Part shown: positions 1-64,000 of the stretch, one piece after another
Layout of the letters: every line of letters begins with the position of its first letter
Position numbering within the stretch: position 1 is the first letter of the stretch
From: Chitiniphilus purpureus
GTDB lineage: Bacteria; Pseudomonadota; Gammaproteobacteria; Burkholderiales; Chitinibacteraceae
Length of the DNA stretch: 64,000 nucleotides
Direction of reading: 5' to 3'
NCBI RefSeq assembly: GCF_025642115.1
Contig: NZ_CP106753.1
Coordinates: forward strand, 2,317,501 to 2,381,500
The notes under the pieces: model-generated
What the model was told of the DNA's origin: nothing
The model's input: only the letters and a program-made list of their open reading frames with translations
Databases searched by the model: none
Made by a program: the position numbers and the translations under genes

Positions 1-767
1 AGAAGGTCGCCGAGGAAACCCCGGAAAAGATCATCAAGATCGAAGTCGATCCGCTGGTCGGCATGCAGCCGTTCCAGAGTCGCGACGCTGCGTTTGCGCT
101 GGGCCTTGCCGGTGACCAGGTCGCCGCGTTTTCCAAGCTGATGCTGGGTGCCTACAAGGCCTTCGTCGAGAATGACTTCGCGCTGTTCGAAGTGAACCCG
201 CTGGCACTGCGTGAAAACGGCCAGCTCGCCTGCGTCGACGGCAAGATCAACCTCGACTCCAACGCCCTCTATCGCCACCCGGCCCTCTTGGCCCAGCGCG
301 ACAAGAGCCAGGAGAACGAGCGCGAGGTGAAGGCCTCCGAGTTCGATCTGAACTACGTGGCACTGGAAGGCAACATCGGCTGCATGGTGAACGGCGCCGG
401 CCTCGCGATGGCCACCATGGACATCATCAAGCTCAAGGGCGGCCAGCCGGCCAACTTCCTGGACGTGGGCGGCGGCGCCACCAAGGAGCGCGTGATCGAA
501 GCCTTCAAGCTGATCCTGGCCGATACCTCGGTCAAGGGCGTGCTGATCAACATCTTCGGCGGCATCGTCCGTTGCGACATGATCGCCGAGGCCATCATCG
601 CCGCAGTGAAGGAAGTGAACGTGACCGTGCCGGTGGTGGTGCGTCTGGAGGGCAACAACGCTGAACTTGGCGCCAAGATCCTCGACGAATCCGGCCTCAA
701 GCTGACCTCGGCCCAGGGCCTGAACGATGCGGCCGAGAAGATCGTTGCTGCCGTTGCCGCCCTGTAG
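1..767 (+). CDS. sucC: Succinyl-CoA synthetase beta subunit, 3' part
   Basis: This is the C-terminal part of the ADP-forming succinyl-CoA ligase beta subunit, which with SucD interconverts succinyl-CoA and succinate plus ATP in the TCA cycle. The reading frame is open from base 3 at the window edge, so the start codon lies outside. Family motifs are visible: [12 protein letters not shown], the IFGGIVRCD segment near the nucleotide/phosphohistidine site, and [11 protein letters not shown] near the C-terminus. The stop is at 765-767. sucD follows 146 bases downstream in the usual order. The call is firm; only the N-terminus is missing. Confidence 0.96.
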
Positions 768-770
768 ATC

Positions 771-902
771 TGTGAGGAGTGAGGCGTTAGGAGTGAGGTG
801 CAACCCCGCTGCTAATTCCTTTCCCGGCACTATTTGAGATGAACAGGTCGTGATGGTGATGTGTGAGGTTTTACCCCTCACCCCTCACCCCTCACACCTC
901 AC
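771..902. repeat. Complementary GTGAGG / CCTCAC repeat tracts between sucC and sucD
   Basis: Three GTGAGG-type units lie at 771-798 just after the sucC stop. A tract of CCCTCAC heptads lies at about 873-902 just before the sucD ribosome binding site. The two tracts are largely reverse complements, so an mRNA spanning both genes could form a long stem over about 130 bases that ends at the sucD start. The repeats are seen directly; folding and any regulatory role are inference. Confidence 0.6.
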
Positions 903-913
903 AAGGAAAAATC

Positions 914-1801
914 ATGAGCGTTCTCGTCAACAAAGACACGAAAGTGCTGGTGCAAGGTTTCACCGGCAAGAACGGCACCTTCCACGCCGAACAGGCGCTG
1001 AAGGTCGGTACCAAGGTGGTCGGCGGCGTGACCCCGGGCAAGGGTGGCAGCGAGCACCTGGGCCTGCCGGTGTTCAACACCATGAAGGACGCGGTGCGCG
1101 CCACACAAGCCGATGCCTCGGTGATCTACGTGCCCGCGGCCTTCGCCAAGGATTCCATCCTCGAAGCCATCGATTCGGGTGTGAAGCTGATCGTCTGCAT
1201 CACCGAAGGCGTGCCGACCCTGGACATGCTGTACGTGAAGAAGGCCGTGGACGAAGCCGGCATCCGACTGATCGGCCCGAACTGCCCCGGCGTGATCACC
1301 CCGGGCGAGTGCAAGATCGGCATCATGCCGTGGCACATCCATAACCCGGGCCGCATCGGTATCGTCTCGCGCTCCGGCACGCTGACCTATGAAGCCGTGG
1401 CGCAGACCACCGCGCTGGGCCTGGGCCAGTCGACCTGCATCGGCATCGGTGGCGATCCGATCCCGGGCACCAGCCATATCGATGCGCTGAAGCTGTTCCA
1501 GGACGATCCGGATACCGACGCCATCGTGATGATCGGCGAGATCGGCGGCACCGCCGAGGAAGAAGCGGCCGAATTCGCCAAGAGCTACGTCAAGAAGCCG
1601 GTGGTCGGCTACATCGCTGGTGTGACCGCGCCCAAGGGCAAGCGCATGGGCCATGCCGGTGCCATCATCTCCGGCGGCAAGGGCACGGCCGAGGAGAAGT
1701 TCAAGGCATTCGAGCGCGCCGGCATCGCGTATACCCGCAGCCCGGCCGAGATCGGCAAGACCATGTTCGAACTGCTCAAGAGCAAGGGTCTCGTGAAGTA
1801 A
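914..1801 (+). CDS. sucD: Succinyl-CoA synthetase alpha subunit
   Basis: This is the alpha subunit of succinyl-CoA ligase (295 aa, the normal family length). It binds CoA in an N-terminal Rossmann domain and carries the phosphorylated histidine, His247 in the [12 protein letters not shown] motif. The ATG at 914 is chosen because AAGGA sits just upstream; a longer frame from 863 would translate the CCTCAC repeats and has no ribosome binding site. It forms an operon with sucC. Confidence 0.97.
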
Positions 1802-1820
1802 CCTCAGCCTGTATTGCTGG

Positions 1821-1854
1821 ATGCAAAACGCCACCCTCGGGTGGCGTTTTGCAT
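1821..1854. terminator. Bidirectional intrinsic terminator after sucD
   Basis: A perfect 15-bp stem (ATGCAAAACGCCACC and its complement) with a 4-base loop starts 19 bases after the sucD stop. Runs of A and T in the two arms make it work on either strand, so it can end both sucCD and the convergent small gene at 1901-2062. Confidence 0.9.
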
Positions 1855-1900
1855 GGCGCGCCGCCCCCCGTATGGGTGGCGCCGCAGCATTGCTGCCGCG

Positions 1901-2062
1901 TCAGTCCGGACAGTACTGATAGGCGTAGATGCAGACCTGATTGGTCGAGCCCTGTTCGCACACATTGCGCTTGATTTCGCACCACAGCGACTCGGCCGAA
2001 GCAGGTGCCGAAACGGCCAGCAGCATCCCCAGGCCGGCAAGCAATGCAGTCAGTCTTTTCAT
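1901..2062 (-). CDS. Small secreted tetracysteine peptide
   Basis: This 53-aa protein has a clear Sec signal peptide: KR at residues 2-3, a Leu/Ala-rich core, and a cleavage site after APASA at residue 23. The predicted mature peptide is only 30 residues and holds four cysteines (28, 35, 44 and 51), which could form two disulfides in the periplasm. The ATG at 2062 is chosen over one seven codons upstream because AAGGAAG precedes it at good spacing. It converges on sucD and shares its terminator. I do not recognise the family; function unknown. Confidence 0.65.
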   Translation of the reverse strand: MKRLTALLAGLGMLLAVSAPASAESLWCEIKRNVCEQGSTNQVCIYAYQYCPD

Positions 2063-2083
2063 GGTCCAGTCTTCCTTGCTCAA

Positions 2084-2757
2084 TCATTGGTTTTGGATCG
2101 GAACACGCTTGGCCGGCGCAAGGCCGGCTGCGCCAACCCATTAAAGCAGCGTGTAGGCAGATTGCAAGGAATCGTATGGAAAAAAACGCGGCCTGAGTAC
2201 TGCCGGCATCAGCATGCCGTCGCGCGCCCACACCGGGCTGCGCTGGAGCAGGTTGCCAGCCATATCGGTGGCCACTTTCCCGCCCACGCCTATGGGCCGT
2301 CCGGTGCAACTATTCGCACCCGCCGGTGCCGCTTGCAGCAGCGGCATCGATTACCCTGTATAGCCCTCAAACAGGCAGGGCAGCTGCGCAGAAGGGGGGC
2401 GTTGCCCCCGTTTTGCGTCTTATTCCTTTCAGGATGAACGGAGCATGGGCTGGCTTGCGCTGCCCAGGCCGGTGGCTATATTTGCTTGGCATGTCTGCTT
2501 GCCTTGCACCGTACGAATCAGGGGTGGTTGAGCAATTTCTGCGCGTGGCAATGGCGTCCACATCCACATGGATGCAATGGCTGATGCAACCCCAATAGGC
2601 ATGCGCCCTCGCCCTGGAACGCGCAGGTGAAATCGGCAAGCCTGACTGCAGCGCCCGGTGCAATTCTCTATTCATTGGAAAACATTGACGAGTCGGCGGC
2701 GGTATGGCTGACCCTGCTATTTGAATACGTATTTCAACCCCGATAGGTGGAGGGGCC
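2084..2757. other. Region with no supported gene
   Basis: About 670 bases between the small secreted peptide and the muramidase. Open frames here (for example 2326-2598) lack ribosome binding sites, recognisable motifs and sensible composition. It may hold promoters for the flanking divergent genes, but I see no convincing consensus. Confidence 0.5.
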
Positions 2758-3327
2758 ATGAGCAAGTTATTAGACGAGCATGATTTTGAAGCGGCGGCTT
2801 TCGAGATCAAATGCGATATCGCGGCCATCAAGGCCATTGCCGATGTCGAGAGCGCCGGAGCCGGGTTCCTGTCCGATGGGCGGGCAAAGATTCTTTTCGA
2901 AGGGCACGTTTTCTACAAATACACCAAGGGCAGGCATCTGCAGTCGGATATCAATTATCCGAAATGGACAAGACAATATTATGTCGGCGGTGTGGGCGAA
3001 TATGACCGCCTGACCAAGGCCGAGGCATTGGACAAGGCCGCCGCACGGATGTCGGCGAGCTACGGCAAATTCCAGATCATGGGGTTCAATTTCGCCCTAT
3101 GCGGATGCGCATCGGTGGATGCGTTCTATGACGAGATGCAGGAAAGCGAAGGGCGGCATCTTGAAGCGCTGGTGGCCTATATAAGACAGGTCGGCTTGGG
3201 AGGGGCGTTGCGCAGCAAGGATTGGGTGGAGTTTTCCCGACGCTATAACGGACCGGAATACTGGAAGAACAGCTACGACAGGAAATTGGCGGAGGCGTAC
3301 AAGAAATACACCAAACAGCAGTCCTAG
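2758..3327 (+). CDS. N-acetylmuramidase-family protein (DUF3380-like)
   Basis: This 189-aa protein matches the phage-type N-acetylmuramidase family (DUF3380), which cleaves the glycan strand of peptidoglycan. The family core is visible: DVESAGAGFL with the probable catalytic Glu31, the KILFEGHVFY segment, and SASYGKFQIMGFN. There is no signal peptide or separate cell-wall-binding domain. GGAGG lies 5 bases before the ATG. Base composition is lower in GC than the chromosomal genes around it, which suggests transfer. It could be a remnant endolysin or part of a toxin/immunity or secretion cassette; the genes beside it do not decide this. Confidence 0.8.
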   Translation: MSKLLDEHDFEAAAFEIKCDIAAIKAIADVESAGAGFLSDGRAKILFEGHVFYKYTKGRHLQSDINYPKWTRQYYVGGVGEYDRLTKAEALDKAAARMSASYGKFQIMGFNFALCGCASVDAFYDEMQESEGRHLEALVAYIRQVGLGGALRSKDWVEFSRRYNGPEYWKNSYDRKLAEAYKKYTKQQS

Positions 3328-3447
3328 CCCTTCATCGAAATCCGGTTCCATTGTCGGCTCATGACATCGGTGTGGCGGGAACGAGCAACGGATGCCTGAT
3401 GCATTGACGGTTGGTCTTTGTGGCAGTGTTGAGGAACGGAGTGGCAA

Positions 3448-3567
3448 ATGACGGATGACCATCCTGCTGGCGGCAAGCAGACCGGTTTTCGCACCGTGGA
3501 TCGGTTGCTCAATATCGTTGGCGCGCTTGCCGCTGTCGCAGCCACGATCTGTGGGGCATTGTGCTGA
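3448..3567 (+). CDS. Short ORF with one membrane segment, probably the 5' part of the next gene
   Basis: This is a 39-codon frame with a good ribosome binding site (GGAG, 6 bases before the ATG). After a polar N-terminus it encodes one hydrophobic segment (LLNIVGALAAVAATICGAL), then stops at 3565-3567. The stop overlaps the start of the next frame by 7 bases. The next frame begins at once with a coiled-coil-like helix, so the natural reading is one membrane-anchored protein split by a frameshift near the GGGG at 3553-3556. Sequencing error, genuine mutation and programmed slippage cannot be told apart here. Confidence 0.5.
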   Translation: MTDDHPAGGKQTGFRTVDRLLNIVGALAAVAATICGALC

Positions 3568-4328
3568 AGATCCAGGTCGATCAGCAGAATTCACGGGTGG
3601 AAGCGTTGAAGGTGGAGATCAGCAAGGCTGAAAGCGGGCGTGAGGAACGCAAGCTGGACCTCGATATGATGCTGAAGGTGTTTTCCGAGCTGACCGATAT
3701 CTACAAGACCCAGGACCAGTCGGATGAAATGCTGGTGAACCGCCTGACCGCCGTGTCGGCACTGGTCCTTGCCATTCCCAACCAGCCGGTGCGTGACCGG
3801 TTGTGGGACGCGATCGCGGTTGCTCTGGAGGTGCAGGGCAAGCGATCCGGGGCGCAGGTGGCGCAGCAGGCCTGTGTCATCAAGGAAAGCGTGGATGCGG
3901 CGCTTTTCGATGTGGAATCAGCGGAAAATGCGCCGGCAGCCGCGGTGAGCAATCAACAATTGCAGGTCTGGGCCAGCAAGGGCAATGCCTCCAGCCCGCG
4001 CTGGGGTTCGCTCAACTACAACCTCTTCTGGTGCGAGGATGCTGCAAATCCAAATGCTGCACTCGCAGCGGCTACGCAAGCCAAGGCATTGAAAACGCTG
4101 GACCCCGAAGCAAAAGGCGAATGGCGGGTCAGGAAGCTTCCCAAAGGCGTCAATAGCAGAAGCGGTTATCAGATCCATAGGAACCTGATCCGCGCCAGTT
4201 CCAAGGAAGAGGCCGCCATCGGCGGGATATTTGCAACAGCCCTTTCCGAGTACGGCTCCCCAGGCTTTGTCGTCGAAGAAGTCGCCTATGCGTCTCCCGC
4301 TTCGATCAGCGTCTTCTTCTGCGGTTGA
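3561..4328 (+). CDS. Unknown protein with N-terminal coiled coil
   Basis: This is a 255-aa frame with a GTG first codon and no ribosome binding site of its own, which supports its being the continuation of the 3448-3567 frame. The first 60 residues are charged, helical and coiled-coil-like. The C-terminal third (about residues 150-255) looks globular, with Trp and aromatic residues and a final FFCG. I do not recognise the family. It follows the muramidase gene in the same orientation and may be part of the same accessory unit. Confidence 0.55.
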   Translation: MLKIQVDQQNSRVEALKVEISKAESGREERKLDLDMMLKVFSELTDIYKTQDQSDEMLVNRLTAVSALVLAIPNQPVRDRLWDAIAVALEVQGKRSGAQVAQQACVIKESVDAALFDVESAENAPAAAVSNQQLQVWASKGNASSPRWGSLNYNLFWCEDAANPNAALAAATQAKALKTLDPEAKGEWRVRKLPKGVNSRSGYQIHRNLIRASSKEEAAIGGIFATALSEYGSPGFVVEEVAYASPASISVFFCG

Positions 4329-4407
4329 GTGGCGGTTGTGGTGATACCCGCCGGGGCTCGCCAGCAAAAGTGGGACGCTTGATCGGGCAGGGACAGGTAC
4401 TGCGCGC

Positions 4408-4797
4408 CTAATGGCTGGAAAGGGCGGTCTCCGTATGCATCACGCACTGCCAGTTGCCGCTTTTGCGCACCCAGACCGACGAATCCGCCATGTCCTCGGT
4501 GACCTCGTCGGATTGACCGCGCTTGGCCACCGACTGCTTCACCCGGTAGGTGACGACCGCGGTGTCCTCGCTGGGGCGTGCCACCTGGATCTCGCTCAGC
4601 TCAAATGACCTGACCACCATTGGCGCCTGTTCCGCCATCTGCCGGAACGCGTCGCGGTCGAATGTCATTGCGCCATGCGAGCTGACCAGGATGGAAGGTT
4701 CGGCCAGCATGGAAATGGCGGTATCCGTATCGTCATCCACCAGTGCCTGCCAGAATCGGTTTTCCAGGTCGACCAGCTCTCGATTTGCCGTCTGCAT
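4408..4797 (-). CDS. SnoaL/DUF4440-like NTF2-fold protein
   Basis: This 129-aa protein fits the NTF2-like superfamily: an N-terminal helix (ELVDLENRFWQALVDDD), the IAMLAEPS-type strand start, then alternating beta strands ending in the VWVRKSGNWQCVMHTET segment typical of DUF4440/SnoaL-like proteins. Such proteins act as small-molecule binding or isomerase-like domains; no substrate can be inferred. AAGGAG precedes the ATG. It stands alone on the minus strand. Confidence 0.7.
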   Translation of the reverse strand: MQTANRELVDLENRFWQALVDDDTDTAISMLAEPSILVSSHGAMTFDRDAFRQMAEQAPMVVRSFELSEIQVARPSEDTAVVTYRVKQSVAKRGQSDEVTEDMADSSVWVRKSGNWQCVMHTETALSSH

Positions 4798-5126
4798 GAT
4801 GGGCTCCTTGGCTCAGGATGATGTTCCAATGTGCGCCTTGTCCAGATGGAGCGGCTATCAGGCATGGCGGAAGAGGGGTGTCAGTGTGTTCCTACATGGC
4901 ACGGTGGAACAGGGGTGTTGGAGCAGGGACTATCGGCGTAACATGCCGCTTTCTGGCATCCTGCCCAATACGAGAGTCATGTTGATGCGTAAGGGATGCC
5001 ATGCCCGTATGATTGATGTCGATATATGACAGCGCCGGTAGAAATGTCATAAAGATAGCCGTATTGCGTCGCTTTTTTTGTGTCCTTCTCCTTGATGATT
5101 TACTCGCCTGAGTGTCAATCAATTAA
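4798..5126. other. AT-richer spacer, no supported gene
   Basis: About 330 bases between two divergent genes. A minus-strand frame (4892-5122) is open but very basic, lacks a ribosome binding site and resembles no family I know. The right half is AT-rich and probably carries the promoter of the membrane protein gene that follows. Confidence 0.4.
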
Positions 5127-5477
5127 ATGTTGGGTAAATTGAGGCATTTTTTCACTAGCGCATTTCGGGGGCAGGCACCGCTATGGGTTGTATGGTGGGG
5201 CTTTGTCGTAGGTGGGTATATCTGGCTCAGGGTTCTGGGTGGCGGCTACTTTGCTTTGGCGATGTTTCTATCCACTACTCTCCATTGGGAAGTGTATGGG
5301 TCGATTTACTTTTCGTTGTTGTTTCCGCTATTGGTGTTAATCATATTGCATGCGGTTTTTTCCGTCTTATTTGTTTTCAGATGTGCGCCGAACACCCAGT
5401 CTGTATTCTTTGCCTCCGTGGCAAAGGCAGTAATTGTGGTCTTCATCATGTTCAGGATTATCTATCATTTAAGTTAG
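5127..5477 (+). CDS. Small integral membrane protein of unknown function
   Basis: This 116-aa protein has about three hydrophobic segments: around residues 18-50, 55-85 and 95-115. Between the second and third lies a short polar loop with the only cysteine. The DNA is clearly more AT-rich than its neighbours, suggesting horizontal origin. No Shine-Dalgarno sequence precedes the ATG, so the start is uncertain. I do not recognise the family. Confidence 0.5.
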   Translation: MLGKLRHFFTSAFRGQAPLWVVWWGFVVGGYIWLRVLGGGYFALAMFLSTTLHWEVYGSIYFSLLFPLLVLIILHAVFSVLFVFRCAPNTQSVFFASVAKAVIVVFIMFRIIYHLS

Positions 5478-5620
5478 CCCCTGCCCTATTCAAGGGGCAT
5501 CAAATGCCCAAGCCGGGCTTTGCGGTGGCTGGTTTGGAAACCTGGCCACTTGGCGAATCGGGCCGTGCCCCTGCAGCAAGACGGCACGCGTCTCGCAGCG
5601 CATCTCAAACGGAAGACACC

Positions 5621-6181
5621 ATGGGACTTTTGACCTTCAGTATCAACATTACCCTGGACGGCTGCGTCGATCACCAGGAAGGCATCGTCGACGACGAGAC
5701 ACGTGCCTTCTTCACCCGCCTGATGGACGAGAGCGGGGCGATGCTGTGGGGGCGCGTCACCTACGAGATGATGGAGCGCTACTGGCCGGCGGTCGCCCGC
5801 GGTGACGTGGCGGCGCCGCGGGCGATGCGCGAATGGGCGGTCAAGCTGGAGGCAAAGCCGAAGTATGTGGTGTCCTCGACGCGCAAGGACTTCCCATGGA
5901 CCCATAGTCACCACATCGCCGGCGAGCTGCGCTCTGCTGTACAGAAGCTCAAGGACGCGACCCCGGCCGGCGTGCTTCTCGGCAGCGGCAAGCTCGCGAC
6001 CGAGCTGGACCGGCTGGATTTGATCGACGAGTACAAGTTCCTCGTTCACCCCAGGATCGCCGGCCACGGCCCGACCCTTTACCAGAGCGGGCTGCCTGCC
6101 ACGAGGCGACTCGACTTGGTCTTGGTGAAGCCACTTGGCAATGGTGCGATCGCCATGCACTACCGGCCGGAGCGCGGCTGA
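5621..6181 (+). CDS. Dihydrofolate reductase-like (RibD C-terminal fold) protein
   Basis: This 186-aa protein belongs to the RibD_C/DHFR-like family that includes YyaP-type proteins. It starts with the typical TFSINITLDGCVDH strand and continues with MLWGRVTYEMMERYWP and KYVVSSTRKDFPW; the GVLLGSGKLATELDRLDLIDEY segment is the cofactor-binding region. These proteins are presumed NAD(P)H-dependent reductases of unknown substrate. The ATG at 5621 follows GGAAG; an upstream frame extension to 5183 only covers the preceding gene and spacer. Confidence 0.85.
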   Translation: MGLLTFSINITLDGCVDHQEGIVDDETRAFFTRLMDESGAMLWGRVTYEMMERYWPAVARGDVAAPRAMREWAVKLEAKPKYVVSSTRKDFPWTHSHHIAGELRSAVQKLKDATPAGVLLGSGKLATELDRLDLIDEYKFLVHPRIAGHGPTLYQSGLPATRRLDLVLVKPLGNGAIAMHYRPERG

Positions 6182-6602
6182 CCGGAGCGTGGCAGTCTGC
6201 CATGCGACGACAGGCCGACATGGGTCGGGCATGAACGTCTGCTGTGGCCGACCGGCTACAAGACAACAGCCGGCTCGCCCCGGCGGCAGACCACGGATAA
6301 GCAGCGAGGCCATCAGCATTTTTGAACAGGCCCTGATCGGCCGGGCACTCCACCGTGCACCGAATCCGCCGATGCCACAGCCGCGCCTGCCGCTCACCTA
6401 CGCCGATCCATTGCCGTACTGCCCAGCACTCGCTACACCACATCATCCCATCACACCGCGAAGCAACGGTGTCCATGCCGCTACCAAGCCCTAACGGCTT
6501 GAATTACAATCGCATCCGGTCCAAGCGGGCATGCCGGTCGGCATGCCCGCGCTGTTTTCTCTGGCCGCACCATCGGTGCGGCGCCTGTGCTGGAGCGTAT
6601 GC
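6182..6602. promoter_or_regulatory. Native upstream region of rimO
   Basis: No gene is supported in these 420 bases. A possible -10 element (TACAAT, 6505-6510) lies about 95 bases before the truncated rimO start, and a strong hairpin lies between them. This is the native promoter region that once drove rimO; it now drives only the 17-codon stub left by prophage insertion. The promoter call is tentative. Confidence 0.4.
6525..6558 (+). terminator. Hairpin with T-rich tail in the rimO leader
   Basis: A perfect 11-bp stem (GCGGGCATGCC, loop GGTC) is followed by a T-containing tail (GCTGTTTTCT). It resembles an intrinsic terminator but lies upstream of the rimO start codon at 6603. It could be a terminator of upstream transcription or an attenuator of native rimO. 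The stem is seen directly; the role is inferred. Confidence 0.5.
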
Positions 6603-6656
6603 ATGTCTTCCCCCAAAGTCGGATTCGTCAGCCTGGGCTGCCCAAAAGAGATTTAA
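6603..6656 (+). pseudogene. rimO: Severed native 5' end of rimO
   Basis: Seventeen codons remain of the original start of rimO. They read into the SLGCPK motif and then into phage DNA, giving KEI and a stop at 6654-6656. The remaining rimO gene continues at 57504 beyond the prophage. Joining the two flanks at the TG of the Cys codon restores an intact, in-frame N-terminus, which shows that the insertion was site-specific and precise. Confidence 0.9.
6629..6652. other. attL, left prophage junction
   Basis: The host sequence CTGGGC is followed by a TG at 6639-6640 and then the phage sequence CCCAAAAGAG. At the right end, phage sequence CTCTTTGGGG precedes TG at 57502-57503 and host TCCCAAGGCC. 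Joining the two phage arms around TG gives arms that are inverted repeats of each other at 9 of 10 positions, as expected for a serine-integrase attP centred on a 2-bp core. The TG core assignment is inferred from this symmetry. Confidence 0.8.
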
Positions 6657-6680
6657 TATAAACAATGAGAGCGGGCAAAG

Positions 6681-6711
6681 AAAAAGCCCCTGGAATGATC
6701 CAGGGGCTTTG
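6681..6711 (-). terminator. Terminator of the leftward early operon
   Basis: On the minus strand AGCCCCTGG pairs with CCAGGGGCT and is followed by a T-rich run. It lies directly after the last leftward gene and just inside attL, keeping early transcription from running into host DNA. Confidence 0.88.
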
Positions 6712-6713
6712 GT

Positions 6714-6983
6714 TTATGCAGCTTTTCGTGCGGTCAGCGGAGCCGGCTCGCTCAACACCCGCAACCAGCCTTGACCCTTCATCACGTTGCGATACACCTG
6801 GCGCGCCACGTTGAACGCCTCTTGTGCCACGTGCGGACCGTGCTCGACGATTTCCCCTGTGGTTGGATCGAGCAGGGCGAACTCCAGTGGTCGACCGTCG
6901 ACTGCAGAGCACGATAGCCCTTCGTGCCCGACTCCCTCAATGCGTGCGTGTTGTAGTGTGCCTGTTTTGGGGTCGCCGATCAT
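6714..6983 (-). CDS. Small phage protein, unknown function
   Basis: This 89-aa protein is the last gene of the leftward operon. Its ATG overlaps the stop of the upstream gene by 4 bases, and GAGG sits upstream. The middle (GRPLEFALLDPTTGEIVEHG) looks like a small beta-rich fold and the C-terminal half is helical. I do not recognise the family. Confidence 0.65.
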   Translation of the reverse strand: MIGDPKTGTLQHARIEGVGHEGLSCSAVDGRPLEFALLDPTTGEIVEHGPHVAQEAFNVARQVYRNVMKGQGWLRVLSEPAPLTARKAA

Positions 6984-7447
6984 GGGGTGGCCTCATTGGG
7001 TGCGTTTTGATCAAGTGCAATCGCCTCACGGCGGAGGATGGTGACGGCGAGCCGTGCTCGGGTGGTGGCTGCATTGAGCAGTCCGACTGTGATGCGTGGC
7101 AGCAGCTCAACGTAGCGGTCAATCAGTCCGGCGATGATGCGGCGCTGTTGTGTGCTGGGTCGGAGCGCCCTGGCTTGCTGCGCATGCGCTGTTTCGGCTG
7201 CGCGGGATAGCTGGGTGACGGCAGCACATGCATTGTCATAGAGCGGGCAATTGCGCAGCTCGCCGGCGATGAGCTGCAGGGCGACCATGGTCTCCAGCAG
7301 GATATCCAGGCTGATGCCATCAGCCCGGCCGCTGGCAAAGCGATGGGCGTGGCACAAGGCCAGCAGCTGGAAGTGTTGAGCGTCCTGCTCGCCAACCACC
7401 TGCCGCCCGGCAAGCATCAAGAGGGGATTGATCTGATCTCGTTTCAT
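6980..7447 (-). CDS. Helical phage protein, unknown function
   Basis: This 155-aa protein is translationally coupled to the Dam gene: its ATG lies in the ATGA that ends Dam. That overlap selects 7447 as the start over a longer frame that would cover the end of Dam. The sequence is almost all helical and rich in Ala, Leu and Arg, with no transmembrane segment. I see no family match. Its place beside a methylase suggests an early accessory role only. Confidence 0.65.
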   Translation of the reverse strand: MKRDQINPLLMLAGRQVVGEQDAQHFQLLALCHAHRFASGRADGISLDILLETMVALQLIAGELRNCPLYDNACAAVTQLSRAAETAHAQQARALRPSTQQRRIIAGLIDRYVELLPRITVGLLNAATTRARLAVTILRREAIALDQNAPNEATP

Positions 7448-8292
7448 GCGAGCATTCCGGAGAATAAGCCTGTTGATTGCAGTGCGCGGCTGCATGTGGG
7501 GTTGAGCCATAGGGTTTCGACGCGATCCAGTCCGCCATCGGCATGTGTGCCGCGCGTGCTGGTTTCCCAGCTGGCGTACAGCTCGTCGTAGAGCGGGCAG
7601 GTATAGCCCGATACCACCACCATGCCGGCACATTCGTGCAGCACGCGGGCCAGCTCACAGTGATCCTGGTCGCTCATCTCGTGGCGATAGCCTTTGCCGG
7701 AGCGGGTGACCGCTGTGGAGCGGGTGCCGTGGACGTAGGGCGGATCGACGTAGTGCAACGTTTGCGGCGCGTCGTGCTGCTGGATGATGTCCACCGCCTG
7801 CCGGCATTCGATCACCACGCCGGCGAGCCGCTCGGTAAATGCCTGGATCGCCGGTGGATAGTTGACCCAGTCGCGTGACGGATGGGTGGACTGGCGGTTG
7901 CCGTTGGCTCGAAACCCCGAGGCCGCCCCGGATGCCGAGTCGCTACCGAACCCCAGGAACGATCGCACCACGGTGCGGCGAGCCTGCTCGATGGGGTCGT
8001 CAGTCGGGATGTACGACTCGTCGAATTCCGCTCGGGCATAGGGGGTGTAGGCCAGCAACTGTGCCAGCCGAGAGGCTGACTGCTGATCGCGCAGCACGCG
8101 GAACAGGTTGACGATCTCGCCGTCGAGGTCGTTGTAGACCTCGACCATCCGCGCGCGCGGTTTGCGCATCAGTACGCTGCCGGCGCCGCCGAACGCCTCG
8201 GTGTAGATGCGGTGGTCTGGAAAATGCTGGATGATCCACGGTGCCAGCAGCCATTTTCCGCCGTGGTATCTCAGCGTTGGTCGGTGAGGCAT
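7444..8292 (-). CDS. DNA adenine methyltransferase (D12 class, Dam-like)
   Basis: This 282-aa protein is a D12-class N6-adenine methyltransferase, normal in length. The AdoMet-binding motif is EAFGGAGSVL (about 32-41), preceded by the YHGGK motif (9-13), and the catalytic motif IV is DPPY (183-186). It transfers methyl from AdoMet to adenine in phage or host DNA. Target specificity cannot be read from sequence. Phage Dam enzymes usually protect against restriction or tune replication and packaging. It overlaps the flanking genes on both sides. Confidence 0.93.
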   Translation of the reverse strand: MPHRPTLRYHGGKWLLAPWIIQHFPDHRIYTEAFGGAGSVLMRKPRARMVEVYNDLDGEIVNLFRVLRDQQSASRLAQLLAYTPYARAEFDESYIPTDDPIEQARRTVVRSFLGFGSDSASGAASGFRANGNRQSTHPSRDWVNYPPAIQAFTERLAGVVIECRQAVDIIQQHDAPQTLHYVDPPYVHGTRSTAVTRSGKGYRHEMSDQDHCELARVLHECAGMVVVSGYTCPLYDELYASWETSTRGTHADGGLDRVETLWLNPTCSRALQSTGLFSGMLA

Positions 8293-8543
8293 TTCGATCT
8301 CCGAAACCAGCAGCGGAACACCGCCATTGCGGCGACGATCCCGAACGGTCCGCCCAGGATGTAGCCGGCGATCTCCAGGCCCGATGCGTCGGGGCCGAGC
8401 TTAAGCACCAGCAGCTGCGCGGTGCCAATTAATCCGCTGTTGAGAAAGGCGGCGGCGTAGTGGCCGCCGTTGGTGAATTGGCTTTGCAGGCCCAGCGCGA
8501 ACACCAGGGCAAAGGTGCAGGCAAACAGGGTGATTGCTGTCAT
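8271..8543 (-). CDS. Two-helix membrane protein
   Basis: This 90-aa protein has two predicted membrane segments (residues about 3-22 and 55-75) separated by a polar loop containing NGGHYAAAFLNSG. The ATG at 8543 lies in an ATGA overlap with the dcm stop and has GGAG at proper spacing. A GTG three codons upstream would sit on that GGAG. The 3' end overlaps the Dam start by 22 bases. Small two-helix proteins of this sort are common in phage early regions; function unknown. Confidence 0.65.
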   Translation of the reverse strand: MTAITLFACTFALVFALGLQSQFTNGGHYAAAFLNSGLIGTAQLLVLKLGPDASGLEIAGYILGGPFGIVAAMAVFRCWFRRSKCLTDQR

Positions 8544-9301
8544 GGCATGCACTCCATGGCTACTTCAATGAAGACCCGCGCTACTTCGGCGTTGATGGCA
8601 TTGCCGTAGGCGCGCAGTCGTCCCAGCACTGCGGGAGATCCATCAACCCACGGGACAAAGCCGGGTTCACACGCACGCGTCTTTCCATCTCTGCATCGGA
8701 TGGCTTGGGTAAAACGTCTTTGAGGTTGTGGCATCCGGCCAGGCTCTTGGCCCTGGCTAACTGCTCGTCTGATCGCGGGGTGATCTGATCCATGACTGCT
8801 GGCGTCGGCCACAAAGAAAAACCGCTCTCTGAGGCCTTCTGCGCCAGCGCTCGCGGCTTCGATAGGCATTGCCCCCATGGCGTATCCCAGCGCACCCAGG
8901 TCACTGTGCACAAGTGCGAGCCATTCAGGCGCTCGCGCAACCTGCTCTCCAAAGATGACTGCAGGGCGACACTCTTTGATGAGGTGGTGGAAGGCTGGCC
9001 ATAGGTGCCGCTCGTCAGCAAACCCAGCTCCTTTGCCTGCCGCGCTGAAAGGTTGGCACGGACAGGAACCGGTCCAAACAGGTCGATCATCGGGCCATCC
9101 AGCGCGACGCAGTGCGTAGGACCAGACGCCGATCCCTGCGAAAAAGTGGCACTGTGTGTAGTGTCGAATGTCATCGGGGTGTACGTCCTCTATGGAGCGT
9201 TCGTCGACGTCGCCGGGGGCGATATGCCCGGCTGCAATCAGGTTGCGGAGCCACTGGGCTGCGAACGGGTCGCGCTCGTTGTAGTAGGCGGAGTTGCTCA
9301 T
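8540..9301 (-). CDS. DNA cytosine-5 methyltransferase (phage Dcm type)
   Basis: This compact C5-cytosine methyltransferase (253 aa from 9301) has motif I as HFFAGIGVWSYAL, motif IV as GSCPCQPFSAAGKG with catalytic Cys82, motif VI in degenerate form as GEQV instead of ENV, a RERFFFVA element equivalent to motif VIII, and a C-terminal AYGNAINAEVARVF motif X. The target-recognition region is short, as in other phage forms. The start is ambiguous: an in-frame ATG at 9328 overlaps the previous gene, and neither site has a clear ribosome binding site. A 197-codon frame is embedded in it. Confidence 0.9.
   Translation of the reverse strand: MSNSAYYNERDPFAAQWLRNLIAAGHIAPGDVDERSIEDVHPDDIRHYTQCHFFAGIGVWSYALRRAGWPDDRPVWTGSCPCQPFSAAGKGAGFADERHLWPAFHHLIKECRPAVIFGEQVARAPEWLALVHSDLGALGYAMGAMPIEAASAGAEGLRERFFFVADASSHGSDHPAIRRAVSQGQEPGRMPQPQRRFTQAIRCRDGKTRACEPGFVPWVDGSPAVLGRLRAYGNAINAEVARVFIEVAMECMP
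8581..9174 (-). CDS. Overlapping frame inside dcm, possible second gene
   Basis: A 197-codon uninterrupted frame lies wholly inside the dcm gene, on the same strand but in another frame. Its product contains LSARQAKELGLLTSGTYG, a Ser/Thr-rich stretch, and a later SLWPTPAVMD segment. From memory, conceptual proteins with these signatures are common in phage genomes. The two frames are locked together: the ARQAKELGLL codons are the shifted reading of the Dcm motif IV SAAGKGAGF codons. It may be a real overlapping gene or only a conserved shadow of a constrained gene. Confidence 0.35.
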   Translation of the reverse strand: MTFDTTHSATFSQGSASGPTHCVALDGPMIDLFGPVPVRANLSARQAKELGLLTSGTYGQPSTTSSKSVALQSSLESRLRERLNGSHLCTVTWVRWDTPWGQCLSKPRALAQKASESGFSLWPTPAVMDQITPRSDEQLARAKSLAGCHNLKDVLPKPSDAEMERRVRVNPALSRGLMDLPQCWDDCAPTAMPSTPK

Positions 9302-9311
9302 GTGATGAGGG

Positions 9312-10241
9312 CTATTCGCACAGGCCATACGCCGAGGCGCAGGCGGTTGGTTCGATCAGGCCGGCCAGCAGGTCGTACTGGCGCCCGCCGCGGCTGGTCT
9401 TGGCCCACTCCACGCGCTCGTGGATGCGCTCCCATCCGCCACTGAAGAGAAAGCTCGCTTTGCCTGACCGGCTTACTTCGTTGACCAGCTTTTCCCACTC
9501 AGCGATGCGCTGGATGTGCTCAGGGAAGCGCGCGGCGATCTGGCGTAGCTCGGATTTGCCGACATTGATGCAGGGCATGCAGCCGACCCGGTCCATGCCC
9601 TGGAGATACAGCGGATTGGGTTCGACGCCGTTTTGGGCCAGAAAGCCGAAAACGGCATCTGCGGTCCAGTCGGCGATAGGGCGGTAGGCATAAAATCCCG
9701 GGCCGATCCGTTCGAAGCGCTGGACATCTCGTCGTCGGGCCGATTCATCCCTGCGAACGCCCTGCCAGCTGACGACGGTATGGCCCTGGTCGATGAGGTC
9801 TATCTGATACTCCACCGCCGGGTTGCGTTTCAGCTCCTCGGTGCAGAATTGCCGACCGTGGGAGGGAAACATGCCCTTGAGCAGGCACAGGTCCAGGAAC
9901 GGATTGCCAGTCGGATGCATCAGCGCCGCGGCCTGGGCTGCGCGTTCCGCCGTCCACTGGAATTTGGCGGTAGGGTGGTAGTCGGGTCCGCCTGCGGCAA
10001 TCGCTTCGAGCCGGGCGCGGTGCACGGCGAAGCGATCGGTGAAATCCGCGCGCAGACGATGGATCGTGATGTCGAGTGTGTGTTCCAGGTAGTCCAGATA
10101 ATCGTGGACCGCCTGATGCTCGTTGCCGGTATCGCAGAAGATTGCGCGGACCCGATGCCGGCCGAACCGGCGCAGCGCCAGCAGGAGGGTCGCCGCGCTG
10201 TCCTTGCCGCCGGAGACGGAAACGACGTGGATGATGCCCAT
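9312..10241 (-). CDS. PP-loop ATPase of the PAPS reductase/DndC family
   Basis: This 309-aa protein is an adenine-nucleotide alpha-hydrolase of the phosphoadenosine phosphosulfate reductase superfamily. The PP-loop is SGGKDS (10-15). Family elements follow in order: CDTGNEH, CTEELKRNP, GVRRDESARRRD and a GCMPC pair that with the earlier Cys could bind an iron-sulfur cluster as in DndC-like enzymes. The substrate is unknown; sulfur transfer to nucleic acid or a small molecule is possible. The ATG at 10241 has GGAG 6 bases upstream. It lies between dcm and small genes in the early operon. Confidence 0.82.
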   Translation of the reverse strand: MGIIHVVSVSGGKDSAATLLLALRRFGRHRVRAIFCDTGNEHQAVHDYLDYLEHTLDITIHRLRADFTDRFAVHRARLEAIAAGGPDYHPTAKFQWTAERAAQAAALMHPTGNPFLDLCLLKGMFPSHGRQFCTEELKRNPAVEYQIDLIDQGHTVVSWQGVRRDESARRRDVQRFERIGPGFYAYRPIADWTADAVFGFLAQNGVEPNPLYLQGMDRVGCMPCINVGKSELRQIAARFPEHIQRIAEWEKLVNEVSRSGKASFLFSGGWERIHERVEWAKTSRGGRQYDLLAGLIEPTACASAYGLCE

Positions 10242-10259
10242 GGCGGCTCCAGGCATTGA

Positions 10260-10290
10260 AAACGCCGCGCAGGTTGCCCTGGGCGGCGTT
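10260..10290 (-). terminator. Hairpin within the leftward operon
   Basis: On the minus strand AACGCCGC pairs with GCGGCGTT, followed by TTC, just upstream of the PP-loop gene. It resembles a weak intrinsic terminator or attenuator. A 14-codon frame (MKTEQITFDAPEAP) starts at about 10358 overlapping the previous stop and ends before this hairpin; it may be a mini-gene or chance. Confidence 0.4.
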
Positions 10291-10344
10291 TGTGGGTGGG
10301 TGAGGTGCGCCTACGGCGCTTCCGGCGCGTCGAAGGTGATTTGC

Positions 10345-10521
10345 TCAGTTTTCATGGTTTGCCTTTGCCGCCTGGGCGGCGAAGCAATTCGGCCATTGAC
10401 ACTGGCCAGCGCTGCATGGGCCTTGCAGGTTGTGGTCATCTGCATCGCGCAGACAGGGCGCTGGACGATGTTTGGCAAGGAACTCGATCAAGCCCGCTTC
10501 GTCTTCAACGTGCTTCATCAT
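10345..10521 (-). CDS. Small Cys-containing phage protein
   Basis: This 58-aa product starts in an ATGATGA overlap with the previous stop and has AGGGAGG before it. Three cysteines occur (APCLRDADDH..GPCSAGQCQWPNC region), suggesting a small metal site or a stable fold. I do not recognise the family. A longer upstream frame only covers the neighbouring gene. Confidence 0.5.
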   Translation of the reverse strand: MMKHVEDEAGLIEFLAKHRPAPCLRDADDHNLQGPCSAGQCQWPNCFAAQAAKANHEN

Positions 10522-10748
10522 CCCTCCCTGACTGCGGCCATCGGTGGTTGCTGGCGATCGGCGAGCGCTCTCCAGGCGATGCGGCCGCGAATGGCTGCCC
10601 ATGCAAGGCCGAGCGACCCTAGCCAGAGGCCGCCGGCGCCCAGGTGAACAATGCTGGCAACCGCAAGGACCGTGCAGGCGATCAGATCGACGCGATCATC
10701 CCCCAGCAGGCGCCAGCCGCGCTGCGCATAGGTCTTGAGGCGGATCAT
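10518..10748 (-). CDS. Small membrane protein
   Basis: This 76-aa protein has one long or two short hydrophobic helices (VDLIACTVLAVASIVHL and GGLWLGSLGLAWAAI). The ATG at 10748 overlaps the preceding stop by 4 bases and has GGAGG at good spacing, which favours it over a GTG two codons upstream. No family is recognised. Confidence 0.55.
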   Translation of the reverse strand: MIRLKTYAQRGWRLLGDDRVDLIACTVLAVASIVHLGAGGLWLGSLGLAWAAIRGRIAWRALADRQQPPMAAVREG

Positions 10749-10939
10749 TTGCACGCCTCCTGGGCCATGGCCGCATCCAGTTCATCGGCTCGGAGAGCGT
10801 TGCTGCCAGCCACCGCCATCTGATACTCGATCCACAGCCTGGCGGTCTCCATGCTGGCGTATGCGTCGCTGTTGTTGCGTGCGCGCTCCACCGAGTAGCC
10901 GGCCGCGCTGGCCGCCCGCTCGAAATCGTCACTGGTCAT
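10745..10939 (-). CDS. Small acidic helical phage protein
   Basis: This 64-aa product has the ATG in an ATGA overlap with the previous gene and GGTGAGG upstream. The sequence is helical and acidic (MTSDDFERAASAAGYSVERA start). Proteins of this kind recur in phage early operons. Function unknown. Confidence 0.55.
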   Translation of the reverse strand: MTSDDFERAASAAGYSVERARNNSDAYASMETARLWIEYQMAVAGSNALRADELDAAMAQEACK

Positions 10940-11211
10940 GCCTCACCTCCAGGGCGCTGTACGATTACACGTCCCGTGCGCACCCATCGGGCTATCGCAA
11001 GCTCACAAGCGCTTGTCAGCGTTACGCCATTCGCGCAGCCAGCATGAGTAACTGGCCGGCCACATCCGCAGCAGCACTGCTTTCTCCGTCCTCGCCGTTT
11101 TGGCAGCGGCTCGCTGTAACGGATGTGCTGGGTGGACGATCCGTGTTCGCCCCACCCGTCCATGCCGCCGCGCATAGCAGCTGATATGGCACGTCTACTC
11201 ATCTCGCTCAT
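10936..11211 (-). CDS. Small basic protein with Cys cluster
   Basis: This 91-aa protein has an Arg-rich middle (PKRRGRRKQCCCGCGRP) followed by another Cys, a possible zinc knuckle for nucleic acid binding. The start at 11211 is set by an ATGA overlap with the upstream stop and a GGAGAG ribosome binding site. The longer open frame to 11310 covers the previous gene. No named family is recognised. Confidence 0.55.
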   Translation of the reverse strand: MSEMSRRAISAAMRGGMDGWGEHGSSTQHIRYSEPLPKRRGRRKQCCCGCGRPVTHAGCANGVTLTSACELAIARWVRTGRVIVQRPGGEA

Positions 11212-11789
11212 GGCTGCTCTCCGGTCGGGCTGGCCGACGCTGTGGCGATCAGCGCTGAAAGCCGCGCTTTCCAGTTTCGACGTTGCGCGTACCGGCTTGG
11301 GGCGCGGCAACCCTCATCATGGTCGTGAGCTTCTGGGTGACGCCACGGAGTCCACTGCCCACACTCCAAGCAGCACCCGGCTGCGTCGATGGGTGGCCCG
11401 ATGTCGGCGTCAGCCAGAATTTCCGTCAGTGCGTGAGTAGGCAGCAGTGCGTAGCCTTCCGGCACCTGCGGCGCGGCGGGGGGGGTGTAGAGCGCAGCGC
11501 GGGCTTGCCATGCGTCCCATGCACTATTCACTGCCTCGCCGAAATAGCGACCGTTCGAACGGGCCTTGATGCTGCCACTGTGATAGTGGTTGTACCAGTA
11601 CGACTCGAAAGCCGTGCGCTCGTCCTGCGCCGATATCGGAATATCGATATCGCGCTCCACCGCCGCATCAGCGGCGAGACGGTCGGCGTAGGCGGTGAGC
11701 ATTGCTGCAGTCCGAGCGTCGTTAGGGTTGGCAAAGTTGGCATGCCATTCCGCAAACACGCGCACTTCCGCTTCGGTGTGCTGGGTCAT
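11208..11789 (-). CDS. Early phage protein, unknown function
   Basis: This 193-aa protein starts in the ATGA that ends the upstream gene, with GGAAAGG before it. The N-terminal half is helical. The middle contains a FESYWYNHYHSG aromatic segment and AVNSAWDAWQARAAL, a motif seen in many phage early proteins next to MazG-like or Ead-like genes. Two Cys and several His near the C-terminus (CCLECGQWTPW..HDHDEGC) could bind zinc. Function unknown. Confidence 0.6.
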   Translation of the reverse strand: MTQHTEAEVRVFAEWHANFANPNDARTAAMLTAYADRLAADAAVERDIDIPISAQDERTAFESYWYNHYHSGSIKARSNGRYFGEAVNSAWDAWQARAALYTPPAAPQVPEGYALLPTHALTEILADADIGPPIDAAGCCLECGQWTPWRHPEAHDHDEGCRAPSRYAQRRNWKARLSALIATASASPTGEQP

Positions 11790-12304
11790 GTCCTTTCCTT
11801 TGCAGCCTTGAGCGCTGCCTTGTAGCTGGCCTTGGCCTCTTTCCGCGTCGGCTTCCATTCGCCGGCCACCTCGTCGATTCCGTAGGCCGTGTATTTGATG
11901 CGGACGTAGCGCACGCAGTTTCTGGGCGCACCGTACCGACTGCCGCTGTATTCGAGCTGCGGGAGCGCGATGCCAAGCCATTCCGCGAAACTCTCACTGC
12001 ACTCACTGGCCCGGTAGTGGGCGTAGCTGCCCTCTTTGGGTGGCGGCGGCGCGGGCGGCAGGTTGTCGATGGCGTAGCTCTTGCCGGCCGCGGTGACGTG
12101 GAATACCTCGTCGCACGGGTCGCAGAACCTGGGTGTTGGGCTGCGCCCCATCAGCCCCATCAATACCAGCGCCTCAAGGTCTGCCTGATCGGGATGACCA
12201 TGACCAGCTACAAAGTGATTGCGGGATGGCTCGCGACGGTCGGGCCGCAGCTCTAGGGTGTGGTGCAGCAGCCCAAGCTGATACGTCGTGACGTGCATGC
12301 TCAC
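11786..12304 (-). CDS. Conserved phage protein, unknown function
   Basis: This 172-aa product has a GTG start at 12304 that overlaps the previous stop (GTGA) and follows AGGAGG. The N-terminal part has RNHFVAGHGHPDQADLEALV and GLMGRSPTPRFC, a pattern I associate with conserved phage hypothetical proteins. A CDPCDEVFHVTAAGKSYA stretch looks like a C-terminal winged or ribbon element. The last 40 residues are Lys-rich. No function can be assigned. Confidence 0.6.
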   Translation of the reverse strand: MSMHVTTYQLGLLHHTLELRPDRREPSRNHFVAGHGHPDQADLEALVLMGLMGRSPTPRFCDPCDEVFHVTAAGKSYAIDNLPPAPPPPKEGSYAHYRASECSESFAEWLGIALPQLEYSGSRYGAPRNCVRYVRIKYTAYGIDEVAGEWKPTRKEAKASYKAALKAAKERT

Positions 12305-13215
12305 GGCTTCACCTCCTGCAGGATGGTGGCGGGGTCGATGGCGCGGATAGCGTCGGCCTGCTCAACCAGTTCCATCAGGTATTGCGCACCATCACCTGGG
12401 TATTCCCACGCTCCGGTACTCCTGTCGTAGCTGCCATGATCGTGGTGATAGTCGTTGGCACGCTCAACCAGTGTGTCTGCCGCCGCGTCAAGTGCAGCCC
12501 CTACCACCCGCTCGCCATACGCACGCAGCGCGTCGTCGGGGGATTGCTGGGCGAGGGTGGCGTCCATGTCAGCCCGCATGGAAGGCAGGTCGTTCAGTTC
12601 CGCAAGCGTTGCGCTGGCTCTCTCCATCGCCTCCCGCAGCCGCGCCACCTCCGCCTGCGATGCGGTCAGTTGCTCGCGCAGAGCGCTGATCTGATCCTGA
12701 TACTCGCAGCGATGATTGCCGTAGTCGTCGCCATAGCCCCGGTGGCAGCTGTTTGCGGCCAGGGCGGAGCATTCGCGCTTCGTGGCATCCAGCTCATCCA
12801 GCAGCGCAAGCACCGTGGCGGGGTTGGCGGCGGCGATCAGCCTTGCGTCTGCATGATCGATATCTGCGCACCAGCCCTCATGGTGTTCGCGTCCAGCAAA
12901 GGGGACGATCCAGTCGAGGCGGTCGCACACCCGGTACATGATGTTCATCCCCGCCTCAGATAACTCCCGCAGACGGATAACCGCGCCGCCCATCCCCCAG
13001 CGCTCGAAATCCATCACGGTCAGGTCGTACTGAGGGATGCCGCCGACCAATTGCATGGATTTGTGCTTGGCGTTGACCTCCCAGCGCCACGGCCCCGGCG
13101 TCGCTGCCTGCGCCAGCCTGCGCAGCTCGTCGTGGTTGGTCTCCCGCACTTCCACCGGAACGATGACCCCGAAACGAGCCAGGCGGGGGTCTGCCTGATA
13201 TTTCTTCTCCATCAT
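12301..13215 (-). CDS. Ead/Ea22-like phage protein
   Basis: This 304-aa protein has the Ead/Ea22 arrangement: an N-terminal ELRRLAQAATPGPWRWE block, a DADARLIAAANPATVLALLDE-type motif, then a coiled coil (about 175-210) and a tail ending IRAIDPATILQEVKP. Family members are early accessory proteins of lambdoid phages with no firmly established role. It is coupled by ATGA overlaps on both sides. Confidence 0.75.
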   Translation of the reverse strand: MMEKKYQADPRLARFGVIVPVEVRETNHDELRRLAQAATPGPWRWEVNAKHKSMQLVGGIPQYDLTVMDFERWGMGGAVIRLRELSEAGMNIMYRVCDRLDWIVPFAGREHHEGWCADIDHADARLIAAANPATVLALLDELDATKRECSALAANSCHRGYGDDYGNHRCEYQDQISALREQLTASQAEVARLREAMERASATLAELNDLPSMRADMDATLAQQSPDDALRAYGERVVGAALDAAADTLVERANDYHHDHGSYDRSTGAWEYPGDGAQYLMELVEQADAIRAIDPATILQEVKP

Positions 13216-13811
13216 GCCCCCGCCTTTGCCGCGGCGATGGCGGCGCGCATCTCCGAGATCAGTTCGGCGTCACCATCATAGTCGCCGATGATCTCGCCGT
13301 TCGAGTTGTCGAGTTGCGCTACCGCCTTCTCCAGCGCCGCCAGCAGCTGGTCGCGCTGCTTTTGGATAGCCAGCTGATCGCGCAGCGAGGCGTTCTCTAT
13401 GGCCTCGTCGATGCCGGAGCCGGTGTTGTAGTAGCGCTCCAGGTCTTCGGTGCTGATCCCCTCGCACGCATTCCAGCAAGCCACAATGCGGCAGGCGTAC
13501 TGATCGCCGACATTCAGCGCAATGGTCGGGCCGTCGCCCTCGATGTCGATGTCGATGTCGGAGCATCCCTCCGCGCCGCGGAAAATCGCAGCCAAGCCTC
13601 CCACCTGCTGCGGGCTGGCCCACGCCGTGCCATGCCCACCCTGCGCTGGATAGGCGCCGTGGGCGTCGGGGGTCAGCGGCACGTGGCAGCCGTTGTCGAG
13701 GCGTGCGTAGCCCTCGCCGACGAGCACCACAGCGCGCCAGCGGGATTCGTGACCGTTGTGATATCTCGGCACCCACCACAGGCGGTCGCCGGGTTGCAAT
13801 TCCTGGCTCAT
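13212..13811 (-). CDS. Phage early protein with C-terminal coiled coil
   Basis: This 199-aa product begins with an SH3-like stretch (GDRLWWVPRYHNGHE..WRAVVLVG) that recurs in phage proteins. It then has a conserved YACRIVACWNACEGIST segment and a C-terminal coiled coil (about 140-198). The conserved middle is shared with many Ead-like neighbours. Function unknown. It overlaps both neighbours by 4 bases. Confidence 0.6.
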   Translation of the reverse strand: MSQELQPGDRLWWVPRYHNGHESRWRAVVLVGEGYARLDNGCHVPLTPDAHGAYPAQGGHGTAWASPQQVGGLAAIFRGAEGCSDIDIDIEGDGPTIALNVGDQYACRIVACWNACEGISTEDLERYYNTGSGIDEAIENASLRDQLAIQKQRDQLLAALEKAVAQLDNSNGEIIGDYDGDAELISEMRAAIAAAKAGA

Positions 13812-13984
13812 TTCTGGTCGTCCTCAATGATGGGATGGTCGTTGTCGATGAGGGCGCGGTAGGCATAGGCCACGCCGACCAGCCGCATCAGGATCTCGCC
13901 GATCACTGTGATCCCGCCCTGTGCCGCCACGTGGCGGACGGCCTCGTCGCACAGCGCCTGGATCTGCTCTGTCGTGTGGCTCAT
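13808..13984 (-). CDS. Small helical phage protein
   Basis: This 58-aa protein starts at an ATG overlapping the preceding stop. The body is helical (EQIQALCDEAVRHVAAQGG) with an acidic C-terminus. The longer frame to 14155 covers the DUF551-like gene and is not used. No family is recognised. Confidence 0.5.
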   Translation of the reverse strand: MSHTTEQIQALCDEAVRHVAAQGGITVIGEILMRLVGVAYAYRALIDNDHPIIEDDQK

Positions 13985-14208
13985 CAGCCGGGCTCCGGGT
14001 AGTGGATCTCGCACCACTGCGTGGGCGGGTAGGCGCGCACCAGGCGCACCCCGAGGGATTCGGCGTACTGACAGGTCCAGTAGGGCCGGGGAGCCAGCGC
14101 GAACCAGCGGCCGACGGAAACCAGCGTGCGCTCGACCAGCGTGCCGGCGGGCCATAGCAGCAGGATGGGGCGGTCTTTGGGGGCGGTTTCGATCGGCTGC
14201 CAGTTCAT
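13984..14208 (-). CDS. DUF551-like small phage protein
   Basis: This 74-aa protein opens with MNWQPIETAPKDRPILLLWP, the signature of the DUF551 family found in many phage early operons, and ends with a PPTQWCEIHYPEPG segment typical of it. The biochemical role is not established. The ATG at 14208 is coupled to the end of the dNMP kinase gene. Confidence 0.78.
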   Translation of the reverse strand: MNWQPIETAPKDRPILLLWPAGTLVERTLVSVGRWFALAPRPYWTCQYAESLGVRLVRAYPPTQWCEIHYPEPG

Positions 14209-14879
14209 GCGGCGGTCTCCGAGAGGGGCCAGCGCTGCTCGCTCAGCAACTGATCGGCCAGCCGGTGCAGCACGGGGATGGTGCTGTCGTTGTGCAGCAC
14301 TTGATCGATGTACTGGATCGGCACCGGCCATTCGGTCGCGTGCTGATCCAGGCCACCGGTACCGGCCCGGCGCACCTGCCACAGCAGCCCCTGGCGTTTG
14401 ACGAAATGCACCTCGATCAACTGGTGCGGTACCGGGTTGAGGTGCACATCGGTGATCACGATGCGCCGGCCGGGCAGGGTGTCGATGCGATCCTGCAGGC
14501 GATCGACGAAATAGTGCGCGTCCTGCCAGCGGCGCCAGTCGCCCCAGCGTTGCATGATCCAGCGCGCGCTGCGCGGCTGGGCGGACCAGGGCTGGGTGCT
14601 GAGCGGCGCCACCTGGGCAGGTGCCGGGATATCGCCGGAGAGCATCAGGTAATCCACAAACGCCGGCTCTGGGCAGCGGCCCAGCGCGAGCAGCGCGTTG
14701 GGCTCCTCCTTGCGGCCGGGGGTGGTGAGCATGGACAGCGGCACGCCGAAGGCAGCAGCGATTTCGTCGCGCAGGGGGTCGGCGAACGCCAGCCGGACGA
14801 ATCCGTGGTGCCGTACCAAGTGGTCGGCCACGGTATCTTTGCCGGCGCCTTTGGCACCAGTGAGTGCGATCAACTGCAT
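14205..14879 (-). CDS. Deoxynucleoside monophosphate kinase-like P-loop protein
   Basis: This 224-aa phage-type dNMP kinase phosphorylates deoxynucleoside monophosphates to diphosphates, supplying DNA precursors. The Walker A motif GAKGAGKDT is at residues 8-16, followed by FVRLAFADPLRDE as in phage dNMP kinases. The middle holds a PRSARWIMQRWGDWRR substrate-binding-like segment. The start is at the ATG preceded by GGAG, with the P-loop at the N-terminus as expected. In some phages these kinases handle modified nucleotides, which is worth noting given the neighbouring methylases. Confidence 0.8.
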   Translation of the reverse strand: MQLIALTGAKGAGKDTVADHLVRHHGFVRLAFADPLRDEIAAAFGVPLSMLTTPGRKEEPNALLALGRCPEPAFVDYLMLSGDIPAPAQVAPLSTQPWSAQPRSARWIMQRWGDWRRWQDAHYFVDRLQDRIDTLPGRRIVITDVHLNPVPHQLIEVHFVKRQGLLWQVRRAGTGGLDQHATEWPVPIQYIDQVLHNDSTIPVLHRLADQLLSEQRWPLSETAA

Positions 14880-15013
14880 GGACAATCTCCAGGCGTCACA
14901 GCCCCTGCCGGTGCGCGGCGCGCACGGCATGACAGGGGCAGGGTGGGTGGGGTTACTGCTGTGCTGGGGTTCGGTGTAATCGCTGTAGCGACTGCCGGCG
15001 CCGGGGGCTGGCT

Positions 15014-15205
15014 TCAAAAATCCACGCTGTAATCGCGATAGCCACAAATCGTGCAGACCCTTCCTTCGCCGGCGACAGGCCACCACTCAAACCTATGCGC
15101 GCACTGCGCCTGGATGTGGGCCACGGCTGCAATGTGCTCGCGCCGGTGCTGGCTGAGTGCCGCATCTGCGCTACGCAGGCGGGCTCTGATTTCGTCATGG
15201 GTCAT
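15014..15205 (-). CDS. Small zinc-ribbon-like protein
   Basis: This 63-aa protein has a helical N-terminal half and a C-terminal CxH..CTICGY pattern (CAHRFEWW..GRVCTICGY), which should bind one zinc ion. Similar small zinc proteins are frequent in phage early regions and may bind nucleic acid. About 130 bases without a gene separate it from the dNMP kinase gene downstream. Confidence 0.6.
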   Translation of the reverse strand: MTHDEIRARLRSADAALSQHRREHIAAVAHIQAQCAHRFEWWPVAGEGRVCTICGYRDYSVDF

Positions 15206-15214
15206 GGCGACGTC

Positions 15215-15403
15215 CTACATCAGGGGCCGCAACTGCATACAGACCAGCACGTTGCGATTGTCGTAATCGCAGACCATGACGGGCTCGGGCTGTAGGTGGG
15301 CGGGGGTGTCGGTCAGGTGCTGTAGGTACAGCAGCGCCAGGCCAGCGCCGGTGAGCGCGCCCAGGATGGCGATCAGGGCCAGGATGGCGATCAGGGCGCG
15401 CAT
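15215..15403 (-). CDS. Small membrane protein with N-terminal helix
   Basis: This 62-aa product has a single hydrophobic segment at residues 2-27 (ALIAILALIAILGALTGAG) that could be a membrane anchor. A short polar domain with two Cys follows. The ATG overlaps the zinc-finger stop (TGATG). Function unknown. Confidence 0.5.
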   Translation of the reverse strand: MRALIAILALIAILGALTGAGLALLYLQHLTDTPAHLQPEPVMVCDYDNRNVLVCMQLRPLM

Positions 15404-15606
15404 CACCGTCTCCGCATTTTGTCGCGATGCTCGCGAGCGGTCAGGCAGTCGACGCAGATGCCGGGTTCGACGCGATGGGGTGGCAGATCCTCGCCGCAGT
15501 CGATGCAGTCGAGGCGGTACCGCTTGATGGTGATGCTCTCGGTGGCAATGGCGGCATTGCGCGCTGCAATTTCCAGGTCGGACGCGATGTCAGATGGGTC
15601 GGCCAT
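15403..15606 (-). CDS. DksA/TraR-type C4 zinc-finger protein
   Basis: This 67-aa protein has a helical N-terminus and the four-cysteine finger CIDCGEDLPPHR..GICVDCLTAREH typical of short TraR/YbiI-like members of the DksA/TraR family. TraR-type proteins bind the RNA polymerase secondary channel and alter promoter kinetics without ppGpp. A phage copy in the early operon could tune host transcription. The acidic tip residues of full DksA are not obvious, so activity is uncertain. Confidence 0.82.
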   Translation of the reverse strand: MADPSDIASDLEIAARNAAIATESITIKRYRLDCIDCGEDLPPHRVEPGICVDCLTAREHRDKMRRR

Positions 15607-15620
15607 GGGGATGTCCGGGA

Positions 15621-15821
15621 TTAGGCCGCGATGCGAGGCATTGCGGGCGGGTTGGGGGTGGGGCGAATCACCAGCGTGCGGTAGGCCTCGTAGTGCACAC
15701 CCAGGTTGTCCAGGTTGCGGATCAGGAAACCACGTGCCCGGTAAGCCTCGATCACGCGCAGGAATTCGTCATCGCGGCCGTCGTCGGTGAGCGTGACCCG
15801 CTCGGTGAGGGTGCGGATCAT
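15621..15821 (-). CDS. Small phage protein, unknown function
   Basis: This 66-aa protein is coupled to the upstream gene by a 4-base overlap. It contains an alternating strand-helix pattern (RVTLTDDGRDDEFLRVIEAY then RGFLIRNLDNLGVHYEAY), compact and probably folded. I do not recognise a family. Confidence 0.55.
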   Translation of the reverse strand: MIRTLTERVTLTDDGRDDEFLRVIEAYRARGFLIRNLDNLGVHYEAYRTLVIRPTPNPPAMPRIAA

Positions 15822-16228
15822 GGGGCGACCCTCGCGTGGCTGGGGTGGATGGTCAGTGCCAACATGCCGCCACCCGGCCGATGGCAGATCCAGTGGTTGC
15901 GGCCATAAGTGTCGGTGGGTGTGGACCAGCCGATTTCCCGCAGCGGACGTATCAGGTAGTCGATCAGCGCTGCTGCGTCTGGCATGCCGTGCTCGATATG
16001 GAGCGACGCGCGCAGCAGGCCTTCGGCCACCGGGTTGAGCCGGACCTGCACATTGGCGCCAGGCAGGTTGTGTATAAGGGTGTCGCGCAGGACGACCAAG
16101 TCGGCGATCGCGTCGCGGGCCCGCACGATCTGGCGCTGGGTCTCAGCCAGGGCCTCAACGGCGCCGAGCATCGCGGTATCGATGATGGCCTGGGTGGATT
16201 GCAGGGCAGACTGTGAGTGATTGGACAT
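15818..16228 (-). CDS. Phage early protein, unknown function
   Basis: This 136-aa product starts at 16228 after GGAG. The first 55 residues form a helix (QSTQAIIDTAMLGAVEALAE..). The rest looks alpha/beta, with a conserved-looking GGGMLALTIHPSH close to the end. The open frame extends to 16333 but without a ribosome binding site. No family is assigned. Confidence 0.55.
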   Translation of the reverse strand: MSNHSQSALQSTQAIIDTAMLGAVEALAETQRQIVRARDAIADLVVLRDTLIHNLPGANVQVRLNPVAEGLLRASLHIEHGMPDAAALIDYLIRPLREIGWSTPTDTYGRNHWICHRPGGGMLALTIHPSHARVAP

Positions 16229-16296
16229 AAAGGGGCTCCAGAAATCCCGCGCGACGCCGGGCTGCGCCCGGCGTAAATGGGCGAAGGGCTGAATGG

Positions 16297-16905
16297 CTAA
16301 ATGGGGAATCTGCGGACGGCCCGGGCGCGGCACTCGTTGCCCTCGTGGTCGTTGCCCTGGGTGCCATCATCGAAGTCCTGCATCCACGCGATGCAGGTGG
16401 AGTACTGCGTACTGGCCCAATAACGGGCCGGAGCAAATGCCTCGGCGCCGCGGTGCTGATACGCGGTGTCGGCAGTCTGGCTGGGGTCGTGCTCGGTGTA
16501 GGCCTGGCCGACCGGGGCGCTGTTGGGGTTCTCGCCGTCGCGAAAGGTGCATGCGTTGTCATCCCCGGTGGGCTTGAAGGCGCGGTAGAGCAGCTCCAGT
16601 TCATCGCGACTGGGCAGGTACCAGTCGTTGAAGCCCGCGATGCTCAGTTGCTGCGCGGCGATCGCCTGTGCCTGGCCGGCTGCGACCAAGGCGGCAGTAT
16701 TGGCAATGCCATCGCACACGCTGCCAGCGCTCGGGATGTCCTCACCGTATTCTCCCCAGGGCTGCGCAGGCAGTTCGCCCGCCGCACCAGGGTTGATCAC
16801 GCCGTAGCGCTGACCGTGGATCACAATGTAGCCGGCCAGCCATCCGCCCTGTTCGGGGATGTGTTGACCTGCGGTGTATTCGGGATGGTGGTGCGGGGAG
16901 GTCAT
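16297..16905 (-). CDS. DUF1566 (Lcl-like) domain protein
   Basis: This 202-aa protein has the DUF1566 hallmarks: GFNDWYLPSRDELELLYRAF, then YWASTQYS, AWMQDFDDGTQG and CRARAVRRF near the C-terminus. This fold is related to the formylglycine-generating-enzyme/C-type-lectin group and is usually a binding domain. Phages often carry such genes next to DUF2303 genes, as here. No reverse transcriptase or template repeat is seen, so it is not evidently a diversified protein. The ATG at 16905 follows GGAG. Confidence 0.8.
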   Translation of the reverse strand: MTSPHHHPEYTAGQHIPEQGGWLAGYIVIHGQRYGVINPGAAGELPAQPWGEYGEDIPSAGSVCDGIANTAALVAAGQAQAIAAQQLSIAGFNDWYLPSRDELELLYRAFKPTGDDNACTFRDGENPNSAPVGQAYTEHDPSQTADTAYQHRGAEAFAPARYWASTQYSTCIAWMQDFDDGTQGNDHEGNECRARAVRRFPI

Positions 16906-16953
16906 TGCAGGCTCCTGATTTGGGACAGACGTGCGGCTTCGCCGCACGCACAC

Positions 16954-17922
16954 TTAGGCGGGCAGGTTCGGGCTACCGGCGAGCAGCGGGAAGCCGGCTT
17001 CGTGCTGGATTTTCTGCACGATGTCCTGGCTGGCGGCCTCCAGCACCTTGTCCGGTCGCACCAGCTCGTACCAAAGCTGCAGCACGCCATCGCGGATGCG
17101 GTATTTCAGGCGGGCATCAATGCGGTAGGCGACGCGGGCCGGCGGCTCGCCGGTGTCCTGGCCAGGCTTGTTGGCCTCGGTGATCGGCGCGGCGAACGCC
17201 GGGATGCCGATGGTGAAGCGCTCGAACATCTTCATGCGCTGGCGCGTGGCGTCGTCTTCGCGGTCGACGTATTCCAGGTCGATCCCGCCGGACTGGATCC
17301 TGGTGGCGCTCTTGAATTTTTTGTCGCTCACCGCCTCGAAGGTCAGCGCCAGTTCCAGCATCTGCGCAGCTGTCGGCATGCCGGTCACCGTGGCGATGTC
17401 CTGCATGTTGTCCTCGATCCAGGTGGCGAACTCCAACTGGCTCATCGCCGTGCGGTTTTTCTCCAGCCAGCGCTGCCACTCAATCGATTTGGCTGGCGAG
17501 AACGATGCGGTGTGGTCGCGCCAGTGCGCCTCATCGGCGGTGTGGTCATTGATCACGCCCAGGAAATCGACCTTGCCCTTGGGGTAGTCGGCCTGCAGGT
17601 AGATGCGGCAGCTGGCCAGCGAGCCGTGTTCCTTCACGTACCAGATGAAGCTGGTCGCGTCGTTCAGGATGACGTGGGCTTTCTTGCGCAGCGGCTGGGG
17701 CAGGTGCTTTTCCAGATCCGGCAGCAGCTCGGCCTTGTGGTTGTGCGGGACATACAGCACGGGAATCTGCTGCTTTTGCAGCGTAGTGGCGTCGACGGTG
17801 GTGGCGCTGGGCTTGAGGGCGACATCCTCCAGCAGCGCTTTCAGGTCGTGCGGGTAGGCGGCGCGCACGCCGCCGGCAGCCAGCTCGATGGTTTCGGGCT
17901 GGGCGTGTTGGGCTTGGGGCAT
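16954..17922 (-). CDS. DUF2303 (YfdQ-like) protein
   Basis: This 322-aa protein matches the DUF2303 family, represented by YfdQ in E. coli prophage CPS-53. Recognisable parts are PVLYVPHNHKAELLPDLE near residue 53, the FLGVINDHTADEAHWRDH block and the final third with the IDARLKYRIRDGVLQLWYEL strand. These proteins are common in siphophage early regions; their function is not established. It is followed downstream by the DUF1566 gene and preceded by a small partner gene. Confidence 0.85.
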   Translation of the reverse strand: MPQAQHAQPETIELAAGGVRAAYPHDLKALLEDVALKPSATTVDATTLQKQQIPVLYVPHNHKAELLPDLEKHLPQPLRKKAHVILNDATSFIWYVKEHGSLASCRIYLQADYPKGKVDFLGVINDHTADEAHWRDHTASFSPAKSIEWQRWLEKNRTAMSQLEFATWIEDNMQDIATVTGMPTAAQMLELALTFEAVSDKKFKSATRIQSGGIDLEYVDREDDATRQRMKMFERFTIGIPAFAAPITEANKPGQDTGEPPARVAYRIDARLKYRIRDGVLQLWYELVRPDKVLEAASQDIVQKIQHEAGFPLLAGSPNLPA

Positions 17923-17958
17923 GGTGGGTCCTTGCGGTGGGGAAATCGGCGCGCCGGC

Positions 17959-18333
17959 TTAGGCCGTGCGCAGTTCGGTGGTGCCGGCGTTGGCATCGCG
18001 CAGCGGCACCGCCGCGGCCGGGGTGGTTTCCACCTGACGCAGATCCAACTGGCGCTGGGTCGGGTCGGTGGCCAGCATGTCGCCCTCGGGGGTGCCGAAC
18101 ATGATGGAGCTGCGACGGGGGAGCTTCGGCGCGCGAATCGTGAAGTCGTAGTCGACGTTCAGCGCACCGCTGCCGCGGCCGGCCGGTTTGATGTTGATCT
18201 TGAGGGTGATGCTGCCCCCCTTTTTGTCGTCACACGCCGTGATGGCGTGGTTCAGCTCGCGGATGGCGTCGCCGAAGTGCTCGACGAGCTCGCCGCCGGC
18301 AATATCGCGCAGCATGTCGGTTGCGGATCGCAT
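17959..18333 (-). CDS. Phage protein paired with DUF2303
   Basis: This 124-aa product has an N-terminal helix (MLRDIAGGELVEHFGDAIREL), then a beta-rich part with GSITLKINIKPAG and a TPEGDMLATDPTQRQLDLR segment. This gene is typically found directly before DUF2303 genes in phages. It is the first gene after the hairpin terminator at 18362-18383, so its expression probably depends on readthrough. Function unknown. Confidence 0.65.
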   Translation of the reverse strand: MRSATDMLRDIAGGELVEHFGDAIRELNHAITACDDKKGGSITLKINIKPAGRGSGALNVDYDFTIRAPKLPRRSSIMFGTPEGDMLATDPTQRQLDLRQVETTPAAAVPLRDANAGTTELRTA

Positions 18334-18354
18334 GGGTTGCTCCAGGTTGAGACG

Positions 18355-18383
18355 GAAAAAAAGCGCGCCGAGGTGGGCGCGCT
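18355..18383 (-). terminator. Strong terminator inside the leftward leader
   Basis: On the minus strand AGCGCGCC pairs with GGCGCGCT around a 6-base loop and is followed by seven T. It lies 20 bases before the start of the 18333 gene and downstream of the structured segment at 18411-18567. A terminator before most of the leftward operon implies antitermination or regulated readthrough. Confidence 0.85.
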
Positions 18384-18410
18384 CAAAGGGGGGGTCAGGG
18401 AGTGGTGCGA

Positions 18411-18567
18411 ATTGCACCGGTGGTGTGTGTGGGGCCGGGCTTGATTCCGGCTCACAATTACCTGCGCTACTACCGCCAGTCGCGCTTCGCCTGTAGGTGC
18501 AGGGGCGGTCTTTCGGCCTGTCACCGCGTGTCCTTCCACGCCGCGCCACACACACCACCGCTGCAAT
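18411..18567 (-). ncRNA. Candidate structured RNA closed by a 22-bp inverted repeat
   Basis: Bases 18411-18432 and 18546-18567 are inverted repeats with one mismatch in 22, enclosing 113 bases. Read on the minus strand, the interior can form four further helices: GCGTG/CACGC, CGGT/ACCG, CCTGC+CTAC with GTAG+GCAGG, and GCCGG/CCGGC. This gives a multibranched, cloverleaf-like fold, and the terminator at 18355-18383 follows at once. No known RNA family is recognised. The repeat is seen directly; the fold was worked out by hand. Confidence 0.5.
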
Positions 18568-18631
18568 CTGCAGCGGGCCCCGTCTCGTGGGGCAGACGGC
18601 AGATCACGCAAGTGAGGTAATCGATGTGCAC
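18521..18631 (-). CDS. Possible 36-aa Cys-rich mini-protein
   Basis: A short frame with a GTG start encodes a product with the pattern TCVICRLPHETG..DCSGGVC, that is CxxC and CxxxxC, which could hold a zinc ion like other small proteins in this operon. No good ribosome binding site is seen, and the frame overlaps the 5' arm of the inverted repeat, so it may be an accident of the RNA structure. Confidence 0.28.
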   Translation of the reverse strand: MHIDYLTCVICRLPHETGPAADCSGGVCGAAWKDTR

Positions 18632-18693
18632 CCGCGCTCTGCTGCCGTGGTTTTGCCCCACTCACGGCTTGGGGGCTCTGGCGCTGCTGGTGT

Positions 18694-18885
18694 TCAGATT
18701 ACCGTGGGGGATTCTTGCAGTGCGCTTTCGCCCCACCAGCTTTCGATGGCGCGGCCGTCGGCGCCGCAGTAGCGCACGAAGTAGTTGGGTTCCGAATGCA
18801 GGTATTCGGCGCGACCGATAACAATGCCGGTTTCGCCGCTGGCAGTGATCTGGACAGTGGCGCCCAGGGAGATAGCAAAAGCCAT
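18694..18885 (-). CDS. Small conserved phage protein
   Basis: This 63-aa protein starts at an ATG preceded by AAGGAAA. It reads as one compact beta domain: MAFAISLGATVQITASGE, then GIVIGRAEYLHSEPNYFVRY and a C-terminal ESWWGESAL. I recall similar short proteins in many siphophages, with an SH3-like outline. It is the first leftward gene after the promoter region. Function unknown. Confidence 0.65.
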   Translation of the reverse strand: MAFAISLGATVQITASGETGIVIGRAEYLHSEPNYFVRYCGADGRAIESWWGESALQESPTVI

Positions 18886-18978
18886 GGTTTTCCTTTGGAG
18901 GGGAACACGGATCACGCGCCGTGCCGCGTTTCTGGTAGGGTCGAGTTTCCACACTGACCAACCGAGAAAGGGGTGCAT

Positions 18979-19287
18979 ATGCAACAGGTTCAGATAGCTG
19001 GGATTTCTTGGTACAAGCGCGAAAACTTTGATCGTTTACGTGCCATGTTCAAGGACGGTCACAAATTGCATGACACCTACGATGAGTGGCTCGCGGCGGC
19101 TGAGAGCGGAAGAAAGGAACTTGAGAAGCGCGGGGTTCGGGTGATCTGTGTAGACGTCGACCCAAACGAGTTCCCCGCTTGGTGTGCTTCTCAAGGGCTG
19201 GAACTCAATGCCGCAGCACGAAATCGCTTCGCGAGCGAAAGGGCCTACCAATTTGTCATGGGGGAGATGGGAGAAAACGTGCCTTGA
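18979..19287 (+). CDS. Conserved small protein, unknown function
   Basis: This 102-aa protein begins QQVQIAGISWYKRENFDRL and contains DTYDEWLAAAESG, CVDVDPNEFPAWCASQGL and RNRFASERAYQF. From memory this is a recurring bacterial and phage hypothetical protein with a mixed alpha/beta fold. The ATG at 18979 follows AAGGGG. It is transcribed against the leftward operon and ends at the terminator at 19327-19349, so it may be expressed in the lysogen. Confidence 0.65.
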   Translation: MQQVQIAGISWYKRENFDRLRAMFKDGHKLHDTYDEWLAAAESGRKELEKRGVRVICVDVDPNEFPAWCASQGLELNAAARNRFASERAYQFVMGEMGENVP

Positions 19288-19326
19288 ATTTTGCTGAGCG
19301 GTTACTTGCATCGCTTCATCCTGAGC

Positions 19327-19349
19327 AGCCCGCCTTGAGCGGGCTTTTT
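19327..19349 (+). terminator. Terminator after the 18979-19287 gene
   Basis: AGCCCGC pairs with GCGGGCT around CTTGA, followed by five T. The right arm and T-run begin the 80-bp repeat R1. Confidence 0.85.
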
Positions 19350-19418
19350 GTTGGACACCGAAACCGGCTCGTGGGAGCCGGCTTGGGTGTGCTGCCGATC
19401 GTGACCGGCAGCGGGTCG
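19339..19418. repeat. 80-bp direct repeat, copy R1
   Basis: R1 matches R2 (19786-19865) at 77 of 80 positions. Each copy starts in a terminator stem and contains two adjacent hairpins: CCGGCTC/GAGCCGG and GCTGCCG/CGGCAGC. The copies flank the 19467-19691 gene. They lie in the path of the leftward promoter at 20192-20221, so both would be in its leader RNA. Confidence 0.85.
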
Positions 19419-19466
19419 TTCTGTTCTGATAATCTCGGTCGTTTCACAATCGACAATGGCACCGGA

Positions 19467-19691
19467 ATGAATAACGACAGTCTCGAAGTCCTCAACATCG
19501 TCCAGCAGGTCCTGCGGCAGTTCATGCTTGCTGTTGCTGCAGGAAATCAATCAAACCTTGGCGACATTGGCGATGTCCTTGAAGCTGCAGCAGCTCGGGA
19601 GAGCCTTGATCCGATGGCGCGCCGAATGCTTGCGGACCTTGCATCTGGTGCCCATGGGCTTCATGCGGCAGGGATCGCTAAGAAACAGTGA
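19467..19691 (+). CDS. Small helical protein between the two repeats
   Basis: This 74-aa product is entirely helical (DSLEVLNIVQQVLRQFML, then RRMLADLASGAHGLHAAG). The ribosome binding site is weak, so the start is tentative. It is followed by a terminator and lies between R1 and R2, as if terminator-plus-hairpin units had been duplicated around it. The family is not recognised. Confidence 0.5.
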   Translation: MNNDSLEVLNIVQQVLRQFMLAVAAGNQSNLGDIGDVLEAAAARESLDPMARRMLADLASGAHGLHAAGIAKKQ

Positions 19692-19774
19692 ACTGGTCGC
19701 CCATTTCATGAACTGAGGATTTCGAAACAAGGCGATCATTCGATTCTTGGTTATTCGCATTCGTGCTCTACCTC

Positions 19775-19797
19775 GCCCGCCTCGCGCGGGCTTTTTG
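19775..19797 (+). terminator. Terminator after the 19467-19691 gene
   Basis: GCCCGC pairs with GCGGGC, followed by five T. It overlaps the start of repeat R2. Confidence 0.82.
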
Positions 19798-19865
19798 TTG
19801 GACACCGAAATCGGCTCGAGGGAGCCGGCTTGGGTGTGCTGCCGATTGTGACCGGCAGCGGGTCG
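19786..19865. repeat. 80-bp direct repeat, copy R2
   Basis: Second copy of the repeat described at R1, with the same two hairpins. The three differences fall at single positions and keep the hairpins intact. Confidence 0.85.
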
Positions 19866-20191
19866 CAGGCCTCGTTACGGTGGCCTGCCGACTCGGGGCG
19901 GATTGCCGCGCGCCCACGCGGTGCCCGGCTTGGCTGGTCGTCCTCTGCGGTTTAAGGCTGTTGCCATCGTGGTTTTGCCCTGCCTGTCGTCAGCCCAGGC
20001 GCCGCCACGCGCATCCGATCCAGCCGGCCACATCGCATCGCTGCGTGCGCCGGGGTTTGTTGTGCCAAGTTTTGAAAGAGCGCCCCGCCTCGCCCCTGTA
20101 GGGTTCGGTCGCGGCAGGCTCTTGCTGGCTGGTGCCATCTGCACCGGGTCACCCGGCCCCGGGCGCCTGCCGCTGGGTGGGTGTTGATATC

Positions 20192-20221
20192 AATTTAGCG
20201 TTACGCAAATGTGTGTGTCAA
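20192..20221 (-). promoter_or_regulatory. Leftward early promoter PL
   Basis: On the minus strand a perfect -35 TTGACA (20221-20216) is followed after 18 bases by TAAATT (20197-20192). Both elements are overlapped by operator copies (20194-20209 and 20220-20237), so bound repressor would block polymerase. It points to the leftward early operon. Confidence 0.8.
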
Positions 20222-20237
20222 TAGCGAAACGCGAAAT
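20194..20237. promoter_or_regulatory. Left operator cluster OL (two sites)
   Basis: Two copies of the consensus WWTAGCGNNACGCNAA lie at 20194-20209 (TTTAGCGTTACGCAAA) and 20220-20237, with centres 26 bases apart. The same motif occurs three times between the repressor and Cro genes. Site match is by eye; binding is inferred. Confidence 0.8.
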
Positions 20238-20390
20238 TCGTATGCAAAGTTGCGCCGCACGGCGGGCTGGGGTTCGGGCAGCTCAGCGTGCGCTATCGCC
20301 CCATTAGATTTTTTCAGTAAGGTTTGACCTTACATACTCTGCAGACCATGAGGAATATCATGATTTAATGATGTTTTTCCGGAGTACGAC

Positions 20391-21032
20391 ATGTCTCCAG
20401 CTGAGGCCGAATTGATGCAGGCTCTGGGCCGGGCAGATAACTTGGTTCAGCTGGCTGCTCTGTGCCCAAAGATCAAGGACGTGCTGCAGGCGCAGCGATT
20501 GTTGGTGCACGTGCGCATGGCCCGTCAGCTGGATTTCATCCAGTTGTACAGCTCAGAACCTGAGCCGGTTCGGATTGCCTCGGAGCAACTGTGGCGCGAC
20601 CCGCGCAGCCCGATGGCCCATCATGCCCGGACCAGCTCCTGCGCAATGGTTTGGTGGCCGGGCAGCGGGCTCGACGTGTGCCTGCCCCAGGTGCCGTACG
20701 GCGGGGTGGCGATCACCGTTCCAGATCATGCGCCAACGGGCGAAAGTGTGGCGATCACGGCCTGGCTCGGCGCCGAATATGCGGGCGACTACCCGCTTGG
20801 GGTGATGCAAACCTTGCTGAGCGCGCAGTGCAAGGCCATGTTGACGGCGATCTCTACGCAGGCTGCGGTAGTGCGCACTGGTCGGCGTCGTGACTTGGCG
20901 TTTGCGTATGCGCAAGCTGGCTACTCAGCCAAGGCGATCGCGCACCATACGGGTCTAAGCATTCACACCGTTCGTCGCTACCTGACCGATCTGCGCGCAA
21001 TGGAAGCGTCAATTTCGGACGTGGTTGGGTAG
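20391..21032 (+). CDS. LuxR-like regulator with autoinducer-domain-like N-terminus
   Basis: This 213-aa protein has the outline of a LuxR-type receptor. Its C-terminus is a helix-turn-helix of the NarL/LuxR sort: AGYSAKAIAHHTGLSIHTVRRYL (split here as AGYSAKAIAHHTG and LSIHTVRRYL, residues 176-198). The N-terminal domain has WRDP with Asp70-Pro71, an H-A-R segment, a VWW at 87-89 and GGVAITVPDHAPTGESV, which align with the conserved D70, P71, W85 and the G-x-x-x-P strand of acyl-homoserine-lactone receptors. The usual W57 and Y61 are not obvious, so the ligand may differ or be absent. GGAG precedes the ATG. It lies between the two operator clusters. Confidence 0.55.
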   Translation: MSPAEAELMQALGRADNLVQLAALCPKIKDVLQAQRLLVHVRMARQLDFIQLYSSEPEPVRIASEQLWRDPRSPMAHHARTSSCAMVWWPGSGLDVCLPQVPYGGVAITVPDHAPTGESVAITAWLGAEYAGDYPLGVMQTLLSAQCKAMLTAISTQAAVVRTGRRRDLAFAYAQAGYSAKAIAHHTGLSIHTVRRYLTDLRAMEASISDVVG

Positions 21033-21102
21033 TAAGGACCACTCTTTCCTGACGCTGCCTTTCTTCCTTGTCCGCCTAAGTTAGAAAGCCACTCGTCGGC
21101 AA

Positions 21103-21124
21103 AACTGCGCATTGATGCGCAGTT
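21103..21124. promoter_or_regulatory. 22-bp perfect palindrome between the LuxR-like gene and the 68-aa ORF
   Basis: AACTGCGCA, then TTGA, then TGCGCAGTT. There is no T-run, so it is a poor terminator. It lies 120 bases upstream of the 68-aa ORF and could be a regulator binding site. It resembles a lux box (CTG and CAG ends) but is two bases too long in the centre. Confidence 0.5.
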
Positions 21125-21244
21125 CACGTGCCACCCATCCTGATATTGCATGCGTTTTGACGTACTGGCGCAATACCCCCTTGCGCCGACAAGCGGCAGT
21201 AAATAACGTCTTGGAAACGCATATGTCATCAGGCGGAAATAGGG

Positions 21245-21451
21245 ATGTCTTACGAAGTTAATAATAAACTTGCTTGTTTGAAAGCTATCGAACAAGAAGA
21301 GGTGGGCGCCATCGTGCGTGAGCTAGCAGTCATTCTGGCAAGGCTGGGCGCGAACTCAAAAGAGGCTGCCTATGCCGCGATTGAGGAGATGGCTGATGTA
21401 GATGGTGGGAGCAAGGACGCAGGAATCGGGCGCCCGAGCATGAGCGCCTGA
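21245..21451 (+). CDS. 68-aa protein beside the repressor, candidate antirepressor
   Basis: This small soluble protein has a helical body (CLKAIEQEEVGAIVREL.. then SKEAAYAAIEEM) and a flexible C-terminal tail. GGCGGA and AGGG precede the ATG. It is convergent with the repressor gene, with 7 bases between the two stops, and lies downstream of the LuxR-like gene. I do not recognise the sequence. The antirepressor idea is only by position, on the model of phages in which a quorum receptor switches on a small protein that inactivates CI. Confidence 0.5.
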   Translation: MSYEVNNKLACLKAIEQEEVGAIVRELAVILARLGANSKEAAYAAIEEMADVDGGSKDAGIGRPSMSA

Positions 21452-21458
21452 GGCGTAG

Positions 21459-21944
21459 CTACGAGCGACCAGCCTTCATCGATTTGACAAGAGCTTTCAC
21501 GGTGTTGAGGACGATAGCGGCCTGTTCTTTGCTTAGGCCCTGCATCAGTGGGGTGAGGCGGGCAACTTCCCGGCTGATAGCTTCCTCGTCCGGCGACGTA
21601 GAGTGTTCCAACTGGTACTGAGTCGCGGGTTCCTGAGCGAGGGAAGGGTGCTGAGGTCCAGTGGTATGAGCATTGGCGCCGGCTTTCGCGCCCAGATCGA
21701 GCAAGGCATTGCTGTGATCAATGTCCAGCCAGCCACGCTGTTTGCCATTACCTGCCTCGATTTTACGGGCCGTTTCCTTACGCATTCCCCTGGGCTTGCC
21801 TGTCTTGGAGTCCTTCGCGCCGTCCCGAAGGTTCAGGAATTGCGCAAGTGTCATCCCGGCATTCCTTGCTGCCATCGTGGCTGACCCCTGCTCAGCCTCG
21901 ATGAGGCGAAGGTTGTCGCGGCGGATTTCATCGATGTCTTTCAT
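21459..21944 (-). CDS. CI-like repressor lacking the peptidase domain
   Basis: This 161-aa protein has an N-terminal helix-turn-helix of phage repressor type: EIRRDNLRLIEAEQGSATMA, AGMTLAQFLNLRDG, then SKTGKPRGMRKETARKIE and GWLDIDH. The rest is a polar linker and a short C-terminal helix (about 120-158). The S24/LexA-like peptidase domain of classic CI proteins is absent, so RecA-stimulated self-cleavage is not expected. It is divergent from the Cro-like gene, with three operator copies between them. It should maintain lysogeny by shutting off the leftward and rightward promoters. Confidence 0.82.
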   Translation of the reverse strand: MKDIDEIRRDNLRLIEAEQGSATMAARNAGMTLAQFLNLRDGAKDSKTGKPRGMRKETARKIEAGNGKQRGWLDIDHSNALLDLGAKAGANAHTTGPQHPSLAQEPATQYQLEHSTSPDEEAISREVARLTPLMQGLSKEQAAIVLNTVKALVKSMKAGRS

Positions 21945-21956
21945 TTGCCCGTATGG

Positions 21957-22024
21957 AATAGCAAAACGCTAATGTATGTAAATGCGCGTAACGCTATTGC
22001 TGACTGTTTCGCGTAGCGCTAAAC
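21957..22024. promoter_or_regulatory. Right operator cluster OR (three sites)
   Basis: Three copies of WWTAGCGNNACGCNAA lie at 21957-21973 (forward), 21983-21999 (reverse) and 22007-22024 (reverse), centred about 25 bases apart. The arrangement between divergent repressor and Cro genes mirrors lambda OR. Confidence 0.85.
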
Positions 22025-22025
22025 T
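21997..22025 (+). promoter_or_regulatory. Rightward early promoter PR
   Basis: TTGCTG (21997-22002) and TAAACT (22020-22025) are spaced by 17 bases and overlap two operators. The -10 lies only 6 bases before the Cro ATG and there is no ribosome binding site, so the cro mRNA is probably leaderless. Confidence 0.75.
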
Positions 22026-22031
22026 GAGCGC

Positions 22032-22256
22032 ATGGACCTCAAAACATACCTGCTCGCCGCCAAAGGGCGCGGCGCTGCACTGGCGGCCGCGCTGGGTGTG
22101 AATCAAGTACTGATTTCAACCTGGGCGCATGGCAAACGTCCGGTTCCGGCTGGACGGTGCCCAGCGATTGAACGTGCGACAGACGGGCAAGTTCGTTGCG
22201 AAGAACTTCGCCCCGATATCGATTGGGCGTACCTGCGCGGTACAGGAAAGGGGTGA
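22032..22256 (+). CDS. Cro-like (YdaS family) DNA-binding protein
   Basis: This 74-aa protein fits the YdaS/Cro family: MDLKTYLLAAKGRGAALA, GVNQVLISTWAHGKRPVPAG, CPAIERATDGQVRCEELRPD and a DWAYLRG end. It should compete with the repressor for the three sites directly upstream and favour lytic development. No Shine-Dalgarno sequence is present; translation is probably from a leaderless mRNA. Confidence 0.88.
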   Translation: MDLKTYLLAAKGRGAALAAALGVNQVLISTWAHGKRPVPAGRCPAIERATDGQVRCEELRPDIDWAYLRGTGKG

Positions 22257-22364
22257 CGCATTGATCCATCGCTACATATCCCCGTTTTCTTGATACCCCT
22301 ATTTTCAGCGCGCGCGCACGCGCGAGCTACCTATCGCCCTGTAGGTTGACCCGGAGACGTCCCC

Positions 22365-22844
22365 ATGTCTGTGCGAGATGTGATCCACCAGTTGTGCCTG
22401 CAGTTTCCAGGCGGCTATGACGCGATGGCTGTCGCCGTCGGGGTGAGTACCGGCGCCATGCTTCGCCAGAAGGTGCTGGGCCACAAAGGCGCACGGCTGG
22501 ATATCGACGAAGCACTGATGATCCAGTCGGCCTCGGACAATCACCAGGTGATCGAGGCCCTAGCCCGGGAATGCAATGGCCAGTTCGTCTACGTGCCTGC
22601 TGCAAGCGCGGTGGATCGAGTCGATATCGGCAGAGCCCTGAGCGAGCTGAGCATCCGTACGGGGGCATTGGCCCAAACGTTCAGCGAATCCGTGCGGGAC
22701 GACGAACTCGACCTGATCGAGCGCCGCGCGCTCGAAGCCGGGGCCCGTGCCGTGGGCGAGTGCGCCATGTCGTTTGCCGCGCTGTGTGTTGCGGTGTACG
22801 GCAACGCCGACGCCCAAGGGGCTGGCGACGATGGCACGGCCTGA
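22365..22844 (+). CDS. CII-like regulator (phage CP76 family)
   Basis: This 159-aa protein matches the phage CII (CP76) regulatory family: VIHQLCLQFPGGYDAMAVAV, GVSTGAMLRQKVLG and LDIDEALMIQSASDNHQVIEAL at the N-terminus, followed by a helical region. Members activate repressor transcription or other lysogeny promoters in related phages. It is second in the rightward operon after cro and its end overlaps the next gene by 14 bases. Confidence 0.8.
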   Translation: MSVRDVIHQLCLQFPGGYDAMAVAVGVSTGAMLRQKVLGHKGARLDIDEALMIQSASDNHQVIEALARECNGQFVYVPAASAVDRVDIGRALSELSIRTGALAQTFSESVRDDELDLIERRALEAGARAVGECAMSFAALCVAVYGNADAQGAGDDGTA

Positions 22845-23136
22845 GACATTCCAGCAGCGCGCGCTGCGCGCCAAAGCCTATGCGATCAGCCATTCCATTC
22901 CACCGCGCGAGCGCAAGCAGGCTGCCCACGATTTGGCCCTCGCGTTGCTCGCCGCGCTGGATGGTCCCCGCTCCCCTCAAGGGACAGGGCGCGCTGCGTG
23001 CCCGGGCCTGGTTGTTTCTTACGAAGTAACTGAGAATTCTTACAAAAATGGCCGAAATGACGGGTCCTTCCGGGCTTCCCCTACTGCGGGTGATTCGGAC
23101 CCCGGCATGCCGCTAGGCTGCGGCCCAAAAACATAG
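22831..23136 (+). CDS. Small early protein, unknown function
   Basis: This 101-aa product starts at an ATG preceded by AAGGGG and overlaps the CII-like gene by 14 bases. Residues 1-45 are helical and charged (FQQRALRAKAYAISHSIPP), with the rest low in structure. No family is recognised. The primase gene follows after 8 bases, so it is part of the replication operon. Confidence 0.5.
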   Translation: MARPETFQQRALRAKAYAISHSIPPRERKQAAHDLALALLAALDGPRSPQGTGRAACPGLVVSYEVTENSYKNGRNDGSFRASPTAGDSDPGMPLGCGPKT

Positions 23137-23144
23137 GTAACAGG

Positions 23145-25607
23145 ATGGCGTGGCCGATCAACTATGACGATGTCCGCCGCCAGATCGAGGCGGCCGGCAT
23201 CGTGCTGCGAGCGGACGACCTGATCGTGGGCTCACCGCGCCCACAACGGCGGCGCGTGGAAGGCGATCGCGAAAAGCGCGGGTGGTATCGGCTCTTCGAA
23301 ATGCCGCTGGGAAGCAGTGGCGAAACCGTCCTTGTCGGCAGCTATGGCGTGTGGCATGGCGACGACGCGGGCACCCGCAAGATCGAGATCAGTCGTGAGA
23401 GCGCCCAGCAATTCGATGCCGGGGAACGCGATGCAATCGCCGCGCGGATCAAGGCGGACAAGGCGCGCGCCGAGCGCGAGCTGGCCGAGCAGCATGAGCG
23501 GATTTCGGCCAGGGCAACCCACTACTGGCGGCAGTGCCAGAACGCAGGCTCAAGCCAGTACTTGGTATCAAAGGGGCTGCCGCCGGGCAAGCTATACGGT
23601 GCACGCCTTTCCCCCAGCAACAACCTGGTCGTGCCCATCCACGACAAGACCGGGCGCATCTGGGGGCTGCAGGTCATCTATGAAGATCCGGCGATCAAGG
23701 CCAAAAAGGGTAGGGGCAAGGATTTCAGTCCGGCCGGCCTGAAAAAGCAGGGCCATTGGTTCTTGATCGGCGCAGTTGCGCCTGGCGGCATAGCGCTACT
23801 GTGCGAAGGGTTCGCGACCGGCTGCAGCCTGCACGAGGCGACCGGCCTGCCGGTGGTGGTGGCATTCGACGCCGGGAACCTGCAGGACGTTGCCAAGGCG
23901 GCGGCCAAACACTACCGCACGCGCCGCATCCTGGTCTGCGCCGATGATGACTGGGTGCAGCGCTGCAAACCCTGTGGGCAGTACACCCGGGTCGAAGGGC
24001 TGGAATGCGAGCACTGTGGCCAGCCGCACACCAAGAGCAACGCCGGCGTGCGCAATGCGCGTGCTGCGGCATTGGCGGTCGATGGTCACTGGGTCAAGCC
24101 GGATTTCCCGACCGAGCGCCCGGCCGACAGAAAGGGGCCGACAGATTTCAACGACCTGCACGCGGATCCTGCAGGGGGCCTGCCGCTGGTGGCCCGCCAG
24201 ATCGAGGCCGCCTTGCTGGCAATGGGGTGGTCGGATGGCGGCAACGCGCGTGTTCTCGCCCACGAGGGGGGAGGGGACGACAGCACCGGTCGACGTCGCG
24301 CAGTCTCGATCATGGACCTGGACGACCTGGTCCAGCGCTTCCTGCCGATCGACGACGGCACCGGCAAGCACCTGTTCGACGTGTGGACCAACCGCATCGT
24401 GCTGCAGACCCAGGCAACGGCACTGCTGCACCCCGGCGTACGGTGGGACGACGTCAAACGCCACCCGACCTGGCAGGGCCGCGGCGCTTACTACATCGAC
24501 CAGGTCGGATTCGACCCGTCGGGGAAAGACCCGAATGTACTGCTCAACACCTGGCGCGGCTGGCCGATCGAGGCCAAGCCCGGCACGTGCGAGTTGCTGC
24601 TCGCCACGCTGCGCTACCTCTGCGGCGGCGAATCCAATAGCGACGAGGTCTATGACTGGCTGCTGCGCTGGATGGCCTTCCCGCTGCAAAACCCTGGGGC
24701 CAAGCTCAACAGCGCCGTGATCATGCACGGCCCGCAAGGCACCGGCAAAAGCTGCGTTTTCCAGACCCTGGCCCGGATCTACGGCGACTACGCCACAGTG
24801 CTCAATCAGCGTGGGCTGGAAGACAAATTCAACTCCGACTGGGCCGACAGCAAGCTGTTCCTGCTGGCCGAGGAGGTCGTCACCCGCGCCGAAATGTGGC
24901 ACATCAAAAACGAGCTGAAAGAGCTGGTGACCGGCGAGTGGATCCGGGTCAATCCGAAGAACCTGCCGGCCTATCGGCAGCGCAACCAGGTCAACATCGT
25001 CTACCTATCCAACGAGGGGCAGCCGCTGCCGATCGAAAACGACGATCGCCGGCACCTCGTGATCTGGACGCCACCCTCGCTCGGGCAGCAATGGTACGAC
25101 GACGTGTGGCGCGAGATCGACAACGGTGGCGTCGCCGCGCTCTACCACCACCTGCTCCAGCTTGACCTCGGGGATTTCCACCCGAAGAAGCGCCCGCCAA
25201 TGACCGAGGCCAAGGCCGAACTGATTCGCGTCAGCCTGCCCAGCGAGCAGCGGTTCCTGGCCGAATGGGGCGAGGGCGAACTGGGTTTGCCGGTCTGCCC
25301 CTGTATCGCCGGCGACCTCTATGCCGCCTACCTGCACTGGTGTCGGCGCAACGGCGAATCCCGGCCGCGACCCAGCAACCAGTTTTTCAACGTCGTGCAC
25401 CGCACCCCCGGATGGGACAAGCGTAAATCCCGCGTCTACCTCAACGACTTGGGCGCGTCGCAACCACGTCCGGTCATTTTCCCGCCGACGCAGCTGCTGC
25501 AACAGCATCGCCATGCCCAACCGGACGGCAGCGACCTTACCCGTTGGCTTTCCGACTGCGTGCAGTTGTTCTCCGGCGCAGTTCGCGATCCAGGGGGTTA
25601 CGCATGA
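23145..25607 (+). CDS. Primase-helicase (TOPRIM plus SF3-type ATPase)
   Basis: This 820-aa replication protein has an N-terminal part with DNA-binding character. A TOPRIM-like primase domain occupies about residues 140-350 (LLCEGFATGCSLHEATG, VAFDAGN, ILVCADDD). A zinc-ribbon is inserted in it at about 274-292 (CKPCGQ and CEHCGQ). The C-terminal DUF5906-type superfamily 3 helicase has the Walker A motif GPQGTGKS near residue 530. It ends with the RPSNQFFN winged-helix-like region. Such proteins prime and unwind at the phage origin; the repeat cluster follows directly. Confidence 0.9.
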   Translation: MAWPINYDDVRRQIEAAGIVLRADDLIVGSPRPQRRRVEGDREKRGWYRLFEMPLGSSGETVLVGSYGVWHGDDAGTRKIEISRESAQQFDAGERDAIAARIKADKARAERELAEQHERISARATHYWRQCQNAGSSQYLVSKGLPPGKLYGARLSPSNNLVVPIHDKTGRIWGLQVIYEDPAIKAKKGRGKDFSPAGLKKQGHWFLIGAVAPGGIALLCEGFATGCSLHEATGLPVVVAFDAGNLQDVAKAAAKHYRTRRILVCADDDWVQRCKPCGQYTRVEGLECEHCGQPHTKSNAGVRNARAAALAVDGHWVKPDFPTERPADRKGPTDFNDLHADPAGGLPLVARQIEAALLAMGWSDGGNARVLAHEGGGDDSTGRRRAVSIMDLDDLVQRFLPIDDGTGKHLFDVWTNRIVLQTQATALLHPGVRWDDVKRHPTWQGRGAYYIDQVGFDPSGKDPNVLLNTWRGWPIEAKPGTCELLLATLRYLCGGESNSDEVYDWLLRWMAFPLQNPGAKLNSAVIMHGPQGTGKSCVFQTLARIYGDYATVLNQRGLEDKFNSDWADSKLFLLAEEVVTRAEMWHIKNELKELVTGEWIRVNPKNLPAYRQRNQVNIVYLSNEGQPLPIENDDRRHLVIWTPPSLGQQWYDDVWREIDNGGVAALYHHLLQLDLGDFHPKKRPPMTEAKAELIRVSLPSEQRFLAEWGEGELGLPVCPCIAGDLYAAYLHWCRRNGESRPRPSNQFFNVVHRTPGWDKRKSRVYLNDLGASQPRPVIFPPTQLLQQHRHAQPDGSDLTRWLSDCVQLFSGAVRDPGGYA

Positions 25608-25623
25608 TCACCCGCGCCCGATG

Positions 25624-25884
25624 TGTTCCGGGCTCAATCGCCCTGTTCCGGGTACCCGGAACAGCTGGAACCCGCGTCGGCATTGACGTGTTCCTGGTGT
25701 TCCGGGTGTTCCGGGCTTCCTGCGCGCCCGCAGGCGCGCGCGATAGACGGGCCGCCATCAAACCGAATCCCTCGCGCGTACTTCGTTTTATACCCGGAAC
25801 ACCCGGAACACCCGGAACAAACAAGGCAAATCAAGGGTTGGCAGCGTTCCGGGTACCCGGAACACCTCTTCGGAACCCGGAACA
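25624..25884. repeat. Iteron-like cluster of TGTTCCGGG / CCCGGAACA
   Basis: Ten copies of the 9-mer (one imperfect) lie within 260 bases: forward at 25624, 25644, 25698, 25707 and about 25846 (imperfect), reverse at 25655, 25793, 25802, 25811 and 25856, plus a further reverse copy at 25876. Two pairs form palindromes of 18-20 bp centred on GGGTACCC. Tandem units at 25698-25715 and 25793-25819 abut exactly. Position right after the primase-helicase gene suggests the replication origin, or a packaging site since the small terminase gene follows. Confidence 0.85.
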
Positions 25885-25894
25885 GGAACATCCC

Positions 25895-26488
25895 ATGTCT
25901 GAAATCGACCCCGATCTGACCGAATCCCAGGCCGACTTTGCCCGGCGGCTCAACGTCAGCCGCAAAACCATCACGGTGGCCAAGCAGGCCGGCCGCTTGG
26001 TGATGCGAGACGGAATGGTGCTCGTTGCGGCCAGCTTGGCGCGCTATCACGCCACCGCCGGTGGCCGTGCTGATGTCGCTGCGCGGCACGCCGCAGAACG
26101 CGGCAATGCCATTCCCATGCTGGCCTCTGCCGCCACTGGTGCTGTTACGTCCCCAGAAACGGCCGGTAACGAACAGATCGACGCGGACCGCACCCGCTAT
26201 AAGGCGATCGCACTGCACGCCGACAACCAGTTGGTCAAGCTGGAGATGCAGCAGGCGGCTGGCCAGCGCTTCCCGCTGGAGTCGGTCAAGCATGAGGCCC
26301 TTGGTGTGGGGGGCACCCTGCGCGCCGCCATTGAGCGACTGATCGACCACACCGCACCCCGCCTGGTCGCCACACTCGATCAGGCAGAGCGCCGCCGCAT
26401 TGTCGCCGCGGAAGTCGATGCCATCCGTACGCAACTGCGCGCCGAATTCCCCCGCGCCCTGCGCCGGCTGCGGAGGGCAAAGCCGTGA
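25895..26488 (+). CDS. Terminase small subunit (Nu1-like)
   Basis: This 197-aa protein has an N-terminal winged-helix DNA-binding part (ESQADFARRLNVSRKTITVA, then QAGRLVMRDGMVLVAASLARY) typical of Nu1-type small terminases. A long helical region and an Arg-rich C-terminus follow. It should recognise the packaging site and recruit the large subunit. The frame stays open upstream to 25604 through the repeats, but 25895 is the first credible start. Confidence 0.72.
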   Translation: MSEIDPDLTESQADFARRLNVSRKTITVAKQAGRLVMRDGMVLVAASLARYHATAGGRADVAARHAAERGNAIPMLASAATGAVTSPETAGNEQIDADRTRYKAIALHADNQLVKLEMQQAAGQRFPLESVKHEALGVGGTLRAAIERLIDHTAPRLVATLDQAERRRIVAAEVDAIRTQLRAEFPRALRRLRRAKP

Positions 26489-27255
26489 TCACCCTTCGCC
26501 CCGACCCGATCAGCCTGCAGCGCGCCGAACAGGTTGCTGCCGACAAGGCGCGGCGCTGCGCCGCGATCGCCCTGACCAGGACGGCCGTCCTGGCGCAGAA
26601 GCTGCTGCGGGACGAAATGAGCAGCGTGCTCGACCGGCCAACGCCGTTCACGTTGTCCGGTACCGTGGTGCGGCCGGCACTTTACCGCCGCGAACCGATT
26701 GCAGCGGCTGTGGTGTTCAAGGACTGGCAAGCCCGGTACATGGACGACGTGGTACTTGGGCTGCGCCAGCGCGGGCTGAAGCGCTTCGAACTGGCCCTGC
26801 AGGCAGCTGGCACCATGCCGCGCGGCTGGGTCTGCGTACCAGCGGCGCAGGCCCCGCGCGACGCATTCGGCAACGTGCCGCGCGGCTTGATCATGCAAAT
26901 CATCAGCCAGATCGGCACCGAGTTGACCGGGGGTTACCAAAACCGCAGCCGCCCGGTCAGCAAGCGGGTGCGCAACCCCGACGGCACGTGGCGCTGGGTG
27001 ACGCAAGATTCCGCAGCGTCACGCCGCAACAAGCAGCGCAACGGTTCGTTCTACGCGATCCAGCCAGGCGGTGACAGCAAGGTGCCACCCGGCATCTACC
27101 AGCGTCGCGCCAGCGCGCACGGCAGCATGACCCGGATGCTGTTTCTCTTCGCGCCCCAGGCCGCCTACCACCAGCAGATCGACCTGCAGCGCATCGGCCA
27201 GGAAGCAATGGACCGCTACTACCTGCGCGAATTCGAGGAGGCACTGCGCAAATGA
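26485..27255 (+). CDS. Conserved phage protein near terminase
   Basis: This 256-aa product overlaps the small terminase stop by 4 bases. It contains VVFKDWQARYMDDVVLGLRQ, ALQAAGTMPRGWVCVPAAQAP, AFGNVPRGLIMQIISQIG and a C-terminal PPGIYQRRA.. strand, a pattern seen in phage virion or head-completion proteins. I cannot name a family. It could also be a packaging-linked structural protein. Confidence 0.6.
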   Translation: MITLRPDPISLQRAEQVAADKARRCAAIALTRTAVLAQKLLRDEMSSVLDRPTPFTLSGTVVRPALYRREPIAAAVVFKDWQARYMDDVVLGLRQRGLKRFELALQAAGTMPRGWVCVPAAQAPRDAFGNVPRGLIMQIISQIGTELTGGYQNRSRPVSKRVRNPDGTWRWVTQDSAASRRNKQRNGSFYAIQPGGDSKVPPGIYQRRASAHGSMTRMLFLFAPQAAYHQQIDLQRIGQEAMDRYYLREFEEALRK

Positions 27256-27902
27256 TCGACATTGATCTGACAGTGCAGCCCCAGTTGGATTTGTCGGGGT
27301 TCGAATCCGCACGTAAGCGGGAAAAGGAAAACAAGCGAAAAGCCAGCGCAGTAAAGACGAAATCCAGGATTGAAGCGCGATTCGCCAAATCGGAGGAAGT
27401 CCTGTCCAGCATCCTGCCCTCGCGGATTGAAACCGGGGATAGTTGGCACGTGCTGTCGTCCGGCGATGTCGACGCCCTGAGTTTCCTGGCGCATCTGTTG
27501 CGCGAAACCCCGATGGACTACGTGGCGTTTTCGACGTGGTGCATGGCGGCGGCAGATGTACATCGCATCGCCGAGTGGGTGGACAGCGGCCGAATCAAAC
27601 ACCTTGATGCCTACGTCGGTGAGATTTTTCCGAACCAGTATGCCGATGCACATCAACTGCTGTGCGCCCTGGTACGCCGCGGCCCAGGGCGTGTGGTTGT
27701 GTTCCGGAATCACAGCAAGCTGTTTCTGTGCCGCAGCCTGAACCGCTATTGGGTCGTCGAATCATCGGCCAACATCAACACGAATCCCAGATCGGAAAAC
27801 ACGGTCATTACCGCTTCAGAAGCGCTATTTGAGCACCACAAGCAATACCTGGATCGGGTTCGGTCATTCAATCGCGATTTCGATGACCGGGGTATCGTAT
27901 GA
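27252..27902 (+). CDS. PLD-like phage protein
   Basis: This 216-aa protein has the outline of a phospholipase D-like nuclease fold. It contains a strand-rich HVLSSGDVDALSFLAHLL segment, then VVVFRNHSKLFLCRSLNRYW with an H-x-K element, and ESSANINTNPRSENTVIT resembling the post-HKD Ser/Asn motif. Only one such motif is present, so it may be a half-enzyme that dimerises or an inactive form. It lies between terminase genes, with 4-base overlaps on both sides. Confidence 0.65.
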   Translation: MIDIDLTVQPQLDLSGFESARKREKENKRKASAVKTKSRIEARFAKSEEVLSSILPSRIETGDSWHVLSSGDVDALSFLAHLLRETPMDYVAFSTWCMAAADVHRIAEWVDSGRIKHLDAYVGEIFPNQYADAHQLLCALVRRGPGRVVVFRNHSKLFLCRSLNRYWVVESSANINTNPRSENTVITASEALFEHHKQYLDRVRSFNRDFDDRGIV

Positions 27903-30040
27903 CCAGCCTCGCAGATATCCAGCTCGAATCCGCCAAACTCGCGGCCAAACAAAAGCAAGACGAACTTACAGCAGCGCTGGCCGGCAGCATTGCCCTCAGT
28001 GATCTGGCGCCGATCACCGCGGCCGCGCGGCAGGTGATGCTGGATTTGCTGGACCGCCTTGCAGACCGCATGGTCGAGGCCACGGCCGGTGAGCGCGACG
28101 AAACTCGTCTGCACTACCTGATGAGCGAGTCCGCGCGTGTTGCTCTGATGGATCTGGGGCCAGCGCTGGAGCGCGCCTGTGTGGCCGCACCGACCGTGGG
28201 CCAAGCCATGCGCCGCGGCGCCAAGCCGCGTGATCTGCTCACCGTCAGCCAATGGGCCGATCGCAACCGCTGGTTGCAGTCCGGCACCAACGCCCCAGGG
28301 CGCTGGAATACTGACCTGACCCCGTACCTGCGCGAGGTGATGGACAGCCTGTCGGAGCACAGCGCCGTGCGCTGGGTCACCTTCATCAAGTCCTCCGGCG
28401 TGGGCGGCACCGAGGCCGGCAACAACTGGATCGGTTACGTCATGCACCACCTGGGCAACCAGGACATGCTGGTGGTGATGCCGACGTTGGAGCTGCGGGA
28501 TCGATCATTCAACCCGCGCTTGGCCAAGATGATCGACGAAACGCCGGTCCTCTCCGCGCTGGTGAGCCGCGCCAAGCGCGATAAATCCAACCGGGCCGAC
28601 CTGCTGGAATACGCCGCCCGCGCCCGGATCGTCAAAGCCGGGGCCAACAGCCCCGATTCGCTGCGCTCTGACCATTTGCCCTACGTGCTGTGCGACGAAG
28701 TGGCCGCGTTCCCGTGGGACGTGGGCGGCGAGGGTGACCCGATGACGCTGATCGACAATCGTCAGCGTACCTACACCCGGGCCAAGACGTTCCTGGTGTC
28801 CACCCCGACCCGCTCGCAGCACGACCGCATCTACCACATGTGGTTGCGTTCCGATCAGCGGCGCTTCCATGTTCAATGCCCGCATTGTGGCGAACTGCAG
28901 CACCTTGAGTTCACCGCTTACGACAGCCCAGGCGCAGTCCATGGGCTGAAATGGCAGCTGGACCCCCCGGTGGATGACGAATCGACCCCCCAGGTGGCGC
29001 GCGCCTATTACATATGCAAGGCCAACGGCTGCGTGCTCGAGGAGCACGCCCGTACGGCATTGCTCGCATCCGGCCGGTGGATTGCGGCCCGCCCGCATAT
29101 CAAGCTGCACCGCGGATACCACATCAACGCCCTCTATGCCCCGATCGGCCTCGGGCTGGACTGGAAAACCATCGCCCAGAAGTGGCTCAACGCCCAGGGC
29201 GACACCGCTGAGCTGAAGGCATTCGTCAACACCTTCCTGGGCTGGATCTGGGAAGAGCCGGGCGACAGCATCGAAGGCATCAGCCTGATTTCACGGCGCG
29301 AGCAATACGAACGCGGCACGATCCGATACGCCATCGTCGTCGCTGGCGTGGACGTCCAGAAAGACCGGCTGGAATGCAGCATCGTCGCCTTCGGCACGAG
29401 CGAGGAAGCCTGGCTGCTCGATCACGTCATTCTCCCGGGGGACACGGCCAAGCCCGAGGTATGGGAGCAATTGGGCAACCTGCTGCAGGATGAAGGCGTC
29501 GAATTCGCCTGCATCGACTCCGGCTACAACGCCAGCATGGTCTACGAGTTTTGCAAGTCGCGCGCGTGGTGCATGCCCATCAAGGGGGTGCCTGGGCTGC
29601 ATCGCCCGCTGGTCGAAGACGAGCGCCGCCGGCGCCAGCGCATGCGGACCCGGCGCAAGCGTGGCGTGGCGGTCGAGCCCCTCGGCGTCGATCAGGGCAA
29701 AGCCCTGCTGTATGCCCGGCTGCGGCAACAAGAGCCCGGCCCCGGCTACATCCATTTCCCGATTGATTCTGCATTCGACGAGGAATATTTCGCACAGCTC
29801 GCCGCCGAAAAGCTGGTGACCAAGGTCCGGGGCACCCGCCCGTTCCAGGAGTGGGTGCAGATGCGCCCGCGCAACGAAACCCTGGACTGCCTCAACTATG
29901 CTCTCGCCGCTGTACGCCTGTCCGGGCGCGATCTGACCAAACTGAAAGAAATCCAGCCGCTGAAGCCGCAGCCCAAACCGGTCAAGGTCGCCGCAAAGCC
30001 GCGAGGCATTGCCAGCGATGACTGGAGCAATCGCCTGTGA
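27899..30040 (+). CDS. Terminase large subunit (lambda gpA family)
   Basis: This 713-aa protein is a gpA-type large terminase, the DNA-packaging motor and nuclease. The ATPase part has a SGVGGTEAGNN Walker A-like loop near residue 165, a conserved VVMPTLELRDRSF and a LCDEVAAFPWD Walker B near 264. A CPHCGE zinc motif lies near 326. The C-terminal nuclease part includes VAGVDVQKDRLE and ACIDSGYN with acidic metal ligands. Size and order fit the family. It implies cos-type ends, although no cos site could be located by eye. Confidence 0.93.
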   Translation: MTSLADIQLESAKLAAKQKQDELTAALAGSIALSDLAPITAAARQVMLDLLDRLADRMVEATAGERDETRLHYLMSESARVALMDLGPALERACVAAPTVGQAMRRGAKPRDLLTVSQWADRNRWLQSGTNAPGRWNTDLTPYLREVMDSLSEHSAVRWVTFIKSSGVGGTEAGNNWIGYVMHHLGNQDMLVVMPTLELRDRSFNPRLAKMIDETPVLSALVSRAKRDKSNRADLLEYAARARIVKAGANSPDSLRSDHLPYVLCDEVAAFPWDVGGEGDPMTLIDNRQRTYTRAKTFLVSTPTRSQHDRIYHMWLRSDQRRFHVQCPHCGELQHLEFTAYDSPGAVHGLKWQLDPPVDDESTPQVARAYYICKANGCVLEEHARTALLASGRWIAARPHIKLHRGYHINALYAPIGLGLDWKTIAQKWLNAQGDTAELKAFVNTFLGWIWEEPGDSIEGISLISRREQYERGTIRYAIVVAGVDVQKDRLECSIVAFGTSEEAWLLDHVILPGDTAKPEVWEQLGNLLQDEGVEFACIDSGYNASMVYEFCKSRAWCMPIKGVPGLHRPLVEDERRRRQRMRTRRKRGVAVEPLGVDQGKALLYARLRQQEPGPGYIHFPIDSAFDEEYFAQLAAEKLVTKVRGTRPFQEWVQMRPRNETLDCLNYALAAVRLSGRDLTKLKEIQPLKPQPKPVKVAAKPRGIASDDWSNRL

Positions 30041-30513
30041 CACGCCGCCGGGCTGCCGTCGCATGCCAACCTTCACTGTTCGACGGTGAGGCGCTGGTGT
30101 GGGTGGCACGGCCAGTGCCGCGGCGAGTGCGGCAACCGCGTGTTTGTCCTCTGGGCGCCAGCGCTGCCGAGCAGCTGGTGTTGGACTGGAGCGTCCGCAA
30201 CGACCCGCCGGACTGCACCCCACCGCATGAAACCGACTACCATGCCCTGCAGCTGCACCACGAGCTGACCCAGATACTCCGGGATGAAGCGGGCTACAGT
30301 GCGCAGGCCGCGCAGACTCTCGCCGCAGCCCTGGTGCGCGGCATGCGCAAACGCATCGGCGGCCAGGAATTCTACGTGCCGGCGGTGGACAAACGCGAAC
30401 GCGACGCCGCAATCCGCCGCGAATTCAACGGGCTGAACCGAAAGGAAATTTGCCGTAAATTTGGGATTTCAAAATCGCGACTGTATGCAATTGTCGGACG
30501 GCAGAAGCCGTAG
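30037..30513 (+). CDS. Mor/C-family transcription activator
   Basis: This 158-aa protein has the C-terminal helix-turn-helix of the Mor family of Mu: AAALVRGMRKRIGGQEFYVP, then REFNGLNRKEICRKFGISKSRLYAIV (split: REFNGLNRKE, ICRKFGISKSRLYAIV). Mor/C proteins bind dyads as dimers and recruit polymerase to middle or late promoters. Three dyads of one sequence upstream of late gene blocks are its likely targets. The start overlaps the large terminase stop. Confidence 0.85.
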   Translation: MTRRRAAVACQPSLFDGEALVWVARPVPRRVRQPRVCPLGASAAEQLVLDWSVRNDPPDCTPPHETDYHALQLHHELTQILRDEAGYSAQAAQTLAAALVRGMRKRIGGQEFYVPAVDKRERDAAIRREFNGLNRKEICRKFGISKSRLYAIVGRQKP

Positions 30514-30555
30514 GAATCGCCGATTCGAGCCATCTGTATAAAAGACGAACGGTAT

Positions 30556-30584
30556 TTGAGTTCATTGAATGAACGTAGTATAGT
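30556..30584 (+). promoter_or_regulatory. Promoter with internal 15-bp palindrome
   Basis: TTGAGT (30556-30561) and TATAGT (30579-30584) are spaced 17 bases apart. A perfect palindrome, GTTCATT-G-AATGAAC (30560-30574), lies between them, as for a repressor operator. It precedes the first duplicated leader. Confidence 0.65.
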
Positions 30585-30656
30585 AACGACATGGACAGAG
30601 CATGTTGTCCAAGCCGAGAAGCCGGGCAAGTCGCCGCGGCAAACAGGAGAAAGAAA
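30583..30656 (+). repeat. Duplicated leader, copy 1
   Basis: This 74-base segment directly precedes the start codon at 30657 and recurs at 31368-31441 with five differences. It can form a hairpin ACGACATG/CATGTTGT (one G-T pair) and a second, GCCG/CGGC, and it ends with the AGGAGA ribosome binding site. It probably acts as a translational or RNA-level control element shared by two genes. Confidence 0.7.
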
Positions 30657-31334
30657 ATGATCAAGACCAATGCTTCCGACCTGCGTGAAGAAATCGCCCC
30701 GGTGTACTGCCAGTACCAAGGGCAAAGTGGCCCTCAGCCGGCCTATATCACCATCCACCCAGAGTCTGAATCCGCCAGCGCGGGCTACAGCTCGGAAACT
30801 GGGAATGGCTGCCCTGAATCCATCTATCATAACCGCGCCTACCGCGTTCGCATTCCGGCGGATGTGCGGGGCACGGCAATCGCTGAGTTTCTCGAAGACA
30901 CCGACACCCAAGCGCTGATTTCCAGCATCATCGCTGGCTACTCCTGCGATTGGGACGGCAGCAACCATCGCGGCTCGTTGAACGACGACGCAGAAAGCGC
31001 GCTTGCCGAGTTGGAACAGGCCGCCGAGCGCCTGCAATGGGACGACTGCCGCGCTCAAATCTGGGACGAGGACATGCTCGGCGTCTGCTTCGTTGTAGAG
31101 CACTGGCCGACTGCAAAAACACTCCCCGAGGCAATTGCCGAGATCGAGGCTGCCGCCGAGAGTGAAGGTGCATCGATTGAGTGTGATTTGAATGAATATC
31201 TGCTGGACCGCGCAGCATTGGCTTTCGAGTCGGGCAACCGACAAATTGGAGAAACCCACGTCGCAGCATTGCTGGCGGCAGGGAAGATCGACGAGGACGA
31301 GGCGCAGGAGTGGCGCGCCACCCAGGCGGATTAA
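30657..31334 (+). CDS. Phage protein, unknown function
   Basis: This 225-aa acidic protein starts at the ATG after AGGAGA in the duplicated leader. An in-frame ATG 22 codons upstream would translate the leader and is not preferred. The N-terminal half is beta-rich (YITIHPESESASAGYSSE..AYRVRIPADV). The C-terminal half is helical (AESALAELEQAAERLQWDD). No family is recognised. It stands between the activator gene and the head genes, so it may be a regulator or moron. Confidence 0.6.
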   Translation: MIKTNASDLREEIAPVYCQYQGQSGPQPAYITIHPESESASAGYSSETGNGCPESIYHNRAYRVRIPADVRGTAIAEFLEDTDTQALISSIIAGYSCDWDGSNHRGSLNDDAESALAELEQAAERLQWDDCRAQIWDEDMLGVCFVVEHWPTAKTLPEAIAEIEAAAESEGASIECDLNEYLLDRAALAFESGNRQIGETHVAALLAAGKIDEDEAQEWRATQAD

Positions 31335-31367
31335 CCAAGCCGCAGCCGAGTAACTTTTGCGTTTATG

Positions 31368-31441
31368 GTAACGACATGGACAGAACATGTTGTCCAAGAC
31401 GAGAAGCCGGGCAAATCGCCGCGGCAAATAGGAGAAATAAA
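31368..31441 (+). repeat. Duplicated leader, copy 2
   Basis: Second copy of the 74-base leader, upstream of the 77-aa gene. Four of the five differences would be nonsynonymous if the segment were translated, so selection appears to act on the RNA or DNA rather than on a peptide. Confidence 0.7.
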
Positions 31442-31675
31442 ATGGCAACCACCCGCGCCGCCAAGACCATCCAATACGAGGTAGAAATTGCCTACGAAGA
31501 GTATCAGGCAGAGTACATCCCCTGCTCGGGGAAAGCAGAGGTGGTAAAAATTGCGCAGAAAGAGGCAGTGAAGGCCGGGCAGAAGGTTTTTGTTTGTTGG
31601 TTCCGCCCTAGCGACGGACAAAGGGGGTATCTCAACCGGGATGGTGCCTACGAAATCACTGGGAAAGCTTGGTAA
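31442..31675 (+). CDS. Small basic phage protein
   Basis: This 77-aa protein has an Ala/Thr N-terminus followed by a compact strand-helix-strand unit (IQYEVEIAYEEYQAEYIPCS, VVKIAQKEAVKAGQKVFVCW) and a C-terminal RDGAYEITGKAW. It shares its leader with the gene upstream and ends 5 bases before a terminator. Function unknown. Confidence 0.6.
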   Translation: MATTRAAKTIQYEVEIAYEEYQAEYIPCSGKAEVVKIAQKEAVKAGQKVFVCWFRPSDGQRGYLNRDGAYEITGKAW

Positions 31676-31680
31676 CACTC

Positions 31681-31701
31681 GCCCCGCTCCGGCGGGGCTT
31701 T
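31681..31701 (+). terminator. Terminator after the 77-aa gene
   Basis: GCCCCGC pairs with GCGGGGC around TCCG, followed by TTT. The T-run is short, so readthrough is possible. Confidence 0.75.
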
Positions 31702-31715
31702 GCACTGGGGGGCTT

Positions 31716-32102
31716 ATGGCCAGTACTCGCTATCAAATCCGCATCCCTGATCGCATGGCCGCCGTGCTGGGCGATGTCGCGGAAAACGAAATATCTGGGC
31801 GTATCGCCGACGTGCTCGATCGCTACCAGCATATCATCGGCGAAGCGCAGCAGCGCCTGCTTGCGCAACTGTCGCCGCTGGACCAGGCAATGATCCGCGC
31901 CGCCTGCCAGAGCTGGGCCACCCGCACCACGCCGGCCAGGATCCTGGTCGGCGGCATTGTCGCCGAACTGGAGGATGCTGCCGAGGATGGCGGCGACCTT
32001 TCCAGCATCGACCCGGTCAACGTAGAGGCGCTGGTCAGTCGCATCGCCGCGCTGTCGTCCGCCGACCAGATCGCTCTGATCGAGTGGTTGGAGCGACAGT
32101 AA
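31716..32102 (+). CDS. Helical phage protein, possibly DNA-binding
   Basis: This 128-aa protein starts with a strand (TRYQIRIPDRMAAVLG) that resembles a ribbon-helix-helix entry, followed by several helices (AENEISGRIADVLDRYQHII..SADQIALIEWLERQ). The ATG at 31716 lies shortly after the terminator. Its stop overlaps the next start (TAATG). No clear family. Confidence 0.55.
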   Translation: MASTRYQIRIPDRMAAVLGDVAENEISGRIADVLDRYQHIIGEAQQRLLAQLSPLDQAMIRAACQSWATRTTPARILVGGIVAELEDAAEDGGDLSSIDPVNVEALVSRIAALSSADQIALIEWLERQ

Positions 32103-32872
32103 TGCCGGCCGCACGAAACCTGATTGGCGAGCGCTACGGCAAATTGGTGGTGATTGAGCGCGTCGCCAAACTGGCCAAGGGGTTCCTGTGGCGGTGCCGC
32201 TGTGACTGCGGCAACGTGTGCGATGTCCCGCAGTACCGCTTGCCCTGTACCGCCAGCGCCATCCGCCACCGGCGCGACCTAGTCACTGCCTGCGACGCGT
32301 GCCGGCTGACCCGAGAGTGCGCGGTATGCGGCCAGGCCTTCCATGCGCCCAATGGTCAGACTACCTGCTCGGAGACGTGCAGGGTGGAGCGCATCCGCCG
32401 GGAGCAACTGGCGCACTACTACAAGCGGGCGGCTCAGGACCCGGAACTCAACCGGACCCGCCACGCTATGGCCAAGGCGCGCGCTGCCGCTGACCCTGTA
32501 GTGGCCGAGCGGCGACGCGAGGTAGCACAGGCCGCGCATCGCCGACGCACTGAGAAAATCCGCAACGACCCCGAACTGCATGCGGCCAAATTGGCATGGC
32601 AGCGCGCGCATTACGCCGCCCACCGTGACGAGATTCAGGCCAGGCGCCATGAGCGCCTCGCGCACATGACGCCCGCGCAACATGCGCGCTGGATGGAGAT
32701 GGTGAGGCGGCACGGACGAGCCTATCGGCGGCAATGGCGCGACGAACTGCAATCCAATCCTGAGGCCCATCAGAAGTACCTCGACCTGCAGCGCGAATAC
32801 CGCCGGCAGCGTGCGTTACGCCAGTTGGTCGGCGTGGGCGCGGAACTGATCAAACGGAGCAACGATAAATGA
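32102..32872 (+). CDS. Zinc-ribbon basic protein, AP2/HNH-type N-terminus
   Basis: This 256-aa protein opens with GERYGKLVVIERV and RCRCDCGN, the N-terminal module often found in phage HNH or AP2-like DNA-binding proteins. A second Cys pair follows (CAVCGQAF..CSETCR), and then a long, strongly basic helical region rich in Arg, Ala and His. I see no HNH catalytic motif, so it is more likely a DNA-binding protein than a nuclease. Confidence 0.6.
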   Translation: MPAARNLIGERYGKLVVIERVAKLAKGFLWRCRCDCGNVCDVPQYRLPCTASAIRHRRDLVTACDACRLTRECAVCGQAFHAPNGQTTCSETCRVERIRREQLAHYYKRAAQDPELNRTRHAMAKARAAADPVVAERRREVAQAAHRRRTEKIRNDPELHAAKLAWQRAHYAAHRDEIQARRHERLAHMTPAQHARWMEMVRRHGRAYRRQWRDELQSNPEAHQKYLDLQREYRRQRALRQLVGVGAELIKRSNDK

Positions 32873-33771
32873 CAGGCATTACTGCATACGTGCCCAGCGG
32901 GCAGCTGTTGGAACTGACCACGATGTCCACCCAGCAGCTGCGCGGCGAGCTGGCGAAAATTCTGCAGGTGTCGGCCAAACAGTTGATCTATTTGGCTGCG
33001 GTCTGGGCTGAGTTGGAGCGCCGCGGCGAGGATATGTCCGAACTGCGCAGCGGGATGGGGCAGTACCTCCCCATGATCGCAGCCGGAACCATTGACGCCG
33101 AGGCAGTGGTACGCCACGCCGGCAATAAAACCCTGCTCAAGGCCCTGGCTACCCTGCCAGCATCGCAACAGCGGGCTTTGGTGGCCGACGGCCATATTCG
33201 TGTGATCGAGATGGGCGCAGGCGGTGAGCCAGTCGAGCGCCTGCTCCCGCTGGGCAGTCTGCGATCGGCAGAGGTCAAGCGCCTGATCCGAGGCGGGCGT
33301 GTACTGAGCGCAGACGAGCAGCGCGCGGAGCTGCCTGACCCTGTGACGCCGTCGACCAACTGGTGGCATATCGATCACGACGCCGGCCATTTGGTGGTGG
33401 GTCGCACCCGGCGCATCCCGCTCGCCGACATCATGCAAGCGATATCGAGCAGTCGTGGCAGATTCTCGCCGGCGGAAAGGGCGTTGATCAGAGAGATGTA
33501 CCAGCAAGGCGAAACGCTGAGCGAGATCACCCGCAAAACGGGGAGGTCATATCTCTCAGTCCGCCGGGTGTTGCAGCGGGATGGCCTGTCCATGCCTGAG
33601 CGGAGCGATATGTACACTAGCGAGGAGGATCAGCTCATTCGGGATCTCTACTCCACCGAGACGGCTGACGCCATTGCGGCGCGGCTGCAACGGACGCCTG
33701 GTGCGATCAGGGCGCGTATCCGCCAACTGGGCCTGCGAAAGCCGAGAAAGGCTACCGCCGAGCAGATGTGA
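32869..33771 (+). CDS. Putative regulator with Myb-like HTH
   Basis: This 300-aa protein has a helical N-terminal half with a ParB-like flavour (QQLRGELAKILQVSAKQLIY, then GNKTLLKALATLPASQQRAL). The C-terminal half holds two HTH-like segments: SPAERALIREMYQQGETLSE with ITRKTGRSYLSVRRVLQ, and a Myb/SANT-like YTSEEDQLIRDLYSTETADA. It is probably a DNA-binding regulator of phage transcription. A gene for an XRE protein follows. Confidence 0.6.
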   Translation: MTGITAYVPSGQLLELTTMSTQQLRGELAKILQVSAKQLIYLAAVWAELERRGEDMSELRSGMGQYLPMIAAGTIDAEAVVRHAGNKTLLKALATLPASQQRALVADGHIRVIEMGAGGEPVERLLPLGSLRSAEVKRLIRGGRVLSADEQRAELPDPVTPSTNWWHIDHDAGHLVVGRTRRIPLADIMQAISSSRGRFSPAERALIREMYQQGETLSEITRKTGRSYLSVRRVLQRDGLSMPERSDMYTSEEDQLIRDLYSTETADAIAARLQRTPGAIRARIRQLGLRKPRKATAEQM

Positions 33772-33781
33772 GCCCCGCACC

Positions 33782-33991
33782 ATGACACCGCAGCACCTCG
33801 CCGATTGGCGTCAGCGCATGGGCTGGACCCAGCAACAGGCCGCAGATGCGCTCGGCGTCGGCCGCAACACCTACATCAGCATGGAGTCTGGGCGGAGCTA
33901 TAACACCGGCCGGCCGCTTGTGATCGACCGGCGTACTGCTTTGGCATGCGCCGCGCTGGCTGAAGGGCTGACACCGATTGGCGAAATCTAG
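33782..33991 (+). CDS. XRE-family HTH protein
   Basis: This 69-aa protein is a single helix-turn-helix of the Cro/XRE type: LADWRQRMGWTQQQAADAL and GVGRNTYISMESGR. It resembles small regulators found just before late genes in Mu-like and lambdoid phages. It ends 43 bases before the first dyad promoter and may modulate it. Confidence 0.8.
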   Translation: MTPQHLADWRQRMGWTQQQAADALGVGRNTYISMESGRSYNTGRPLVIDRRTALACAALAEGLTPIGEI

Positions 33992-34033
33992 TCCCGGGGC
34001 CGCCTTTGGGGCCCACTTGAATGGCCAGATTTT

Positions 34034-34056
34034 CCAGTTTTCCCCCTAAAAACTGG
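34034..34056 (+). promoter_or_regulatory. Late promoter dyad 1
   Basis: CCAGTTTT and AAAACTGG form a dyad with a 7-base C-rich spacer. Downstream sequence GGACTGC and a GAGGAT element about 20 bases on are shared with copies 2 and 3. It precedes the gpW-like and portal genes. Confidence 0.8.
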
Positions 34057-34100
34057 ACTGCCATAGCGCGAGGATGGGCACTCTCTCCATGGAGTGCCCT

Positions 34101-34322
34101 ATGTCCATCGCCACTGACATGCTGGATCTGTACATCCAGGCCGAAAAAGACGTCCTGGGCGGAAAATCGGTCGAATTCAACGGCCGCCGCCTTACCCTGG
34201 AAAACCTCGCCGAGATCCGTGCTGGCCGGGTCGAATGGGAGCGTCGGGTCGCCGCCGAACGCCAGCCTGCGGGCGCGCCTCGCCTTGGGGGGCTCAGTTT
34301 CTCAGTCGCGCGGATGGACTGA
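34101..34322 (+). CDS. gpW-like head-tail joining protein
   Basis: This 73-aa protein matches the gpW family: MLDLYIQAEKDVLGGKSVEF, then NGRRLTLENLAEIRAGRVEW. gpW plugs the portal and joins head to tail. Its position directly before the portal gene agrees. GGAG lies upstream of the ATG, which favours 34101 over an earlier in-frame ATG. Confidence 0.85.
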   Translation: MSIATDMLDLYIQAEKDVLGGKSVEFNGRRLTLENLAEIRAGRVEWERRVAAERQPAGAPRLGGLSFSVARMD

Positions 34323-34324
34323 GC

Positions 34325-35836
34325 ATGAATCTCCTCGATCGGCTCATCGCCTGGGGCGCGCCGGAGCGCGCTATCCGGCGCCAAATGGCACGCAAGGTGT
34401 TGGCGCACTACGACGCCATCGACAAATCCGCGCCCCGTACCCGGCGGGTACGCCGCGATACGGCCAGCCCCGATATGATCGTGCAGCGCAGCGCAAGCGA
34501 GCTGCGCGCGTACGTCCGCGACCTGGAGCGCAACCACGACCTGACCCGTGGTGCGCTACGGGTGCTGGTCAACAACATCGTCGGCGCCACCGGTATCGGT
34601 ATCGAGCCGCAACCCCGGCGCACTGACGGTACCATCCACCAGGACTACGCCGCAGCGCTGCGCACGGCGTGGCAGGACTGGTGCCGCCGGCCCGAGGTGA
34701 CCCACAGCTACACCTGGCCGCAGGCACAGCGGATGCTGGCGCGCGCGTGGATCAGGGATGGTGAGTCGTTTGCACAGCACTTGATTGGCCCCATCGCCAG
34801 CCTCGATCACGGTACCCAGGTGCCGTATTCGCTGGAGCTGTTCGAGGCCGACATGATCCCCCTCGACTACGACGATGGCGATCGTATCCGCCAGGGGATT
34901 GAGCGCAATGGCTGGGGCAGGGCGGTCGGCTACTGGGTCTACCGCGACCATCCATTGCAATTCGGCACCTACCCCAGCCGGCAATACCTGCGCCGCATCG
35001 GCGCCGAGCGCATGCTGCATATCGCCACCACCGATCGCATTGGGCAGTTGCGCGGCGTGTCCGAGTTTGCCAGCGTGCTCACCCGCCTGGACGACATCAA
35101 AGATTACGAGGAGTCCGAGCGGATCGCAGCCAAGGTGGCCGCCATGCTCACCGCCTACGTCAAGCGCGGCACGCCGGACATGCACGATCCGGAATCGACA
35201 GCGCGCGACGAAGACGGCAACCCGATACCGCGCGAGTTGCGCCTGTCGCCGGGGATGATCCTGGATTCGCTGGCAGTGGGTGAGGAAATCGGGATGATCA
35301 AATCCGATCGCCCGAACCCCAACCTGATCACGTTCCGCCAGGGGCAGTTGCGCGCCGTCGCCGCCGGCATCGGCGCCAGCTACAGCAGCGTCAGCCGTGA
35401 CTACAACGGCACGTACTCTGCGCAGCGCCAGGAGCTGGTGGAGCAGTGGGTCCACTACGCAACTCTCGCCGACGAATTCGTATCGCAATGCGTACGGCCG
35501 GTCTGGGAGCAGTTCGTGCAGGTCGCGCACCTTTCGGGTGTCGCGCGCGTGCCGCGGGACGTGGTGCCGGGCAGTGTGGACGACTGCCTTTACATCGCCC
35601 AGTCCATGCCCTGGATCGATCCGCTGAAAGAGGCGCTGGCCTGGGAAAAACTCTGCCAAGCCGGTTTTGCCAGCGAAGTGGAAGCGATCCGCCGCCGCGG
35701 CGGCAATCCGGCCGACGTGCTGGAGCAGATTGCCACCTGGCGTGAGCGCGCGTCCGAGCGCGGGCTGCACTTCAGCAGCGCGGCGCCGCCACCGCCTGCA
35801 CCGGCCACCGCGCAGGAGGACGACGCGGACGAATAG
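34325..35836 (+). CDS. Portal protein (lambda family)
   Basis: This 503-aa protein is a lambda-type portal, forming the dodecameric ring through which DNA is packaged. Family segments include SASELRAYVRDLERNHDLTR, ALRVLVNNIVGATGIGIEP, DGESFAQHLIG and FEADMIPLDYDDG, then GASYSSVSRDYNGTYSAQRQ. It ends in a Pro/Ala-rich tail. The start at 34325 lies two bases after the gpW-like stop. Confidence 0.93.
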   Translation: MNLLDRLIAWGAPERAIRRQMARKVLAHYDAIDKSAPRTRRVRRDTASPDMIVQRSASELRAYVRDLERNHDLTRGALRVLVNNIVGATGIGIEPQPRRTDGTIHQDYAAALRTAWQDWCRRPEVTHSYTWPQAQRMLARAWIRDGESFAQHLIGPIASLDHGTQVPYSLELFEADMIPLDYDDGDRIRQGIERNGWGRAVGYWVYRDHPLQFGTYPSRQYLRRIGAERMLHIATTDRIGQLRGVSEFASVLTRLDDIKDYEESERIAAKVAAMLTAYVKRGTPDMHDPESTARDEDGNPIPRELRLSPGMILDSLAVGEEIGMIKSDRPNPNLITFRQGQLRAVAAGIGASYSSVSRDYNGTYSAQRQELVEQWVHYATLADEFVSQCVRPVWEQFVQVAHLSGVARVPRDVVPGSVDDCLYIAQSMPWIDPLKEALAWEKLCQAGFASEVEAIRRRGGNPADVLEQIATWRERASERGLHFSSAAPPPPAPATAQEDDADE

Positions 35837-35852
35837 GCAGGCTGCAGATATT

Positions 35853-35875
35853 CCAGTTTCTCCCCTAAAAACTGG
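35853..35875 (+). promoter_or_regulatory. Late promoter dyad 2
   Basis: CCAGTTT and AAACTGG separated by 9 bases, followed by the conserved GGACTGC and GAGACGAT elements. It precedes the protease-capsid gene. Confidence 0.82.
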
Positions 35876-35919
35876 ACTGCCCTTACGAGACGATAGGCCC
35901 ATCGCAACCGGAGACCGCG

Positions 35920-37965
35920 ATGGGCCAACCCACCCGCACCAATCCCTACCGCATCAAGGCCGCCGCCAACGGGCACCCCGCCGAAATCCTGATCTATGGC
36001 GACATCGGGTACAGCTGGTACGAGGAGTCCGTGGAGGCCGCGCAGTTCGTGCGCGACCTGTTCGCGCTCGACGCCAGCCAGATTGTGGTGCGGATCAACA
36101 GCTACGGCGGCAGCGTGGTCGATGGCATCGCCGTCTGCAATGCGTTGACCCGCCACCCGGCCACGATCGACATCAAGATCGACGGCGTCGCCGCCAGCAT
36201 CGCCAGCCTGATCGCCATGGCAGGCGACAGCATCGAGATCGCTGACAACGCGCAATTCATGCTGCACGCCCCATGGTCCCACATCTACGGCAACGCCGCG
36301 CAATTGCGCCAACACGCCGACATGCTGGATGGCTGGGCCGAATCGATGGCCGCCACCTACGCCCGCCGCACCGGCAAATCCACGGAGGAGGTGCAGGCTG
36401 ACTGGCTCGCCGATGGCAGAGACCATTGGCTGACGGCGGAGGAGGCAGTCGCGGCCGGGTTGGCTGATCGCGTCGTGGCCTCCGGCGCCGCCCACCCCGA
36501 TGACAGCGCCGCCGCGGCCATGGCCGGCCTTGCCCGTTTTCGCCCTCCTGCCGCGCTGCTCGCGCGCTGGGCGCCGCATCACCCCAACCCGGCGGCGGCC
36601 GCCGCCACACCCCAACAGGAGCAATCCATGCCCGATCCGACCCCCCCGGCGGCGCCGCAACCGTCCGCCGACGACATCAAAGCCCAGGCCCTGGCCGCCG
36701 ACAAGGCGCGCCGTGATGGCATCCGCGCCAGCTTCGCAAAATTTGGCCACATTGAGGGTGTTGTCACACTCCAGGCCACCTGCGAGGACGACCACAGCTG
36801 CACCCCTCAAGCCGCCGGCGAAAAGCTGTTGGCTTTGCTGGCCAAAGATGCCAAGCCCGTCAACGCAGTCGTCGTCGAAGACGAGCGCGACAAGCTGCGT
36901 GGCGCCGCCACTCAGGCCCTGCTGGCACGGGCGGGCATTTCCGACGAAAAAGGCCAGACTGTCCGCGCGGACAGCGCCAACCCGTTCCGCGGCCATACGC
37001 TGCTGGATCTGGCCCGCGCCGCGCTGGTGCGCGCCGGCATCCGCACCGACGGGATGGACAAGATGGCGCTGGTGGCGGCCGCCTTCACGCAATCGGGCAG
37101 CGATTTCCCGGTGCTGCTGGAAAACACTATGCACAAGGCGCTGCAGACCGGCTACGCCCTGGCGCCGGACACCTGGTCGCGTTTCTGCAAGCGCGGATCG
37201 GTCAGCGATTTCCGGTCGCACAAGCGCTATCGCCTGGGCAGCCTGGGCAACCTGGATGCGCTCAACGAGCTGGGCGAATTCCGCAGCAAGGCCATTCCTG
37301 ACGGCGAACGCTCCTCGATCGCCATCGGCACCAAGGGCAACCTGATCAACATCAGCCGCCAGGCCATCATCAACGATGATCTCGGGGTGTTCGTGGGGCT
37401 GGCCGAGCTGCTCGGGCGCAGTGCCCGCCGGTCCATCGAGGCCGACGTCTACGCGCTGCTGGCCAGCAATCCGGTGCTGGAGGACGGCATCCCACTGTTC
37501 CACGCTGACCACGGCAACCTGGGCGTGTCGTCTGCGCCGACGGTGCAGTCGTTCGAGGAGGCCCGTGTGCTGATGGCCAAGCAGATGGATATCAGCAGGA
37601 ACGACTACCTCGACTTGCGCCCTGCCATCTGGCTGGGCGGCATGGGACACGGCGGCGATGTCCGGGTGCTCAACGATGCCCAGTACGACCCGGACACCGT
37701 CAACAAGCTGCAGAAGCCCAACAAGGTGCGCGGGCTGGTCGGCGACGTCATCGATACCCCGCGCATTGCCGGCAGCGAGTGGTACCTGTTTGCCAGCCCC
37801 GCCGACGCGCCGGTGCTCGAAGTGGCCTTCCTGGATGGCCAGGACACGCCGTTCCTCGATATGGAGCGCGGCTTCGAGGTGGACGGCGCGCGCTACAAGG
37901 TACGGCTGGACTACGGCGTGGCGGCAGGCGACTACCGCGGCGCGATCAAGAACAACGGCGCCTGA
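35920..37965 (+). CDS. ClpP-like head maturation protease fused to Mu gpT-type major capsid protein
   Basis: This 681-aa fusion has an N-terminal ClpP/S49-like protease (residues about 1-195) with nucleophile Ser93 in GVAASIASL and His116 in MLHAPWS. A helical, charged linker (about 240-310) looks like a scaffold. The C-terminal major capsid domain resembles Mu gpT (VLLENTMHKALQTGYALAP, then KRYRLGSLGNLDALNELGEF). Self-cleavage would release capsid subunits during head maturation. An internal ATG at 36628 with AGGAG upstream could give a protease-free scaffold-capsid product of 445 aa. Confidence 0.9.
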   Translation: MGQPTRTNPYRIKAAANGHPAEILIYGDIGYSWYEESVEAAQFVRDLFALDASQIVVRINSYGGSVVDGIAVCNALTRHPATIDIKIDGVAASIASLIAMAGDSIEIADNAQFMLHAPWSHIYGNAAQLRQHADMLDGWAESMAATYARRTGKSTEEVQADWLADGRDHWLTAEEAVAAGLADRVVASGAAHPDDSAAAAMAGLARFRPPAALLARWAPHHPNPAAAAATPQQEQSMPDPTPPAAPQPSADDIKAQALAADKARRDGIRASFAKFGHIEGVVTLQATCEDDHSCTPQAAGEKLLALLAKDAKPVNAVVVEDERDKLRGAATQALLARAGISDEKGQTVRADSANPFRGHTLLDLARAALVRAGIRTDGMDKMALVAAAFTQSGSDFPVLLENTMHKALQTGYALAPDTWSRFCKRGSVSDFRSHKRYRLGSLGNLDALNELGEFRSKAIPDGERSSIAIGTKGNLINISRQAIINDDLGVFVGLAELLGRSARRSIEADVYALLASNPVLEDGIPLFHADHGNLGVSSAPTVQSFEEARVLMAKQMDISRNDYLDLRPAIWLGGMGHGGDVRVLNDAQYDPDTVNKLQKPNKVRGLVGDVIDTPRIAGSEWYLFASPADAPVLEVAFLDGQDTPFLDMERGFEVDGARYKVRLDYGVAAGDYRGAIKNNGA

Positions 37966-37992
37966 TCCGCCTGACCACTCAAGGAGTCTGAT

Positions 37993-38364
37993 ATGGCACG
38001 CAATTTCAAGCAGACCGGCGATGTGCTGGACTGGGTCAATCTCACCGGTGCCGCCGTCACCAGCAACAGCGTCGTCAAGGCCGGTGCCACGCTGGGCGTG
38101 GCGCTGGTCGACATCGCCCCTGGCGCCGTCGGTGCAGTGCGGATTCAGGGCGTGTTCGAGCTGCCCAAGGTCACCACCGCCGTCATCGCCCAGGGCGACC
38201 CGGTGCTGTGGGACGTCTCGGCCGGCAAATTCGATGCCAAGACTGCCGCCCCGGCTACGGGGGACGTATCCGGCGCCGCCGCAATGGCGTTTGCCGCGGC
38301 CGGCAATGGCGCCACCACGGTACTGATCCGGTTGACCGGCACGCCCGGGACGGTGGCGCCGTAA
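37993..38364 (+). CDS. DUF2190-like capsid decoration protein
   Basis: This 123-aa protein fits the DUF2190 family of small head proteins: MARNFKQTGDVLDWVNLTG, AVTSNSVVKAGATLGVALVD and GVFELPKV. It is rich in Ala, Val and Gly with beta structure throughout, consistent with a head decoration or stabilising protein encoded just after the capsid gene. Confidence 0.85.
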   Translation: MARNFKQTGDVLDWVNLTGAAVTSNSVVKAGATLGVALVDIAPGAVGAVRIQGVFELPKVTTAVIAQGDPVLWDVSAGKFDAKTAAPATGDVSGAAAMAFAAAGNGATTVLIRLTGTPGTVAP

Positions 38365-38669
38365 TGTTCGACGCCGCCCTGCGCCGCCTCAATGCCGCCG
38401 CTGCGCGCCGCCTCGCCAACGGGGTGGCGACGTTGCAGGGGCGCGACGTCCTCGGGCATTTCGACGCCGAGTATGCCGAGGCACTGGACTACGCCAGCGG
38501 GCGCCGCCCGGTATTTCAGTGCGACGCCGCGGCGCTGCCCGCGCTGCCGTTCGAGGGCGACGCCATCAGCATCCAGTCCACCGGCGGCGTACCGCTGTTC
38601 ACCGGCGTCATTCGCCGGGTTGAGCCGGACGGCGCGGGCTGGCTGGTGCTCTGGCTGCAGGAGCTGTAG
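38364..38669 (+). CDS. Head-tail attachment protein (gpFII-like)
   Basis: This 101-aa product overlaps the decoration gene by a TAATG junction. Its size, position and beta-rich second half (DAISIQSTGGVPLFTGVIRR, then WLVLWLQEL) fit the gpFII-type connector between portal complex and tail. No strict family motif is seen, so the call leans on order. Confidence 0.65.
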   Translation: MFDAALRRLNAAAARRLANGVATLQGRDVLGHFDAEYAEALDYASGRRPVFQCDAAALPALPFEGDAISIQSTGGVPLFTGVIRRVEPDGAGWLVLWLQEL

Positions 38670-38671
38670 CC

Positions 38672-39118
38672 ATGCACCTGCGTGCGCAAATCCGTACCGC
38701 ACTGGCCGCGCTGCTGCAGGGGCTGCCCAGCACGGGCACGCGGGTCTACCAGAGTCGTTCGCTGCCGGTGGACCCGGCCCACCTGGGCGGGCCCTGCCTG
38801 TTGGTGTGGTGCGGCGCCGAGCAGATCGACCAGACCCTGGCTGGGGCGCCGCAGTTGCGGCGGCAGGTCGAGGTGACCGCGCGCATTGTCGCCAAGGACA
38901 CCGCCAGCCTGGAGGACGTGCTCGACCAAGCCATCGCCGAGGTGGAGGCCGCCATTGCAGCCCAATTCACCGTCGGCGGCCTCATCCCCGCCGGGCTCCG
39001 CCTCGATCGCATCGACACCGGCATCGATCAGTCGCTTGAACGCCCTGTCGGCATGGCCCAGCTGACCTGGCGCGGCGAGTACTACACACAGCGGGGCAAC
39101 CCGCATCAATCCGCATAG
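38672..39118 (+). CDS. Tail terminator-like protein (gpU-like)
   Basis: This 148-aa protein lies at the gpU position, between the connector and the tail tube. It opens MHLRAQIRTALAALLQGLP and contains LRRQVEVTARIVAKDTASLE, EVEAAIAAQFTVGGLI and a final AQLTWRGEYYTQ, the pattern of minor tail U proteins that cap the tube. Family assignment is moderately secure. Confidence 0.72.
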   Translation: MHLRAQIRTALAALLQGLPSTGTRVYQSRSLPVDPAHLGGPCLLVWCGAEQIDQTLAGAPQLRRQVEVTARIVAKDTASLEDVLDQAIAEVEAAIAAQFTVGGLIPAGLRLDRIDTGIDQSLERPVGMAQLTWRGEYYTQRGNPHQSA

Positions 39119-39126
39119 GAGCCATC

Positions 39127-39783
39127 ATGTCCAACGTCTACATCCCCGCCGGGTCGAGGATTTTCATGCAGAGCGCCATCGGCGCCGCCCAGACCATCAC
39201 CGGCATTTCTGCGGCCAAGCCGCCCGTGGTCACCCATAGCGGCACCGACCCTGCCAACGGGGACTATGTGGTTCTGACCAACGTATTCGGCATGGGCCAG
39301 TTCGAGGACGCGCTGACCAAGGTCGCCAACGTCAACGCCGCGGCCAACACGTTCGAAATGCTCGACCAGGATGCCACCGGCTATCCCGCGTTCGTGTCCG
39401 GGCAATTTCAGGTGGTGACCCTGGGAACCGAAATCAGCACTGCCAGCGGATTCATGATGGATGGCGGCGAGCAGCAATTCGCCGAGTACAACTTGTTGTG
39501 GGACAAGATGACCCGCCGCATCCCCAGTACGCAGAGCCCGGTGGACACGAGAATTCCGTGCATATGGGACCCGTTCGACCCCTCATCGCAGGCGTTGCGT
39601 AACGCAGGCGATACTGGCCGCAAGCTCGCGTTCAAGATCCTGTTGCCCAGCGGTCTGGAGATCCTGTTCAGCGGCTATGTCGGCGCCTCAGGCCTGCCGT
39701 CGGCCCAGAACATCAACGAGGTCATGCAGACCACCGCCAGCATTTCCATGGCGTCCAAACCCCGCTACATCAAGCCGGTTTAA
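39127..39783 (+). CDS. Major tail tube protein
   Basis: This 218-aa beta-rich protein precedes the tail assembly chaperone genes. It has MSNVYIPAGSRIFMQSAIGA, VLTNVFGMGQFEDALTKVAN, TASGFMMDGGEQQFAEYNLL and a C-terminal TASISMASKPRYI. This is the tail tube subunit by sequence character and position. Confidence 0.82.
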   Translation: MSNVYIPAGSRIFMQSAIGAAQTITGISAAKPPVVTHSGTDPANGDYVVLTNVFGMGQFEDALTKVANVNAAANTFEMLDQDATGYPAFVSGQFQVVTLGTEISTASGFMMDGGEQQFAEYNLLWDKMTRRIPSTQSPVDTRIPCIWDPFDPSSQALRNAGDTGRKLAFKILLPSGLEILFSGYVGASGLPSAQNINEVMQTTASISMASKPRYIKPV

Positions 39784-39792
39784 GGAGGGCGC

Positions 39793-40101
39793 ATGTTCAA
39801 GCTCGACCCCAACCCGACGTTTTGGGTGCCCGTGGCGCTCAGCATTCCTGGCAGCACGCCGGTCAGCATCGACGTGCAGTTCCGCCACCTGGACCGCGAC
39901 GGTCTGGGGCGGTTTTTCGAGGGGCTGAAGGACCGCTCCGACGCGGAATCGCTCGCTGAGATCATCGTCGGCTGGGCGAAGGTCGACCAACCCTACAGCG
40001 CGGAGGCGCTCGACAGGCTGCTGCGCAACTACCACACCGCTGCCGGCGAACTGTTCGCGGCCTATCGCAAGGCGATGCTGGAGTCGCGCACAAAAAACTG
40101 A
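39793..40101 (+). CDS. Tail assembly chaperone G
   Basis: This 102-aa protein (FKLDPNPTFWVPVALSIPG, then RRL-type FFEGLKDRSDAESLAEI) is the short tail assembly chaperone made when no frameshift occurs. It ends in the A-rich slippery region. In lambda the G protein coats the tape measure with GT. Translation stops at 40099-40101. Confidence 0.88.
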   Translation: MFKLDPNPTFWVPVALSIPGSTPVSIDVQFRHLDRDGLGRFFEGLKDRSDAESLAEIIVGWAKVDQPYSAEALDRLLRNYHTAAGELFAAYRKAMLESRTKN

Positions 40102-40418
40102 GGGCGCTGGCGCAACGGTGGGCCGCACCGTCCGCCAGCACGCAGGCACAAGCCGCCTTCGGCATTCCGGCCGAGTTGGCCGGGGGATTTGACGAGCGCG
40201 TCTACCCGGAAAACTGGCTGCCGCTGCAGGTGTTCCTGGTGCTGCAAACGCAGTGGCGCTGCTGCCCCGCCGGCCCGGTCGGGCTCGATTACGGGGCCCT
40301 GCCGCTGGCGCTGGCGCAATGTGACGTACCAGAGGACCAGCGCAAGGACGTGTTCGCGGCGCTGCAGATCATCGAGCTGGCGGCGCTGGATGCGCTGCGT
40401 AGCCAAAAGGACCACTGA
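39793..40418 (+). CDS. Tail assembly chaperone GT, made by -1 frameshift
   Basis: The slippery heptamer A AAA AAC lies at 40092-40098, in the G reading frame and just before its stop. A -1 slip there joins G to the open downstream frame, adding about 107 residues (LRALAQRWAAPSASTQAQAA, then ENWLPLQVFLVLQTQWRCC) and ending at 40416-40418. The T frame has no good start of its own. The tape measure gene begins in its stop codon (TGATG). This is the lambda G/GT arrangement. Confidence 0.88.
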
Positions 40419-42946
40419 TGACGCAACCTGAAATCGTCCTACGCCTGCACGTCGACGCCCAGCCTGTGCAGCAGGGCGTCGCCCAGGCGCGGCGCGCGGT
40501 CGAATCGTTGGGTACCACCAATGGGCCGCGCACGCTGGCCAGCCAGGCGCGTGCAGCGCGCGAGGAAATGGACGGGCTGTCGGTCAGCGCCGCGCAGTAT
40601 CAGGCCGCGATGCGCGGCCTGCCGGCGCAGATGACCGACATCGTGACCTCCCTGGCCAGCGGCCAGCAGCCCTTGACCGTGATGCTGCAGCAGGGTGGCC
40701 AGCTCAAGGACATGTTCGGCGGCACCGGCAACGCGGTCCGTGCCTTGGGCGGGTATCTGCGTGGGTTGCTCAACCCCTATACGGTGGCGATCGGGGCAAT
40801 CGCCGGCCTCACCCTGGCGTATCAGTCCGGCCGCAATGAAATGGCTGGGTACCAACGCGCCCTGCTGATGACCGGCAATGCTGCCGGCGTCACCGGCAAT
40901 CAGCTCGCGGACATGGCGCGTGCCATGGATGAGAACGGCGACACCACCCAGGCCAACGCCAGCAAAGTGCTGACCGCCCTGGCGCAGACCGGCAAAGTCC
41001 AGGGCGACCTGCTGCAACGGGCCGCGCAGGCCGCCATGGATCTGGAGCGCTATGGCGGCGTCGCGGTGGAGCAGACCGTCGACGCCTTTGCCGACCTCGG
41101 CCGCGAGCCGGTCGCGGCGTCCGAGCGACTCAACAGCAGCATGCGCTACCTCACTGCGAGCGTGTATGAGCAGATCGTGGCGCTCGACAACGCCGGCCGC
41201 AGTACCGAGGCCGCCAAGCTGGCACAGGAGGCCTACGCCAACGCGCTGAGTGAGCGGGCTGGTGAAATGGCGCAGAACCTGGGCTGGCTTGAGCGTGGCT
41301 GGAACGCCGTCAAGAGCGCGACGGCCGAGGCCATCGATGCGATGAAGGACGTCGGGCGCGCGGAAACCACGCTTGAGAGGTTGCAGAGCAAACAGCAGGA
41401 GATTCTGCGGACGCAGGCGTCGATCGCACGGGCGGCCAACGCTGGCGGCGCCTACGGCGACCAGCAACGCGCCGTGGCAGGGCAACTGCAACAGAGTTTG
41501 CAGGCGCTGCGCACCGAGGAGGCCGCGCTGCAGGAGCAAATGCGGCTGGAAGGGCGGTCACTGGCGCTGAAGCAACAGGCTCAGGATCAAGAGCAAGCCA
41601 AGGTCAAGTGGCTGCAGGAGGGCAACCGCTATCTGTCCGAGCAGGAGCGCTACCAGCAGGCGATCAACCAGCAGCGCGAGCTGGGGCGCAAGGCGGGACT
41701 GTCCGAAGCGGAGATCGCGGAGCGCGTGGCCAAGATCCCGGCGCCGAAGGCGCTGGCTGGCGAGGCCAAGAAGTTTGCAGACGCATTGCGGCGTGCCAAC
41801 GATGAAATCGCCAAGATGGAACGCGCCCAGCTGCCAGACACCACGCGGCGCTTCGAGGATGGCCGGGCTCGTGCCGAGGAAATGGCGCGTGCAGTCGCGC
41901 CTGGACAGCGCGACGACGTCATTCGCCGATACATGGATGCGTTGTCGGAAATGGTGGCGGCTGAAGAAGCTGCAGCAGAATCCGACGCCTATTCGCGTGC
42001 CATCACCGCGCGCAATGAGCAGTACAAGACAATGCGCGAAGAGGTCGAAGCCCTCGAACGCCAGGTCGCTCAATTCGGACTGGCACGCAGCGAACTGGAG
42101 CGCCTGACGTTGGCGCGCCAGGAATCCGAATTGGCGGACCTGCAATTCGCACAGGCCAGCGACCAGAGCAATGCCGCCCTGGCAGACCAGATCGCCCTGC
42201 TCAAGCAGCGGATCGCCCTGCAACAGCGCAAGGTGGTCGCCGCGGACGAGCTGGAACTCAAGGACGGATTGCAAAAAGCCGAGGCCGAGGCCGACCGTGT
42301 GTTCGAGCGGGTGCGCAACGAATCGAAAACCACGGCGCAGAACCTCAACCGCACGCTGGCCAATGGGGTCATCGACGCCTTCAAACAGGGCGAAAACGCC
42401 GGCGAACGGCTGATGAACGCGTTGGAATCGATGTTCCTGGACCTGACGCTGCGGCCCACCCTGGAAATGGTGATGGCCCCGGTCTCACAGTCGATCCTGG
42501 ATCTGTTGGGCACAGGCCTCAAGGGCGTGCTCGGCGGATCGAGCGCCCCTGCTGCGGTTGACCCCGGCGGGATTTTCCCCTGGTTTGGTGGCGGCCGCGC
42601 CGCAGGCGGCCCGGTGCAGCGCGGCCGCATGTACGAGGTCAACGAGCAGGCACCGGAGTTGCTCGCCTACGGCGGCCGCACCTTCCTGATGATGGGCGCG
42701 CAGGACGGGGATGTCATTCCAGCGAGCCGCGTGGCGCAGCCGCCGATGGCTGGGCAGGGCGCCGCGGGTGGCGGTGGCGAGTCGCCGGTCATGCTGAATG
42801 TCAGCCTGGATGCGCGCGGGGCCGACGCTGGCGCCGTAGCGCGCCTGGAGGCGGCCATGCAGACGCTGACCCAGAACATCAAGCCGCTGGCGCTGCAGGC
42901 GGTGCGCGAGGCGCAGCTGCGCTCGCGCGTGACACCGAGCTTCTGA
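40418..42946 (+). CDS. Tail tape measure protein
   Basis: This 842-aa protein sets tail length and is probably injected with DNA. The N-terminal TMP domain has YQAAMRGLPAQMTDIVTSLA, GQQPLTVMLQQGGQLKDMFG and ALLMTGNAAGVTGNQLAD. A hydrophobic segment (TVAIGAIAGLTLAY, about 125-138) may insert into the membrane. Long coiled coils follow (about 340-640), then the lambda H-type C-terminus (LANGVIDAFKQGENAGERLM). Length would predict a tail of roughly 120-130 nm if the usual ratio holds. Confidence 0.93.
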   Translation: MTQPEIVLRLHVDAQPVQQGVAQARRAVESLGTTNGPRTLASQARAAREEMDGLSVSAAQYQAAMRGLPAQMTDIVTSLASGQQPLTVMLQQGGQLKDMFGGTGNAVRALGGYLRGLLNPYTVAIGAIAGLTLAYQSGRNEMAGYQRALLMTGNAAGVTGNQLADMARAMDENGDTTQANASKVLTALAQTGKVQGDLLQRAAQAAMDLERYGGVAVEQTVDAFADLGREPVAASERLNSSMRYLTASVYEQIVALDNAGRSTEAAKLAQEAYANALSERAGEMAQNLGWLERGWNAVKSATAEAIDAMKDVGRAETTLERLQSKQQEILRTQASIARAANAGGAYGDQQRAVAGQLQQSLQALRTEEAALQEQMRLEGRSLALKQQAQDQEQAKVKWLQEGNRYLSEQERYQQAINQQRELGRKAGLSEAEIAERVAKIPAPKALAGEAKKFADALRRANDEIAKMERAQLPDTTRRFEDGRARAEEMARAVAPGQRDDVIRRYMDALSEMVAAEEAAAESDAYSRAITARNEQYKTMREEVEALERQVAQFGLARSELERLTLARQESELADLQFAQASDQSNAALADQIALLKQRIALQQRKVVAADELELKDGLQKAEAEADRVFERVRNESKTTAQNLNRTLANGVIDAFKQGENAGERLMNALESMFLDLTLRPTLEMVMAPVSQSILDLLGTGLKGVLGGSSAPAAVDPGGIFPWFGGGRAAGGPVQRGRMYEVNEQAPELLAYGGRTFLMMGAQDGDVIPASRVAQPPMAGQGAAGGGGESPVMLNVSLDARGADAGAVARLEAAMQTLTQNIKPLALQAVREAQLRSRVTPSF

Positions 42947-42948
42947 CC

Positions 42949-43539
42949 ATGCCGACCTTCCCGTCCCGCCCGGCACCGACTGCCCTTGCGTTGCGCCTGG
43001 TCCAGCCACGGTTCGAATCCCGCACCCACAGCGGCAAGCGTCAAGTGCGGCTGTTCGGCACGGGGCGCTTGGTGATGGAGGCCACCTGGGCCGGTATGGC
43101 GACGCGGGATGTGTCGCCGTTGTGGGCGTTCGCGGCGGCCGCAATCACCGGCGGCTGGACGTTCGAGCTGGTGCCGGAGCAATGGGGCTACCCCATCCCG
43201 GCCGCAGTGCCAGCCACGGCATTGGCATCGGCTGGCGCCGCGCAGGGGGCCACTGCAATCCAGCTGACGGGGCTGCCCGATGGCCCCTTGTTCATTGGCG
43301 GCGAGCCGGTGCGTTTCGGTGCCGACCGCAAAACCTATCTGGTCGCTGCGCCAGTGGTCGCCGTCGATGGCGCCGCCACCCTCACCGTGGCCCCGCCGCT
43401 GGTCCGGGCGGTGCCGGCCGGTTCGTTGGCCCACCTGCGCAACGTTGCGCTGACGGTGTTCGTCCCGGACGAAGAGGTGGCGCAGTCGGTGTCGACGGTG
43501 CTGCATACCCTGACCCTGAAATTCGAGGAATCCCTATGA
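42949..43539 (+). CDS. Minor tail protein
   Basis: This 196-aa beta-rich protein follows the tape measure gene. It begins with a Pro-rich N-terminus, then VRLFGTGRLVMEATWAGMAT, a LTGLPDGPLFIGGEPVRFGA segment and a C-terminal VLHTLTLKFEESL. Position matches the distal-tail or minor tail proteins that start the tail tip. No precise family named. Confidence 0.7.
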   Translation: MPTFPSRPAPTALALRLVQPRFESRTHSGKRQVRLFGTGRLVMEATWAGMATRDVSPLWAFAAAAITGGWTFELVPEQWGYPIPAAVPATALASAGAAQGATAIQLTGLPDGPLFIGGEPVRFGADRKTYLVAAPVVAVDGAATLTVAPPLVRAVPAGSLAHLRNVALTVFVPDEEVAQSVSTVLHTLTLKFEESL

Positions 43540-44096
43540 CCCGTGTAATTGACCCGGGCACCGCCGCGATGCTGCAGGCGCCTGTGCAGCGCATGCTGCA
43601 CCTGTACGAGTTGTATCTGGATGGGTACACCGTGACGTTGACCGACGATATCGAGGCGGTCGACTGGGCCGGTACCACCTACGCCGCCAGCGGCCATGCG
43701 CTGAACTTCGAGCTGGACGGGGAGACCAGCGATCTGGCCATCCATGGGTGCCGGGTGCAGCTGTCCGGTGTCGAGCCGAGCATCATGGCCGTCGCCCGCC
43801 AATACGATTTTCTCGGGCGCCGGCTGGTGTTGTATCGCGCGTACCGCGATGCCGCAGGAGAGCTCACCGAGCCCCTGCAGCTGTTCGACGGGCGCTGCGA
43901 CGGGCCCCTGATCGAGGAGGATCCCGACGCCGGCAGCAGTGTCATCACGATTTCCGCCAGCAACCGCTTCGTCGATTTCGAGCGCGTGCGCGGCCGCATG
44001 ACCAATCACGAGGACGCCCAGGCGCATTTCCCGGGGGACCGCGGGTTCGAGTACGTACCGTTTCTGGATCGTGAGCTGCAGTGGGGTGGGCTGTGA
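43536..44096 (+). CDS. DUF2163-like tail tip protein
   Basis: This 186-aa protein resembles the N-terminal DUF2163 domain: MLHLYELYLDGYTVTLTDDI, WAGTTYAASGHALNF, SDLAIHGCRVQLSGVEPSIM and DPDAGSSVITISASNRFVDF. These proteins form part of the baseplate hub. It overlaps both neighbours by 4 bases. Confidence 0.75.
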   Translation: MTRVIDPGTAAMLQAPVQRMLHLYELYLDGYTVTLTDDIEAVDWAGTTYAASGHALNFELDGETSDLAIHGCRVQLSGVEPSIMAVARQYDFLGRRLVLYRAYRDAAGELTEPLQLFDGRCDGPLIEEDPDAGSSVITISASNRFVDFERVRGRMTNHEDAQAHFPGDRGFEYVPFLDRELQWGGL

Positions 44097-44518
44097 ACCG
44101 GCACTTTGTGGCCGAGCTGGCCAACTTCGCAGCTGCAGAGCGGGGCCGGCCCTACCAGTTCCCGGACACGGTCTGCCTGGCGCTCGCCCTGCGTGGCCTG
44201 GATCACGCGCAAGGTGGTGATCTGTTCGCGCGCCATGCCAAGCACTTCAAGAGCCCGGCCGCAATGCGGCGGTTCTTGGGCCGCGGCAATCCGCTGGACC
44301 GGGTGTTCGCGCGCGCGGCGGAATGCGGGCTGGTCGAGGTCGATCCGCGTTATTTCCAGCCGGGGGATATCCTGTTTGCCGGCACGCCGCCCTTCGGGGT
44401 GGGGGCCGCGCTCGTGATTTCGGGCCGTGCGCTGTCCAGCCATCCCGATAGCGGGGTGCAGTTGCTGCAGGTGGCTGACCACCAAGCCGTCCGCGCGTTG
44501 CGGCTGCAAAGGGGGTAG
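44093..44518 (+). CDS. DUF6950-like (NlpC/P60-related) tail protein
   Basis: This 141-aa product starts at a GTG overlapping the preceding stop (GTGA). It occupies the position of the NlpC/P60 peptidase (lambda K) in the tail cluster, and its C-terminal FQPGDILFAGTPPFGVGAAL and VADHQAVRALRL fit that family. The usual catalytic Cys-His pair is not clear: the early Cys in FPDTVCLALAL is a candidate. It may be a degenerate or structural form. Confidence 0.65.
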   Translation: MNRHFVAELANFAAAERGRPYQFPDTVCLALALRGLDHAQGGDLFARHAKHFKSPAAMRRFLGRGNPLDRVFARAAECGLVEVDPRYFQPGDILFAGTPPFGVGAALVISGRALSSHPDSGVQLLQVADHQAVRALRLQRG

Positions 44519-44521
44519 TGG

Positions 44522-47500
44522 ATGCCTGCACTTGCCATTGGCGCCGGCCTTGCCAGCATTGCCGGTCAAACCGTCCTCGCCACCGCCCTCACGATTGCCG
44601 GCGTTGGCCACGGCCTGTATCAGGCGCAGCGGCAGCGCCGCAAGGCGCGTCGCGCTGCTGAGCAGGCCCGTCGCGAGCAGAATCTCAAGGTGGTGCAGGG
44701 CGGCAACACCATCTACCTGCCGCTCGCCTATGGCGAGGTGCGCATGGGCGGTGCCCTGGTGTTCCAGGACGTCAGCGATGACAAGCAGCACCTGCATCTG
44801 GTGATCGCGCATTGCGAGGGGCCGGTGGCCGGCTACACGCCGATGCTGTATCTGGACGGCGTGGCCTATACCGACGAGCGTTTCGGCTCACGGCGTACCG
44901 AAATGGTCCAGGACGGCACCGTGCCCGTACAGCGGCCGGGCGGCATCGTCACCGAGGAGCCGCGCTGGGTTGCGCGCGAGGTGATCGACAGCGCCGTGCA
45001 TTGGGAGTTTTTCCGCGGCACCGACGATCAGGTCGCATGCCAGACGCTGATCAACGCGCTTCCCGCCAAATGGACGCCGAATCATCGTCTGCGCGGCGTG
45101 TGCTACAGCTACGTGCGGCTGAAGTGGGACCCTGACAAATGGCGCGCCGTGCCGCCAGTCACCGTGCAGTTCCAGGCCAAAACGGCATGGGACCCGCGCG
45201 CAGGGCAGATGGTCTACACAGGTAACCCCGCCGTGATGTTGCGCGACTATCTGCTGTCGCCACGCTACGGGCGCGGGCTGGCGCCATCCGATCTGGATGA
45301 GGCGTCGTTCATCGCGGCGGCGAATTATTGCGATCAGTTGCTCGAACTCAGCCCAGCGCAATGGGAGCCGCGCTATGCCCTGACCGGGGTGCTGGATACC
45401 GGCAAGCCCTGCCTGGACAACGTCGCCGAGCTGCTCGAACACATGCGCGGCAATCTGCTCTACGTAGACGGCCGGTACGTGCTGCAGGTGGATCAGCCAG
45501 ATGCGCCGGTGATGCATTTCTCGCCGGACAACCTGGTGGGGCCGTGGTCTACCAAATTCCCGGACCGGCGGAACCGGTACAACCGGATCCAGGCACGCTA
45601 CACCAGCCCCCAGGCCAACTGGGAGGAAACTGCGCTTATCGTCGATCGCGCCGACTACCGTACGCTGGACGGTGGCGTGCTGCTGGAAGCCACCGAGGAA
45701 TATACCCTCGCCGGCGACGAACGCCGTGCCCGATACCTGGCCGAGCGCGCCCTGCGCGCCAGCCGCATCGGTATGGTGGTGGATTTTGTGGCCCTGCCGG
45801 TGGCGCACGCTGTAGTGCCAGGGGACGTCATTTCGCTGACGCATCCCAGCGCAGACTATGTCAACGCCCGGTTCCGCGTCTCCTCCCTGGCGCCGCGTGC
45901 CAACGGCGATGTGGCCATCACCGCCTACGCCTACGACGACGGTCTCTACGCCGAAGACCCACTCGCCGCGCCGGTGGTGCCGCCACGCACGTCGCTGCCG
46001 GACCCGTTCAGCCCGTTGCCGCCACCTGCGCAACTGGTGTTGACCAGCGACCTGAGCACGGCTGGCCAGGATACGTTGGGGCAGTTGACCAGCCGTATCC
46101 GGGCGAGCTGGCAGCCGGTGCCTGGTCTGGTTGCCCACTACCGGGTGCAATGGCGTCGTAGCTACGAGCCCGAGTGGCAGACCATGACCACCCAGGACGC
46201 CAGCGCCATGCTTGCTGCCGTCTATGCGGAACCGTTTGTGGTCCGGGTCGCGGCGGTATCCAGCCTGGGGCGCACGGGCGAATGGGCGGTGGCGTACATC
46301 AACGGCGGTGGCCTGGAGCAGCAGTTGGCCGTCGTGACCGGCGTCCAGGCCGAGGTGGGCACGATGGATTTCACCTGGCGCTGGGATGCTCACCCGGTGG
46401 CCGGCAGTTACGACATCGAAATCTACGCCGGCGCCGTCCGCCGTCGCCGAGATCGGGTCAGCGGGCCGCAATACGTCTACGGCTATGCCCTCAACGTCAC
46501 CGACGGGTTGGTGCGGCAGCTGACCATCCGCATCCGGGCGCGCAGCCCGGACGGCCGCGAATCGCCGTGGGTGGAGGATACGGCAATCAACGATCCCCCC
46601 GGGCTCCCCGGGGTGCTGCTGCAGGCCTCGGTGTTTGCCCTGACCCTGCAACTGACGCCACCCAGCGCCAGCGACCTGGCCGGCTACATGGTATGGGCCA
46701 GCCGTACCAGCGGGTTTGCCGTCGGCAGCAACACCCTGGTCTATACCGGCCCCGACACCCAACTGGCGATCGCCTGGGTTGATGGTGCCGCTATCGCATC
46801 GGGTCAAATGTACTACGTGCGCGTGGCGGCCTTCGATGCGTTCGGCACGGCCGATCTCATCGTCAGCGGCGAAATCCCGGTGCAGACCACGGCGCTCACA
46901 GAGGTGCTCAATCAACTGCACGGCCTGGGGCCGGAGGCGTTGACACCGGCGCTGCTGGACCAGGTCAACCAGGTGCCGGTGATCGGGCAGGGGCTGCAGG
47001 ACGCAAAGCAGTCCAGCGATGAGGCAGCGCTGGCAGCGCTCGCGCTGCTCGCCAGGACATCGGATGCGCTGGACGCGTTGCGGCGCGAGAAGATGATTTC
47101 CGATGCAACGATCGACATCGATCCGGATACCGGCCAGATCACGCTCAAAGCGGTGGTGCCCGTCATCGATGATGTGTCAGCACGCGTGCGGACGCTCGAA
47201 ATCGGCATGGACGCCGCCAGCGGCACGATCAGTTTGATCAACACCGACATACAGCAGCAGGGGGGGCGGCTGTCCGCAGCGGAGAGCCTGATCGAGCAGC
47301 TCGCCAATCAACTGTCGCTGAAGGTCACCGCCGCCTACGTGGACGGCCGGCTTGCCGAAACGACGCAGGGCGTCGAGTCGGCCCACGAGACCCTGGCTGG
47401 ATTGAGCGCCGCTCAACTGAGCAGTGTCCTCAATCAGAGCCGCGCACGCGACCTGGTGCGTGCCAACAAGGTCTCGCTGGCCGTCGCTCAGCAGACGTTG

Positions 47501-48694
47501 ACGGCCCAGGCGGATGCACTGCGCGCCGAGGCGGGGCTACGCCTGCAGTTGGCAGCACAGCTGGGCGAAACCGAAGCGGCCATCGCGGAAGAGCAGCTGG
47601 CGCGCGCAACGGCGATTGAAGCGTTGACCAGCAACATCAGCGCCATGTTGGTGCGGGTGGGGCAGGCCGAGGCGGGGCTGGCATCCGAAAGTACCGCGCG
47701 CGCCAACGGTGACAGCGCGTTGAGTCAACAGCTTGCTGCGCTGACCAGCCGCGTGGGCACGTCAGAAGCCCGCATCGTCTCGGAGGAAACGGCCCGGGCG
47801 TCAGGCGACAGTGCCAATGCCGTCGCGATCAATCAGGTTTCGACCACCGTCGCCGGCCACACGGCGTCGATCACCCAACAGGCGCAGAGCATCGATGGGC
47901 TCAGGGCGCAATACGTGCTGCAGGTCAATGCTGCGGGCAAGGTCGCGGGGGTCAAGCTGGCGGCCGGGGCCAGCGGCACTGCGCTGGATGTGCTGGCTGA
48001 TGTGTTTCGGGTGTCGCGCCCGGATGGCTCGGGCGCCAAGGCTGCGTTCACGGTGGGCAGTCTCAACGGCCAGCCCGCGGTCGGGATTTCCGGGGACATG
48101 TACCTGGACGGCGTGCTCTCCGCCCGCGGCCTGTCTGCGCTGTCGGCGAATGTCGGGGTCGTCACCGCTGGGGTGATCCGCAGCAACGACAACGTCACCA
48201 GTCGCTGGGACCTCAACAGTGGCTACGCGGAATTCAACAACATCCGTGTCCGCGGCGATGTGCAGGCCAATTCGCTCAACGGGGTGCCGGTGGAAACGTG
48301 GCACATCCAAGGCCAGGCCGTCAGCGTCGCGGACTATAGCCAGGGAGGCTTCGGCCAGGTGCCGGGTGGCGGCTCGACGGTCGCCGTCCAGCGCGCGATC
48401 TGGATGCCATCCAGCTCGTCGGGGATCGTCGTACTGGCGTCCCTGGCAATGCAAGGGCTGGGCGATGCCACGATCACGATCAGCGTGCGGCACAACGGCG
48501 TGGACGTCGCGAGTCAAAGCGTGAGCGTGAGCGACGCATTTTATTTCTCGTATGCAATTGGCGCCGTGATCACGCCCTGGGCGGGCACCAACAACGTCCA
48601 GATCGTGCTGACCAACCCCACCGTGGGGCCGGGCAGCTGGATTGCGGTCAATCATCAACCGACGAGCATGACGCTGCTGGGAGCCAAGCGATGA
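44522..48694 (+). CDS. Tip attachment protein J-like / host specificity protein
   Basis: This 1390-aa protein is the largest of the prophage and corresponds to lambda gpJ, the tail tip protein that binds the host. It starts with a hydrophobic Ala/Gly-rich segment. Hub-like domains follow (NTIYLPLAYGEVRMGGALVF, GRGLAPSDLDEASFIAAANY), then fibronectin III-like repeats between about 500 and 800, then a long coiled coil (about 830-1120). The beta-rich C-terminus (about 1140-1390) probably holds the receptor-binding part. It overlaps the next gene by 4 bases. Confidence 0.88.
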   Translation: MPALAIGAGLASIAGQTVLATALTIAGVGHGLYQAQRQRRKARRAAEQARREQNLKVVQGGNTIYLPLAYGEVRMGGALVFQDVSDDKQHLHLVIAHCEGPVAGYTPMLYLDGVAYTDERFGSRRTEMVQDGTVPVQRPGGIVTEEPRWVAREVIDSAVHWEFFRGTDDQVACQTLINALPAKWTPNHRLRGVCYSYVRLKWDPDKWRAVPPVTVQFQAKTAWDPRAGQMVYTGNPAVMLRDYLLSPRYGRGLAPSDLDEASFIAAANYCDQLLELSPAQWEPRYALTGVLDTGKPCLDNVAELLEHMRGNLLYVDGRYVLQVDQPDAPVMHFSPDNLVGPWSTKFPDRRNRYNRIQARYTSPQANWEETALIVDRADYRTLDGGVLLEATEEYTLAGDERRARYLAERALRASRIGMVVDFVALPVAHAVVPGDVISLTHPSADYVNARFRVSSLAPRANGDVAITAYAYDDGLYAEDPLAAPVVPPRTSLPDPFSPLPPPAQLVLTSDLSTAGQDTLGQLTSRIRASWQPVPGLVAHYRVQWRRSYEPEWQTMTTQDASAMLAAVYAEPFVVRVAAVSSLGRTGEWAVAYINGGGLEQQLAVVTGVQAEVGTMDFTWRWDAHPVAGSYDIEIYAGAVRRRRDRVSGPQYVYGYALNVTDGLVRQLTIRIRARSPDGRESPWVEDTAINDPPGLPGVLLQASVFALTLQLTPPSASDLAGYMVWASRTSGFAVGSNTLVYTGPDTQLAIAWVDGAAIASGQMYYVRVAAFDAFGTADLIVSGEIPVQTTALTEVLNQLHGLGPEALTPALLDQVNQVPVIGQGLQDAKQSSDEAALAALALLARTSDALDALRREKMISDATIDIDPDTGQITLKAVVPVIDDVSARVRTLEIGMDAASGTISLINTDIQQQGGRLSAAESLIEQLANQLSLKVTAAYVDGRLAETTQGVESAHETLAGLSAAQLSSVLNQSRARDLVRANKVSLAVAQQTLTAQADALRAEAGLRLQLAAQLGETEAAIAEEQLARATAIEALTSNISAMLVRVGQAEAGLASESTARANGDSALSQQLAALTSRVGTSEARIVSEETARASGDSANAVAINQVSTTVAGHTASITQQAQSIDGLRAQYVLQVNAAGKVAGVKLAAGASGTALDVLADVFRVSRPDGSGAKAAFTVGSLNGQPAVGISGDMYLDGVLSARGLSALSANVGVVTAGVIRSNDNVTSRWDLNSGYAEFNNIRVRGDVQANSLNGVPVETWHIQGQAVSVADYSQGGFGQVPGGGSTVAVQRAIWMPSSSSGIVVLASLAMQGLGDATITISVRHNGVDVASQSVSVSDAFYFSYAIGAVITPWAGTNNVQIVLTNPTVGPGSWIAVNHQPTSMTLLGAKR

Positions 48695-49044
48695 ACTACC
48701 TGATCGTGGGCCCCGACGGGGCAATTCGCCGCATGGGCAGGGCCGCGGACCTTAAATCGGTGCGTGACGAAATCCCGCACTACTTCAAGCGCTGCGCGCT
48801 CGTCGAACTGGGAAGCACGCCACTGCCGGTTGGCGCAACGCATTGGGTCGATGGTCAACCCGAGTACCGCATGCAGCCGGACGTGCGGGACTACCGACGC
48901 ATGGCATACCCAGGGATTGGCGACCAGCTCGACGTGATCTGGCGACAACTGGCCGCGTTGCCCCCGGCGCTGCTGCTGCCGGAGACGCAGCAAATGCTTG
49001 ACCGGGTCACGCAGATCAAACAGATGTACCCCAAGGAGGGATAA
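48691..49044 (+). CDS. Small tail-associated protein
   Basis: This 117-aa protein begins MNYLIVGPDGAIRRMGRAAD and has DYRRMAYPGIGDQLDVIWRQ, a segment shared with XkdW-like tail-fibre accessory proteins. It lies between the J-like and fibre genes and may help fibre assembly or form a connector. Confidence 0.65.
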   Translation: MNYLIVGPDGAIRRMGRAADLKSVRDEIPHYFKRCALVELGSTPLPVGATHWVDGQPEYRMQPDVRDYRRMAYPGIGDQLDVIWRQLAALPPALLLPETQQMLDRVTQIKQMYPKEG

Positions 49045-50850
49045 ATGGCGAATGCATCCTGGTACCGCGCCGGTACCGTCAGCGTCACTGCCGGCAGTGT
49101 CAACGTCGTTGGCGTGGACACACTGTGGGCAAGCTATATCCGGCCAGGTGACATGTACACCCTGGATGGGACCCGTTGGGCCGAAGTGGACGCGGTCGTC
49201 GACAACACCCATCTCCAGCTCAAGCAGCCATGGAGCGGCACGACGCAGTCTGGCGCCAGTTACGCCATCGTCCGGAACTTCGACGCCACCGATCTTGGGC
49301 AATTCGTGGCTGACCTGCAGGCGCTGATGGGCAAATTCCACGACCGCTGGGATGCCATGCTCAGCCTGCTCACTGGCAGTGCCACGACGATGCCGCTGAT
49401 TGGCGTGGACGATACGCCGATCAATGTCACCACCTGGGCCGGCATCCTTGCGTATCTGCAGGGCCGGACTGTGCTGACGACGTTGACCGGCACCCGGGTA
49501 CTGACTGTGATCGATCTGCAGGCCCGCATCTTGGAGCTGACCGGCAGCCTGACCGGTAACGTGATCTATCGGCTGCCGGCCAATACCATCGGCAGCTGGG
49601 TGATTCGCGACCGCACCAATCGCAACGGCTTCTCGGTCACGGTTGACATCAACGGTGCCGGGGGCTACGCCGTTGCGACCGGTGTGCAGATGGTGATCGC
49701 TGCTGCGGCCGATGGCGTGATGGGGATGACCCAGGGAACGGCGGCATCGCGCGATATGCAGGCGTCGGTGACCGACACGACTGCCGGGCGGCTACTGACT
49801 GTTGGCGCATTCGGTTGGGGTGGCACGTGGACACCGCCGACGTACGACAGTTTTGGCGACGCCAATCTGATCCCGGCAACCGGCCTATGGTATAGCACCA
49901 ATGCGGCAACGCTGAATCGCCCCAGCGCCGCAGCTGGACCTGTCTTTCATATCCACGGCGCGGCGGGATTTGACCTTTACGGGCGTGATGACAACCTGAT
50001 CTACCGGGGCTACACCGGGACAACGTACCAACCGTGGCGCACGGTGTGGCATAGCGGCAATACCCCCAAACAGGCGCATGCAATGGATGCGACCGCCGGC
50101 GCAGTGATGCTGGTCGGCGCCGGCGGCTGGTTGGGACAGGCAGCACCCCGCGCCACCACCGATATGGATGGCCTGCTGACCGGTGCAATCCGGGTACGCG
50201 ACAACGGCACACCCAACGCACCCGACACCGGCCAGGGCATCGTCCTGACGCTGCCATGGGACAACAACAGCGCGGCCATCCAGACCGATTTTGCAGTCGG
50301 CGGCGGCGAGCGGGCCAAATTCAGGCGGCGCCAGAATGGGGTATGGGGTGCCTGGTGCGAGCTGTGGCACTCGGGCGCTGCCATCAACACGGCCCAGGCC
50401 ATCAATGCGACGGCCCTGGGTGGAGCAAACAGCAGCGCGCATTCGTTCAGCGCCACCGGGCGCAACCAGCTCACCGTGCATCTGGGGGGGCCGTCGATGT
50501 CGGGCGCCGGCGTCAACGAATTCGGCGCTGCTGTGCGGTTCAACGGATCCGGGGTCGCGTGGGGCGACTTGATCTACTGCCCGACCGCTTCGCTGGCTGA
50601 CGGGGGCCAGTTCCGCTTTACCACCGCCGGCGGCGCTGTCAGCACCACCCCCTCCGCATCGGTCGGCGTCGGCAGCCTTTACAGCGCCGGCCCGGTCCGC
50701 CCCGGCGAATTCACCCTCGCAACATTGCCCAGCGCTGCCGCAAACAACGGCGGCTACATCACTGTCACCAATGCCACTGGGGGCCCCAAGCTGTGTCGCA
50801 GCAACGGCACCGTTTGGCAGATTGCAAATACCTCTACCACTGTCAGCTAA
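49045..50850 (+). CDS. Tail fibre protein
   Basis: This 601-aa protein has a conserved N-terminus (SWYRAGTVSVTAGSVNVVGV) seen in fibres that attach to the tail tip. Repeating Gly/Thr/Asn-rich beta segments follow, including pyocin-knob-like motifs (WYSTNAATLNRPS, YQPWRTVWHSGNTP and WGAWCELWHSG). The C-terminus ends NGTVWQIANTSTTVS. It is probably trimeric and involved in host surface binding. AAGGAGGG precedes the ATG. Confidence 0.85.
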   Translation: MANASWYRAGTVSVTAGSVNVVGVDTLWASYIRPGDMYTLDGTRWAEVDAVVDNTHLQLKQPWSGTTQSGASYAIVRNFDATDLGQFVADLQALMGKFHDRWDAMLSLLTGSATTMPLIGVDDTPINVTTWAGILAYLQGRTVLTTLTGTRVLTVIDLQARILELTGSLTGNVIYRLPANTIGSWVIRDRTNRNGFSVTVDINGAGGYAVATGVQMVIAAAADGVMGMTQGTAASRDMQASVTDTTAGRLLTVGAFGWGGTWTPPTYDSFGDANLIPATGLWYSTNAATLNRPSAAAGPVFHIHGAAGFDLYGRDDNLIYRGYTGTTYQPWRTVWHSGNTPKQAHAMDATAGAVMLVGAGGWLGQAAPRATTDMDGLLTGAIRVRDNGTPNAPDTGQGIVLTLPWDNNSAAIQTDFAVGGGERAKFRRRQNGVWGAWCELWHSGAAINTAQAINATALGGANSSAHSFSATGRNQLTVHLGGPSMSGAGVNEFGAAVRFNGSGVAWGDLIYCPTASLADGGQFRFTTAGGAVSTTPSASVGVGSLYSAGPVRPGEFTLATLPSAAANNGGYITVTNATGGPKLCRSNGTVWQIANTSTTVS

Positions 50851-50859
50851 GGAGCTGTC

Positions 50860-51555
50860 ATGCCGCAACGCACGCGCCCCTATCAAACCCTGATCGCGCA
50901 TTTTGCCGATGGCACATTCGCCTTGCAGCATCGGCCGATCACCGAAATCCTGGACGACGCCGGCAACATCATCGGCGCGACGGAGGGACAACTACAGCCG
51001 ATCGATGCATCGGACCAGGCAACGCTGGATGCGCTGTGGGGCTACCTGACCACGGCTGCAGTTTATGAAAAAGAGCAGGCGCTGGCACAGCTGGCTGCAG
51101 CACAGCAGCAAATTGCCACGTTGGAGACGTCAGTCCAGGCGCTCACGGCGGAGCGGGATAGCCTGCTGGCGCAGCTCGGCCAGAGCACTGGTGGCGGCAA
51201 TCAGCCGTCAACACGCGAGCAGTTGGCTGCAGCCATTGCCGCCGAGCGGTATCGCCGCGAGACTGCAGGCACCACCGTCGACCTGGGCGGAGGTCCTGCG
51301 CCGCTCCTGACAGACCGCAGCGCCATCGGCGTGTTGATCGGCGCCATTGTGCATGGCGACCGAAAGGGCATCTGGCCGGCCGCCTGGAAATTCGGGGATG
51401 GGGTCTTCCGTGCGGTCACGCCGGCGGCGCTCGATGCCATGGCCGACGCGTGTCATGCGCACGTCAGTGCAGCGTTCGAGTGGGAGGCGGCCGAGGTGGC
51501 CCGTCTGGCTGCAACTCCGGACAATGCCCTCGCCGAATTCACCATCGGCGTATGA
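50860..51555 (+). CDS. DUF4376-domain tail protein
   Basis: This 231-aa protein has a short N-terminal part with a coiled coil (QLAAAQQQIATLETSVQAL) and a C-terminal DUF4376 domain: LAAAIAAERYRRETAGTTVD, TDRSAIGVLIGAIVHGD, VTPAALDAMADACHAHVSAA. DUF4376 domains are typical of phage tail fibre accessory proteins. It follows the fibre gene and precedes late dyad 3. Confidence 0.85.
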   Translation: MPQRTRPYQTLIAHFADGTFALQHRPITEILDDAGNIIGATEGQLQPIDASDQATLDALWGYLTTAAVYEKEQALAQLAAAQQQIATLETSVQALTAERDSLLAQLGQSTGGGNQPSTREQLAAAIAAERYRRETAGTTVDLGGGPAPLLTDRSAIGVLIGAIVHGDRKGIWPAAWKFGDGVFRAVTPAALDAMADACHAHVSAAFEWEAAEVARLAATPDNALAEFTIGV

Positions 51556-51562
51556 CGATATT

Positions 51563-51585
51563 CCAGTTTCTCCCCTAAAAACTGG
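51563..51585 (+). promoter_or_regulatory. Late promoter dyad 3
   Basis: CCAGTTT and AAACTGG with a 9-base spacer, followed by GGACCGC and GCGAGACGAT. It precedes the lysis genes by about 45 bases. Confidence 0.82.
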
Positions 51586-51630
51586 ACCGCGCCTGCGAGA
51601 CGATGCCCCCATATCCACATGGGGGCTGAC

Positions 51631-52023
51631 ATGCTCGAAAAACTCGGAGATTGGTCGGGCAGCGTGCTGCTGGGGGCTGCAGCCGGCACGGCGATGCTGT
51701 CGCGCCGGCTGGGGAATCGCAGCGGGTGGGAAAAGCTGCTCCTGCTTGTCGGGTGCTTCATTGGTGCCAGCCTCGCTGGTCACGCCGCGGCGGAATACCT
51801 GACCTGGGGCCCGGCCACGAGCGGCGGGCTCGCGTGGCTGGCCGGCAATACCCTGCTGCACCTGACCGATGGGCTGGTTTCGCTGCTCGGCGAGACAAGT
51901 TGGTTGCGACGGGCACTGGGCCGCCGCATTGCGGGCAGCTCCGATTTTGGCGGGCTGGGCAGCTACGACTCGGGGCGTGAATACGACATGCCGCCGGCCG
52001 AAGACCAGGAGCCGCGGCCATGA
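51631..52023 (+). CDS. Putative holin
   Basis: This 130-aa protein precedes the endolysin gene. It has a short N-terminal helix, two or three hydrophobic segments (WSGSVLLGAAAGTAMLS, KLLLLVGCFIGASLAGHAAA and GLAWLAGNTLLHL) and a charged C-terminus. Size, topology and position fit a holin that permeabilises the membrane at lysis time. The start at 51631 follows GGGGGC. Confidence 0.75.
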   Translation: MLEKLGDWSGSVLLGAAAGTAMLSRRLGNRSGWEKLLLLVGCFIGASLAGHAAAEYLTWGPATSGGLAWLAGNTLLHLTDGLVSLLGETSWLRRALGRRIAGSSDFGGLGSYDSGREYDMPPAEDQEPRP

Positions 52024-52655
52024 CGCCTCAGCTGTTGGCCGCTGCCACTGGCATCGCCCCGCAACGTGCGGCCGCGTGGGCCCCTCTGCTGGAGCGGGCG
52101 CTGGACGAATTTGGGGTCCGCTCGCCGGCTGCGATTGCGATGCTGCTGGCCCAGGTGGGGCACGAGTCCGGCGGGTTTGCCCACCTGCAAGAAAACCTCA
52201 ACTACAGCGTGGATTCGCTGCTCAGGCTCTGGCCGCGGCGATTTGATGCGGCCATGGCCCGGCGCTACGGGCGCATCGACGGCCAGCAGCGCGCCGTGCC
52301 CAGTGCCATTGCAAACATTGCCTACGGCGGGCGCATGGGCAACGGCCCGGCCGCCTCGGGCGACGGCTGGCGCTATCGCGGCCGTGGCCTGATCCAGATC
52401 ACCGGTCGCGACAACTACGCCAGCATGCAATCCCGCCTGGGGGTGCCGCTGCTTGAACAGCCGGACCTGCTGTTGCAGCCGCCCCAGGCGGCCCGCTCTG
52501 CCGTGGCGTTCTGCCGGCACGTCATCCCCGGGTTTGTCGCCGCCGCCGAGGCGCGCGACCTGGCGGCATGCACGCGCATGGTCAATGGCGGTTTGCATGG
52601 CCTGGCAGATCGCCAGGCGCGCTGGGAACGCGCGTTGCGCGCGCTGGAGGTGTGA
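52020..52655 (+). CDS. Glycoside hydrolase family 19 endolysin
   Basis: This 211-aa enzyme belongs to the GH19 chitinase/lysozyme family used as phage endolysin. Catalytic Glu49 lies in AQVGHESGGFAHLQENLNYS, and WRYRGRGLIQITGRDNY is the conserved substrate-binding core. It should degrade peptidoglycan after holin action. No signal sequence is seen. It overlaps the holin stop by 4 bases. Confidence 0.93.
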   Translation: MTPQLLAAATGIAPQRAAAWAPLLERALDEFGVRSPAAIAMLLAQVGHESGGFAHLQENLNYSVDSLLRLWPRRFDAAMARRYGRIDGQQRAVPSAIANIAYGGRMGNGPAASGDGWRYRGRGLIQITGRDNYASMQSRLGVPLLEQPDLLLQPPQAARSAVAFCRHVIPGFVAAAEARDLAACTRMVNGGLHGLADRQARWERALRALEV

Positions 52656-52656
52656 C

Positions 52657-53052
52657 GTGCTCCCCATCCCCCTGGGGCCACTGGCCCCGTATCGCACCCT
52701 GATCGTCGCAGCCGCGTTGCTGGGCGCCGGCGTGGTGGCTGGGCTGCAGATCAACGCATGGCGTTATGGCCTGCAGTTGGCCGAGTTGCGCGCGGCTCAG
52801 GCCCAAGCCAGCGCCACCGCGGCGACCACGGCGCTGGCACAACAACGGAAGCTGGCCGGAAACCTTGGCCAGATCGCCGCCGATCTGGTCGCCGCCAGTG
52901 ACAAACAGCAGCGCCTCGCCGCTGCCATTGCCCGAGATTACGACGATGCCGCGAAACATAACCCGCTGCCTGCCGATTGCCGCCCTGGCCCTGACCGCTT
53001 GCGCAGCCTCGCCGAAGCTGCCTCCGCCGCAAACGCTGCCGCCGCTCGATAG
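52657..53052 (+). CDS. Rz-like inner membrane spanin
   Basis: This 131-aa protein starts at GTG with GGAGG 6 bases before. It has one N-terminal membrane helix (TLIVAAALLGAGVVAGLQI, about 12-30) followed by a long Ala/Gln-rich periplasmic coiled coil. This is an inner-membrane spanin subunit that works with the overlapping Rz1 lipoprotein to disrupt the outer membrane. Confidence 0.82.
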   Translation: MLPIPLGPLAPYRTLIVAAALLGAGVVAGLQINAWRYGLQLAELRAAQAQASATAATTALAQQRKLAGNLGQIAADLVAASDKQQRLAAAIARDYDDAAKHNPLPADCRPGPDRLRSLAEAASAANAAAAR

Positions 53053-53242
53053 CGGCATCACCCGGCCGTTGCCGCTGGTGGTGCCGCCGCAGCGCGATGA
53101 CTGGGACGACGTGTCCCGCGCCTTGCTGCAACTCACAGAGCAATACACGCAATGCCTGATCCAGCACGACAGCGCCGTCCGGGCATACGAGCAGGCCCAA
53201 CACACCCTGAATGGAGATGACAATGAGCACCCAGAAAATTGA
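52946..53242 (+). CDS. Rz1-like outer membrane spanin lipoprotein
   Basis: This 98-aa lipoprotein is encoded in another frame, beginning inside Rz and extending past it, with 107 bases of overlap. The signal peptide ends in the lipobox LTAC with Cys19, and a Pro-rich stretch follows (ASPKLPPPQTLPPLDSG). The nested, out-of-frame layout is the standard Rz/Rz1 architecture. Confidence 0.83.
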   Translation: MPRNITRCLPIAALALTACAASPKLPPPQTLPPLDSGITRPLPLVVPPQRDDWDDVSRALLQLTEQYTQCLIQHDSAVRAYEQAQHTLNGDDNEHPEN

Positions 53243-53576
53243 TGTTGATGCGCGAGGGCAGCAGCTCGGCGCAATGACTGTGGCGCAGGCGATCGACGCT
53301 GGCCGCTATGTCCGTGTGCCGGCCGGGGCCAAATCCGTGCAGGTGACGGTGCTGGACAACGCAGGCGTGCCATCCACTGGATCTGTGCACGTGGACATCC
53401 ACGGCTCACTGGACGGCATCGCCTATCGCAAGCTCTACACGCTGCCGATTCCGGATGACGGCGAGGCGTCGAATATCGAGCGTGTTGACGACGACTGCCA
53501 GTACTATCTGGTGGCCTGGACGGCACCCACTGGCAACGTCTCCCGGATTGTATTCACCGTGGTAAGTGGGGGCTGA
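53223..53576 (+). CDS. Small beta-rich phage protein
   Basis: This 117-aa product starts after GGAG, overlapping the end of Rz1. It is beta-rich (AGRYVRVPAGAKSVQVTVLD, SVHVDIHGSLDGIAYRKLYT), with a carbohydrate-binding or fibre-domain feel. It immediately precedes the deacetylase gene and may be its partner in a surface-modifying or virion unit. No family is recognised. Confidence 0.6.
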   Translation: MSTQKIDVDARGQQLGAMTVAQAIDAGRYVRVPAGAKSVQVTVLDNAGVPSTGSVHVDIHGSLDGIAYRKLYTLPIPDDGEASNIERVDDDCQYYLVAWTAPTGNVSRIVFTVVSGG

Positions 53577-53577
53577 C

Positions 53578-54942
53578 ATGACCGCAATCGTGCGTGACGC
53601 TACGGCCGGGCGGGCGTTGTTGGTTCAGGATCATCAGCGCAACCGGCCGCTGACGAACAGCCGCCCGGGGGTACCGTTTTTCGCATTTCCCCGGGCGCGG
53701 CCAGCAGGGGTTACGCTGAGCGGTAGCCCGGCCGAGAGCTACGAGATGTACGAGGGCGAGTGGTGCATGAAGATCACCACGCCCGTTGGGGCATTTACCG
53801 ACATCGTCCTGCCCGTGCCAACGCCGCTATCGCTGCCAGATGGTGATATCACTGCGCTCGTCCACATTGAGTCGGCCACCAATTGCCTGTCGGTGAATTT
53901 GTTCGCCGCTGACAGCGTAGGGTATGCAAACTACAGCTACGCCGGGCAGTCCAATCCGGCGGCGCCGACGTTCCCCACGATCGCTCGACAGGGATATGTG
54001 CATATCGGAATCAACCTGGCGACGGGCGATAACGTGACTGATCCGCAGCGTGAGTGGGTCGTAGGTGCCGGCACCGGGATGGCGTTTGCAACGACCCCTG
54101 TTGCGGCGGCCAAGCTGCGCATCACGCCAGCGGCGGGGACGCAGGCCACGGTGCGGATTTTCGGGGTCTGGTACAAGGAGCGGGCAAAGCAATCGTCGAT
54201 CGTGCTCACCTTCGACGATGGCTGGGCCACGCAGCATTCCGCAGCGCTGCCGATCCTGGAAAAATACGGATTGCGTGCCAGCCTGGGCATTATTGGCCCG
54301 CTGATCAATCAGTCCAACTACATGACTACCGGGCAACTGCGGGAATTCATCGCGGCCGGCAGCGAATGTGTGGTACACGGCAACCCCAGCAACCCGGCGT
54401 ATCCGGGCCGGCTGAACCTGGCGTGCTATGACACGATCCCTGAAATCCGGGCCGACCTGCGCGCCAATGCCGATTTTCTGCGCGCCAATGACCTGGTCAC
54501 CAATAACTCCGACCAGGTCTACATTTACCCGCAGGGTGTATGGCAACACGCCAAGGACGACCGCAGGATCCTGGATGCGCTCGCGCAGGAGGGGTTTACG
54601 GCTGCGCGCGGGACCGTGACCAATGCGGTGTCGATCATCGGTGGACGATTCGCTCGCTACGATCGGTGGCAGATCCCGATCATCGGGCATCTTTGGGCCG
54701 GCGCCGGCGCGGGGCTGGAGGACGCAAACATCACACGCATCATCAACCGCATGACCACGGCGGTTAACCAGGGGCGATGCCCCTGGCTGACCTTCCACCA
54801 GTTCCGAGCGCCGACAAATCAGCAGGACATCGATCCTGCTAATTTCGAGAAAATCTGTGCGGCCATTGCTGGATTGATCAACAGCGGCACCGCAGTCAAC
54901 CTGCTGGCAACGGAGTTTGTAGCTGAGTCGCTGGCTCAGTAG
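53578..54942 (+). CDS. Polysaccharide deacetylase (CE4/NodB) domain protein
   Basis: This 454-aa protein has an N-terminal beta-rich part (about 1-200) that looks like a fibre or carbohydrate-binding module. A CE4 NodB-homology domain follows: SSIVLTFDDGWATQHS carries the metal and catalytic aspartates at about 213-216, then GIIGPLINQSNYMTTGQL and a VVHGNPSN motif 2. It would remove N-acetyl groups from polysaccharide or peptidoglycan. No signal peptide is seen, so it may be a virion depolymerase, or act on the lysed cell or as a lysogenic conversion gene. A terminator follows. Confidence 0.82.
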   Translation: MTAIVRDATAGRALLVQDHQRNRPLTNSRPGVPFFAFPRARPAGVTLSGSPAESYEMYEGEWCMKITTPVGAFTDIVLPVPTPLSLPDGDITALVHIESATNCLSVNLFAADSVGYANYSYAGQSNPAAPTFPTIARQGYVHIGINLATGDNVTDPQREWVVGAGTGMAFATTPVAAAKLRITPAAGTQATVRIFGVWYKERAKQSSIVLTFDDGWATQHSAALPILEKYGLRASLGIIGPLINQSNYMTTGQLREFIAAGSECVVHGNPSNPAYPGRLNLACYDTIPEIRADLRANADFLRANDLVTNNSDQVYIYPQGVWQHAKDDRRILDALAQEGFTAARGTVTNAVSIIGGRFARYDRWQIPIIGHLWAGAGAGLEDANITRIINRMTTAVNQGRCPWLTFHQFRAPTNQQDIDPANFEKICAAIAGLINSGTAVNLLATEFVAESLAQ

Positions 54943-54967
54943 CTTGGTAATGTGTTTTATATCGCTC

Positions 54968-54992
54968 AGGCCCGCTTCGTGCGGGCCTCTTT
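54968..54992 (+). terminator. Terminator of the late operon
   Basis: AGGCCCGC pairs with GCGGGCCT around TTCGT, followed by CTTT. It ends the rightward transcript after the deacetylase gene. Confidence 0.85.
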
Positions 54993-55054
54993 ACTCTCCT
55001 ATCCCTACGTTTTGCATACATTGCTGCGCCGGTCGTCGCGAAAAATCGAAGAAG

Positions 55055-55070
55055 TAGAACATTCGTTCTA
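55055..55070. promoter_or_regulatory. 16-bp palindrome upstream of the SRAP-like gene
   Basis: TAGAAC-ATTC-GTTCTA is a perfect dyad with the GAAC-N4-GTTC core of Gram-positive LexA boxes. It lies about 30 bases before the SRAP-like gene, overlapping a likely promoter. Binding by host LexA or a phage regulator is inference. Confidence 0.55.
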
Positions 55071-55097
55071 TTATCGCCGTAAGAAATGGGTGGCGAA

Positions 55098-55784
55098 ATG
55101 GAACGGTTTGCGCAGTACAGGACGATGGGCGAATACAGCGAGGCGCTGCAGTGGCCGGCGCGGCGGTGGGCCCGGGATAACCCGCAGCCCATCTACAACG
55201 CGCATCTGGGTATGCGTGTGATGGTGATGCACCAGTTGGGCGAGCTGGACAGGCAGTACGTCGATTTTTTGCCCTGGGGTTATCGCCCAGGCTGGGCGGC
55301 CGGCCGCGCGAACATGCCGATCGTGATCAACGCGTACTCGTTGACCGTTCCCACACGGCGGTACTACAGCAAATTGTGGGAGTACGGCCGCCGCTGTCTA
55401 GTGCCCCTGGATGGGTGGTTCGAGTGGGTCAAGGGTGCGCCGCACTATATTTATCGTGCAGACGGCGCCCCGTTGTTTGCAGCGGCGCTGACCAGTGTTG
55501 ACCCAGCAGATCTGTATCGCCCTGCCGGCGTGGTGATCCTCACCCGCGACGACGAGGGCGGCGTGCTCGATCCGGCGGATCGTCGCCCGCTCATACTGGA
55601 GCCGGTAGACGCCAAGCGCTGGATCGATCGGTACGCTGAATCCCGCAACTGCCGTGAGGCGCTGTCGCTGTCGTTGCAGGCCGACCTGCTATATCACCGT
55701 GCCCCAGATCATGTCCGAGATATTTCCAGCAATGGCCCTGAGCTGATTCGCCCGCGCCGCGATTTGTGTGCGGCGAAGGGGTAG
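55098..55784 (+). CDS. SRAP (YedK/HMCES-like) protein lacking the N-terminal Cys
   Basis: This 228-aa protein is related to the SOS response-associated peptidase family, which crosslinks to abasic DNA sites. The fold motifs are visible: LPWGYRPGWA, NMPIVINAYSLTVP, RRCLVPLDGWFEWVKG with the conserved Glu, and VVILTRDDEGG. The catalytic Cys2 is missing from either possible start (55086 or 55098), and the usual catalytic H-x-R-M-P is replaced by DRRPLIL. It may bind DNA without crosslinking, or have changed function. A LexA-box-like palindrome lies just upstream. Confidence 0.75.
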   Translation: MERFAQYRTMGEYSEALQWPARRWARDNPQPIYNAHLGMRVMVMHQLGELDRQYVDFLPWGYRPGWAAGRANMPIVINAYSLTVPTRRYYSKLWEYGRRCLVPLDGWFEWVKGAPHYIYRADGAPLFAAALTSVDPADLYRPAGVVILTRDDEGGVLDPADRRPLILEPVDAKRWIDRYAESRNCREALSLSLQADLLYHRAPDHVRDISSNGPELIRPRRDLCAAKG

Positions 55785-55822
55785 GTCCAGCCGCGCTCCG
55801 GCCGGGATGCGCGTTTGCGGCG

Positions 55823-57445
55823 TCACATTGGTGCAACATCCTCGCCGGCGTTCCAGGCACCGGTTTTACGGTTGATCCGGAGCATCCGTGGCTGACGCCC
55901 TTTCGGGATCAGCACCAGATCGATGTGTCGTCCATCATCCTCCCGGGGCGTCATCCCACGGTGATAGACAACAATGCGCTCGAACGTGTCAGCCACCAGT
56001 TGCCGCGCCTGCAATCGTGCGTCGTAGTTCAAGCTGGCCACCCCCTCTACCAGTGCAGCCCAGGCCTCGGCTGCGGCCGGCATGGTAGAGGGGGTGGTAC
56101 TGGCAAGGTGATACTCCAAACGTTGTATCTCGGCGCGCTGGTTGGACAATGCCGTTTCCAGTTCGCGGGCCTTGCGGACAAACACCAGCGGCGTTTGATC
56201 GGTGTCGGCCATCAGGGCGTCTGTGATGCGCTGTAGCTGCCGCTCGGTTTCGGCGGCCACATTACGGATCGAGGCCAATTGCAGGCGTTGTGGGGTGTCG
56301 GTGTCCGGGCCGCTGAGCAGGGCCGACAAATTGAATTGATCCGCGCAATAACGCATCAAGGCGTTCTCGACCGGCACTACACTGACCCCGCCCTTCACGG
56401 GGCAGGGCTCGCCGACCCCGCTATAACCCACACACAACAGGCGGCGATGGCCATCATTGAGCGTGCCATCCGCTTTGCGCCGGCCCATGGAGTTTTGCCC
56501 GACGATCGCCTGGCCGCAGTAACCGCACCGCAGGATGCGCATGCCGGTGAGCACACCCGGGATGTCCCCTTTCCCCTTGCGTCGCAGGCGCTGGCCCAGC
56601 AGCGATTGCAGTTCGGCGTACTCAACCTCGCTGAGTAGGGCGGGGTAGTAATTGGGCAGGGCCCATACCTCACCGTCCAGCGTCAGCTCGCGGGTGCCAA
56701 TCAGGGCTGGGTTATGCAGTATCCGGTACAGGCTGGATGGCGGGGTCGATTTGCTCGGGAACAATATCAAGCCCTCTGCATTCAGCCGCTCGGCGATGCG
56801 AATGGAACCCTCGCCGAGCCGGTAAAGCTCAATCAATCGGCGTACTGCCGTGGCCCGTTCTGGCACAAACGACCAGGTGGAGCCGTCGAGACGCAACCAG
56901 ATCGGGTCCTTGCCAACCCTGATTACGCCGCGCCATGTGCCAGCCAGCCAGCCCTCGCACTGTCGCCGGATCGCCGCTTTAACCCGTTTGCTTTTGGTGT
57001 CGCTCTCTTCGTGTGCCCGGATCATCACCAGCAGGGAGTACACCAGATCCATCGGCTGTGATTTTAGCCGCTCGCGGTTGTACTCCTTCCCATCGCTGGC
57101 GGTGACGACGGTGATGCCAGCATTGATGATCTGCGCCAGCTGCGCCTGAGCCTGGATCGGCTCTGCCCGCGATAGCCGGTCCAGCCCTTCGACGATCAGG
57201 ATTGAGCCTGGCGCAATATGACCATCCTCCGCAGCGCGGAGGAACACGCCGAGCGCGCCTTGCTTGACGTGATGTTGGTGGTAGGCGCTGAGTCCCTCAT
57301 CGCGCAGGGACAACGATTCGTCGAGCGGCAACCCCCGATCCCCTGCCCAGCGCTGGGCATATTCGACCTGTCTGGCGATTGACGATCCGGCTGCTTGCTT
57401 GGGATCGGAAAACCGTAAATAACTGTATACTCTCGCGTTTTGCAT
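55823..57445 (-). CDS. Large serine recombinase, prophage integrase
   Basis: This 540-aa protein is a large serine recombinase. The N-terminal catalytic domain has YLRFS with Ser13, then SSIARQVEYAQRWAG and VEGLDRLSR. A recombinase domain and a zinc-ribbon follow (LRCGYCGQAIVG and a later Cys pair), then a coiled coil (about 410-460). It should cut and rejoin attP and attB in rimO, and with an unidentified directionality factor also excise. It reads away from attR, with only 17 bases between its start and the start of the rebuilt rimO. Confidence 0.93.
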   Translation of the reverse strand: MQNARVYSYLRFSDPKQAAGSSIARQVEYAQRWAGDRGLPLDESLSLRDEGLSAYHQHHVKQGALGVFLRAAEDGHIAPGSILIVEGLDRLSRAEPIQAQAQLAQIINAGITVVTASDGKEYNRERLKSQPMDLVYSLLVMIRAHEESDTKSKRVKAAIRRQCEGWLAGTWRGVIRVGKDPIWLRLDGSTWSFVPERATAVRRLIELYRLGEGSIRIAERLNAEGLILFPSKSTPPSSLYRILHNPALIGTRELTLDGEVWALPNYYPALLSEVEYAELQSLLGQRLRRKGKGDIPGVLTGMRILRCGYCGQAIVGQNSMGRRKADGTLNDGHRRLLCVGYSGVGEPCPVKGGVSVVPVENALMRYCADQFNLSALLSGPDTDTPQRLQLASIRNVAAETERQLQRITDALMADTDQTPLVFVRKARELETALSNQRAEIQRLEYHLASTTPSTMPAAAEAWAALVEGVASLNYDARLQARQLVADTFERIVVYHRGMTPREDDGRHIDLVLIPKGRQPRMLRINRKTGAWNAGEDVAPM

Positions 57446-57454
57446 TTTTGGGAG
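57426..57454 (+). promoter_or_regulatory. Phage-supplied promoter and RBS for rimO
   Basis: A TATACT -10 (57426-57431) and a GGGAG ribosome binding site (57450-57454) precede the new rimO ATG at 57463. Both lie in or next to the 5' end of the integrase gene, on phage DNA. The -35 is poor. On the opposite strand TATACT at 57483-57478 is a likely -10 for the integrase, inside the new rimO codons. Confidence 0.6.
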
Positions 57455-57462
57455 TGTAGCCT

Positions 57463-58782
57463 ATGCGCCGAATTCCTAGTATAGGTCTAGTCTCTTTGGG
57501 GTGTCCCAAGGCCCTGGTCGATTCCGAGCAGATCATCACTCAGTTGCGGGCCGAGGGTTACCTGATCTCGCCCAGCTATGACGACGCCGATCTGGTGGTG
57601 GTCAACACCTGCGGTTTTATCGATTCGGCAGTCCAGGAGAGCCTGGATGCGATCGGCGAGGCGTTGGCCGAGAACGGCAAGGTGATCGTCACCGGCTGTC
57701 TGGGCGCCAAGGAGCAGGGCGATTTCGTGCGCCAGGCGCATCCCAAGGTGCTGGCAGTGACCGGCGCACATGCGCGGGACGAAGTGATGCAGCATGTGCA
57801 CACGGCGCTGCCCAAGCCGCACGATCCCTTTGTCGATCTGGTGCCACCCGCCGGCATCAAGCTCACGCCCAAGCACTATGCCTATCTGAAGATTTCCGAG
57901 GGCTGCAACCATCGTTGCACCTTCTGCATCATCCCGTCGATGCGCGGGGACCTGGTCAGCCGGCCGATCCATGAGGTGCTGCGCGAGGCGGAGAACCTGG
58001 CGCGCGCCGGGGTGAAGGAGCTGCTGGTGATCTCGCAGGACACCAGCGCCTATGGCGTGGATGTGAAGTACAAGACCGGCTTTCACAATGGCCGCCCGGT
58101 GCGTACCCGCATGACCGAGCTGTGCGAGGAGCTGGGCAAGCTGGGCATCTGGGTGCGGCTGCATTACGTCTACCCCTATCCGCATGTGGACGAGGTGATC
58201 CCGCTGATGGCGCAGGGCAAGATCCTGCCGTACCTGGATATCCCGTTCCAGCATGCATCGCAGCGCGTGCTCAAGCTGATGAAGCGCCCCGCCAACAGCG
58301 CCAATGTGCTGGAGCGTATCCAGGCCTGGCGCGCCGCCTGTCCGGATCTGGTCATCCGCTCCACCTTCATCGTCGGCTTTCCGGGCGAGACCGAGGCCGA
58401 CTTCGAGGAGTTGCTGGCATTCCTGGATGAGGCGCAGCTGGATCGCGTGGGCTGCTTCACCTATTCGCCGGTCGATGGCGCCACCGCCAACGATCTGCCC
58501 GACCCGGTGCCGACCGGGGTCGCCGAGGAGCGCAAGCGCCGCTTCATGGAAAAGCAGGCGGCCATCAGCGCGGCGCGGCTGCAGGCCAGGATCGGCCGCG
58601 AGGTGACGGTGCTGGTCGACGAGATCGACGACGAGGGCGCGGTGGCGCGCTCGTGGGCCGATGCGCCGGAGATCGACGGGCTGGTCTATTTCGATCCCGC
58701 GCCCGGCACGGCGCCGGGCGATCTGGTACGGGTACGCATCACCGATGCCGACGAGCACGACCTGTGGGCCGAACAGGTATGA
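57463..58782 (+). CDS. rimO: Ribosomal protein S12 methylthiotransferase RimO, with phage-encoded N-terminus
   Basis: This 439-aa radical SAM enzyme methylthiolates Asp89 of ribosomal protein S12. Three Cys bind the auxiliary cluster (C14, C50 in NTCGF, C79 in TGCLG). The radical SAM cluster motif is CNHRCTFC, and a TRAM-like domain ends the protein. Codons 1-13 and the start of Cys14 come from the phage: [13 protein letters not shown] replaces the native MSSPKVGFVSLG. Everything from the TG core on is host sequence. The reading frame is intact, so the enzyme should be functional but under a phage promoter. Confidence 0.95.
57492..57513. other. attR, right prophage junction
   Basis: The phage arm CTCTTTGGGG is followed by TG at 57502-57503 and host sequence TCCCAAGGCC. 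The core TG forms the first two bases of the codon for Cys14 of RimO. Confidence 0.8.
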
Positions 58783-58825
58783 CCGTGCCGCTGAGGCGCA
58801 ATGCAACACGGGATAAGGAGTTGCG

Positions 58826-59401
58826 ATGACTACCGTCGTCGTCGTCAAGAAAGATCAGCAGGTGGCGATCGCCGCCGACAGCCAGTCCACCTTCGGTGAT
58901 ACCGCCCTGGGCGCGGCCCTTGATGCGCACTGGAACAAGATTTTCGAAGCGCACGGCAGCCATTTCTCGATCTCGGGCAGCGCGGCGCACGATCTGGTGC
59001 TGCAGGCGGCGCTCAAGAAGTTCAAGACACTGGATCTGAGCAGCCGCACGGCGATCTTCGAGAGTTTCCGCAAGCTGCATCCGCGGCTCAAGGAGGATTT
59101 CTTCCTCAAGACCGAGGAGGAGGAGGACGATCCCTACGAGTCGAGCCAGATGACGGTGCTGCTGGCCAATCCGCACGGCATCTTCGGGGTGTATTCACTG
59201 CGCGAGGTGTACCAGTTCGAGCGTTTCTGGAGCATCGGCAGCGGCTGCGACTATGCGATCGGCGCCATGCACGCGGTCTACGAACGCCCGGACCTGCAGG
59301 CGGTGGACATCGCGCGTATCGGCATCGAGGCCGGCTGTGCCTTCGACGTCAGCTCCAGCCTGCCGCTCACCGTGTACAGCCTGACGCTGGCGCAACCATG
59401 A
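58826..59401 (+). CDS. HslV-like Ntn-hydrolase (proteasome beta-type)
   Basis: This 191-aa protein resembles the proteasome beta/HslV fold. It starts MTTVVVVKKDQQVAIAADSQ with potential nucleophile Thr2, has Asp18 and Lys38 at positions matching the HslV catalytic Asp17 and Lys33 region, and contains SGSAAHDLVLQAALKKF. It is not HslV itself, since no hslU is nearby; Anbu-like or related single-gene homologues are known in proteobacteria. RBS AAGGAG precedes the ATG. It overlaps the next gene by 4 bases. Confidence 0.75.
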   Translation: MTTVVVVKKDQQVAIAADSQSTFGDTALGAALDAHWNKIFEAHGSHFSISGSAAHDLVLQAALKKFKTLDLSSRTAIFESFRKLHPRLKEDFFLKTEEEEDDPYESSQMTVLLANPHGIFGVYSLREVYQFERFWSIGSGCDYAIGAMHAVYERPDLQAVDIARIGIEAGCAFDVSSSLPLTVYSLTLAQP

Positions 59402-59868
59402 TCATCGGTGATCTGGCGCACTGGCGCGCGCAACCCGGCGCCTATCCCGCGGTGATCGGCCGGGCGCTGGCGTTGCTGGCCGAGCAGCCGCTGGCCGGGC
59501 TGGCCTGCGGGCGCTACCCGCTGGGGCAGGATGGCATGATGCTGCTGATCCAGGAGCTGCATACCGCGCCGGCGGACACGAAGCGGCCCGAGGCGCACAC
59601 CGCACATGCCGATATCCAATTGCTGCTGGCCGGGCACGAGCGCTACGGCGTGGCCTTTGCCGATGGCGGTGAACAGGTGCTGGAAGACAGGCTGGCCAGC
59701 CACGATATCGCCTTCTATGCGCCGCCCGCGCGCGAGAGCTTCATCGATCTCGTCCCCGGCATGTTCCTCGTGTTCCTGCCGGGCGAATTGCACCGGCCGT
59801 GCTGCGCCAGCGGCGAGGCCACGATGATCCGCAAGGCGGTGGTCAAGGTGCCGCGCCAGCTGCTCTAG
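59398..59868 (+). CDS. YhcH/YjgK/YiaL family protein
   Basis: This 156-aa protein fits the YhcH family of cupin-like sugar anomerases (NanQ type). It contains RPEAHTAHADIQLLLAGHER with metal-binding His residues, FAFYAPPA-type IAFYAPPARESFIDLVPGMF, and FLPGELHRPCC. Family members act on sialic acid and related sugars. Here the neighbours do not indicate the substrate. Confidence 0.85.
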   Translation: MIIGDLAHWRAQPGAYPAVIGRALALLAEQPLAGLACGRYPLGQDGMMLLIQELHTAPADTKRPEAHTAHADIQLLLAGHERYGVAFADGGEQVLEDRLASHDIAFYAPPARESFIDLVPGMFLVFLPGELHRPCCASGEATMIRKAVVKVPRQLL

Positions 59869-59925
59869 CCGCTGCAGCGGCTGTGGCCTGTTCCTGTTGT
59901 CGACCGATATTTCTGGGACCAATCC

Positions 59926-60792
59926 ATGTCCGATACCCTTGAACGTTTTCTGTTTGACGACGCGCCGGTGCGCGGCGAGCTGGTCAAGCTCGACGCCGCC
60001 TACCAGGAGGTGCTGGCGCGGCAGAGCTATCCGCCGGTGCTGCAGGCGCTGATCGGTGAGCTGATGGCCGCGGCGGCGCTGCTGTCGGCCACGCTCAAGT
60101 TCGACGGCACGCTGATCATGCAGCTGCATGGCACAGCCTCGGTGAAGCTGATCGTCGTCGAATGCACGAGCAGCATGACGCTGCGCGCCACCGCGCGCTG
60201 GGAGGGGGAGGTGCCGGCGTTGTCGCTGGCCGAACTCCTGGGTCAGGGGCGCTTTGCCATCACGCTCGAACCCGAGGAAGGCGAGACCTACCAGGGCATC
60301 GTCGGCTTCGAGCCGGGGCAGGGCGTGGCGCAGATCATTGAGCACTACATGGCGCGCTCCGAACAACTGCAGACGCGGCTGTGGCTGGCCAGCGGCAACG
60401 GCGCGGCGGCCGGGTTGATGGTGCAGAAGCTGCCGGCCGGGCACGGCGATCCGGATGCGTGGGGCCGGGTGCAGCAGCTGGCACAGACCATCACCGCCGA
60501 TGAGCTGCTGCAATTGCCGGCACGCGACACCTTGTATCGTCTGTTCCATGAGGAGCAGGTGCGGGTGTTCGAGCCGGATACGCCGCGTTTTGCCTGCACC
60601 TGCTCACGCGAGCGGGTCGGCAGCATGCTGCGCATGGTGGGCCTCTCCGAGGTCGAAACGGTGCTGGCCGAGCGCGGCAACATCGACGTCACCTGCGAAT
60701 TCTGCGGCCTTGGTTATCGTTTCGACCCGGTGGACGTGGCACAGTTGTTCGGCGGCCACGGCACCGACGGCGCCGGACCGCAGCGGCACTGA
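59926..60792 (+). CDS. hslO: Redox-regulated chaperone Hsp33
   Basis: This 288-aa protein is Hsp33, a holdase activated by oxidation. The N-terminal domain has ERFLFDDAPVRGELVKLDAA and LMQLHG-type segments. The C-terminal zinc switch has CTCSRERV and CEFCGLGY, giving the four Cys that release zinc on oxidation. Length and motifs are normal. Confidence 0.95.
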   Translation: MSDTLERFLFDDAPVRGELVKLDAAYQEVLARQSYPPVLQALIGELMAAAALLSATLKFDGTLIMQLHGTASVKLIVVECTSSMTLRATARWEGEVPALSLAELLGQGRFAITLEPEEGETYQGIVGFEPGQGVAQIIEHYMARSEQLQTRLWLASGNGAAAGLMVQKLPAGHGDPDAWGRVQQLAQTITADELLQLPARDTLYRLFHEEQVRVFEPDTPRFACTCSRERVGSMLRMVGLSEVETVLAERGNIDVTCEFCGLGYRFDPVDVAQLFGGHGTDGAGPQRH

Positions 60793-60870
60793 GCCGGCGG
60801 CGGCCGGCAAAGATCGCGGGTGGTTGATGTCGATCAACCCCGCCGATGGTCGGCATTGTCCGGCGCGCCT

Positions 60871-61251
60871 ATGATGACGGGCATGGATGCCAAACGTGTT
60901 GTCCTTCTGCTGCTGATGTGGGTGTTGCCGTTGGCGCCGCTGCTGATGCAGCGCAGCCTGGCCGCTACGCCTGCCGTCATGACGCAGCAGGATGAGCACC
61001 ATCAGGCCCAGGCCATGGCGCACGTCGGCATGGCCGGCCCGTGCGACGGCTGCGCATCCGACACCCCCGAGCAGCATGCTGACAAGGGCTGCTCGACCAC
61101 CGACTGCTGCGATGCCCATTGCAGCAGCCTGCTGCCCGGGCTGGTTGCAGTCAGGGCATCCCGCATCACGCCGGTGCTGACGCTGTCGCCCGGCATTCCC
61201 GGCGCCGTCGGCGCGCCGGACCTGCCTTTCCGCCCCCCACTGGCGGGGTGA
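60871..61251 (+). CDS. DUF2946-like (CzcI-type) small periplasmic protein
   Basis: This small protein has an N-terminal membrane or signal helix (VVLLLLMWVLPLAPLLMQ) and a Cys/His-rich middle (CDGCASDTPEQHADKGC, CCDAHC) typical of DUF2946/CzcI-like proteins that precede Czc/Cus efflux genes. It may sense or buffer metal in the periplasm. The start is either 60871 or 60883; neither has a strong ribosome binding site. Confidence 0.72.
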   Translation: MMTGMDAKRVVLLLLMWVLPLAPLLMQRSLAATPAVMTQQDEHHQAQAMAHVGMAGPCDGCASDTPEQHADKGCSTTDCCDAHCSSLLPGLVAVRASRITPVLTLSPGIPGAVGAPDLPFRPPLAG

Positions 61252-61443
61252 TCTGCCCGGCTCGACCGAGCCGGTATCCGTTTTGTCCACGCCGCATCGC
61301 CCGCGCCCCGGGTTGCGCCGGCCTGCTCCCGGGCTTCACACCGGTGCCAGGTGACGCAGCCTGCTCGTGGAGGCGCACCGCGCTGCGGCAAGTGCACCAC
61401 GGCCCGCCGTGCTTGCCGGCGGCCATATCAAGAGCAGATCACC

Positions 61444-62715
61444 ATGACAGCACATTTCCTTCGGGCCCTGGCCGGCCCACTGCTGCTTGCGTCGGCGCTG
61501 TCCGCCTACGCGCAGACCTCGCCTGAGACGCCGCCGGACCGCTTTGGCGAGACGTTGCCCACGCTGCTGGACTGGGCCGAGCAGCACAGCCCGCAGCTGC
61601 AGGCGGCCCGCTATGAGCACGAGGCGCGGCGCCAGCAGATCGTCAGCGCCGGTGCGCTGGAAGACCCGATGGTCGCGATCGAGTGGGAGAACATCGACAA
61701 GAACAAGCTGACGCTCGACCCGCGCAAGGTGGGTGGCATGAAGTACTCGCTGACGCAGCCGTTGCCGCTGTGGGGCAAGCAGGCGCTGCGTGCACAGGTG
61801 GCGCGTGCGGGCGCCGAATCCGCCGCACTGATGGCCGACGGCACGCGCAATCAGCTGCATGCCGATGTCCGTGACGCATATGCCACCTGGTACCGCGCCG
61901 CAGCCAGTCTGCGCCTGAATCGGCAGCAGCGCGACCTCTTGCAGTTGATGGAAATCTCGGCCAACCAGCGCTACGCCGTCGGAAGGGCCACGCAGGCCGA
62001 GGCGCTGCGGGTGCAGACCGAGATCTCGATGCTCGACAACGACGCGCTGGCATTGCAGCTCGCCGCCGCGCAGGCCCGCGCCAACCTTGCCGCGCTGCTC
62101 AATCTGGCGCCCGAGGCGCTGACCGGCACGCCGCAGGCGCTGGATGAGGCCGGCCTGCCCGAGGCGTCCCAGGATTGGCTGGACGTGGCGCGCATGCGCA
62201 ATCCCGAGCTGTTGGCGGCACGCCAGGCCGCGCAGGCCGCGCAGGGCCAGCTGGATCTGGCGCGGCGGAACAAGCTGCCCGGCCTCAACCTGACGGTCTC
62301 GGCCTACCAGATGGGCAGCCAGATCACCAGTTACGGCCTGATGCTCGAATTCCAGCTGCCGTTGCAGCAGGGTGCGCGCAACGCCGAGCAGGCCGAAGCG
62401 CTGGCGATGCAGCGGCGCGCCCGTGCGGCGGAGGCGGCGCAACTGCGGCAGCTGGAGCGCGAGATCAACCAGATGCGCGCCATGCTCGACAACGCCGACC
62501 GGCAGATCGTGCTGTTCGACCGCACCGTGCTGCCGCAGGCCGAGCTCACCTTGCAGTCCGCGCTGGCCGGCTACAGCGCCGGCAAAGGCGAATTCGCCGC
62601 GCTGCTCGAAGCGCAGCAGCAGGTCAAGCGCCTGCGTCAGATGCGGTTGATGGCCGAAGTGGACCGTTTTGCCGCGCTCAATGCCTTGAACCGACTTGTG
62701 GGAGCGCAGCAATGA
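61444..62715 (+). CDS. Outer membrane channel of a heavy-metal RND efflux system (CusC/CzcC-like)
   Basis: This 423-aa TolC-family protein has a signal peptide ending in SAYA. It has the two helical-barrel repeats of outer membrane factors (LLDWAEQHSPQLQAARYEHE, LSLTQPLPLWGKQALRAQVA-type and RMRNPELLAARQAAQAAQGQ). It should form the outer membrane exit of a CusCBA/CzcCBA pump. Its stop overlaps the adaptor start by 4 bases. Confidence 0.88.
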   Translation: MTAHFLRALAGPLLLASALSAYAQTSPETPPDRFGETLPTLLDWAEQHSPQLQAARYEHEARRQQIVSAGALEDPMVAIEWENIDKNKLTLDPRKVGGMKYSLTQPLPLWGKQALRAQVARAGAESAALMADGTRNQLHADVRDAYATWYRAAASLRLNRQQRDLLQLMEISANQRYAVGRATQAEALRVQTEISMLDNDALALQLAAAQARANLAALLNLAPEALTGTPQALDEAGLPEASQDWLDVARMRNPELLAARQAAQAAQGQLDLARRNKLPGLNLTVSAYQMGSQITSYGLMLEFQLPLQQGARNAEQAEALAMQRRARAAEAAQLRQLEREINQMRAMLDNADRQIVLFDRTVLPQAELTLQSALAGYSAGKGEFAALLEAQQQVKRLRQMRLMAEVDRFAALNALNRLVGAQQ

Positions 62716-64000
62716 ACCGATACAGCCAGATCCTGTCCGGCCTGACCGCGGCCGTCCTCCTTGCCGGCGGTGGCTATTGGCTGGGCCGGCAAGGCGGCGA
62801 TGCCGCCCCCGTTGCCGAGCCGGGCGCACGCAAGGTCCTCTACTACCGCAACCCGATGGGCTTGCCCGATACCTCCAAGACGCCCAAGAAGGACCCGATG
62901 GGCATGGACTACATCCCGGTCTACGAAGGCGAGCAGACCGCTGCTGGCGACGGCAAGGGCAAGATCGTGTTCTACCGCAACCCGATGGGGCTGCCGGATA
63001 CCTCGCCGACCCCGAAGCAGGACTCGATGGGCATGGACTACATCCCGGTGTACGAGCACGAGCTGACCGGCCCGAACTTCGTGCGCATCAGCCCGGAGAA
63101 GCTCCAGCGGCTGGGGGTGAAGACCGTGCCGGCCAGCCTGCAGGAGGTGGGCGCCGCGGTGCGCGCGGTGGGCCGGATCGAGTTCGACGAACGGGCCACT
63201 GCGACCATCGCGCCGCGCTACGAGGGCTGGGTGGAGCGGCTGGCGGCCAATGCGGTGGGCGACCGGGTGCAGCGCGGGCAGGTGCTGTTCGAGGCGTACA
63301 GCCCGGATATCTACGCAGCGCAGCAGGAGTACCGGCTGGCGCTGGCCGGCGAGCAGCAGCTGGCGCAGGCCAGCGAGGATGCGCGCCAGGGGGCGGCCCG
63401 GCTCGGCGCCAGCAGCCTGTTGCGGCTCAAGCAGTGGGAGGTGCCGGCCGGCGAGATCCGGCGGCTGCAGCAAGGCGGCGAGCCGCGCCGCACCGTGGCG
63501 TTCCATTCGCCGGTGAACGGCGTCATCGTCGAGAAGACCATCCTGCAGGGCGCGCGCTTCATGCCCGGCGACGCGCTGCTGCGGATCGCCGATCTGTCCC
63601 GGGTGTGGCTGCAGCTGGACATCGCCGAGCAGGATCTGGCCCAGGCCCGCGTGGGCAAGGACGTCAGCGTCACGCTCGATGCCTATCCGGGCGAGGTGTT
63701 CACCGGCAAGGTCGACTTCGTCTACCCCACGCTCGATGCCGAGACGCGCACGGCCAAGGTACGGGTGGTGCTGCCCAACCCGGGCAACCGCCTCAAGCCC
63801 GGCCTGTATGCGCAGGCGCTGCTGGCTGGCGGCGCGCAGGGCAAGGCGTTGAGCGTGCCCGATTCGGCACTGATCGATTCGGGCAGGCGCCAGCTGGTGC
63901 TGGTCAGCCTGGGCGAAGGGCGGTTCGAGGCGCGCGAGGTCAAGACCGGCGCGCGCGGCAACGGCCGCATCGCCATTCTTGAAGGGCTGGGCGAGGGCGA
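62712..64000 (+). CDS. CusB/CzcB-like membrane fusion protein with two metal-binding domains, partial
   Basis: The frame starts at the ATG overlapping the channel stop (ATGA) and stays open to the window end. It has an N-terminal membrane anchor (about 6-25). Two copies of a heavy-metal-binding domain follow, residues 45-71 and 88-114, each with YRNPMGLPDTS and DSMGMDYIPVY-type sequence. Then come the lipoyl, alpha-hairpin and beta-barrel parts (YEGWVERLAANAVGDRVQRG, HSPVNGVIVEKTILQ, VWLQLDIAEQDLAQ). It links the inner pump, presumably CusA/CzcA outside the window, to the channel. Confidence 0.9.
   Translation, partial: MNRYSQILSGLTAAVLLAGGGYWLGRQGGDAAPVAEPGARKVLYYRNPMGLPDTSKTPKKDPMGMDYIPVYEGEQTAAGDGKGKIVFYRNPMGLPDTSPTPKQDSMGMDYIPVYEHELTGPNFVRISPEKLQRLGVKTVPASLQEVGAAVRAVGRIEFDERATATIAPRYEGWVERLAANAVGDRVQRGQVLFEAYSPDIYAAQQEYRLALAGEQQLAQASEDARQGAARLGASSLLRLKQWEVPAGEIRRLQQGGEPRRTVAFHSPVNGVIVEKTILQGARFMPGDALLRIADLSRVWLQLDIAEQDLAQARVGKDVSVTLDAYPGEVFTGKVDFVYPTLDAETRTAKVRVVLPNPGNRLKPGLYAQALLAGGAQGKALSVPDSALIDSGRRQLVLVSLGEGRFEAREVKTGARGNGRIAILEGLGEG

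What the first reader, a model, noticed from the sequence alone, without database searches (positions are those of the whole stretch)
20391..21944. LuxR-like receptor, small ORF and non-cleavable repressor in the immunity region: a candidate quorum-linked lysis switch
Seen: a protein with a LuxR-type HTH and D70-P71/WW/GVAITVP features lies between OL and OR. After it come a 22-bp palindrome and a 68-codon ORF, convergent with a repressor that has no S24 peptidase domain. Known: phages of Aeromonas and Vibrio use LuxR- or VqmA-type receptors to induce a small antirepressor. A repressor that cannot self-cleave needs such an input. Inference: receptor plus ligand turns on the 68-aa protein, which disables the repressor.
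Basis: partly seen in the sequence, partly recalled or inferred. Interest (0 to 1): 0.85.

Follow-up and report, generated by a model that had tools for sequence, protein, structure and literature searches.

The report
Divergent LuxR-like prophage switch, found twice
Two apparent dormant viruses in one bacterium each carry, beside their off-switch, a regulator that distantly resembles bacterial quorum sensors plus a tiny gene facing the off-switch, which suggests both could wake on a shared cue, but no signal has been shown.

Summary
Between OL and OR of a prophage lie, on one strand, a 213-aa HTH protein (TF) and a 68-codon ORF with coding statistics like its neighbours. They converge on a 161-aa repressor with no detectable peptidase domain. 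New here: a second prophage-like region of the same chromosome has the same layout around an unrelated repressor. Its TF is 35-38% identical. The 70 bp before both TFs are 78% identical, more than the coding DNA (50%), and share one palindrome, GTAAGGTTTG(A/T)CCTTAC. No other TF relative was found. The LuxR link looks real but remote. There is no Autoind_bind match, yet TraR is the best PDB hit by sequence profile (E 0.027) and by Foldseek on a low-confidence model, and profile-profile scores exceed all 200 shuffles. Only one of four canonical ligand-contact residues is kept, so homoserine-lactone sensing is unproven. The 22-bp palindrome looks more like an RNA hairpin than an operator. Best reading: a self-regulated LuxR-like TF drives a transcript whose small protein disables the repressor, so it works like the TF-smORF modules of Silpe et al. 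2023. Only the anatomy is shown; function is inferred.

The parts
20192..20221 (-). PL-like leftward promoter TTGACA-18-TAAATT
   Evidence: consensus match only (1 found in 20150-22100, 1.0 expected)
20195..20209 (+). repressor operator OL site 1 (TTAGCGTTACGCAAA)
   Evidence: pattern drawn by eye
20221..20235 (+). repressor operator OL site 2 (ATAGCGAAACGCGAA)
20293..20361 (+). TF promoter region, 56 of 72 alignment columns (78%) identical to the region before the second TF; -10-like TATCAT at 20356-20361
   Evidence: (0 of 1000 shuffles reach the score); the -10 assignment is inference
20317..20333 (.). 17-bp palindrome GTAAGGTTTGACCTTAC, candidate TF operator about 43 bp before the inferred start of transcription
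20391..21032 (+). 213-aa transcription factor: divergent LuxR-like N-domain and C-terminal HTH
21032..21048 (.). imperfect copy of the TF dyad (GTAAGGACCACTCTTTC, 10 of 12 half-site bases), weak
21103..21124 (.). 22-bp palindrome; RNA hairpin on both strands, on the - strand running into TTTT (possible weak terminator of the repressor transcript, inference)
21167..21187 (.). 21-bp imperfect dyad GGCGCAA-N7-TTGCGCC before the small ORF
   Evidence: weak as RNA, z -1.2
21245..21451 (+). 68-aa small protein, candidate antirepressor, two predicted helices (2-33, 39-50)
   Evidence: mean pLDDT 66, single sequence
21459..21944 (-). 161-aa CI-type repressor without detectable S24 peptidase domain
21958..21972 (+). 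OR operator site
21983..21997 (-). OR operator site
22008..22022 (-). OR operator site
22032..22256 (+). Cro-like protein (YdaS_toxin; P22_Cro just below cut-off)
22365..22844 (+). CII-like regulator (Phage_CP76)

Best explanation
A DNA-damage-independent induction module that works like a TF-smORF module. The 213-aa TF is a highly divergent LuxR-fold regulator. It binds the GTAAGG-N5-CCTTAC dyad just upstream of its own -10 element and activates its own transcript. That transcript reads on, with no terminator found, into the 68-aa gene, whose product binds and inactivates the non-cleavable repressor. Its activating cue is probably a small molecule, but not necessarily the host's acyl-homoserine lactone. 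The second prophage-like region carries a paralogous TF, the same operator and its own small ORF/repressor pair, so the two may answer the same cue. Shown: gene layout, operator-like sites, shared promoter, TF paralogy, remote LuxR similarity, no detectable S24. Inferred: activation, ligand, antirepression.
For: Same order OL - TF -> - small ORF -> <- CI - OR - Cro -> in both regions. TF paralogue 36% identical, E 8.5e-26 (38%, 35%). Promoter identity 78% against coding DNA identity 50%, with the same 37-bp dyad-to-AATATCAT spacing; the dyad with 0 or 1 mismatch occurs at 3 places in the genome, 2 of them at these TFs (reversed-pattern control 8 at up to 1 mismatch, 0 exact). LuxR link: hhalign of the TF pair with 13 LuxR proteins E 1.5e-5, 0 of 200 column shuffles; N-domain alone P 9e-4, 0 of 200 shuffles (best shuffle 25.7 against 27.5); TraR 2q0o first of 6 PDB sequences listed, E 0.027; Foldseek first hit TraR, 25 of the 50 listed of 135 hits LuxR-type receptors. 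Coding signal of the small ORF, moderate. No terminator-like site in 20150-22100 except one inside the TF gene. No LexA-type box with up to 1 mismatch between 8074 and 28177. In relatives of this repressor, 16 of 16 with a 127-132-aa repressor have a convergent small gene overlapping its 3' end, 0 of 4 with a 242-260-aa repressor. Host has LuxI.
Confidence: 0.4

Rival explanations
1. One reading: the TF is a genuine acyl-homoserine-lactone receptor that listens to the host's LuxI product and turns on the 68-aa antirepressor.
For: Host LuxI and LuxR present; remote LuxR similarity; W88 and a TVP-x-HAP-x-G stretch kept in both TFs, resembling the LuxR region.
Against: Canonical Trp, Tyr and Asp contact positions not kept, and five residues are missing there in the paralogue; no Autoind_bind match; no GTAAGG dyad with 3 or fewer mismatches in the 5 kb around host luxR/luxI.
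Confidence: 0.12
2. The TF acts by transcription, not through a small protein: the rightward TF transcript runs into the 3' end of the repressor gene and lowers its expression by collision or antisense RNA.
For: TF and repressor converge; the small ORF stops 7 bp short of the repressor stop; no rightward terminator found between them.
Against: The small ORF has coding statistics like its neighbours, though not uniquely. Convergent small proteins with conserved sequence occur beside related repressors.
Confidence: 0.15
3. The TF favours lysogeny or does something unrelated to induction (for example superinfection control); the small ORF is an independent repressor partner.
For: Prophage LuxR/LuxI systems in Phaeobacter activate lysogeny promoters (abstract and one section of PMC13345283). 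In relatives the convergent gp40-type gene occurs without a TF (no TF-profile hit at E<=0.1 among 2539 ORFs). In the second region TF and small ORF are not adjacent.
Against: In both regions the TF faces the repressor gene and shares its strand with the small ORF.
Confidence: 0.25
4. The shared palindrome is bound by a host regulator, not by the TFs, and simply wires both prophages to a host signal.
For: Promoter more conserved than protein; a third perfect dyad lies before a host gene for a chemoreceptor-like protein (name from reading the sequence).
Against: The third site has another spacer; the recognition-helix region of the two TFs is similar (GLS..TVR.Y..D); the 19-base core has no exact match in genome contigs (records near the own genome may be left out there).
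Confidence: 0.15

Closest known systems
TF-smORF modules of linear plasmid-like phages (VP882 VqmA-Qtip, phage 72, phage 63, Apop, ARM81ld; Silpe et al. 2023, PMC10432266; sections 4, 5, 6, 8 and 10 read)
   Same: A phage TF beside a small ORF without homologues, in a polylysogen, near the repressor; proposed target is the repressor
   Different: There the small ORF is counter-oriented to its TF, repressors are autoproteolytic by design of the search, and the phages are mostly linear plasmids. Here TF and small ORF share a strand, the repressor has no detectable peptidase domain, the region lies in a 4.19-Mb contig, and two co-resident regions share the TF family and operator
LuxR-type acyl-homoserine-lactone receptors (TraR, SdiA, LasR, CviR)
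   Same: Remote profile and fold-search similarity, HTH at the C-terminus, W88 kept, dyad near -43 (inferred)
   Different: No Autoind_bind or GerE match above threshold; three of four contact residues missing; 199-213 aa
Prophage LuxI/LuxR systems of Phaeobacter inhibens (PMC13345283; abstract and section 12 seen)
   Same: Two co-resident prophages with LuxR-type regulators at the lysis-lysogeny switch
   Different: Those have their own luxI and drive lysogeny; the only LuxI found in this genome lies elsewhere, beside the host luxR
Burkholderia phage KS9 repressor gp41 and its convergent neighbour gp40
   Same: Homologous repressor N-domain, too short for a peptidase domain, convergent small gene at its 3' end
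   Different: A gp40-type profile does not match the 68-aa protein, and no TF is annotated in the 6 kb fetched except an AlpA-type regulator

Membership tests
TF-smORF induction module | gene for a DNA-binding TF beside a small ORF (<100 aa) without homologues | tested here: met
TF-smORF induction module | small ORF divergently oriented from the TF | tested here: not met
   both on the + strand; likewise on one strand in the second region
TF-smORF induction module | TF activates the small ORF promoter | not testable with these tools
   needs a reporter; no clear TF dyad right before the small ORF
TF-smORF induction module | small protein inactivates the repressor | not testable with these tools
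   needs reporter and binding assays
TF-smORF induction module | autoproteolytic repressor (selection criterion of the 2023 study, not of the logic) | tested here: not met
   no S24 match
LuxR-type autoinducer receptor | Autoind_bind (PF03472) domain | tested here: not met
   no match at E<=1 or, for the paralogue, in the list up to E 10
LuxR-type autoinducer receptor | GerE-type HTH above the curated cut-off | tested here: not met
   E 0.21 and 0.20, below cut-off
LuxR-type autoinducer receptor | profile-level similarity to LuxR proteins over both domains | tested here: met
   weak for the N-domain alone (probability 23%)
LuxR-type autoinducer receptor | conserved ligand contacts (Trp, Tyr, Asp, Trp; TraR W57, Y61, D70, W85, numbering recalled) | tested here: not met
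   only W88 kept in both TFs
LuxR-type autoinducer receptor | alpha-beta-alpha receptor fold | tested here: inconclusive
   pLDDT 46.7; top Foldseek hit LuxR-type but E 0.1, TM 0.25
LuxR-type autoinducer receptor | binds an acyl-homoserine lactone | not testable with these tools
   -
non-cleavable phage repressor | repressor-family protein without S24 peptidase, operator-like sites at OL and OR | tested here: met

The most novel reading that the evidence does not exclude
A new family of phage-borne sensor-regulators, LuxR-derived but re-tooled for a different ligand, has been placed in two co-resident prophages with unrelated repressors. The two share one operator, so one signal (or either TF) would induce both prophages together through two different antirepressors. 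That is the reverse of the prophage-specific induction described for known TF-smORF modules.
Probability: 0.2. Interest if true: 0.85.

Novelty: new variant of a known kind. Interest (0 to 1): 0.58.

Why it matters
The known TF-smORF modules were sought in linear plasmid-like phages with cleavable repressors, and Silpe et al. say that other search strategies are needed elsewhere and that the natural cues are unknown. A prophage whose repressor cannot self-cleave must have another way out. Two co-resident prophages with unrelated repressors but one regulator family and one operator would make cue-driven co-induction testable. The comparison also points to a second candidate antirepressor family: the gp40-type genes facing KS9-like repressors.

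Tried and rejected
(1) More TF homologues: tblastn in phages and, for the window TF, plasmids; short-peptide scans of viral contigs and genome contigs, which only reach close relatives; an operator-core scan of both and a TF-motif DNA pattern in viral contigs; genome searches: own genome only in 43 of the family, 399 of the order and 369 of the class, where three other genomes matched only towards the HTH end of the profile. Promoter DNA in 399 order genomes: own locus plus one 18-base match; that search did not report the second TF's 78% copy, so its reach is short. (2) Small protein as a mimic of the repressor's C-terminal tail: tested with two tail HMMs against 2000 shuffles each, 125 to 1018 shuffles reached the real score, not supported. 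(3) 22-bp palindrome as TF operator: no counterpart found in the second region, hairpin instead. (4) SOS control through a LexA box: none near; 12 sites with up to 1 mismatch in the window against 17.4 expected. (5) Small-ORF homologues: none found. (7) Rows left out: the LuxR alignment used 13 of the 14 matches (L017, close to L016, dropped; the host LuxR cut at its N-terminus).

Full report
What is there. The immunity region of a prophage lying in a 4.19-Mb contig (window 20190-22260) reads: two operator-like sites at a leftward promoter-like site; TF gene 20391-21032; small ORF 21245-21451, same strand; repressor 21459-21944 on the opposite strand; three OR sites; Cro-like gene 22032-22256; CII-like gene 22365-22844. 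The repressor has a conserved N-terminal domain (7 phage records, 61.5-68.7% identity over 77-83 residues) and no Pfam match, so no S24 peptidase was detected. The small ORF has a codon score (0.083) like the TF (0.110) and repressor (0.109) and above 95%, not 99%, of 110 spurious ORFs; one 50-aa ORF antisense to the TF start scores as high (0.116), so the support is moderate. Its single-sequence AlphaFold model is two helices at mean pLDDT 66.

A second copy of the arrangement. The TF has one clear relative in its own genome (36% identity over residues 2-200, E 8.5e-26; 38% in the alignment; 35%), in another prophage-like region at G000:C1:3420114-3420710 (L004:7612-8211, minus strand). A further weak match elsewhere (E 0.026, 29%) is not counted. 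There too: operator-like sites before the TF (L004 8327-8390) and between repressor and Cro (5465-5528), by a pattern drawn by eye with up to 4 mismatches, which also hit 2 other places in L004; a small ORF (L004 5919-6083 as a 54-aa form, or to 6149 as 76 aa) converging with a 20-bp overlap on an HTH repressor without S24 match; and a Cro-like ORF. The two repressors are not similar (1240 of 2000 shuffles reach their score). Differences: a 183-aa ORF and a reverse-strand ORF lie between TF and small ORF there, and that small ORF does not stand out as coding (-0.088; its repressor -0.185 and Cro -0.334 are lower). The two regions share 8 DNA pieces of 32-1272 bp at 79-97% identity. I did not examine structural phage genes or attachment sites of the second region.

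The promoter is better conserved than the protein. The alignment of the regions before the two TFs has 56 of 72 columns identical (78%), against 288 of 579 bases (50%) in the codon alignment; 0 of 1000 shuffles reach the score. It contains GTAAGGTTTG(A/T)CCTTACATAC and, at the same 37-bp distance in both, AATATCAT. If TATCAT is the -10, the palindrome is centred near -43, where LuxR-type activators often bind (recalled). In the whole genome GTAAGG-N5-CCTTAC with 0 or 1 mismatch occurs at three places, all exact: at both TFs, and once before a chemoreceptor-like gene; the reversed control pattern had no exact match and 8 with up to 1 mismatch. The 19-base core had no exact match in viral contigs or genome contigs (records near the own genome may be left out).

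Ligand. Of the four classical contact residues, invariant in the 13 LuxR proteins, only the second Trp is kept in both TFs (W88). An acyl-homoserine lactone is therefore not the default expectation, even though the host has a LuxI beside its LuxR.

The small ORF. The best comparative hint comes from relatives of the repressor. Of 29 viral contigs with this N-domain, several of them near-duplicates, 16 have a 127-132-aa repressor (length counted from the match), and all 16 carry a convergent gp40-type gene overlapping its 3' end; none of the 4 with 242-260-aa repressors (peptidase inferred from length, not tested) and none of the other 9 (136-156 aa) do (three of the 16 were used to build the profile). 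gp40 has no Pfam or PHROG family above chance; its profile does not match the window's or the second region's ORFs of 50 aa or more, and no TF relative is found in the 29 loci. So a convergent small gene facing a short repressor recurs with different sequences, which fits, but does not prove, a repressor partner. The idea that the small proteins mimic the repressor tail failed its test.

Mechanism. Best reading: TF binds its dyad, activates its own transcript, which reads on into the small ORF (no terminator found between them); the small protein blocks the repressor. The 22-bp palindrome between them forms a hairpin on both strands, running into TTTT on the repressor-coding strand, and is more likely an RNA element or weak terminator than the TF site. 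No LexA-type box lies near.

Known ground. The regulatory logic is that of the TF-smORF modules of Silpe et al. 2023 (PMC10432266, sections 4, 5, 6, 8, 10 read). Those were sought in linear plasmid-like phages with autoproteolytic repressors, and the authors predict that other search strategies are needed elsewhere. There a module did not cross-activate the co-resident prophage; here the shared operator suggests both could be induced together. Among the titles listed by five literature searches (20, 20, 8, 12 and 3 titles listed) I saw none on this arrangement; most subscription papers are not in the library.

Noticed in passing
L049-L052, L054-L061, L063, L065, L067, L068 (16 of 29 viral contigs), L009, L010, L045: Repressors of the KS9 gp41 type with 127-132 aa are faced in 16 of 16 viral contigs by a convergent, conserved gp40-type gene (about 95-141 aa, no known family) overlapping their 3' end: a candidate antirepressor or repressor-partner family.
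   Followed up: partly
L031:4046-4062 (G000:C1:408045-408061): Third perfect GTAAGG-N5-CCTTAC palindrome of the genome, upstream of a gene that reads like a methyl-accepting chemotaxis protein; chance or a host target of the same regulator.
   Followed up: partly
L072, L074, L075, L076 and L012:3446-3577: 156-aa repressors with the same N-domain (Pseudomonas phage type) have a 43-aa ORF overlapping their 3' end in the convergent direction; not known to be real, and not listed for L073.
   Followed up: no
L004:8493-9485: A 330-aa ORF with about 24 tandem copies of an ASSTG-containing 9-residue motif beside the second region's TF, with long ORFs open in several frames over the DNA repeats.
   Followed up: no
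window:9315-10256 and 7447-9328, minus strand: The prophage carries a PAPS-reductase-like gene beside two DNA methyltransferase genes.
   Followed up: no
window 53674-54942 and 12036-13138 against G000:C1:3407472-3408740 and 3425543-3426447: The two regions share DNA blocks, the longer ones at 79-94% identity (recombination or common origin), while their repressors are not similar.
   Followed up: partly
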